A stretch of 29,824 nt of DNA, taken from NCBI GenBank assembly GCA_024278215.1, contig JAJRTR010000045.1:1-29824 (forward strand), in the 5' to 3' direction. The notes below the pieces were generated by a model. The model searched no databases. It was not told the DNA's origin and saw only the letters and a list, made by a program, of their open reading frames with translations. Below, in pieces: positions 1-29,824 of this stretch. The stretch comes from a bacterium (lineage in GTDB: Bacteria; UBP15; UBA6099; JAJRTR01). A program made the translations under genes and the position numbers. Positions within the stretch are counted from its first letter, which is position 1. Each line of letters starts with the position of its first letter.

Positions 1-376
1 ATAGAGCGCAAGGACGGCATCGAAAAACGATTGGCCGGGCTTCACCTCGAGGAAGGCTCTCTCGTGCTCTACGATCTGACGAGCACTTATTTCGAGGGCC
101 GCGCGTGCCCGCTTGCCGCGCGTGGCTACAGTCGCGACGGCGCAACTATCGTCCGCCGCCGCCCGCAAAGACTGCACAAAACGAACAGACGACGACTATG
201 CTGTACAGATCTTCAGGAAAGTGCTTACAAATCTCGGCACCATCACCCTCAATCTCGTACAACCGAAAGTGGCTGGAGCCGAAACATTTTACAAAATAGC
301 CCGTCCCACCAGATGTCAGCAACGAGCACTGGACCTACTGGACATTCGCCTGCGCGTACCCAGTACGCGCACATAA
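1..376 (+). pseudogene. IS1634-type transposase remnant, internally deleted and frameshifted
   Basis: The left part (frame 1, about bases 1-156) reads DLTSTYFEG followed by CPLAARGYSRDG, the strongly conserved central block of IS1634-type (IS4 superfamily) DDE transposases. After GYSRDG the match is lost. In frame 2 from about base 188 to the TAA at 374-376 the text changes to one resembling the extreme C-terminus of the same family (ITLNLVQPKVAG, then ARPTRCQQRALDLLDI). The middle of the catalytic domain is therefore deleted and the frame shifted by one, so the gene cannot give active transposase. It also runs off the left edge. The family call rests on motif recognition; no terminal inverted repeat is visible. 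Confidence 0.75.
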
Positions 377-440
377 GAAAATACAAATATCCCGATAAAC
401 ACTGGCTTTATTGCGTTTTCACGTTGGGAAGTTCAGGTTA

Positions 441-618
441 GAGCCAATTACAAAATTGTGTTCGTAGTGAGGTCGAGCGAATTTGTTCAGAGCAAGGCGG
501 AGGTGTAAAATCCTCGAAGGTGTACTTGTAGAGTACGTCGAGGATGATTTTATGCCGACAACGCAGCTATGGACAGTAGCAACCGACCGCAGCAGAATCA
601 GAATTTTGCAATTGGCTC
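441..618 (-). mobile_element. 178-bp MITE-like element, copy 1
   Basis: The element begins GAGCCAATTACAAAATT and ends AATTTTGCAATTGGCTC, which are near-perfect terminal inverted repeats of about 17 bp. It is bounded by the 4-bp direct repeat GTTA (437-440 and 619-622), a target-site duplication. A second full copy of exactly 178 bp lies at 12122-12299 in the opposite orientation; by hand alignment I count about 15 mismatches and no gaps. The centre is an inverted repeat (TCCTCG 511-516 with CGAGGA 539-544, and GTACT 522-526 with AGTAC 532-536), so a transcript would fold into a long hairpin. It has no coding capacity and probably moves in trans. Confidence 0.85.
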
Positions 619-651
619 GTTAATATAATTTTAAAAACAATGCCGTTCAGT

Positions 652-657
652 TATAAT
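652..657 (+). promoter_or_regulatory. -10 hexamer TATAAT just upstream of recD2
   Basis: A perfect TATAAT ends eight bases before the ATG at 666. The -35 position (about 629-634) is only TTTTAA. With normal spacing, transcription would start at about 664, giving a leaderless or nearly leaderless mRNA, unless recD2 actually starts further in (ATG at 672 or 705). Confidence 0.4.
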
Positions 658-665
658 CTTAAGAT

Positions 666-2900
666 ATGGAAATGGGAAGTTCCAATAAAGCAAATCAGAA
701 GATGTCGAACGCGCGCGACATATCAACGGTGAGCGGTGATCTGATAGAAGAACTCGAGGGTACCGTCGAACGTGTCATTTTTCATAATCCCGAAAACGGA
801 TATATGGTAATACGATTCACGCCGGTGCAGGGCGGCGAAGCTATGCTCGTAGGCAATTTTCTGAATGTAGGCGAAGGCCTTATGCTGACGGTGCGCGGCA
901 AATGGTCGGTGCATCCGCGATTCGGACGCCAGTTCAAAGTCTCGGAATATGAAGCGAACCTGCCCCGTTCTGAAATCGGTATGCGCAAATATATGGAACA
1001 TTTCATCAAAGGCATCGGTCCTGTTATGGCAAAGAAAATTGTCAAACACTTTGGTGAGGAAACCGCCGATGTCATCGAAAGACAACCCGAAAGGCTGCGG
1101 GAGGTGCCCGGCATCGGGCGAGGCAAGTATGAAACGATTCGCGCGTCATGGGAAGAACACCGCAAACTCAAATCCGTAATGATGTTCCTCCAGTCTCACG
1201 GTATAGGACCCGGCACAGCGATGAAAATATTCAACACCTACGGTGACGCTTCCGTGAAGGTGTTGAAGGACAACCCTTATATACTTGCCTCGGAGGTATA
1301 CGGCATCGGTTTTCGGATCGCCGACCGGATCGCGATGAGTCTCGGCATGGAAAAGGATTCGCCGATGCGCATCGAGGCAGGTCTGAAATACACTCTCGAA
1401 ACCGCTTCCAACGACGGTCACGTATATCTCCCTCGACTGGAACTTATCGAAAAAGCATCGGAGATTCTCGAGTGCGACATCGGACAGGCCGAGCAGTCTC
1501 TCTCGATACTTCTCGACAGAGACTCTGCAATAATCGAAGAAGATCATCGCATCTATTCCTCCCGTTTTCATTACGCCGAATGCAAGATAGCCGAGCGCCT
1601 GACCTGGATCATCAGGAGCGACAAATCTTCTTTCGGGCTTTCATACAAAGAAGAGGACATACGTAATATTGAAAAGCAACTCGGGTTCCCACTTACAGAA
1701 AAACAGAGAAGCGTCATTGATGTGCTGGCGAATAATAACGTTGTAATTCTCACGGGAGGGCCTGGCACTGGGAAAACATTTTCCACTCGCGCCGTAATAA
1801 ATCTTTTCCATCAGAATGGTTTCAGTATATTGCTGGCAGCCCCAACGGGGCGGGCCGCGAAACGTATGACAGAGGCTACCGGCTGGCCTTCGCGCACCAT
1901 TCACCGCCTGCTCGAATATCAGCCTGTCGATAAGAACTTTTTTCGCAACAAAGATCATCCGCTCGAATGCGACCTGCTGGTTCTTGACGAAACAAGCATG
2001 ATAGATGTGCTGCTCATGTACCACGTAATAAATGCGTGCAGAGAAGGGATGAAAATACTTTTTGTAGGCGATATAGACCAGCTACCATCGGTGGGGCCCG
2101 GCAATGTGCTGGGGGACCTGATCTCTTCCGGCTGCATCTCTACAGTGCGGCTCGATGTGGTATTCAGACAGGAGGCTCAGAGTTCGATCATCTGTAATGC
2201 ACATCTCATCAACCAGGGCAAAATGCCTGTTATGGCGAAGGACAGGCGTGGTAATTTCTTCTTCTCGAATAAAGAAAATCCGCAGGAAGCTCTCGAATCA
2301 ATTGTTCGGATATGTACCGAGCGCATACCCAAACAGTTCCAACTCGACCCCCAGACGGACATCCAGGTAATAACACCTATGTATAGAGGTCCGATCGGTG
2401 TCGACAATCTCAACAAGGTGCTTCGCGACAGGATCAACCCCGGTGTGGATGTCAAGTGCGGATCGAAGATGTTTCGCGTCGGTGACAGGGTGATGCAGAT
2501 AAAAAACAACTACGACAAGGAGGTGTTCAACGGCGATGTCGGTTTCATACGAAACATCTATCTTGAAGGCGGCCAGTTGAGCATCGAGTTCTCCGATCAC
2601 AGGGTCAAATACCAGTTTGCCGAACTCGATCAACTTGTGCTGGCTTATGCTATCACTGTCCACAAGAGCCAGGGCAGCGAATACAAGGCAGTGGTAATGC
2701 CGGTCAGCACACAACATTATATTATGCTACAGCGCAACCTGCTTTACACCGGCATCACACGCGCCGAAAAACTCGTTGTTCTCGTCGGTACAAAGAAAGC
2801 AATTGCAATCGCCGTCAAAAATAATAAAATTGAAGAAAGATACACGTCACTTGCCGAAAGAATCGAAGCGGAGATGAACAAAAAGTCGCTTTTTAAATAG
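666..2900 (+). CDS. recD2: RecD2-type (YrrC-like) ATP-dependent DNA helicase
   Basis: This is a 744-aa superfamily 1B 5'-3' DNA helicase of the RecD2 type, the form found without RecBC and implicated in repair and fork stability. The N-terminus (about residues 30-100) carries the family's OB-like block ending in an NPENGYMVIRF-type motif. Helix-hairpin-helix repeats follow (KGIGPVMAKKIVKHFG, VPGIGRGKYETIRA, HGIGPGTAMKIFNTYG). The helicase core has Walker A GGPGTGKT near residue 366, the DExx-type LLVLDETSMID, GDIDQLPSVGPG, and the C-terminal YAITVHKSQGSEY motif VI region. Length fits the family (about 720-750 aa). No Shine-Dalgarno precedes the ATG; in-frame ATGs at 672 and 705 are alternatives, and conservation begins only near LEGTVERV. 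No recB or recC is nearby. Confidence 0.95.
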   Translation: MEMGSSNKANQKMSNARDISTVSGDLIEELEGTVERVIFHNPENGYMVIRFTPVQGGEAMLVGNFLNVGEGLMLTVRGKWSVHPRFGRQFKVSEYEANLPRSEIGMRKYMEHFIKGIGPVMAKKIVKHFGEETADVIERQPERLREVPGIGRGKYETIRASWEEHRKLKSVMMFLQSHGIGPGTAMKIFNTYGDASVKVLKDNPYILASEVYGIGFRIADRIAMSLGMEKDSPMRIEAGLKYTLETASNDGHVYLPRLELIEKASEILECDIGQAEQSLSILLDRDSAIIEEDHRIYSSRFHYAECKIAERLTWIIRSDKSSFGLSYKEEDIRNIEKQLGFPLTEKQRSVIDVLANNNVVILTGGPGTGKTFSTRAVINLFHQNGFSILLAAPTGRAAKRMTEATGWPSRTIHRLLEYQPVDKNFFRNKDHPLECDLLVLDETSMIDVLLMYHVINACREGMKILFVGDIDQLPSVGPGNVLGDLISSGCISTVRLDVVFRQEAQSSIICNAHLINQGKMPVMAKDRRGNFFFSNKENPQEALESIVRICTERIPKQFQLDPQTDIQVITPMYRGPIGVDNLNKVLRDRINPGVDVKCGSKMFRVGDRVMQIKNNYDKEVFNGDVGFIRNIYLEGGQLSIEFSDHRVKYQFAELDQLVLAYAITVHKSQGSEYKAVVMPVSTQHYIMLQRNLLYTGITRAEKLVVLVGTKKAIAIAVKNNKIEERYTSLAERIEAEMNKKSLFK

Positions 2901-2918
2901 TGTTCCGGGAGGAAACCG

Positions 2919-3080
2919 ATGCTGGATGAAAAACTGTTGGAGATACTCGCCTGCCCCGTCTGTAAGGGTGAACTCGAATACGATGAAACCAACGAAAAGC
3001 TTATCTGTTCGTGCGGGCTGAAGTACCCTGTGAGGGACGGTATACCGATCATGCTCGAGAGCGAGGCAGAGCGGGACTGA
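2919..3080 (+). CDS. Trm112/YcaR-family small zinc-ribbon protein
   Basis: This 53-aa protein starts [17 protein letters not shown], the signature of the Trm112/UPF0434 family. Four cysteines (C12, C15, C30, C32) form a zinc-ribbon-like site and the [11 protein letters not shown] tail is typical. A strong ribosome-binding site (GGGAGGA, 2907-2913) sits six bases before the ATG, and the gene begins 18 bases after recD2 stops, so the two are probably co-transcribed. Bacterial homologues (E. coli YcaR) often lie beside lipopolysaccharide genes such as lpxK and kdsB, consistent with the heptose genes just downstream. The biochemical role in bacteria is not settled; eukaryotic Trm112 activates methyltransferases. 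Confidence 0.9.
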
Positions 3081-3086
3081 CACAAC

Positions 3087-3104
3087 AAGCGCACTGCTTT
3101 TTTT
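3087..3104 (+). terminator. weak terminator-like hairpin after the Trm112-type gene
   Basis: AAGC (3087-3090) and GCTT (3096-3099) can pair over a five-base loop and run into seven T residues (3098-3104). The stem is short, so termination may be partial. Confidence 0.3.
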
Positions 3105-3164
3105 CGCAATAATGCTCATTCACTAACGAAATGACCTGTTTGCCCGGCGGCATAATATTTGACT

Positions 3165-4148
3165 ATGAAAAAAACAAAACTTGTAAAAATCATCAAGGGA
3201 ATGGCCGGCAGGAAAGTACTCGTGCTCGGCGACCTGCTGGTCGATGAATACATCTTCGGCGAGACCTCTCGCATATCACGGGAAGCGCCCGTGTTGATCC
3301 TGAAATTCAGGGAACGGCGCGCGGGTTGCGGCGGCGCTGCCAATGCTGTCGCAAACATACGGGCCCTAGGCGGCGTTCCTGTTCCCGTCGGCTGCATCGG
3401 CGACGACGAAAACGGTCATTCTCTACTCGACATGTTCGAGGCGGACGGCATCCCCACCGGCGGCATTATCGTCGGCGACAATTACCAGACGACAAGTAAA
3501 ACAAGAATAATGGCGGGCGGTATGCACACTATGCGACAGCAGGTGATACGCATCGACCGCGAGCACGCCGCCGAGTTCGACCCGACCCCGATCATAAACA
3601 ATGCAAAAAAAGTTCTGGCCGACGGCGTCTGCGGATTCCTTGTGTCGGACTACGGCTGCGGCGTTCTTTCCGACAGGGTAATAAAATTCGTAAACAGAAC
3701 CGCCGGGAACGGCGCGGCAAGAGTTGCAATCGATTCGCGCTACAGGTTGAAATCATACAGAAACGCTACACTACTCGCTCCGAACGAAGAAGAAGCGGAA
3801 ATTGGTGAAGGCACCCACGCGGACGACCTGCGTAAAATCGAAGTGATATGTGAGGGGCTTCGCAGAAAGCTCAAAAGCCGCGCACTGCTCGTCACGCGCG
3901 GCAGCGAGGGGCTTTCTCTTTTCGAAGAAGGCAAAAATACTTATCATGTGCCGGTGTACGGCAGCAGGACACCAGTGGACACAAACGGAGCGGGCGACAC
4001 AGTCGTTGCAACCGCACTGCTCGCACTCTGTGCAGGCGCGTCGTTCAGAGAGGCTGCCTGGCTCGCAAACAGGAGCGGCGGACTCGTTGTGATGAAAACA
4101 GGAGCGGCGACAATCTCTCAGGAAGAACTCAAAGGTACACTCGAATGA
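3165..4148 (+). CDS. rfaE1: D-glycero-beta-D-manno-heptose-7-phosphate kinase (HldE domain I type)
   Basis: This PfkB-family sugar kinase (327 aa from ATG 3165) phosphorylates heptose 7-phosphate at C1 on the way to ADP-heptose for the lipopolysaccharide inner core. It has the RfaE N-terminal block (VLVLGDLLVDEYIFGE, ISREAPVLIL), the glycine-rich GCGGAANAVANIRALGG segment, and the C-terminal PfkB signature with the catalytic aspartate (DTNGAGDT). The reading frame can start at TTG 3159, but ATG 3165 gives the usual MKKTK-like start. CATAAT (3151-3156) ends eight bases before that ATG and no Shine-Dalgarno is visible, so a near-leaderless message is possible. The stop overlaps rfaE2 by four bases (ATGA), so the two halves of HldE are separate, translationally coupled genes here. 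Confidence 0.92.
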   Translation: MKKTKLVKIIKGMAGRKVLVLGDLLVDEYIFGETSRISREAPVLILKFRERRAGCGGAANAVANIRALGGVPVPVGCIGDDENGHSLLDMFEADGIPTGGIIVGDNYQTTSKTRIMAGGMHTMRQQVIRIDREHAAEFDPTPIINNAKKVLADGVCGFLVSDYGCGVLSDRVIKFVNRTAGNGAARVAIDSRYRLKSYRNATLLAPNEEEAEIGEGTHADDLRKIEVICEGLRRKLKSRALLVTRGSEGLSLFEEGKNTYHVPVYGSRTPVDTNGAGDTVVATALLALCAGASFREAAWLANRSGGLVVMKTGAATISQEELKGTLE

Positions 4149-4642
4149 GCATTACCGACTTCAGAGAAAAGATAAAGACAATCGACGAACTGATCGGAAT
4201 TGTCGAGGCGGCAAGAGCGGCGGGAAAGACCATCGCGTTTGCCAACGGATGTTTCGATCTTGTTCATGTCGGACATATCAGATATCTTGAAGATGCCGCC
4301 TCGGCAGCCGACCTGCTTATTGTCGGGCTGAATAGTGATGCGGGTGTCAAACAACTAAAAGGACAAAACCGACCTTATGTCGAGGAATATGGCCGAATGA
4401 TGATGGTCGCGTCGATTGAGGCTGTGGATTATATTGTGCTTTTCGACGATCTGCGCGTCGACAATCTCCTTCTGACACTGAAACCGGATTTCCACGCGAA
4501 AGGCACAGACTACACAGAGGAAACAGTGCCGGAGAAAGATGTAGTTGCTTCATACGGTGGAAAAGTCATCATCACCGGGGACCCCAAAGACCATTCCTCC
4601 ACCAATGTTATCAGCCTTATAAAAGAAAAAATGAAGTTGTGA
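4145..4642 (+). CDS. rfaE2: D-glycero-beta-D-manno-heptose 1-phosphate adenylyltransferase (HldE domain II type)
   Basis: This 165-aa nucleotidyltransferase corresponds to the C-terminal half of E. coli HldE. It transfers AMP from ATP to heptose 1-phosphate. The cytidylyltransferase-like fold is clear: FANGCFDLVHVGHIRYLEDA (about residues 33-52) contains the HxGH nucleotide-binding motif, and the C-terminal DHSSTNVI segment is the family's version of the ISSTxxI motif. It starts inside the stop of rfaE1 (ATGA). Between the two genes, both activities of HldE are covered. The isomerase (gmhA), phosphatase (gmhB) and epimerase (hldD) are not in the window. It converges on clpX with about 90 bp between the stops. 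Confidence 0.93.
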   Translation: MSITDFREKIKTIDELIGIVEAARAAGKTIAFANGCFDLVHVGHIRYLEDAASAADLLIVGLNSDAGVKQLKGQNRPYVEEYGRMMMVASIEAVDYIVLFDDLRVDNLLLTLKPDFHAKGTDYTEETVPEKDVVASYGGKVIITGDPKDHSSTNVISLIKEKMKL

Positions 4643-4731
4643 CATAGATGTTTTTTCGGGTGTGCGCATGTTCCGATTCCGGCCCACACAGGTGAAATAT
4701 ACCGGATAACAATTCCCGTGGTAAATCAACT

Positions 4732-6030
4732 TCAGGCCGTTTCCTTGCGGTCCTCTTCATTTTGCTGATCCTGTTCCGAGTTGTCTTCTTCGTCGATAAA
4801 GGAAAGAAGCGATATTTCCTCGCCCTGTTCGACATGACACTCGTCGATGATGCACTTTTGAACACCTTTGCGCGAAGGAATCTCGTACATAAGATCAAGC
4901 ATGAGGGTTTCGAGTATAGAGCGCAGACCGCGTGCGCCCGTTTTGCGCTTCATGGCGCGGCGCGAGACGGCTTTGAGGGCATCCTGCGTGAAGTTGAGTT
5001 CCACACCGTCGAGCTGGAACATCTTTTTATACTGTTTGACAAGCGAGTTTTTAGGTTCGAGCAGAATACGCACTAGGGCGTTTTCGTCAAGCGGGTTAAG
5101 CGTGGCGACGACAGGCATTCTGCCGATCAGTTCCGGAATCAGCCCATAGTGGAGCAGGTCTTCTGGCAGAGTTTTCTTGAGAAGATCGCCGATATCCTTC
5201 GTTTTTGAATCCTTCTTTTCCGCTCTGAAACCCATAATCTGGTGTCCGATGCGTTTGCTTATAACATCGGTGAGGCCGTCGAAAGCGCCTCCGCATATAA
5301 AAAGAATATCGGATGTATCGATCTGAATGAAATCCTGGTTTGGATGTTTACGCCCGCCCTGCGGCGGCACATTTGCCGTGGTGCCCTCGATGATCTTAAG
5401 GAGAGCCTGCTGCACGCCTTCGCCGGAGACGTCTCTTGTGATTGACGGATTGTCGGTTTTGCGTGCGATCTTGTCTATCTCGTCGATATAGACAATTCCG
5501 CGGCTCGCTTTTTTCACATCGTAGTCTGCCGCCTGTATGAGCCGGAGCAGAATGTTTTCTACGTCTTCTCCGACATAGCCCGCTTCGGTCAATGACGTGG
5601 CATCTGCTATCGCGAATGGGACGTCGAGCATCCTGGCAAGTGTCTGTGCCAGAAGTGTTTTTCCGACTCCGGTAGGGCCGATGAGCAGGATGTTGCTTTT
5701 CTGCAACTCGACATCTTCCGCCGCATCGGCTGCGTTGATTCGCTTATAGTGGTTATATACAGCGACCGACAGGATTCTTTTCGCGAAGTCCTGGCTGATG
5801 ACATACTGATTGAGAAACTCGTTTATCTCGACAGGTTTTGGAATCGACTGAAAATCCACATCGATCTCAGCGGGTTTGTACAGTTCTTCTTCGATTATCT
5901 CGTTGCACAGATCAATACATTCTTCGCAGATATAGACTCCCGGGCCCGCAACGAGCTTCTTGACCTGGTCCTGGCTCTTGCCGCAGAACGAGCATCGCAG
6001 TTTGCCCTTGTCGTCTGTGAATTTAAACAT
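4732..6030 (-). CDS. clpX: ATP-dependent Clp protease ATP-binding subunit ClpX
   Basis: This 432-aa AAA+ unfoldase feeds substrates to ClpP. The N-terminal zinc-binding domain has C13, C16, C35 and C38 ([20 protein letters not shown]). The AAA module has Walker A GPTGVGKT near residue 120, Walker [12 protein letters not shown], the pore-loop GYVGEDVEN and the sensor region [12 protein letters not shown]. The stretch [20 protein letters not shown] is nearly invariant in ClpX. A good ribosome-binding site (GGAGGA) precedes the ATG at 6030. It is the last gene of tig-clpP-clpX, but 359 bp of non-coding sequence separate it from clpP, so it may have its own promoter. lon does not follow, unlike in many proteobacteria. 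Confidence 0.98.
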
Positions 6031-6389
6031 AAATCCTCCGTCCGATCTTTCCTTCTATTGCCGGATATACGGCTCACTATTCCGGCGACTTAACTTCTCA
6101 AGCTGAATAATGCAACCCTGTTAATTAACTTCCGAATTCGGATGAAAAAATTTCGTCCGACGATTCAGCCTGTAAATTTCACAAAAGCCGCCTTGTTCTA
6201 TTACAAAGCGTCAGTGATGAATTTTCAAGTAAAGTACTGAACCGCCATGTTATACATGAACATCCATTACAGGCAGAAAACTCCCCGGCTCCGCTCGGAA
6301 TGACACCCTCCAGAAATGCAGGTTTTGCCGTACTGAACGAAGCGAAGTATCTCGATTATTCAAAAACGCACAAGTTCGGTTAAATAAAA
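6031..6389. other. clpP-clpX intergenic region with degenerate repeat text
   Basis: The 359 bp between clpP and clpX hold no plausible gene. Part of it (about 6270-6350) contains phrases of the CCGCTCGGAATGACA and GAACGAAGCGAAGTATCTCG type, which recur as dispersed non-coding repeats in many bacterial genomes; here they look like decayed copies. A 12-bp perfect palindrome TCCGAATTCGGA lies at 6131-6142. A promoter for clpX would be expected here on the minus strand, but none stands out. Confidence 0.5.
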
Positions 6390-6983
6390 CTAACGACCCT
6401 CTGGTTTCAGCACTTCATCAATTATACCGTATTCTTTTGCCTCATCGGGAGACATGAAAAAATCCCTGTCGGAGTCCTTCGATATTTTGTCGAAGTCCTG
6501 TCCGCTGTGTTTCGCGATTATCTTGTATAGTCGTTCGCGGATACTGAGAATCTCGCGGGCATGGATGTCGATATCCGAGGCCTGCCCCTGGAAACCACCC
6601 ATCGGCTGATGGATGAGAATGCGGGAGTTCGGCAGGGCGAATCTCTTATCTTTCGCACCGGCGCAGAGTAGTACCGCACCCATGCTGGACGCCTGTCCCA
6701 CGCAGATTGTCGACACGTCGGGCTTTATGATCTGCATAGCGTCATAAATCGCAAGTCCTGCTGTCACACTGCCGCCGGGTGAATTGATATATACATCGAT
6801 ATCCTTGCCGGTATCTTCCTTTTCGAGGAAAAGAAGCTGTGCTATAACTATGTTGGCTACATCATCGTTTATTGCCGATCCTATAAAAACAATTCGATCT
6901 TTCAGCAATCGTGAATAAATGTCATAAGCTCTTTCGCCGTGGGTACTCTTCTCCACAACCATGGGAATAAGGGTCATTGTCAT
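6390..6983 (-). CDS. clpP: ATP-dependent Clp protease proteolytic subunit ClpP
   Basis: This 197-aa serine protease forms the 14-mer chamber that degrades proteins unfolded by ClpX. The catalytic serine is S100 in [11 protein letters not shown] and the histidine is H125 in [10 protein letters not shown]; the aspartate lies in [10 protein letters not shown] (about 172-174). The oxyanion-hole glycines ([11 protein letters not shown]) are present. The N-terminus ([27 protein letters not shown]) is typical, and length matches E. coli and Bacillus ClpP. It lies 192 bp downstream of tig on the same strand, the standard order. Confidence 0.98.
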
Positions 6984-7175
6984 TCTGCTCCTATCGTATA
7001 ATCATTGTGCGTGATTGCCGCACTGTAACTTATAGTATAATGATTCAGCAATAACAATGTTTGGTTTGCTGAAAAATACCGGGGATTCTGGATATTTCCT
7101 GTACTCGTTCGTGTTTCCACATCGGTTTGATTCATTTTGCGGCATCGGAAAACTATCGAGTAATAACTGCGGTTT

Positions 7176-8609
7176 TTATTCGGTTTCTTCTTCTGTGCCG
7201 TCTCCGGTTTCACATTCGACCGGAGCATCTTCGGAAGCTGTCTCTTCGACAGGCGCTTCTTCAGCAGGTGTTTCTGTCGCCGGTTCTGCTTCCTCGCCTT
7301 TAAACATAATGTTGTTTCTCAGGAGCGTCATAACTTTGGTGTCCCTGATCCGCTGGCGTATGGAGAAAAGGAATTCTTCGTCCTTCATGAGCTTCTTTAT
7401 ATCTGATGTCCTGAGCTTGTTTTCCATCGCATATCGCTGTAAGGTCATCTCCATGTCATGGGGCAGAATCTTCAGATTCTCATTCGAGAATATACGGTTG
7501 AAGACAAGCCTGCGCTTAACGGTCATCGTAATGTCGGGCTTTTCCTGCTCCCTCATATCTTCCTCGGTAATGCCCTGGGCTATGCAGTAGTTCTCCAATG
7601 TGTTTCCCTGTTGCTCGATGATCGATCTTATATATTTGAATCTTTTTTCCATCTCTTCATCGATCAGTTTCTGCGGAATCCGGATGTCTGTGCCGTTTAC
7701 CACATGCTCGACGATATGACGCACTAATTCCTTGTCTCGAATTTCTCGTTTCTGCTGAAAGAGACTGTTCTTTATCTGTTCCCTGAACTTTTCCTCATCC
7801 TTCGGCAAGTTGTCTGCGCCGATTTTCTCGACAAGCGCCTCATACGATTCCGGCGGCGATGGCTTCATAATGCTTCTGAGCGATATATTTATGGAGGCTT
7901 TCTTGTTTGCGAGTTCTTCGTTCGGGTAATTGTCAGGATATGTAATATCGAAGGTTTTGTTCTCCGACGGTTTCATGCCGAGTATATTATTTTCGATTTC
8001 CGGCAGGATTTCATCCGCGCCGAGATGAAACTCCACACCTTCCTTTTTATCATAAGTTTCGGCGTCATCTTCCTCGCCGGATTTGATTTCGTAGTCGACA
8101 GTGACCTTGTCGGATTCCTGCGCGCCCCTGTCCTCGATGACCGGAACATAATCCGAAGCCTGCTTCAGCGATTCATTATACGCTTCTTCAATTTCGTCCT
8201 CTGATATTTCTATATCTTTTTCCACATCCGTCTTGATAATGCTGTAGTCGACAACATCGAAGTCGGGCAGGATATTGAGCTTCACTTTGACTTCGAGGGG
8301 TTTCTTCTCTTCGAGAGTGGGCCATGGGTCGAATTCGGGCTGGCCGATAGGAATGATAGCTTCTTTTTCGATAGCTGCATTGTATGCTCCCGGAAGCAAT
8401 TCATCGAGTGCCTGATACGCAATAGCTTCTTCGCCGAACATCTTCTTTATGACTTCGCGCGGCACTTTGCCCTTGCGGAACCCAGGGATTGACTGCTTGC
8501 TGGATATCTTCTGGTATATTTTGTTGAAACTCTTCGCTACTTCCTCCTCCGGGACAGTGAAGGTCAACTCCAGATTTTCTTCGTCGATTCTGTTTACACT
8601 TGTTTCCAT
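7176..8609 (-). CDS. tig: trigger factor, ribosome-associated chaperone
   Basis: This 477-aa chaperone binds the ribosome exit tunnel. The N-terminal ribosome-binding domain has the signature around residues 41-50 (IPGFRKGKVPREVIKKMFG). The central PPIase-like segment follows (about 150-245), then a long helical C-terminal domain. The tail (about 440-477) is a low-complexity, very acidic Glu/Ala/Pro stretch, somewhat longer than in E. coli (432 aa). A ribosome-binding site (AGGAAG) precedes ATG 8609. tRNA-Gly ends only 38 bp upstream on the same strand, so tig probably lies on the same primary transcript as the three tRNAs. Confidence 0.97.
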   Translation of the reverse strand: METSVNRIDEENLELTFTVPEEEVAKSFNKIYQKISSKQSIPGFRKGKVPREVIKKMFGEEAIAYQALDELLPGAYNAAIEKEAIIPIGQPEFDPWPTLEEKKPLEVKVKLNILPDFDVVDYSIIKTDVEKDIEISEDEIEEAYNESLKQASDYVPVIEDRGAQESDKVTVDYEIKSGEEDDAETYDKKEGVEFHLGADEILPEIENNILGMKPSENKTFDITYPDNYPNEELANKKASINISLRSIMKPSPPESYEALVEKIGADNLPKDEEKFREQIKNSLFQQKREIRDKELVRHIVEHVVNGTDIRIPQKLIDEEMEKRFKYIRSIIEQQGNTLENYCIAQGITEEDMREQEKPDITMTVKRRLVFNRIFSNENLKILPHDMEMTLQRYAMENKLRTSDIKKLMKDEEFLFSIRQRIRDTKVMTLLRNNIMFKGEEAEPATETPAEEAPVEETASEDAPVECETGDGTEEETE

Positions 8610-8647
8610 GACTTATTCTTCCTCAAAAGTGACATAAAAAAATAAAG

Positions 8648-8719
8648 AGCGGGAAACGGGATTTGAACCCGCGACCCCTGCCTTGGCAAGGCAGTGCTCT
8701 ACCACTGAGCTATTCCCGC
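8648..8719 (-). tRNA. tRNA-Gly (GCC)
   Basis: Read on the minus strand the 72 nt fold as a standard cloverleaf: acceptor GCGGGAA/TTCCCGC, D arm AGCTCAGTGGTAGAGC, anticodon stem CTGCC/GGCAG around a loop with anticodon GCC, and T arm CGGGTTCAAATCCCG. CCA is not encoded. It is the last of three tRNAs and lies 38 bp before tig. Confidence 0.95.
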
Positions 8720-8770
8720 ATTTTCGGCTTTTGTTTTTGTTTTAATTCTGTACGCCTCTTCTCGCGCCGA

Positions 8771-8854
8771 TGGGCGAGGAGAGACTTGAACTCTCACGGG
8801 ATGTGTCCCACCAGAACCTAAATCTGGCGCGTCTACCAGTTCCGCCACTCACCC
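8771..8854 (-). tRNA. tRNA-Leu (TAG)
   Basis: The 84-nt class II tRNA has acceptor GGGTGAG/CTCGCCC, D-arm text TGGCGGAACTGGTAGACGC typical of tRNA-Leu, anticodon stem CCAGA/TCTGG with loop TTTAGGT (anticodon TAG), a long variable arm and the T arm GAGAG/CTCTC. CCA is not encoded. It starts 11 bp after tRNA-Lys ends. Confidence 0.95.
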
Positions 8855-8865
8855 GCTTGCATCTA

Positions 8866-8938
8866 TGGGTCGTACAGGGATCGAACCTGTGACCTTGGGA
8901 TTAAGAGTCCCCTGCTCTACCAGCTGAGCTAACGACCC
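8866..8938 (-). tRNA. tRNA-Lys (CTT)
   Basis: The 73-nt cloverleaf has acceptor GGGTCGT/ACGACCC, D arm AGCTCAGCTGGTAGAGC, anticodon loop CTCTTAA (anticodon CTT) and T arm ACAGGTTCGATCCCTGT. The discriminator base is A and CCA is not encoded. It is the first tRNA of the Lys-Leu-Gly cluster. Confidence 0.95.
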
Positions 8939-8950
8939 GGACCGCCCTGT

Positions 8951-8983
8951 GAGCCGATTTTATACTAATCTTACAATCGGCTC
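8951..8983 (-). promoter_or_regulatory. 9-bp inverted repeat upstream of the tRNA cluster, with -10-like sequences
   Basis: GAGCCGATT (8951-8959) pairs exactly with AATCGGCTC (8975-8983) over a 15-base loop, 12 bp before the tRNA-Lys 5' end. On the minus strand the loop contains TATAAA, and a perfect TATAAT lies further up (8999-9004, minus). No good -35 accompanies either. The repeat could be an operator or a leader hairpin. The 240 bp between it and the HU gene are AT-rich and hold nothing else I recognise. Confidence 0.4.
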
Positions 8984-9224
8984 CTGAATAATTCGCATAT
9001 TATAAAATACGAATTTTTTGTAAAAAATCAATATCAATCGAAAAGTTTTCTTTCTTTCCGGATCGTTCCGTTTTTTTTCGTTCGATTCTCCCTTCGAAAT
9101 ATCTTCCGAAAAAATCAATAAAGGATATATTACATTACATAAACTGAAACGGCAAGGTTATTGATTGTATTTTTAGGTGAATATATGCTGTGACAACTTT
9201 TTCGCCGGCCCTCGACTTGATTCA

Positions 9225-9503
9225 TTATCCATCTTTTATCATATCTTTGAGAGTTTTGCTCGGCCTGAATCCCGGCACTCTGGTTGCCCCGATGTTTATC
9301 CTCTCACCGGTTTTTGGGTTTATCCCTTTTCGTGGCGCGCGATGTTTCACTTTAAAAGCTCCGAACCCGCCAATATTCACATCTTCATCATTTTTCAGGC
9401 ATTCCTTGATTATTCCGAATACCGATTCCACAGCCGTTGTCGCTTCTCTTTTCGAGATGTCCAGCTTTTCCGACAATTCCTCAATGAGCTTGATCTTGTT
9501 CAT
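9225..9503 (-). CDS. HU/IHF-family DNA-binding protein
   Basis: This 92-aa histone-like protein has the standard HU fold. The two N-terminal helices read MNKIKLIEELSEKLDISKRE and TTAVESVFGIIKECLKN. They are followed by the strand block VNIGGFGAFKVKHRAPRKG and the DNA-binding arm NPKTGERINIGATRVPGFRPS, which carries the conserved arginines and the proline that intercalates DNA. Length and motifs match HU; sequence alone does not separate HU from IHF subunits. It has its own promoter (9562-9590) and a ribosome-binding site TAAGGTGGTG. It is the first gene of the minus-strand series leading to the tRNAs and tig. Confidence 0.95.
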   Translation of the reverse strand: MNKIKLIEELSEKLDISKREATTAVESVFGIIKECLKNDEDVNIGGFGAFKVKHRAPRKGINPKTGERINIGATRVPGFRPSKTLKDMIKDG

Positions 9504-9561
9504 ATTTCACCACCTTACTTGTGATGTGTATGTATCTTTCCCATAAACGAGATTTTGCGCT

Positions 9562-9590
9562 ATTATATCCGATATTATTTTTGCGCACAA
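9562..9590 (-). promoter_or_regulatory. sigma-70-type promoter of the HU gene
   Basis: On the minus strand, TTGTGC (9585-9590) is followed after exactly 17 bp by a perfect TATAAT (9562-9567). Predicted transcription start is near 9555, giving a leader of about 50 nt that contains the HU ribosome-binding site. Confidence 0.6.
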
Positions 9591-9719
9591 GTACTATTTT
9601 AAAATAACTGTTTTGATTTTTCCCTTTAAGCATCATGGTTTTTCGCATAAGTGTGGGGTATCACAGATAGTTGAATTCATGGCGCGGTTTATGGTATTTA
9701 AGACATCGGAGTCGCTTGC

Positions 9720-9786
9720 AAAAAAAAAGCCACCTGCTTCTGGTGGCTCTTATCAGGAGGAGTTGCTGTGGCTAACAGCAACCATG
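9720..9786 (-). ncRNA. candidate small RNA (about 65 nt) ending in an intrinsic terminator
   Basis: On the minus strand a promoter-like pair TTGACA (9817-9822) and AATAAT (9793-9798, 18-bp spacer) would start a transcript near 9786. The RNA would form a perfect 8-bp hairpin (GTTGCTGT/ACAGCAAC, 9775-9782 with 9762-9769) with a five-base loop. An exposed CTCCTCC stretch complementary to ribosome-binding sites follows (revcomp of 9755-9761). It ends in a strong intrinsic terminator: AGCCACC/GGTGGCT (9742-9748 with 9728-9734) plus nine U (9720-9728). The terminator is secure. Alternatively the whole stretch is just the 3' end of the YjfB-like gene that stops at 9845. Confidence 0.5.
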
Positions 9787-9844
9787 TCAATCATTATTTA
9801 TATCGGATGTTTCTTCTGTCAACTTAATAGTTGTTAGAAAATAA

Positions 9845-10030
9845 TTATGCATACACATCCACAGTGTTTCCCACGTTGCTTAAATTGGCGAGCGGGTGGG
9901 CCTGTACAGCAACCGCCTGATTCACAACGTCCAACAACTGCAACAGTGCTTTTCCCTGTGTCAGACGCGACCTTTCGATCATCATGTCCGTATAATTCAT
10001 CCCTGATGCTGACATCGATACCGGATCCAT
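9845..10030 (-). CDS. YjfB-like putative motility protein
   Basis: This 61-aa protein starts MDPVSMSASGMNYTDMMIER and ends GNTVDVYA. The layout (short helix starting MDxxxMS, a central helix LLQLLDVVNQAV, a histidine-containing linker, and a G-N-x-V/I-D-V tail) resembles the YjfB family described as putative motility proteins. The match is from memory of the family pattern. The reading frame is open 25 codons further up, but ATG 10030 has a good ribosome-binding site (GAGGGTG) seven bases before it. A sigma-28-like promoter candidate lies upstream (10061-10086). No other flagellar gene is in the window. Confidence 0.6.
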   Translation of the reverse strand: MDPVSMSASGMNYTDMMIERSRLTQGKALLQLLDVVNQAVAVQAHPLANLSNVGNTVDVYA

Positions 10031-10060
10031 CCGGATCACCCTCTTTCTACGGTTAAAATG

Positions 10061-10086
10061 TTCTCGACCGTCCCTGGCCGTTTTTA
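10061..10086 (-). promoter_or_regulatory. possible sigma-28-type promoter of the YjfB-like gene
   Basis: On the minus strand TAAA (10083-10086) is followed after 14 bp by GTCGAGAA (10061-10068), six of eight matches to the flagellar sigma-28 -10 element GCCGATAA. The start would lie about 24 bases before the ATG. The spacer is one base shorter than usual, so this is tentative. Confidence 0.3.
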
Positions 10087-10138
10087 ACTTGACATCAATA
10101 TCCATTATCTATATCGGCATTATCTTTAATTTTCTTTA

Positions 10139-10201
10139 GAGCCAATTGCAAAATTCTGATCCTGCTGCGTCCGGCTGAAATCGTCTATAGTTGCGTTGTC
10201 G
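10139..10201 (+). repeat. fragment of the 178-bp MITE-like element
   Basis: The 63 bases starting GAGCCAATTGCAAAATTCTG follow the left end of the copy at 12122-12299, including the CTGCTGCG, CGGCTG and GTTGCGTTGTCG blocks with about ten changes. The rest of the element is missing. ATGCAATTTACT at 10215-10226 may be a decayed right end. It lies in the gap between the YjfB-like gene and the PHP gene, which has no other content. Confidence 0.7.
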
Positions 10202-10294
10202 CATCGATCATTATCATGCAATTTACTTTTTAACCAGCCGTATCTGGATAATATGGATGGATTATATAGAATATATTGTGAAAGTGGGGAATAG

Positions 10295-10939
10295 ATGATC
10301 GTAGATATGCATGTACACACGCTGGTTTCTTCGCCGTGCAGTGTTATCGATCCTGTCGAGTGCATAGAGCGCGCTATCGAACTGGGGCTTGACGGTATTT
10401 GCATCACCGAACACGACACGCATGAAGGTGCCGGGGTGGTGAAGGAAATTGCAGCGGGTTTCCCGGAAATAGTGGTATTTGCCGGAATGGAAGTGATGAG
10501 CAGGGAAGGGCACCTGCTTGTATATGGCTACGGTAAGGATATCGGCGGGGTGCCGCAGGCTGCGGAAATAGTGGATATGGTTTCGTCGAACGGAGGGATA
10601 GTAGTGCCGGCGCATCCGTGGCGGCAGCCGTTCGGGTGGTACAGCGGTGTGCCGGGAACCCCAATCGAGGACACGGCATTCCCGAAATTGTTTTCAGTGA
10701 TCGAAAAATATAATGGCCTCCAGACAATAAGGCAGAACGCGAGGGGCAAGGAATATTGTGACATGATGGAGATAAGCGGCATCGGCGGCAGTGATGCGCA
10801 CCGGCTCGACTGCCTTGGTGTGGCTGTTACTGAGTTCGAGGATAATCCCGCCGATGAGCGTGAGCTTGCAGAAACCATAAAATCCGGCAGGTACGAGGCG
10901 AAGCTCACAGATAGATACTTCGAAATGCACGAAGAATAA
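10295..10939 (+). CDS. PHP-domain metal-dependent phosphoesterase
   Basis: This 214-aa protein is a single PHP (polymerase and histidinol phosphatase) domain. Metal-binding motifs appear in order: MHVHT (residues 5-9), ITEHDTHEG (about 37-45), a GMEV segment, PAHPWR (about 105-110) and GGSDAHR (about 168-174). Standalone PHP proteins hydrolyse phosphoesters such as 3',5'-bisnucleotides or histidinol phosphate, or have unknown substrates. Length fits the short standalone class. GGGGA a few bases before the ATG serves as ribosome-binding site. Neighbours do not indicate a pathway. Confidence 0.9.
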   Translation: MIVDMHVHTLVSSPCSVIDPVECIERAIELGLDGICITEHDTHEGAGVVKEIAAGFPEIVVFAGMEVMSREGHLLVYGYGKDIGGVPQAAEIVDMVSSNGGIVVPAHPWRQPFGWYSGVPGTPIEDTAFPKLFSVIEKYNGLQTIRQNARGKEYCDMMEISGIGGSDAHRLDCLGVAVTEFEDNPADERELAETIKSGRYEAKLTDRYFEMHEE

Positions 10940-11049
10940 ACGGAATTGAATTATGAAAAGGTTTCGATTCTCGCAATAACGAACATGGTTTTGCAATCGT
11001 TTCATTTAAAACCTTGCATATTAATGGTATAGTGTTTCGAGGAGTGCAG

Positions 11050-11532
11050 ATGGAAGATAAAACACAGCAACTACAATCTGTTTTGCCGAAAGCCATCGGG
11101 CTGGCGTCGCTTGTGCCGAAACTTGTAAGACTCATGTTCGCTCTTTTCGGGGATAAGCGGGTCCCCGCATATTTAAAAATCCTCACGGCGGGTGCAGTTA
11201 CTTATGTTGCGCTTCCGATAGATGTCCTGCCTGATTTTGTGCCGACAACCGGGGCGCTGGACGATGTGCTTGTTATTCTATTGTTGCTCGTTCAGTATGC
11301 GAAAGTTTGTCCCGCAGATGTTTTCAATGAACACTGGGATGCGATAATGGGCGATGGGTTCGATGTCGAGGAAGAAGTGAAGCGGTCTATGCGCGCGCTC
11401 GAGCCCGTTGTCGGCGACAGATTCTCATCCATCAGGAACTGGATTGAGGATGCCGCAGAAAAAGTCGGCCAGAAAAGGAGACTTGACGCGGCAACCCCCG
11501 CGGATGCAGAAAACATGGTCGAATCCGAATAA
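11050..11532 (+). CDS. DUF1232 (YkvA-like) membrane-associated protein
   Basis: This 160-aa protein carries the DUF1232 signature: YVALPIDVLPDFVP followed by DDVLVILLLLVQYAK. That is a hydrophobic hairpin with a conserved proline-aspartate motif (about residues 55-85 from this start). The frame extends 12 codons upstream, but ATG 11050 has a good ribosome-binding site (CGAGGAG, 11038-11044) at proper distance. The C-terminal half is charged and probably cytoplasmic. The family's function is unknown. Confidence 0.85.
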   Translation: MEDKTQQLQSVLPKAIGLASLVPKLVRLMFALFGDKRVPAYLKILTAGAVTYVALPIDVLPDFVPTTGALDDVLVILLLLVQYAKVCPADVFNEHWDAIMGDGFDVEEEVKRSMRALEPVVGDRFSSIRNWIEDAAEKVGQKRRLDAATPADAENMVESE

Positions 11533-11621
11533 ATATTTCGGGCAATCAGCATTTTGCAATTTGCTCTTATGTCTTTTCAGTGTTGACACGACTCCGGCAA
11601 CCTGTACGGCTACCTCCCAAT

Positions 11622-11934
11622 TCAGGACTCCTGACCTGGGAGAAGGGTAGAAAAGAGGGCAAGGCGAGAGTGGCACACAAAAAAGCGTATGAATAAAGGG
11701 AAAAAAGTTGACCTGACACGCGAAATCCTCACCACAGACGCGGACCTGATCCCCGACCATACAAACAACACCCTTACCATTCGCCTCCATCATCTCACAA
11801 ATCACTCCTCAGACAACGCACTGCTCACCCTGATCGAAACTCTCAACGAATCACAGTCCCGTTATCCCAACACAAACCTTCGCCTCGTCTGTGAACTGGT
11901 GTCAAACTCTTTTCCTCCAGGTCAGGAGTCCTGA
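11622..11934 (+). mobile_element. insertion-sequence remnant bounded by perfect 18-bp inverted repeats
   Basis: TCAGGACTCCTGACCTGG (11622-11639) and its exact reverse complement (11917-11934) bound a 313-bp segment. Each arm is itself a near-palindrome (TCAGGA, C, TCCTGA). The only coding content is a transposase C-terminus whose stop codon lies inside the right repeat, a common arrangement in insertion sequences. The segment is therefore a deletion derivative that keeps both ends and may still be mobilised in trans. I see no convincing target duplication. Confidence 0.75.
11689..11934 (+). pseudogene. C-terminal fragment of an IS transposase
   Basis: The 81-residue open stretch reads KKVDLTREILTTDADLIPD then NNTLTIRLHHLTNHSSDNAL, a C-terminal region I associate with a putative transposase family in environmental bacteria. 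That region usually follows the catalytic domain and ends in the terminal repeat. Here the catalytic domain is absent. In-frame codons continue upstream to about 11665 without a start. The ATG at 11689 is probably internal. The family name is uncertain; the position between inverted repeats supports a transposase origin. Confidence 0.6.
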
Positions 11935-12061
11935 GGTACGTGCTCTCGTGGCGTCTGAGCATTTTCATAGATGCGGAGTTCTGCGTCGAGGCGCTGCCTG
12001 CGGCGCTTGTATGCGGGCGCCCGGAGATATTCAACAAAAAACACACAAGTTCAGAATATAT

Positions 12062-12091
12062 TTGATGGAATGCAACAGGAGGACATATAAT
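12062..12091 (+). promoter_or_regulatory. promoter candidate of the large operon
   Basis: TTGATG (12062-12067) and a perfect TATAAT (12086-12091) are separated by 18 bp. Transcription would start near 12098 and run through the MITE copy (12122-12299) before reaching the first gene at 12345. No other promoter is as good between 11935 and 12345. Confidence 0.5.
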
Positions 12092-12121
12092 AAGGAAAAG
12101 AAAAAGAAATCAGCATCTAAT

Positions 12122-12299
12122 GAGCCAATTGCAAAAATCTGATTCTGCTGCGGTCGGCTGCTATTGTCCATAGCTGCGTTGTCGGTGCAAAATCGTCCTC
12201 GACGTACTCTGCAAGTACGCCTGCGAGGATTTTACACCTCCGCCTTGTTCTGAACAATTTCGCTCGACCTCGCTACGAACATAATTTTGCAATTGGCTC
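12122..12299 (+). mobile_element. 178-bp MITE-like element, copy 2
   Basis: It starts GAGCCAATTGCAAAAATC and ends ATTTTGCAATTGGCTC, with the 4-bp target duplication TAAT on both sides (12118-12121 and 12300-12303). It is the reverse-complement relative of the copy at 441-618, about 92 percent identical by hand count and the same length. The central inverted repeat (CGTCCTCGACGTACTC / AAGTACGCCTGCGAGGAT) predicts a strong RNA hairpin. It sits between the likely promoter and the first gene of the operon, so it would be part of the 5' untranslated leader. Confidence 0.85.
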
Positions 12300-12311
12300 T
12301 AATAAATAAAT

Positions 12312-12344
12312 GAGGTGGAGCGCGAAATTATTGCGTAATTTCTT
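12312..12344 (+). promoter_or_regulatory. ribosome-binding site bridged to its start codon by a hairpin
   Basis: GAGGTGG (12312-12318) is 26 bases from ATG 12345, too far for normal initiation. Between them GAAATTA (12324-12330) pairs perfectly with TAATTTC (12336-12342) over the loop TTGCG. Folding would leave about seven single-stranded or junction bases between ribosome-binding site and start codon, which is optimal spacing. Confidence 0.5.
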
Positions 12345-13514
12345 ATGGTAGACGATGTTATCAATGAAGTTAATGCTAAGATTCGCAGCTATACGAACGA
12401 GCACGTGACAGAATGGAAGAACAGCGGCAGGCCTGTCATCGGCTATTTCTGCCACTATATGCCGGCGGAACTCATACTCGCCGCCGGTGCGCTGCCACTG
12501 AGGCTCAGGGGCGCGGGCTCGGAGGATTCGTCCGCAGGCGACGCATTCATGAGCGGCCGTGTCTGCACGTATGTCAGGCACGTGATGAGCCTTGCCGTCG
12601 AGGGCGATTACGACTTTCTTGATGGTGAGATATGCCTCAACACTTGCGACCATGTGCGACGAGCCGCCGATCTTTTCGTTAAAAAAACAAACATCCCTTT
12701 TCACGGCTTCATCTCGCTTCCGCGCAACCCACGCGAAAGTCTGTATGGCAACCTGCTCAAAGAACTACGCAATCTGCGCGTCGCTCTACAGGATCATTTC
12801 GGTGTTGAAATCACCGATGATCGTCTCCGCGAAGCAATCATTGCGCTGAACAGGAACAGGCGGTTGCTTACTGAAATAAATAATATGCGAAAAGAAGACA
12901 AACCGAAACTTTCCGGTGCGGAATCGCTTTCTGTGCATATCGCTTCGCAGGTTTTGCCGCCCGATGTTTTCGCTGGAATCGCCGAGCGTTTGATTAAAGA
13001 ACTTAAAGACAGACCCGGTCTGGATTCGCCACGCGGCAGGCTTGTGATGCTGGGCGCGGAACTCGACGAACCCGACTATGTCGCGGTCATCGAGAGCCAG
13101 GGCGCGCTCGTCGTCGCCGACCTGCTGTGTTTTGGTCAGCGTTCAGTGCTCGACCCCATCGACGAAAACACGGACGACCCGCTCGATGCGATAGGACGGG
13201 CCTACTTCTTCAGACCGTCCTGCGCGAGAATGATAGGCGACTTCCCCGCAAGATGGGACAACCTTAACCGGATCGTAAGCGACGCGCGTGCGGACGGTGT
13301 TATATTCACACGTCTCCTTTTCTGCGACCCATGGGGCGCGGAACAACATAACCTGCTGCACCGCGCGAAAAAAGGGAACACATTTCCTGTGCTTACACTT
13401 ACAAAAGAATACGGCATCGTGCCTACCGGCCAGTTGCGGACACGTGTGCAGGCGTTTCTGGAAAAAATCGAAATTGCTCGTGCAAAAAGAGACGCAGTTG
13501 GAGGTGCTGTGTGA
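12345..13514 (+). CDS. BcrC/HgdB-type 2-hydroxyacyl-CoA dehydratase/benzoyl-CoA reductase family subunit (module A)
   Basis: This 389-aa cytoplasmic iron-sulfur subunit belongs to the family of HgdB (2-hydroxyglutaryl-CoA dehydratase), FldB and BcrC/BzdN (benzoyl-CoA reductase). The family uses a single low-potential electron from an ATP-driven activator to make ketyl radicals or reduce aromatic rings. Expected motifs and cysteines are present: GYFCHYMPAELILAAGALPLR with C36, C74 (GRVCTYVRH), C101 (NTCDHVRR) and C327 (LLFCDPWG). The end, GQLRTRVQAFLE, is also typical. The closest paralogue in the window is 17900-19027, with C36, C74 and C101 at identical positions. The next gene overlaps by four bases (GTGA). 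Substrate cannot be read from the sequence. Confidence 0.88.
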   Translation: MVDDVINEVNAKIRSYTNEHVTEWKNSGRPVIGYFCHYMPAELILAAGALPLRLRGAGSEDSSAGDAFMSGRVCTYVRHVMSLAVEGDYDFLDGEICLNTCDHVRRAADLFVKKTNIPFHGFISLPRNPRESLYGNLLKELRNLRVALQDHFGVEITDDRLREAIIALNRNRRLLTEINNMRKEDKPKLSGAESLSVHIASQVLPPDVFAGIAERLIKELKDRPGLDSPRGRLVMLGAELDEPDYVAVIESQGALVVADLLCFGQRSVLDPIDENTDDPLDAIGRAYFFRPSCARMIGDFPARWDNLNRIVSDARADGVIFTRLLFCDPWGAEQHNLLHRAKKGNTFPVLTLTKEYGIVPTGQLRTRVQAFLEKIEIARAKRDAVGGAV

Positions 13515-14827
13515 CAGTTGACGAGATGGTTGGCAAACCCGAGTGGCGCAGCATCCTCGAGTCGCTGCCGGTGATAAAGAGATTTTTCGAAGGCGACCCC
13601 GACAGCCACGGCATAAACGCGCTTATGCGTGGAATGTCTATCTATCTGGAAAAACTCGTCGATAATCTCGAACGCGAAAACCCTGCCGTGTGGTATAACC
13701 TCGGTTTCAATTCAGAACTCATATACGCGCTGGACGGCGGCGCGGCGGCCCTGCCTATCGAGGCGCTCGGCGTGATGCACAATCTGCTCGGCGACATTAA
13801 AATATCGATGGATTTTATTGACACGGCGCAGGCCGAAGGTGTGCCGTCCGACTGCTGCTCGGCCGACAAACTCGCTATCGGCACTCTCCACAGGGGACTC
13901 TATCCGAAACCCGCTTGCACTGTCGGCATAAACACGCCGTGCGATTCGCAGGTGATGGCGACACAGGTGATGGCGGAAATGTCGGATGCTCCTTTTTTCG
14001 TTGTGGATGTACCCTATTATCATAATGATGAAACTGTACGGCAGGTGGCGGCGCAACTCGAAGAACTTATTCCGTTTCTCGAAGAAAACACTGGTCGCAG
14101 GATCGATTTCGACAGGCTGCGCGAGGTTTGCGAACTCTCGAATAAGATGACCGAGAATATATGGGAATGGCTCGAATGGCGAAAAAACACGCCGCTTGCG
14201 CAGTCGAGTAAACTTGTGGCGTTCACTCTTATACTTCAGATTCTTTTCGCGGGCACACAGGAAGGTGTCGACATTACGGAAGGTCTCAAACGCGAAGCAC
14301 TCGAACGCACCGAACGCGGTGAGAGGTTCTTCGAGGAGCGTGTACGCGCTGTATGGTATCAGGACCCCGTGTGGACGGACATGCAGATGTACGACTGGTT
14401 CGAGCACGAACTGGGGCTTACTGTGCCGATTGATGTTTTCGGCTACTATGCCAACGAAGGACTCATCGACACATCGACACGCGAAACGATGATCTACGGG
14501 CTTGCGCGAAAGATTGCAAACTGTCATCCGATGGCACGCCAGTTCAGGAGCAACATCGACGTATATATCCGCGACTTTATGCACATGCTCGAATCGTGGA
14601 ACGCCGACTGCTGTATATTCGCGGGGCATATAGCGTGCAAACACGCATGGGGCGGTATCGGCTTGTTTAAAGAAGCGTGCCGACGGGCGGATGTGCCGCT
14701 GCTCGTGTTCGAGTTCGACATGTTCGATCCGCGAATCACATCCTACGACGATGTGTATTTCGAGGTTGACCGCTTTGTCAATGAAATTGTTTATCCACGC
14801 AAGCTTAGAGCAGGAAAGGCGGGTTGA
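13511..14827 (+). CDS. BcrB/HgdA-type subunit of the same family (module A)
   Basis: This 438-aa partner subunit matches the size of BcrB/BzdO (about 430-450 aa). Candidate cluster ligands are C115/C116 (PSDCCSADK), C144 (NTPCDSQ) and C376 (GHIACKHAWGG). The NTPCDS and GHxxCK motifs mark the HgdA/BcrB side of the family. Translation most likely starts at GTG 13511, five bases after GGAGGT and overlapping the previous stop (GTGA); ATG 13526 lies too far from that site. With the preceding gene it forms the catalytic heterodimer of module A. Confidence 0.87.
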   Translation: MTVDEMVGKPEWRSILESLPVIKRFFEGDPDSHGINALMRGMSIYLEKLVDNLERENPAVWYNLGFNSELIYALDGGAAALPIEALGVMHNLLGDIKISMDFIDTAQAEGVPSDCCSADKLAIGTLHRGLYPKPACTVGINTPCDSQVMATQVMAEMSDAPFFVVDVPYYHNDETVRQVAAQLEELIPFLEENTGRRIDFDRLREVCELSNKMTENIWEWLEWRKNTPLAQSSKLVAFTLILQILFAGTQEGVDITEGLKREALERTERGERFFEERVRAVWYQDPVWTDMQMYDWFEHELGLTVPIDVFGYYANEGLIDTSTRETMIYGLARKIANCHPMARQFRSNIDVYIRDFMHMLESWNADCCIFAGHIACKHAWGGIGLFKEACRRADVPLLVFEFDMFDPRITSYDDVYFEVDRFVNEIVYPRKLRAGKAG

Positions 14828-14837
14828 AAGAGGTGCG

Positions 14838-15638
14838 ATGGCTGTAACAGCAGGAGTTGATATCGGATCGACGGCGTCGAAAGCCGTCGTGCTTATAGAT
14901 GGAAAAACCGCAGGACAGATCATAGGGCCGAGTTCGACAAATCCCAAGCGAACCGCCCGCGAGATATATAACAGTGCGCTCGATCATGCAGGCGTTTCCG
15001 CTGCTGATGTCGCTTATGTCGTCGGCACGGGTTATGGCCGCACACAGGTCGAGTTCGCGGATAAAAATGTTTCGGAAATAACGTGCCACGGACGAGGCGC
15101 GCATTTCCTGTGTCCCACTGCGCGTACGGTGATCGACATAGGCGGACAGGACACGAAGGCAGTGTGCATCGACTCGGAAGGCAATCTGCTCGACTTTGTT
15201 ATGAACGACAAATGCGCGGCTGGTACCGGCCGTTTTCTCGAAGCTATGGCGCGCTCGATGGAACTGCCTGTCGAGGAGATGGGACAGCACTACTTCACCG
15301 GCGGCGATCCATGCACGATCACGAGCATGTGCAGCGTGTTCGCCGAAAGCGAGGTCATCAACCTGATAAACGACGGAGTGGAACTTCCCCGAATCGTCAA
15401 GGGACTCCTGCTGTCGCTCGCTGTGCGCGTTTCGTCGCTCGCGCGGCGACTGGGCATTATCGAGGATGTTGTGATGACGGGCGGTGTGGCAAAGAATAAG
15501 GGCGTTTACGATGCGATTGAAAAGAAACTCAAGATAAAAATGAAAAGTTTCGGTGACACTGATCCGCAACTTGTGGGCGCGCTGGGAGCTGCGCTTGTCG
15601 CCGCCGACTTCGCGGGGGCAGGCACAGTAAGTGGATAA
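14838..15638 (+). CDS. BadF/BcrA/HgdC-type activator ATPase (module A)
   Basis: This 266-aa ASKHA-fold ATPase binds one [4Fe-4S] cluster between two identical or related subunits and drives electron transfer into the dehydratase/reductase by ATP hydrolysis. It begins AGVDIGSTASKAVV (phosphate-binding loop) and has VVGTGYGR, IDIGGQDTKAV and MTGGVAKNKGV. The two bridging cysteines are C126 (NDKCAAGTGRF) and C165 (TSMCSVFAESEV), nearly the positions known in HgdC. The frame opens far upstream, but ATG 14838 is preceded by GAAAGAGGTG and lies ten bases after the previous stop. Size is that of HgdC rather than the longer BcrA. Confidence 0.92.
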   Translation: MAVTAGVDIGSTASKAVVLIDGKTAGQIIGPSSTNPKRTAREIYNSALDHAGVSAADVAYVVGTGYGRTQVEFADKNVSEITCHGRGAHFLCPTARTVIDIGGQDTKAVCIDSEGNLLDFVMNDKCAAGTGRFLEAMARSMELPVEEMGQHYFTGGDPCTITSMCSVFAESEVINLINDGVELPRIVKGLLLSLAVRVSSLARRLGIIEDVVMTGGVAKNKGVYDAIEKKLKIKMKSFGDTDPQLVGALGAALVAADFAGAGTVSG

Positions 15639-15659
15639 TGTGAATGTTCGGAATCTTAT

Positions 15660-16472
15660 ATGAATGAAACCGCCGAATCAACAATGAATATCAGCGGTGA
15701 CAACATTCGCTGCGCAATCGCGGGTGATATGGAACCGCTCATTATGCGTGTCAGGACGTTCTTGCAGAACACATTATCACAATCATTGTCATCTGAAGCG
15801 ATCGACTATGAAACGCTTCGCCGGACATTCGGTTACTCTCGCAGTAAGAAGAAAACGGCGGAAGTCATTATCGGCGGCGACATCGGACTCGAACTCGGAC
15901 ATCCGTCTACAGAATCGTTATGTTTCGTTCTGACAACTACAAAAGCGGAGCTTGTTGCTGATGGCCTGATTACCGTCATAGGGCCGGATGCGGGAAATAT
16001 AATAACAAAGGAAAAGCGTCCTTTCGCGCAGGTGATAATGGTCGCAACTGAATCCGGAGCGGACATCGACCCATTTTCGCTGGACAGCGCGCAATATCTG
16101 ATGCAGAGGCTGGACGGCTATATGGTCAGGTCGGTGCCGGGCAGACTATGGTCGCGTTTAAGCAGGAAGTGTATGGCTGACGGACTCGATCTTCATGTTG
16201 TCGGCTCTGCGCTTGCAGATTTTTTCAAACACGAATTCGCCGGTGTGTCAAAAGCGGAGATACTTTTCGTCACATCCAGTGCGGAAGATGTGCTTTCACT
16301 TAAACCGATCGAAACCGAGGCTTCGATACTTGCGGGAAAACACAAAAAACTTTTCCTCGGACTGGACGGAGTTGTGGAATGCAGCGAGTTGAATTGTGAA
16401 GTATGCGACGAAAAACCTGTGTGCGACAGCCTCAGGGACATTGTAGTTAAACGGAGGCGAATAAAACGATGA
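15660..16472 (+). CDS. CO dehydrogenase/acetyl-CoA synthase beta-subunit-like protein
   Basis: This 270-aa protein resembles the part of archaeal-type CODH/ACS beta (CdhC) that reads ELGxP, then DGxIxxIGPD: here LELGHPSTES (77-86) and DGLITVIGPDAGN (101-113). A second recognisable block is GYMVRSVPGRLWSR (153-166). The C-terminus has four cysteines, C241-X4-C246-X2-C249-X5-C255, suited to an iron-sulfur or zinc site. It is much shorter than true ACS beta (about 470 aa or more) and I do not see the A-cluster domain, so acetyl-CoA synthase activity is not implied. A CooC-type ATPase two genes on supports a metal-cluster role. The start is uncertain: no clear ribosome-binding site; ATG 15684 is an alternative. 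Confidence 0.5.
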   Translation: MNETAESTMNISGDNIRCAIAGDMEPLIMRVRTFLQNTLSQSLSSEAIDYETLRRTFGYSRSKKKTAEVIIGGDIGLELGHPSTESLCFVLTTTKAELVADGLITVIGPDAGNIITKEKRPFAQVIMVATESGADIDPFSLDSAQYLMQRLDGYMVRSVPGRLWSRLSRKCMADGLDLHVVGSALADFFKHEFAGVSKAEILFVTSSAEDVLSLKPIETEASILAGKHKKLFLGLDGVVECSELNCEVCDEKPVCDSLRDIVVKRRRIKR

Positions 16473-17131
16473 GCACGGAAACACTTTCAAGGCCGTTGAT
16501 ACTGTCATCATTCTACATGCGGCTGGCTTCGATGGAGGAAATAGTCAGAATCGTGCTTTCCGAAGCGGAACTCAGCGCGCTGCTGACTTTCAGGGGCGCG
16601 CCCGAAAAGAAAGTGCTGCTGGACTACAGGCGGCGGCCTGCCCGCCTGGAGGTTGACGGACCGGAGAAATCAGCGAATATATTTTTGACTATCGATGCCG
16701 ATATCATGCACGAGGTGATGCTTGATCGTGTAAAACCGGGGGTCGCGCTTGCGCATCGCGAAATGCTGCTGAGGGGCAGCGCGTGCGATCTTGCAAAATT
16801 CATTCAATTACTCGAATTCGGCCCCATGCTGTACGACGAACATGCCGCGGATATCGGACTTGAAGGCTTCGCGAGATATAAAAACAACAGTCTCCTTTCG
16901 GAGGAACAACTTATGAACGAAAAGACATTTGAAGGTAACCCGATACCTGTTGTTAAGGTCTCGGCGGGCGAGAAGGCCGCAACAGGCATAATAAACAGGC
17001 TTGGCTATGCTGTCGGCTATGCGCTCGGAGTACTGCGGTACAGGCTGCTGAAAAAACTCAGCCTGTTCGAGGTTCTGACATGGATGTCGAAGGGGCTCGA
17101 GGCCGCACGTCCTGAAAGACCGAAGGAATAA
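16469..17131 (+). CDS. SCP2-like sterol/lipid-binding domain protein
   Basis: This 220-aa protein has the outline of an SCP2 domain (about residues 25-115). It contains a LTIDADIMHEVML strand-helix, then the segment KPGVALAHREMLLRGSACDLAKFIQLL, in which a low-specificity lipid pocket and the xLxGxxxxxxKFxxLL motif are typical. The C-terminal third is basic with an amphipathic or membrane-associating stretch (LGYAVGYALGVLRYRLLKKL). SCP2 domains bind fatty acyl-CoA, sterols and other hydrophobic ligands. Its start overlaps the previous gene (ATGA) and GGAGG lies 11 bases before it. Placement inside a reductase operon suggests it holds a hydrophobic substrate. The fold call is by pattern. Confidence 0.55.
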   Translation: MSTETLSRPLILSSFYMRLASMEEIVRIVLSEAELSALLTFRGAPEKKVLLDYRRRPARLEVDGPEKSANIFLTIDADIMHEVMLDRVKPGVALAHREMLLRGSACDLAKFIQLLEFGPMLYDEHAADIGLEGFARYKNNSLLSEEQLMNEKTFEGNPIPVVKVSAGEKAATGIINRLGYAVGYALGVLRYRLLKKLSLFEVLTWMSKGLEAARPERPKE

Positions 17132-17916
17132 TGCCATCAGGAAACAGTAACAACAAACCTGTAGTCGCTGTGTGCGGCAAGGGCGGCGTCGGTAAAACAG
17201 TTTTCTGTGCACTGTTCGCAAAAGCGCTTGTTGAAGCGGGTTGGGTGCCGATGCTTCTCGTGGATGCCGACCCTGTGGGTGGACTCATCAGGGCTATCGG
17301 CGAAACCGTGAAGAAAACTATTGCATCGGCGCGCAGCGAACTTATCGCTTCGGCGAGAAATGCCGGTGCTGAAGATAAAAGCAGGATAGCGCGGCAACTC
17401 GATTATTACTTGCTCGAAACCCTTGAGGAGCGCGACAGCTACTCGATGCTCGCTATAGGCAGGTCGCCCGAAAAAGGATGTTTCTGCCCCGCGAACACGC
17501 TGTTGCGCGAAGCGATAAACGCTGTCGCAGAGCCGTTCGCTTTTGTGCTCATAGACGCCGAGGCCGGTGTAGAACAGATAAAAAGAGAAGTGACGAGAAA
17601 TGTTACGGACATAATTGTAGTGCATGACGGCTCGATGCGTAGCGCGGAGGCACTCGAGTATATAGCGGACCTTGCGGGCGGCATTCGCACATTCTCTGTA
17701 GCGAACAGAAGTGAAGAAGGCAATAATATAGAGCTCCCTGCCTGTGTTCGTATGCTTGGCCATGTGCCTGAAGATGAAGACGTGAGAGACTATGACCGCG
17801 CGGGCCGCCCTTTATGGGAATTGCCGAATGACAACTATGCAACGAATGCGGTAAGGAACATACAGAAGAACTATTCAGAGTTTACAGTGGAAACGCAACA
17901 TGAGCCGAGTGAGTGA
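17131..17916 (+). CDS. CooC-type metal-insertion ATPase (MinD/SIMIBI family)
   Basis: This 261-aa P-loop ATPase starts VVAVCGKGGVGKT (deviant Walker A, residues 15-23) with the switch region MLLVDADP, like MinD and CooC. A CXC motif, C117-F-C119 in EKGCFCPANTLLREA, matches the zinc/nickel-binding CXC of CooC, which helps insert nickel into CO dehydrogenase. Walker B-like text is FVLIDAEAGVEQIKR. The gene shares one base with the previous stop (TAATG) and overlaps the next gene by 17 bp. No CO dehydrogenase catalytic subunit (CooS) is present in the window; its likely clients are the metal-containing proteins of this operon. Confidence 0.8.
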   Translation: MPSGNSNNKPVVAVCGKGGVGKTVFCALFAKALVEAGWVPMLLVDADPVGGLIRAIGETVKKTIASARSELIASARNAGAEDKSRIARQLDYYLLETLEERDSYSMLAIGRSPEKGCFCPANTLLREAINAVAEPFAFVLIDAEAGVEQIKREVTRNVTDIIVVHDGSMRSAEALEYIADLAGGIRTFSVANRSEEGNNIELPACVRMLGHVPEDEDVRDYDRAGRPLWELPNDNYATNAVRNIQKNYSEFTVETQHEPSE

Positions 17917-19027
17917 GACAGGTTTCTCCGGACTGCTCGATCTGCCGTTGAACCGGCTCGTCGATAAAGCACGCGACGAGGGCGGCAGGATAATCGGGTA
18001 TACTTGCAGCTATGTGCCCGAGCCGCTTATCAGTGTCGACGGCCTCGTCCCTATCCGTATGCGCGCGCCGGGTGTCTCAGGCACACCGCTCGCTGATACC
18101 TACATGTCAAGTGTTATCTGTTCGTACACACGCAGCATACTCGAATTCGCCCTCGACGGCTTCTACAACGAACTCGACGGATGGGTTTTTACCGCGAGTT
18201 GCGACCATCTGCGACGCCTGTACGATAACCTTTCATATCTCGAAAACCCACCCTTCAATTACATGATCGACCTGCCACATAAGATTAGCGAGCCGGCGAT
18301 AAGCTGGTTCCACGAAGAACTTAAACTACTCGCGGGAGCGCTCTCCGCCGACTTCGGCGTCGACACCGGACCGGACGCTCTGCGAAATGCTATTGCCAAA
18401 CTGAACAGTTTCAATGCGATCCTTCGTGAGATCGGCGAGATGCGAAAAGAAGACACACCTCCAATATCCGGTCGCGACTTCCACGAGATCGTGGCTGCCT
18501 GCGCGTCTTCACCAAAGTACTTGCTGAAAGATAAAATATGCAAATATCACGAGTCACTGAAACGCAACGACGGAACAGATGATTACAGGGCGCGGCTGAT
18601 GCTGGTAGGCAGCCAGTTGGACGACCCCGAATATATCAGCGTAATTGAATCTGTAGGCGGACTTGTAGTCGCCGACCGCTGCTGCCTTGGCTCATTCCCC
18701 GGCCTTGCGCACATCGAATGCGGCACTGACCCGCTCCGCTCGCTCGCCGAACACTATCTCGCCAAAACTTCCTGCCCGCGCATGATGGAGGAGTTCGACA
18801 GCAGGATTGAAAACATTATCGGTATTGCGCGTGAATACCGCGTCGATGGAATAATTATCGAGACGATGAAATTCTGCGACTGCTGGGGCGTGGACTCCGG
18901 ACTGCTGGTATCGGCACTCCGCGACCGTAATATACCGGTGCTCCGGCTCGAACGGGAATACTCGCTTTCCGGCGAAGGACAGATACGCACGCGTGTGCAG
19001 GCATTCATCGAAAGCATGGGCAAATAG
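17900..19027 (+). CDS. BcrC/HgdB-type subunit of the dehydratase/reductase family (module B)
   Basis: This 375-aa protein is a paralogue of the product of 12345-13514: the cysteines C36 (GYTCSYVPEPL), C74 (SVICSYTRS) and C101 (TASCDHLRR) fall at identical positions. The MRKED motif (181-185) and the GQIRTRVQAFIE end are also shared. The late site is different: FCDCWG (C326 and C328) instead of FCDPWG. Extra cysteines at 261-262 (DRCCLG) are absent from module A. It overlaps the CooC-type gene by 17 bp, so translation is coupled. It should pair with the next gene product. Confidence 0.87.
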   Translation: MSRVSETGFSGLLDLPLNRLVDKARDEGGRIIGYTCSYVPEPLISVDGLVPIRMRAPGVSGTPLADTYMSSVICSYTRSILEFALDGFYNELDGWVFTASCDHLRRLYDNLSYLENPPFNYMIDLPHKISEPAISWFHEELKLLAGALSADFGVDTGPDALRNAIAKLNSFNAILREIGEMRKEDTPPISGRDFHEIVAACASSPKYLLKDKICKYHESLKRNDGTDDYRARLMLVGSQLDDPEYISVIESVGGLVVADRCCLGSFPGLAHIECGTDPLRSLAEHYLAKTSCPRMMEEFDSRIENIIGIAREYRVDGIIIETMKFCDCWGVDSGLLVSALRDRNIPVLRLEREYSLSGEGQIRTRVQAFIESMGK

Positions 19028-19031
19028 ATAT

Positions 19032-20468
19032 ATGGCAACAAATAAATTCAGCGCACAATGGCTGGTGGATAATGCCGTTCGCGGTACCTACTGGCTCGAA
19101 AACTGGCTGAAAATCGGCTGGCTCGGCGGCAAAAGAGGTCCGTTCTTTATCCGCAGCAAGCTCGAGCAGTTCCCATGGATGTGGAACATCATGCGCGCCA
19201 ACCAACTGCTGAATATGGTCACCCGCACACGCAGTGGCCCTTATCTCGAAGCCAACGCCGTGGTGATCACGAATCTTGTGGGAAGCATTATGGAAATGGT
19301 GGACGGGATATTCGCGAGAAAAAGCGATACTGTACTGCATGAAGACCTTGTGCCGCCGGAGATTCTGTATGGTATGGGACTGAATCCATGGATGGCCGAG
19401 TTTCTCGGCATCGTCGTCCCGCTGATAAACCAGACCACGATGGAACATTACATAGATGTTGCCGAGAACGAGGGCATCCCGCCCGACGTGTGCAGTTTGC
19501 CGAAAAGCACCATGGGCCTCGCGCTCGAACATGAACTCCCTGATCCGGTTGCGATAATTTCGTCCAATATGCCTTGTGACGGCGGCATGAATTCTTACTC
19601 GCTGATCGAACAACAATACGATGCGCCCGCATACAGACTCGATGTTCCCTACGACTTCTATAACGAACGTGCAATAGACTACTTCGTCGGCGAACTGGCT
19701 CGCATGATCGACTGGCTCGAACAGAACACGCCCGGCCGCATGGACTGGAACCGCATGCGCGGCGTGTGCGAGGAACGCAACAGGTATGTCGAACTCGAAC
19801 TCGACCTGTGGGATATGGTACACGAGGTGCCCGCGCCTATGGCTGCCGAGCCGATATACCTGACGCATCTTATGTTCGGCATCGCGCAGCCGGGCCACCC
19901 GCGCGGCACTCGCACTATGCAGCGTGTGATCGACCTCGCTTCGAAGATCAGACACAAAGGCGGCGGCGCGTTCGGCGACGAACGCTACAGGGTGATACTC
20001 TGGAATCCGCCTACCCTTATATTTCAGGACATTTTTGTGTGGGCCGAGCAGGCTTACGGCGTTGCGATGGTTATGGACATGCTTACTTATCATCGTCATC
20101 CATATATCGACACATCAACGCCGGAGTCTATGTTGCGCGGCATCGCCCATTGCATGATGCAAGGTCCTATGGCGCGACACACACGCGGACCGGCGGAGAA
20201 CTTTTTCAGCGATCTTTTCGATATTTACGAGCGGTTCAACGCCGATATGATATGGATGGCGGGCCACATCGGCTGCAAAAACACACAGGCGCTCAACGGC
20301 ATGTTCCGCGAGAAATGCCGTGAACGCGGCATACCGTTGCTGTTCATCGACTACGACCTTTCCGACACTCGCATCGTTCCGCCTGAAGGCATTCGACGTC
20401 AGATCGAGCAGTTTATGGAAACCGTGATGAATGCGGAGCGGCTCGATTCCGGCAGGGAGGATGATTGA
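19032..20468 (+). CDS. BcrB/HgdA-type subunit with extended N-terminus (module B)
   Basis: From ATG 19032, four bases after the previous stop, the protein has 478 aa. Ligand motifs of the family are C154 (PPDVCSLPK), C182 (NMPCDGG) and C415 (GHIGCKNTQ). Compared with module A's 438-aa partner it has about 40 more residues, mainly an aromatic-rich N-terminus (TYWLENWLKIGWLGG). The frame is open 13 codons upstream, inside the previous gene, without a ribosome-binding site, so the shorter form is preferred. It probably forms the heterodimeric catalytic core of module B with the preceding gene product. Confidence 0.87.
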   Translation: MATNKFSAQWLVDNAVRGTYWLENWLKIGWLGGKRGPFFIRSKLEQFPWMWNIMRANQLLNMVTRTRSGPYLEANAVVITNLVGSIMEMVDGIFARKSDTVLHEDLVPPEILYGMGLNPWMAEFLGIVVPLINQTTMEHYIDVAENEGIPPDVCSLPKSTMGLALEHELPDPVAIISSNMPCDGGMNSYSLIEQQYDAPAYRLDVPYDFYNERAIDYFVGELARMIDWLEQNTPGRMDWNRMRGVCEERNRYVELELDLWDMVHEVPAPMAAEPIYLTHLMFGIAQPGHPRGTRTMQRVIDLASKIRHKGGGAFGDERYRVILWNPPTLIFQDIFVWAEQAYGVAMVMDMLTYHRHPYIDTSTPESMLRGIAHCMMQGPMARHTRGPAENFFSDLFDIYERFNADMIWMAGHIGCKNTQALNGMFREKCRERGIPLLFIDYDLSDTRIVPPEGIRRQIEQFMETVMNAERLDSGREDD

Positions 20469-20470
20469 TA

Positions 20471-21262
20471 ATGACGGCTTATTTCGGCGGCTGCGATGTT
20501 GGCTCGACAACCGGCAAGTCCGTGATCCTTAAAGACGGCGAGATCGTCGCCGACGCAATTATCAAAAGCAGGATCGATCCTGAAGAAACCGCCAGGCTCG
20601 TCATGGCTGATGCAGTGTCGAAAACCGGTGGTATCGACCGTGTCGAGGACATTGCATACCTTGTCGGCACGGGTTACGGCAGGAACGAAGTCCCGTTCGC
20701 GAATGAAAATATTTCCGAGATCACCTGCCACTCCGTGGGAGCGCATTTCTGCGATCGGAAAATACGCACGATAATAGACATCGGAGGGCAGGACGTAAAA
20801 GCAATATCCGTTAGAGACGATGGCTCGGTGCTCGAATTCGCGATGAACGACAAGTGCGCGGCCGGCACAGGGAAGTTCTTCGAAGCCATGAGCAGGACAT
20901 TCGATATGAGCATCGAAGACTTCTCCAGGTTGCCGCTGAAGGCAAACAGACTGGTGCCGGTCACGGCCCAGTGCAGCGTGTTCGCGGAGACGGAAGTGGT
21001 AAGCCTCATAAGCAGAAAAAAGCCGCCCGCCGACATTGCGGCAGGCATACACGCGGCGGTAGCCAAACGCTGCTACACACTCGCGCGCCGTGTCGGCGTG
21101 CGTCCGAAGGTTACGATGACAGGCGGCTGCGCAAAAAATGCCGGTCTTATGCAGGCTCTGGAAAAAGTACTGCATTCGGAAGTCACGAGACTTGACTACG
21201 ATCCGCAACTTGTCGGCGCACTCGGCGCGGCTGTCCTGGCGATGCGAAAATGCGACAGGTGA
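20471..21262 (+). CDS. BadF/BcrA/HgdC-type activator ATPase (module B)
   Basis: This 263-aa protein is the second ASKHA activator of the operon. Motifs are GGCDVGSTTGKSVI, VGTGYGR, IDIGGQDVKAI and MTGGCAKNAGL. The cluster-bridging cysteines are C129 (NDKCAAGTGKF) and C168 (TAQCSVFAETEV). Compared with module A the protein is diverged but complete. The ATG at 20471 lies two bases after the previous stop behind AGGGAGGAT; the TTG six bases earlier is a poorer start. It could serve module B only, or form a mixed dimer with the module A activator as BcrA/BcrD do in benzoyl-CoA reductase. Confidence 0.92.
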   Translation: MTAYFGGCDVGSTTGKSVILKDGEIVADAIIKSRIDPEETARLVMADAVSKTGGIDRVEDIAYLVGTGYGRNEVPFANENISEITCHSVGAHFCDRKIRTIIDIGGQDVKAISVRDDGSVLEFAMNDKCAAGTGKFFEAMSRTFDMSIEDFSRLPLKANRLVPVTAQCSVFAETEVVSLISRKKPPADIAAGIHAAVAKRCYTLARRVGVRPKVTMTGGCAKNAGLMQALEKVLHSEVTRLDYDPQLVGALGAAVLAMRKCDR

Positions 21263-21310
21263 CACAGAGCAACCCATATTATGATGAACGCCGGAGCGTT
21301 CAATCCATGC

Positions 21311-21364
21311 GTTCCCACCGGAGGGCACGGTGGGAACGGGGAGTACGGTGGGAACGATGGGAAC
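21311..21364. repeat. GTTCCCACC/GGTGGGAAC inverted and direct repeats
   Basis: GTTCCCACC (21311-21319) pairs exactly with GGTGGGAAC at 21329-21337, and GGTGGGAAC recurs at 21347-21355, with a further ATGGGAAC at 21357-21364. It lies in the 328-bp gap between the module B activator and the GMC gene. No T-run follows, so it is not a standard intrinsic terminator. Confidence 0.6.
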
Positions 21365-21440
21365 ATTTTTGCACTGCACACATATCGTGTTTGAACAATA
21401 ACACCATACCTCTTTGCTATTTGGTGTGGGTAGAGAGCAG

Positions 21441-21506
21441 CACAGGCGAGACGCCCGTGCCTCCGAAAGATGATGTTATATATGTAGCACAGGCGTCTCG
21501 CCTGTG
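21441..21506. repeat. 15-bp inverted repeat CACAGGCGAGACGCC, nested palindrome
   Basis: CACAGGCGAGACGCC (21441-21455) is the exact reverse complement of 21492-21506, giving a 15-bp stem with a 36-base loop. The right arm with its flank is itself a palindrome (CACAGGCG, TCT, CGCCTGTG, 21488-21506). It resembles a dispersed repeat seen in several environmental genomes. It could attenuate transcription between the nine-gene block and the GMC gene. Confidence 0.6.
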
Positions 21507-21590
21507 ACAAATGAAAGTTGCGTTGTAGTGTTAATATGTAGCAATAAAAAACAGATATACTGCAACAAAATGCAACTAATCGGAGCTAAA

Positions 21591-22937
21591 ATGAAAACGA
21601 TACACAAAAAAGCAGACATCGTAATAGCAGGTTCGGGGCCGGGCGGCGCGACAGTGGCCTGCAAACTCGCGCGTGCAGGCAAAAAAGTATTGCTGCTCGA
21701 GAAGGGCCGCGATATCAAGTTCCTCGGCAATCACCTGACGGGACTTCTGATATCCGATAAGTTGGGCCTCAACTTCAGCGAAGAGGGCCTTAATATCGTT
21801 CGCGCTATTGTAACCGGCGGCTCGACGATAATGTATTGCGGCGCGGCAACACCACCACCAGACTACATAAAAACAAAATATAAAATCGACCTGGACAAGT
21901 ATGTGAACGAAACGATTGACGAACTCGATCTGAACCCCCTGCCTGATGAGATCATAGGCAAAGCGGGCCTGCGTATAATGGAAGCCGGCAATGAACTCGG
22001 CTATGAGTTTGAAAGAATGCGTAAATTCATCAATCCCGATAAATGCAGGTCTGTGTGCGGCGGCACTTGCATGATGGGCTGCCCGAGAGGCGCGAAATGG
22101 AGCGCTCGCGAATATATCAAGGAGATGCAGGCGGCGGGCGGAGAACTCGTCGTGCGCGCCGACGTGCAGCATGTGAAAATTGAAGACGGCGTGGCGACAG
22201 GAATGCTGGCGCACATCCCCGGCGGTTTCCTGGACGTGGACGCGGATGTTGTGGTTGTATCGGCAGGCGGCGTGGGAACCCCCTGCATACTTCAGAAATC
22301 GGGTCTGCACGAAGCAGGCCGGGGTATGTTCGTCGATCCGCTGGTCTTCGTCACCGGTGTGGCAAAAGACAGGGGCACATGTCTCGGTCCGCCCATGTCA
22401 GTCGGCACCTATAAAATGAACGAAGAAGGCATCGTGCTTTCAGACCTGATCGATCCGCTCTGGATGTGGGTGATTATGGCGGCGCTCAAGAACACGTCGA
22501 AGGTGCTCGACTTTCTCAAATACAGGCGTCAGTACGGCATAATGGTGAAGATAGGGGACGACCGGCAGGGTTTTGTAACAATGGACGGCAGGATATCAAA
22601 ACCGTTGACGGAACGCGACAGGTACAGGCTGAACCGCGGCGCGTCAATATCTCGCGAAATCCTTATAAAAGCCGGCTGCAACTCGAAGTCCATCATCGTC
22701 GGACCTGTGCGCGGCGCACACCCGGGCTCGACAGCGCGAGTAGGAGAAGTGGTGGATACAAACCTCCAGACCAGGGTTAAGAATCTCTTTGTTTCCGACG
22801 CATCCGTCATACCCGAAGCGCTCGACCGCCCTGTGGTACTCACGATGATAAGCCTCGCAAAACGGCTCTCCGACCACTTGATCGAAAATGTGTTTGGAAA
22901 TGGTGGAATATCGTCAAAAATCGAGGAGAAACAATAG
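21591..22937 (+). CDS. GMC-type FAD-dependent oxidoreductase with a four-cysteine insert
   Basis: This 448-aa flavoprotein has the N-terminal FAD-binding motif IVIAGSGPGGATVACKLARAG with LLLEKG. The GMC C-terminal domain includes GAHPGSTARVGEVVD and the FAD-contacting NLFVSDASVIPE segment, then RPVVLTMISLAKRLS. A middle insert has cysteines exactly four apart: C152, C156, C160, C164 (KCRSVCGGTCMMGCPRG), which could hold an iron-sulfur cluster or metal. The family oxidises alcohols or saturated carbons. The frame opens at 21504, but ATG 21591 with GGAG just upstream starts right before the FAD motif. It follows the reductase operon on the same strand after 328 bp of repeats. Confidence 0.85.
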   Translation: MKTIHKKADIVIAGSGPGGATVACKLARAGKKVLLLEKGRDIKFLGNHLTGLLISDKLGLNFSEEGLNIVRAIVTGGSTIMYCGAATPPPDYIKTKYKIDLDKYVNETIDELDLNPLPDEIIGKAGLRIMEAGNELGYEFERMRKFINPDKCRSVCGGTCMMGCPRGAKWSAREYIKEMQAAGGELVVRADVQHVKIEDGVATGMLAHIPGGFLDVDADVVVVSAGGVGTPCILQKSGLHEAGRGMFVDPLVFVTGVAKDRGTCLGPPMSVGTYKMNEEGIVLSDLIDPLWMWVIMAALKNTSKVLDFLKYRRQYGIMVKIGDDRQGFVTMDGRISKPLTERDRYRLNRGASISREILIKAGCNSKSIIVGPVRGAHPGSTARVGEVVDTNLQTRVKNLFVSDASVIPEALDRPVVLTMISLAKRLSDHLIENVFGNGGISSKIEEKQ

Positions 22938-22959
22938 AGTCAATTGCAAGCGACTCTAT
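22934..22959 (+). terminator. 8-bp stem-loop at the end of the GMC gene
   Basis: ATAGAGTC (22934-22941) pairs with GACTCTAT (22952-22959); the stop codon lies in the left arm. No U-run follows, so termination is unproven. The text GAGTCAATTGCAAG also resembles the MITE end GAGCCAATTGCAAAA, so this may be a decayed repeat end. Confidence 0.35.
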
Positions 22960-22989
22960 ATTGTGCAACCGGCGAATCAACCGGTGCAA

Positions 22990-23256
22990 CTACATCTTTT
23001 CGAGCGCAAGTTCCGTCGCGCCTTCCTGCACCATCGCTATCAGATCGTTAAGAAAATCTTCGTCTTTTTTAAGGTAAATCATTATCTGTTGGGCCGCATC
23101 CTTATCGCCACCATTGCTTTTCATTATTCTCACAACTTCTTTCGGCAACTTCTTCCTTTTTATCATGCCTTTCCTGTAAAGCATAATAAAACCATTAACC
23201 CATGTGAAAAACTCGTTAACCGAAAGGATATGTCCGTCAATCTTATATTGCGACAT
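22990..23256 (-). CDS. hypothetical protein, 88 aa
   Basis: I do not recognise this protein. It is 88 residues, starting MSQYKIDGHILSVNEFFTW, with an aromatic/hydrophobic stretch (FFTWVNGFIMLY), a basic middle (RKGMIKRKKLPKE) and an acidic helical C-terminal half (KKDEDFLNDLIAMVQEGATELALEK). The ATG at 23256 is preceded by GGGGGC at suitable distance. It faces the GMC gene tail to tail and lies downstream of moxR on the same strand, 131 bp away. No signal peptide or cysteine motif is visible. Confidence 0.55.
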   Translation of the reverse strand: MSQYKIDGHILSVNEFFTWVNGFIMLYRKGMIKRKKLPKEVVRIMKSNGGDKDAAQQIMIYLKKDEDFLNDLIAMVQEGATELALEKM

Positions 23257-23387
23257 AACAGCCCCCGTATACTATTGATCCAATTGCTCTATCGGCTTAA
23301 ATATGCTCAACATTATTATACCCTGTCTGCTTGTTTTTCATGTCGATGTGATTGAAATTACATAAAAAACCGGTCCGCAACATCGGG

Positions 23388-24371
23388 TCAGGCCAATTTA
23401 CCCGAAGGAGCGGGCACTTTATCCAACAGGTCTTCGACGATGCGGTCGGATTTCACCCCCTCGGCTTCAGCGCTGAAGTTGGGGATCAGCCTGTGCCTGA
23501 AAACAGGCAGTGCAAGCGCCCTTACATCACCCACGGCGGCAGCGTCCGCGCCCCGCAGCAGCGCCTTTGCCTTCGCGCCTAAAATAAGGTTTTGTGACGC
23601 TCGCGGCCCTGCGCCCCAGGCGACCCACTTCTTGACAAACTCTGTCGCCGTCTCTTCAGCCGGCCTGCTCGCACGCACGAGACTAACAGCATATTTCACC
23701 ACATGATCCGGCGCAGGAACACTCCGCACCATCTCCTGCATTGCGATTATATCTTCTTTTCCCACAACCGCTTCCGTTGCGACTTCAACACTCGCCGTTG
23801 TTTCCTTCACAATCCGCACTTCTTCATCGCTCGTGGGATAATCTACAATCACCTCGAACATGAACCTGTCCAGTTGCGCCTCCGGGAGCGGATACGTGCC
23901 TTCCTGCTCGATCGGATTCTGCGTCGCCAGCACAAAAAACGGCGGCTCCAGTGCGTATGTCTTCCCGCTGGCTGTTACTTCCATTTCCTGCATACTTTGC
24001 AGTAATGCAGCCTGCGTCTTCGGCGGCGTTCTGTTGATCTCGTCCGCGAGTATAACATTCGCGAAAATCGGCCCCCGCAGAAATCTGAACTCCATGCCCC
24101 GCTCACCTTCCTCCAGAATATCAGTACCAGTGATATCCGACGGCATCAAGTCGGGTGTAAACTGTATACGATTAAAATCAAGAGTCATTGCCCCGGCGAT
24201 AGTGCGCACAAGCAACGTCTTCGCCAGTCCGGGTACGCCGACGAGTAGAACGTGTCCCCTCGCCATAAGACCGATAAGCACCTGTTCAATAACATTTTCC
24301 TGCCCCACAATAACTTTTGCTATCCGGGTACGAATATCTCTCATGAGTTCCGCTATTTTTTCTGTAGTCAT
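23388..24371 (-). CDS. MoxR-family AAA+ ATPase
   Basis: This 327-aa MoxR-type AAA+ ATPase is a putative chaperone for assembly of metalloenzymes or membrane complexes. Walker A-like text is GHVLLVGVPGLAKT (about residues 40-53). FTPDLMPSDITGTDI, Walker B VILADEINRTPPK and the sensor block FVLATQNPIEQEGTYPLPEAQLDRF are near-invariant in the MoxR clade. GTG 24380 gives three more codons, but ATG 24371 is better spaced from GAGAAGG. The usual partners (a DUF58 protein and von Willebrand factor A proteins) are not next to it here. Confidence 0.95.
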   Translation of the reverse strand: MTTEKIAELMRDIRTRIAKVIVGQENVIEQVLIGLMARGHVLLVGVPGLAKTLLVRTIAGAMTLDFNRIQFTPDLMPSDITGTDILEEGERGMEFRFLRGPIFANVILADEINRTPPKTQAALLQSMQEMEVTASGKTYALEPPFFVLATQNPIEQEGTYPLPEAQLDRFMFEVIVDYPTSDEEVRIVKETTASVEVATEAVVGKEDIIAMQEMVRSVPAPDHVVKYAVSLVRASRPAEETATEFVKKWVAWGAGPRASQNLILGAKAKALLRGADAAAVGDVRALALPVFRHRLIPNFSAEAEGVKSDRIVEDLLDKVPAPSGKLA

Positions 24372-24462
24372 ATTCTGCACGGCCTTCTCTTTCTATAGCT
24401 GTTCAGATATAAATAATAACCTTTTCCTGCTCTTAAGTGAAGGATTTGCCACAAAGGGCAGC

Positions 24463-24483
24463 TGTCGTGTCAACGATGAAAAG
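24463..24483 (+). repeat. 21-bp direct repeat, copy 1
   Basis: TGTCGTGTCAACGATGAAAAG occurs here and, identically and in the same direction, at 27143-27163. The rest of the 270-bp gap upstream of moxR shows no gene. Confidence 0.7.
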
Positions 24484-24644
24484 TCACAATATATCAGATT
24501 CAAGTGTAATCGTAACGGGGGATGACATTTGTCAACTGACGATGAGCAACAACAGTAAACAGGCAAAGAGCTTTTTCGTGCATTTACACCGACTTCAACA
24601 CCAAAGGCTGCACTGGAGATAACTAGTTATACACGAATCAAATA

Positions 24645-25244
24645 TTACTTTGCCAGAAGCATGTCGAGCAGCGTGTCCGGCGGGGGAGTCCTGTGTTTGT
24701 AAACAAGTCTTCCCTTTGCGTCGAACACGATATTGAGCGGAACCGCCGAAATTCTAAAGTACTTCGAGTTATCGTTAAGGTAATAAACACGAAGTGGATA
24801 CTTCATCTGCCATTTATCGCGCGCGCTCAGGATTTTCTCCTTTGGGTCCTGTGCGCTCGAAGCAAAAACAGCCAGACCCGCGCCGGAATACTTTTCATAT
24901 ATCTCATTTATGCGCGGCACCTGCGCCATGCAGGGGCCGCCGCCACTGAGGAAAAACGCGACATAAACCGGTTTGCCGTCGGCAAGCTGTGATAGCCTGG
25001 CCGGTTTGCCGTCGAGGTCGCGCAGGATGATATTCGCGAACGGCGGCTCTTCAGGCTGCTTCGGTTCTTCCACCGTTTTCTTTTCAGGAGCGGCTTGGGC
25101 AGTCGTTTCCTGTTGCTGCGCCCGGGGCGCTTTCTCACTCTCACTTTTGTTGTCTCCAGTGCCGCCGCTGTTGCTGCATGAGGCGACAAAGACAAGCGAA
25201 ATAACCATTATCAATATTGCCGAAATATTCCTGTAGTGTTTCAT
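24645..25244 (-). CDS. TlpA-like thioredoxin-fold lipoprotein lacking the first active-site cysteine
   Basis: This 199-aa secreted lipoprotein has a signal peptide (MKHYRNISAILIMVISLVFV) and lipobox VASC with the lipidated C23. A 45-residue Gln/Glu/Ala/Pro-rich linker follows, then an AhpC/TSA-redoxin type domain starting near residue 68 (ANIILRDLDGKPARLSQLADG). The active site, normally WCxPC, reads SGGGPC: only C105 is left. A cis-proline-like AVPLNIVFD segment is present. With one cysteine it cannot act as a standard dithiol reductase; a peroxiredoxin-like or non-redox role is possible. ATG 25244 follows GAGGAG by about ten bases. Confidence 0.82.
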   Translation of the reverse strand: MKHYRNISAILIMVISLVFVASCSNSGGTGDNKSESEKAPRAQQQETTAQAAPEKKTVEEPKQPEEPPFANIILRDLDGKPARLSQLADGKPVYVAFFLSGGGPCMAQVPRINEIYEKYSGAGLAVFASSAQDPKEKILSARDKWQMKYPLRVYYLNDNSKYFRISAVPLNIVFDAKGRLVYKHRTPPPDTLLDMLLAK

Positions 25245-25401
25245 AAGTTCGATTCTCCTCTTTTTTCGCATTATTATCCATTCTACTTAAAATACCTGTA
25301 TATTCAAGGAATATCAGCGATTCACAGTTGACATCAGTTCCACGGAATCTTTGCAGGTGCAATTTGATAATGAAAAAGTGAAAAATCACAATATATGCGC
25401 G

Positions 25402-25407
25402 TATAAT
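25402..25407 (+). promoter_or_regulatory. -10 element TATAAT upstream of the zinc-ribbon gene
   Basis: A perfect TATAAT lies 46 bases before ATG 25453 in the divergent gap; the -35 position is poor. The gap also separates the lipoprotein gene on the minus strand. Confidence 0.35.
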
Positions 25408-25452
25408 ATCATAGGTCTTTTTGAGAATAACGTTATCGGGTGAAAACTAATA

Positions 25453-26301
25453 ATGAATTGCAGTGCATGTGGAACACAATTACGGAATGACGCTGACAAA
25501 TGCCGCGCCTGCGGACATCCTGTATCCAGACCGAATGTCCATGGCGGCCTATCCGGTGCGTCGAAAGTTTTTATCAGTGCCGGACGGCAACGGAACAGAC
25601 AGCAGGGGGGAGAAACTCCGGACGAAAGCGCTGTAGAAGAAAAACAACCGGTGTGGAACCGGAAGTTTGTTTTTTTACTATCGATTGCAGGCATTCTGAT
25701 TATGGTTGCAGCAAATGTTGTCGGGGAGATCGAAGACAACCCGATCAAACAGTTCTACCTGGTAATAGTTGTTATGGCGACTGTGGTAATACCCATTGTG
25801 CAGGTGATTTCCCAGAGGCGTGCCATGGCGGGACAATACATGAGAAATCTGGACATTCTGCACGATCTGCTCGAACTTCAAATCGGTATTCTTATTGATC
25901 CGAAAGAAAAAATCGTCGACGAGGCCATAGCGGTTTCAGGGCGCGGGCAGGAGCTTCTGATACTGACGCCCCGGCGGCTTGTATGGATCACAACACAGCA
26001 GGCAGGTGGTGTTCTCGAACCGGTCACCGCATATTCATTGCTGCTTGGCAACATAAAAAGCGTGGTATATAAAAAACTTACCGGCAAATTTATTTTGCGG
26101 CTGGACACGGGCGAAAAGCAGACATTCGGACTGCCACCATCGAGTGAAGCCGAGGGATTCGCCGCACAGGTGGACTTCCGAATGCGCCATGCTGCCGCGT
26201 TGCGTGCGGAAAAAGATAATGAGCCTGTGACTGCTCTCTGCCTGAAGTGCGGACGCTATACCGCGCGAGGCGGGAATCTGTGTGATAAGCACGTCGGCTG
26301 A
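25453..26301 (+). CDS. membrane protein with terminal zinc ribbons at both ends
   Basis: This 282-aa protein has an N-terminal zinc ribbon (C3, C6, C17, C20), a disordered linker, and two membrane helices (about 71-91 and 101-120). A cytoplasmic domain follows with a pattern like bacterial PH domains (LLILTPRRLVWIT, then GNIKSVVYKKLTGKFILRLDTG). A second zinc-binding tail closes it (C263, C266, C277, H280). PH-like domains of this type are common in membrane sensors of unknown function. I do not recognise a specific family. Confidence 0.75.
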   Translation: MNCSACGTQLRNDADKCRACGHPVSRPNVHGGLSGASKVFISAGRQRNRQQGGETPDESAVEEKQPVWNRKFVFLLSIAGILIMVAANVVGEIEDNPIKQFYLVIVVMATVVIPIVQVISQRRAMAGQYMRNLDILHDLLELQIGILIDPKEKIVDEAIAVSGRGQELLILTPRRLVWITTQQAGGVLEPVTAYSLLLGNIKSVVYKKLTGKFILRLDTGEKQTFGLPPSSEAEGFAAQVDFRMRHAAALRAEKDNEPVTALCLKCGRYTARGGNLCDKHVG

Positions 26302-26413
26302 ATGCGCGGCGAACTCGATAGCCGGTTGCCGCAGTTTGCATACCGGTGACGGTGATGATAATATCTGCAATGTACTTTCGCAGATAAATGAAATCGTAAC
26401 GGAGGCAATAAAT

Positions 26414-27142
26414 ATGAACGATACTCTTTATAAAAACATAATGGAAGCGATTACGAAGATACAGGAAACGCAGGGAGAGAATATACAAACAGCCGCCGGT
26501 TTCGTAGCGGATACACTCAGGAGGGATGGCCTGATCCGACCGTTCGGCACAGGGCATTCGCACCTTGTGGCGACGGAGATGTACCAGCGGGCGGGCGGGT
26601 TGTGTCCTGTGGCGCCGCTGCTTGAGGGCAACTTGATGATGCACGAGGGCGGGCGCAAGAGCGGTTCTCTCGAACGTCTTTCAGGATACGCTGCCGCGTT
26701 GCTTGGTCTGCATGATGTTGAAAGCAAAGACACATTGATTGTGATTTCACAGTCGGGCCGCAATTGCGCTCCTGTCGAGATGGCGATAGAGGGCCGCAAG
26801 CGCGGTATGAAAACTATCGGCATAACTTCTCTGACACACTCGAAATCGGTCATTTCAAGGGTTCCATCAGGGAAAAGACTTTTTGAAGTAGTGGATGTCG
26901 CTATCGACAATTGCGCTCCTGTCGGCGACGCATCGGTAGAAATCGAGAGAATCCGGAGTACGGTAGCGCCGCTGTCGACAATGACCGGTGTCTATATATG
27001 GCACCAGATACAGATTGCCGCAATTGATATTTTGCTTGAAGAGGGTATCGAGCCGCCGGTGTTTTTCAGCAACAACGCGCCGGGCGGCGACGAGCATAAT
27101 TTCAATCTCTATATGAAATTTCGTGATCGCGTGAAATTCTAG
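26414..27142 (+). CDS. SIS-domain sugar-phosphate-binding protein (COG4821-type)
   Basis: This 242-aa SIS (sugar isomerase) domain protein has GTGHSHLVATEMYQRAGGL (phosphosugar-binding loop) and LIVISQSGRNCAPVEMAI, followed by KTIGITSLTHS. The order and the NNAPGGDEHN-type end fit the predicted phosphosugar-binding protein group that includes YckI/UPF0309-like proteins. GGAGG sits about nine bases before ATG 26414; the reading frame extends 44 codons upstream into the preceding gene without a start site. It may act on an N-acetyl-amino-sugar phosphate; no sugar pathway genes are adjacent. Confidence 0.88.
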   Translation: MNDTLYKNIMEAITKIQETQGENIQTAAGFVADTLRRDGLIRPFGTGHSHLVATEMYQRAGGLCPVAPLLEGNLMMHEGGRKSGSLERLSGYAAALLGLHDVESKDTLIVISQSGRNCAPVEMAIEGRKRGMKTIGITSLTHSKSVISRVPSGKRLFEVVDVAIDNCAPVGDASVEIERIRSTVAPLSTMTGVYIWHQIQIAAIDILLEEGIEPPVFFSNNAPGGDEHNFNLYMKFRDRVKF

Positions 27143-27163
27143 TGTCGTGTCAACGATGAAAAG
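27143..27163 (+). repeat. 21-bp direct repeat, copy 2
   Basis: This is identical to 24463-24483 and begins right after the stop of the SIS gene. Nothing around it matches the neighbourhood of copy 1. Confidence 0.7.
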
Positions 27164-27281
27164 ACGACCGCAACACTTTTGCCGGTTGAATCGAAGTTAT
27201 GGTATTCCGGATATCCCCAAGGGATTCTTCACCTGGTTGCTATGTTGCAATAAATCCGGGTTACCTGCAAACAGATACAAA

Positions 27282-28325
27282 TCAGGTGACTTGCGCCCCC
27301 GTGTTGTTTTTCGAAGAATCGGTCTTATTATTTCCTTTTACAGGTAAGTTGCTGACATACAGATATGCACCTGTAAGAAGGAGAATATTCAGGATAAGGT
27401 GCGAAAAGAAACCGACATTATTCAGTGGATTAGCGCCGGTGTCTGAAAGCATTGCCCCTTTTATCATCGGGGTGAGAATCAGCATGAGAAGAGTGGTTGC
27501 GAAGAGAGCGAAAGAATTGAAATTGCTGGCGGCATCTCTCTTTCCGATAAGTTTTCCTGTGCCGAGTACAGCAAATATAAACATTACGCTGATTATGCCG
27601 ATAGACGAAAGAGACCTGAAAATCTCGCCGGCGAGAATAATACAAACGGCCATTTCTACAGCCATAAGCCCCCTGATGTTTTTAAATCTGTCGGGGACAG
27701 GTATTGTGAGATCAAAAGCCATCATTATCAAGAAGGCAAGGATCAAGGCATACAAGAACCAGAGTACACCGGGGAAACCGATAACAATCCCGGTTGGAGC
27801 GCCGGTTCTGAAACCCGTATCGGGAGTACGTCCGAAAGGGAATACCTGCGTGAATATAAGAAAAATGATCGAAACCGACCACAGGATGATTGTTTTGTGC
27901 GGGATAGGCATGGGCGGCTCGTATGGCATCTCCGGCTCGCCGGGCTGTTCTTCAATAATTGGTTGAACTTCGGGAAGATTTTCTTTTTTCTCCGCAGCCA
28001 TCATTCCGTATTTTTTGTTGATGGAAACCGGCGTGGGAAGCTCCGGGGCGATATGTGTACCGCAGGATGTACAGAATTTCGCGCCGGGCGCCAGGGCTCT
28101 GTTGCAACTGGGACAATTCCTTATTTTTATGACGATCCGGTTGTCGTCGGGTTCGGTGTCGAATTCTTCTTCTATGCCGAGCGACCGGGACACAAGCCGC
28201 TTTTTCATTCTTTTCTTTTGTTTTTTATCAATCGGTCGTTCGTAGCCGCAGTACATGCAGTCCGGCCTGTCGATATATATCGGCCTGCCGCATTTTGGAC
28301 ATTTTTCATTTTCCGGAGATTCCAT
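27282..28325 (-). CDS. double zinc-ribbon polytopic membrane protein
   Basis: This 347-aa protein has two N-terminal zinc ribbons (C9, C12, C23, C26 and C71, C74, C85, C88) separated by a basic stretch. A Pro/Glu-rich linker (about 95-143) follows. Then six or so hydrophobic helices run from about residue 145 to 330 (TIILWSVSIIFLIFTQVF, WFLYALILAFLIMMAF, MAVEMAVCIILAGEIF, IISVMFIFAVLGTG, FALFATTLLMLILTP, LILNILLLTGAYLYV). I know no function. The layout is similar in idea, not sequence, to 25453-26301. Confidence 0.8.
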   Translation of the reverse strand: MESPENEKCPKCGRPIYIDRPDCMYCGYERPIDKKQKKRMKKRLVSRSLGIEEEFDTEPDDNRIVIKIRNCPSCNRALAPGAKFCTSCGTHIAPELPTPVSINKKYGMMAAEKKENLPEVQPIIEEQPGEPEMPYEPPMPIPHKTIILWSVSIIFLIFTQVFPFGRTPDTGFRTGAPTGIVIGFPGVLWFLYALILAFLIMMAFDLTIPVPDRFKNIRGLMAVEMAVCIILAGEIFRSLSSIGIISVMFIFAVLGTGKLIGKRDAASNFNSFALFATTLLMLILTPMIKGAMLSDTGANPLNNVGFFSHLILNILLLTGAYLYVSNLPVKGNNKTDSSKNNTGAQVT

Positions 28326-28441
28326 AGTTACATTGTATTGATTTTAGAAACAACGGCAATAAAAAAGGGAATAGTAATAACAGGATAAGCAGAATCTGCT
28401 ATAAATGACACTACGAAAACAAGCGGCGAACGAGGCGTGTT

Positions 28442-28645
28442 CTAAGCTTTAACCAACCTGCTTGAAATGTATTCGAGACATTTCTCGCGGTCTCCATTGC
28501 CTATGTTGGCGCGGTATACGCGGCACTGGTAATAGCCGCGGCTTGTGCAATACATCCGGTATTCCTTGGGTTTCGGTTTGAGTGTACCGAAACTACCTGT
28601 TTCACAGTAAGGTCTGTCGAGCTCGATCAAAAACGGGCACTGCAT
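28442..28645 (-). CDS. small cysteine-rich hypothetical protein, 67 aa
   Basis: This 67-aa protein begins MQCPFLIELDRPYCETG and has cysteines at 3, 14, 33, 41 and 55. The arrangement CPFLIELD, YC, then YC-type motif and a last cysteine near the C-terminus recurs in short proteins of anaerobic bacteria that may bind an iron-sulfur cluster or zinc; that is from memory. A strong ribosome-binding site (AGGAGATG) lies seven bases before ATG 28645. It lies between the membrane protein and the SPOR gene on the same strand. Confidence 0.75.
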   Translation of the reverse strand: MQCPFLIELDRPYCETGSFGTLKPKPKEYRMYCTSRGYYQCRVYRANIGNGDREKCLEYISSRLVKA

Positions 28646-28783
28646 GAAAACATCTCCTTTTTGGCCCTGTAAATAGTAATATTTTATATAGGGCTATCCA
28701 AATCCTCCTTTCCCCAAAATCCCAAATAAAAATTATACATCATTTATCATTTATACGCCACAATATTTAAATAATTTTTGTCA

Positions 28784-29653
28784 CTATTGTTTTTCCTGGG
28801 AATTGATATAGTAGCTGTAACCGAGAACCTGTATCTCGCGCCCGAGCTTCTGCGCGTTCTTTTTGTCTCTGAATGCGCCTACCTGCACTCGATAACGAGT
28901 TTCTCCGTCAACGTCGACTTTCGCAATATATACTTCGATTCCCACTTCCGACTCAACCTTTTCTTTGAAGCGGTTGGCGTTTTCTTCATCTTTGAAATTT
29001 CCGAGTTGGAGTACATAAATTACATTTTCAGGGACTTCCTTCTGCTTATTATTTTGTTCTATATTGTTTTCCGGTTTCTCCTGCACAGGTACAGGGGGCT
29101 CCTTCGCGGACGCTGTTTCCACTTCTTTTTCAGGTGTCGGTGCAGTTGTTTTTTTCTCTGCTTCGGGGGCTGCCGCCCGTTTTTTGTATAGCTTCTTTTC
29201 GGGGCTTTCCATAACGGCTTTCTTTTCGATGATGATTGTTCCGGACTCTGAGTGAGGTGTTTCGCTGGTGATTTTCTGCACCGGCGCTGCTTTCGACCCT
29301 TTCGCCGCATGGGCAGACGTCTTCATTTTTTCTGTTTTCTTTTTCTCCTTCGGGGGAACCGGGATGCTTGCGACCTGTTTGGGAACCGCGCTCTCGATCC
29401 TGTCAATCCGGGCTATAGCCTCCTTCGATGCGCTTTTGACGGTATTGGCGTCATCGTAGTTTTCGTTGACCTCGTCAACTCTTGTAACAACTGCGGTTTT
29501 GTCTTTGTCGAGGAAAACTTTTGCCAGGTAACTACCTGTATAAAGAGCTCCGACTGTGACGATAACTATGCCCAGCACAATAACGACCCAGAAATAGTCG
29601 CGCCGACCGGTGTTGTCGTCCAGCATCTTTTCGTCGGGTTTGAATTCATCCAT
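28784..29653 (-). CDS. SPOR-domain single-pass membrane protein
   Basis: This 289-aa protein has a short cytoplasmic N-terminus, one membrane helix (about residues 20-43, FWVVIVLGIVIVTVGALY), a long Lys/Glu/Pro/Ala-rich periplasmic linker and a C-terminal SPOR domain (about 212-289; YVLQLGNFKDEENANRFKEK and RYRVQVGAFRDKKNAQKLG). SPOR domains bind denuded peptidoglycan at the division site; the FtsN-like layout suggests a division-related role. ATG 29653 follows AGGAAG by ten bases. The frame stays open 51 codons further upstream, but that part overlaps the end of another possible gene and has no start signal. Confidence 0.88.
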   Translation of the reverse strand: MDEFKPDEKMLDDNTGRRDYFWVVIVLGIVIVTVGALYTGSYLAKVFLDKDKTAVVTRVDEVNENYDDANTVKSASKEAIARIDRIESAVPKQVASIPVPPKEKKKTEKMKTSAHAAKGSKAAPVQKITSETPHSESGTIIIEKKAVMESPEKKLYKKRAAAPEAEKKTTAPTPEKEVETASAKEPPVPVQEKPENNIEQNNKQKEVPENVIYVLQLGNFKDEENANRFKEKVESEVGIEVYIAKVDVDGETRYRVQVGAFRDKKNAQKLGREIQVLGYSYYINSQEKQ

Positions 29654-29741
29654 AATCAAATCACTTCCTAACTGTAATCTCCATTTTTTATTATATATTT
29701 TTGCGTTTAGTGTTAAATACTGGACAGTACCAAGTTTACCA

Positions 29742-29822
29742 TCAAGCTGCAAGGCGAAAGTCAGGTAATCTACCAGGGTCGGCGTTTTCGAGGATGAATA
29801 ACGCAAGGTCGGCCTGATTATC
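29742..29822 (-). other. possible C-terminal end of a gene running off the right edge
   Basis: On the minus strand the frame from 29822 reads DNQADLALFILENADPGRLP then DFRLAA and a TGA stop at 29742-29744. The text looks protein-like, but only 26 residues are visible and I cannot assign a family. It could equally be a repeat or element end. Confidence 0.3.
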
Positions 29823-29824
29823 CC

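Follow-up and report, generated by a model that had tools for sequence, protein, structure and literature searches.

Two probable ATP-dependent reductase modules of the benzoyl-CoA reductase family flank an acetyl-CoA synthase-like domain and a CooC-type ATPase in a bacterial operon

What reaction might be served by an operon that combines two benzoyl-CoA reductase (BCR)-type modules with proteins resembling parts of the acetyl-CoA synthase (ACS) machinery is the question raised by ten forward-strand genes in the window, the 29,824-nucleotide stretch of bacterial DNA analyzed here. BCR-type enzymes work at potentials among the most negative in biology, and to our knowledge few kinds have been characterized. 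All ten genes are real, and nine of them overlap or lie no more than 21 bp apart in the order given by an earlier sequence-only reading. The gaps on the module A side were -4 bp (A1-A2), 4 bp (A2-A3), 21 bp (A3-M), -4 bp (M-S), and -1 bp (S-K), and those on the module B side were -17 bp (K-B1), -35 bp (B1-B2; 4 bp if the B2 ATG at 19032 is taken), and -4 bp (B2-B3). The GMC oxidoreductase gene G, which had been placed after the operon, is present 3' of B3; however, it lies 241 bp beyond this ninth gene, and the tight linkage seen in relatives is absent here.

Each module encodes a large HGD-D subunit, a second HGD-D subunit, and an ATPase activator. In module A, the BzdN/BcrC/DCCP-like large subunit A1 (12345..13514) and the BzdO/HadB-like second subunit A2 (13511..14827) matched Pfam HGD-D at 1.1e-75 and 5.1e-54, and the HgdC/BzdQ-like activator A3 (14832..15638) matched TIGR00241 at 7.7e-76. 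The corresponding values in module B were 4.3e-87 for B1 (17900..19027), 1.8e-60 for B2 (18993..20468, likely start ATG 19032), and 6e-71 for B3 (20465..21262). Both activators belong to the Pfam BcrAD_BadFG family, scored 255 and 239 bits against the TIGR00241 cut-off of 125, and contain both cluster-binding Cys motifs (CAAGTG together with MCSVF in A3 or QCSVF in B3).

The double-cubane ligands of BzdN are Cys36, Cys73, Cys100, Cys263, Cys293, and Cys327 (PMC11971306). Alignment to BzdN showed Cys at all six positions in A1 and B1 (CCCCCC); of 82 large subunits, 80 have all six, these two included. In contrast, HadC reads PCCACC at these positions, with two Cys missing, and MbdN is also without the full set. 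The [4Fe-4S] Cys of BzdO (95, 128, and 380), aligned through HadB and a partial BzdO, corresponded to Cys116, Cys144, and Cys376 of A2 and to Cys167, Cys195, and Cys428 of B2. Two of the three were invariant among 100 second subunits (100/100), while the third was Cys in 74, including A2 and B2, and His in one subclade (25/100). Glu84 of A2 and Glu136 of B2 lie in the region matching the catalytic Glu65 of BzdO in an alignment made via HadB only. The proton donor His131 of BzdO had no apparent counterpart in either protein, the third residue past the second Cys being Gln in A2 (CDSQ) and Gly in B2 (CDGG).

Both modules fell outside the known families. In the large-subunit tree, which was midpoint rooted with four partial references and covers large subunits (the BzdO alignment being only partial), all M-linked large subunits formed one clade with a support of 0.974; A1 and B1 lay outside the BzdN/HadC/MbdN group, and the clade was also apart from DCCP. 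The NCBIfam scores were all below cut-off for bzdN (149 vs 454), bcrC (116 vs 421), bzdO (52 vs 449), HadC (96 and 108 vs 700), and HadB (43 and 42 vs 750). The top NCBIfam match of A1 and B1 was double_cubane, at 188 and 173, and its cut-off of 350 was not reached. On these sequence comparisons, A1-A2-A3 and B1-B2-B3 are most likely ATP-powered reductases of very low potential, belonging to a previously undescribed branch within the benzoyl-CoA reductase family. This agrees with the earlier view of two ATP-driven BCR/HGD-type modules bracketing ACS-like, SCP2-like, and CooC-like proteins.

The modules had been labelled as dehydratases or ring reductases, and the reductase part of this label is the likelier one because A1 and B1 keep the six double-cubane Cys. 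A pair of 2-hydroxyacyl-CoA dehydratases, which would catalyze the redox-neutral alpha,beta-dehydration of a bulky 2-hydroxyacyl-CoA, recycle the electrons, and use the activase for start-up only, would belong to the same superfamily and would suit the beta-oxidation-type neighbors found in relatives. HadI/HgdC systems have one activase gene each, as each module does here. However, HadC lacks two of the Cys that A1 and B1 keep, the HadB and HadC scores are far under their cut-offs, and flavodoxin and ferredoxin genes lie between or inside modules, which suggests a continuous electron supply; we consider a dehydratase pair distinctly unlikely.

An ordinary benzoyl-CoA-type pathway, in which the modules would be class I aryl-CoA reductases that have diverged and act on aromatic acids, and the ring-opening enzymes would be encoded elsewhere, agrees with BzdN as the closest solved structure to A1 (2.2e-40), with the complete set of BzdN double-cubane Cys, and with the CoA transferases encoded elsewhere in the window's genome. 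However, Oah, the ring hydrolase that marks the benzoyl-CoA pathway, was not found above cut-off in this 95%-complete genome (best 102 bits vs 464), as expected from the earlier statement that the locus is not a standard benzoyl-CoA pathway. The low bzdN and bcrC scores, the position of A1 and B1 in the tree, and the apparent lack of His131 also argue against such a pathway, which would leave M, K, S, and G unexplained and is unlikely.

The protein M (15660..16472; 270 aa) matched PF03598 (CdhC) at 1.6e-12. Its AlphaFold model (pLDDT 83.5) lay over ACS residues 316-490 with a Z of 20.7 at 2.2 A, and W164 and R166 (W-x-R) were kept in 77/77 M proteins and 15/15 ACS. However, M contains neither the ACS C-terminal catalytic domain with the fourth A-cluster [4Fe-4S] Cys nor the motif C-x2-C-x8-C-x9-C, which was present in 15/15 true ACS checked. 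Where the A-cluster would begin, the C-terminal end of M has a new Cys motif (Cys241/246/249/255), of which C241, C246, and C255 lay over the first three A-cluster Cys in one alignment. Judged from the predicted fold, M is a free-standing ACS middle domain and not a CODH/ACS beta subunit, so that the description "CODH/ACS-beta-like" stands for the middle domain but not for the catalytic part, and CO or acetyl chemistry is unlikely because M is truncated. In PMC12289521, no residue-level support was found for a CoA-binding role of M as in ACS, and such a role is not proposed.

The protein K (17131..17916) is a CooC/AcsF-like P-loop ATPase, as had been proposed: its top solved-structure match was CooC (3kje, 5.5e-8), and it contains the deviant Walker A motif GKGGVGKT and the CxC motif GCFC, which was found as GC[FY]C in 57/58 K homologues. 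M might then be a catalytic partner descended from ACS that, once K has supplied nickel, catalyzes C1 or acyl-transfer reactions together with the reductases. The ACS homology, the invariant W-x-R, the Cys at the A-cluster position, and a CooC with a CxC motif at most loci are in line with this proposal. However, the missing catalytic domain and fourth Cys, the fact that C241 is not universal among M proteins, and two genomes (G045 and G048) with M and no further ACS match make it rather unlikely. It is quite improbable that, through K and M, either the second-subunit [4Fe-4S] cluster (at its open site) or M itself receives nickel or another heterometal to give an ATP-driven Ni-Fe-S reductase. 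Such an enzyme would be compatible with the CxC motif of K, the A-cluster-positioned Cys of M, and the Cys-to-His subclade, and would bring the machinery of benzoyl-CoA reductase together with that of acetyl-CoA synthase.

The search for co-occurrence found the same gene set again in anaerobes of several phyla. Among 76 distinct M loci retrieved, M adjoined HGD-D or activase genes in 66 and CooC in 52, and 14 loci, including that of the window, had two large subunits (two modules) around M-CooC. The recurring core consists of two HGD-D subunits, activase, M, and CooC; several Desulfobacterota have the order A1-A2-A3-(A3')-M-K-B1-B2-B3, and locus L015 repeats A1-A2-A3-G-M-S-K-B1. The search among relatives returned mostly absence. 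The clade was found in 28/395 sampled Desulfobacterota and 25/294 Dehalococcoidia, plus other phyla. Since the set recurs across phyla, the pattern is not a product of chance. M and K could be the maturation pair of the cell's CODH/ACS, lying by accident between two independent HGD-D enzymes, and a true ACS is indeed encoded on another contig of this genome; however, ACS was found in 7/7 genomes of the phylum and M in the window's genome only, which, with the 66 linked loci and the two genomes with M and no true ACS, makes unrelated neighbors highly improbable. M need not be co-encoded with the modules, because three loci (L103-L105) have M beside acyl-CoA dehydrogenase and TRAP genes with no HGD-D gene near, and two genomes (G050 and G052) have an HGD-D/activase locus without M, which is located elsewhere. 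The recurring set appears to be a genuine enzyme system that has yet to be explored, and no description of a system with this gene set was found in the open-access literature searched, as the sequence-only reading had stated. Two candidates from that literature, the "Magic" cluster for benzene (PMC13101534) and BzS1, a flavoprotein (PMC13416013), were rejected: the passages located deal with class II BCR genes and flavoproteins of the PCMH type, and this gene set does not appear in them.

The SCP2-like gene was borne out by structure prediction. S (16469..17131) had no Pfam match, but its model (pLDDT 80) matched SCP2 structures by Foldseek at 1.5e-5 with a TMt of about 0.7, and a homologue at locus L026 gave an SCP2 match slightly below cut-off; S has extra C-terminal helices and is putatively lipid-binding. 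By hhalign, the helical proteins g1 and g3 beside Desulfobacterota clusters showed no SCP2 kinship. G (21504..22937, likely start ATG 21591) is a GMC FAD oxidoreductase, with GMC_oxred_N at 55.4 bits (cut-off 23; 9.7e-15) and GMC_oxred_C at 31.6 bits (cut-off 24.6; 2.9e-7), and it contains a Cys-rich stretch that aligned with the corresponding part of FAD glucose dehydrogenase (6a2u, 8.5e-12). Both GMC and SCP2 genes are missing from many relatives.

No catabolic genes lie beside the operon within the window, so the proposed substrate class is drawn from other genomes. The neighbors in relatives are enzymes acting on CoA thioesters and include acyl-CoA dehydrogenases, MaoC-fold proteins/hydratases, ECH, 3-HCDH, CoA ligases, an SCPx-type thiolase with a ChsH2 OB-fold, CoA transferase III, and TRAP binding proteins/transporters. 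Such neighbors suggest CoA thioesters of a hydrophobic or branched kind as substrates. Of the hydrophobic or ring substrate suggested earlier, the hydrophobic part gains support as a probable feature, from the SCP2 fold and the lipid-type beta-oxidation neighbors.

From the families, folds, cluster-ligand conservation, clade, and gene linkage, we infer the chemistry, the substrate class, what M, K, S, and G do, and the order of the two steps in a model to which we would give about an even chance: a pair of ATP-dependent reductases of the BCR type from an HGD-D/BCR clade not described before, with M-K as a cluster pair, S for the substrate, and G for FAD redox chemistry. An activase dimer (A3 or B3) would use ATP to inject single electrons of very low potential into the [8Fe-9S] double cubane of A1 or B1, from which they would pass to the [4Fe-4S] site of A2 or B2, the place of substrate reduction. 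K and M would act as a dedicated pair, most likely in metal-cluster assembly or loading for the modules, or in coupling them. S would present the hydrophobic substrate, and G would oxidize or reduce the same compound using FAD. The substrate would most likely be a hydrophobic or branched/cyclic CoA thioester from anaerobic catabolism, reduced in two steps.

If correct, this model would bring a new and probably hydrophobic class of sediment substrates within the range of ATP-driven radical reduction and would assign a role to an orphan ACS domain. The clade as a whole is accompanied by a recurring pair of accessory proteins with roots in acetyl-CoA synthase systems, and it would become testable whether CooC-type ATPases serve enzymes besides CODH/ACS.

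The mycobacterial igr genes (ChsE/ChsH/Ltp2) are side-chain genes. Three Dehalococcoidia loci (L120, L126, and L136) resemble igr in that the HGD-D/M core adjoins genes for acyl-CoA dehydrogenase, SCPx-type thiolase, and ChsH2-like proteins, with MaoC-fold genes too at L120 and L126; however, the likeness is one of gene families only, and the window is without such genes. Among characterized enzymes, the modules resemble BzdNO(PQ), the class I benzoyl-CoA reductase of Aromatoleum (PDB 8s02, PMC11971306), in the HGD-D heterodimer with an ATP activase, the six double-cubane Cys, the three Cys for the [4Fe-4S] cluster, and, in the alignment via HadB, a Glu near the active site, but differ in an NCBIfam score of about one third of the cut-off, their own clade, the apparent absence of a His131 counterpart, the lack of any Oah match above cut-off in the genome, a single activase gene in each module, and the presence of M, S, K, and G. 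They share superfamily, activase, and subunit layout with the 2-hydroxyisocaproyl-CoA dehydratase HadBC/HadI (PDB 3o3m), but not its reduced set of double-cubane Cys, and they score far under its equivalog cut-offs. DCCP of Carboxydothermus (PDB 6eno, 7yyl) has the six cluster Cys and gives the top NCBIfam match, below cut-off, of A1 and B1; however, it is built as a homodimer from a single type of subunit (PMC11971306), whereas each module has two dissimilar HGD-D subunits. M resembles the acetyl-CoA synthase middle domain (PDB 1oao, 3git, 9c0s) in its fold and W-x-R, but has none of the other domains of ACS and no complete motif for the A-cluster. K shares the P-loop and CxC motif with the nickel ATPase CooC1 (PDB 3kje) at low similarity, and it sits with M and the HGD-D genes, whereas CooC1 sits with CODH.

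All ten genes that the sequence-only reading had assigned to the operon were found in the window, as described. Nine of them were tightly packed, overlapping or separated by at most 21 bp, and the GMC oxidoreductase gene (G) started 241 bp beyond the preceding gene, B3. Inverted copies of GGCGAGACGCC and GGCGTCTCGCC, possibly a small repeat element, were present in this gap (window 21262-21504). The GC content of the operon was 53.6%, against 48.1% in the remainder of the window, where a truncated frame at 1-441 (LVLYDLTSTYFEG) presumably resembles a transposase end. Among the seven genomes available for the window's small phylum, a true acetyl-CoA synthase (ACS) gene was found in all seven, and M, the gene for the ACS-middle-domain protein, in the window's genome only, which makes acquisition by transfer plausible.

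The large HGD-D subunits, A1 and B1, were aligned with BzdN and DCCP. The [8Fe-9S] double cubane of BzdN is held by Cys36/73/100/263/293/327 (PMC11971306). All six positions were kept in A1 and in B1, and the set was complete in 80 of 82 large subunits. In contrast to A1 and B1, HadC (PCCACC) and MbdN (QCCFSC) were incomplete at these positions. Across 100 second HGD-D subunits, the type represented by A2 and B2, cluster Cys 1 and 2 were invariant, while the third ligand, within the motif GH-x-x-[CH]-K, was Cys in 74 (A2 and B2 included) and His in 25. The His form, GHMGHK, occurred in A2-type genes of loci L127, L123, L128, L120-L122, L097, L204 and others. Counted separately from this His set, the active-site Glu was absent in 26/100 second subunits. 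A3 and B3 were activases, both over the TIGR00241 cut-off.

The predicted structure of M (pLDDT 83.5) matched residues 316-490 of acetyl-CoA synthase (Z 20.7, 2.2 A), and every other fold scored far lower. M had cysteines of its own at 241, 246, 249 and 255; C246 and C249 were present in 77/77 M proteins, C255 in 76/77 and C241 in 59/77, and in one alignment C241, C246 and C255 lay over A-cluster Cys 1-3. On its model and alignments, M is an ACS-derived domain protein and not an acetyl-CoA synthase, because the fold match ended immediately ahead of the A-cluster, the fourth A-cluster Cys and the ACS C-terminal domain were absent, and M proteins grouped separately, with support 0.88, from the 15 true ACS sequences compared. 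K resembled CooC and contained the CooC CxC motif, and S, which gave no Pfam match, had a predicted SCP2 fold. The GMC flavoprotein G (21504-22937) may carry an Fe-S cluster and act as a dehydrogenase instead of an oxidase, since its Cys-rich stretch, C-G-G-T-C-M-M-G-C-P, aligned with that of the FAD glucose dehydrogenase 6a2u.

A search with A2 recovered 21 loci with the same neighbours in named Deltaproteobacteria, Myxococcales and Dehalococcoidia genomes. Searches with M, which are independent of HGD-D sequence, matched 25/294 genomes of the Dehalococcoidia class, 3/3 of another small phylum and 2/235 of the phylum to which the Myxococcales locus belongs. For the phylum containing the Syntrophobacteria locus the figure was 71/395 genomes, 28 with free-standing M and the remainder with true ACS, as told apart by open-frame length. 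In a set of 76 distinct M loci, which includes loci first found with A2, HGD-D or activase genes lay near 66, CooC near 52, and one or other near 72; some loci lacking these neighbours were contig ends. At L103, L104 and L105, M stood beside acyl-CoA dehydrogenase and TRAP DctP genes with no HGD-D genes nearby.

Two large subunits together with CooC were found in 14 loci. At L185, L186, L193 and others the order was A1-A2-A3-A3'-M-K-(flavodoxin/ferredoxin)-B1-B2-B3; the window shared this plan, with an additional gene, S, and a single activase per module. L015 matched the window as far as the contig end inside B1, with the GMC gene at a different place. Helical proteins of about 430 aa (g1) and of about 145 and 215 aa (g3) recurred beside two-module clusters (L185, L186, L193, L194, L198 and others), as did a small protein, g5; none of the three had a match in a Pfam search.

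BzdNO and DCCP, both of them catalysts of reductions, contain the complete double cubane, and HAD dehydratases retain no more than a remnant of it (PMC11971306). Net reduction is therefore our best guess for modules A and B. Enzymes of CoA thioesters adjoined the core in other genomes. Acyl-CoA dehydrogenase, MaoC-fold hydratases, SCPx-type thiolase and ChsH2-like proteins stood in a single operon-like run at L120 and L126; CoA ligases, a type III CoA transferase, TetR regulators and TRAP binding proteins were also among the neighbours. Together with the SCP2 protein, these neighbours suggest hydrophobic or branched CoA esters as substrate. Most simply, M and K would form a dedicated pair for cluster assembly or coupling. 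The operon is probably not part of a benzoyl-CoA pathway; the earlier claim that it is not a standard one agreed with a genome search in which the ring hydrolase marker Oah reached at best 102 bits (cut-off 464).

The full-text search of openly licensed literature found no described system with this gene set, as the sequence-only reading had proposed. Its interpretation was in part borne out, and was extended by the ACS-derived partner and the wide recurrence. In the comparison with known HGD-D enzymes, all scores were far under the NCBIfam equivalog cut-offs. Two further HGD-D pairs were present in the window's genome, at L138 (G000:C154) and L139 (G000:C151), one of them nearest HadB (316 bits). 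In a midpoint-rooted tree with four partial references, the M-linked large subunits formed one clade (support 0.974), with BzdN, HadC, MbdN, DCCP and the genome's other two pairs outside it. We conclude that the operon represents a variant of the BCR/HGD-D enzymes that is widespread, so far undescribed and equipped with a partner derived from ACS.
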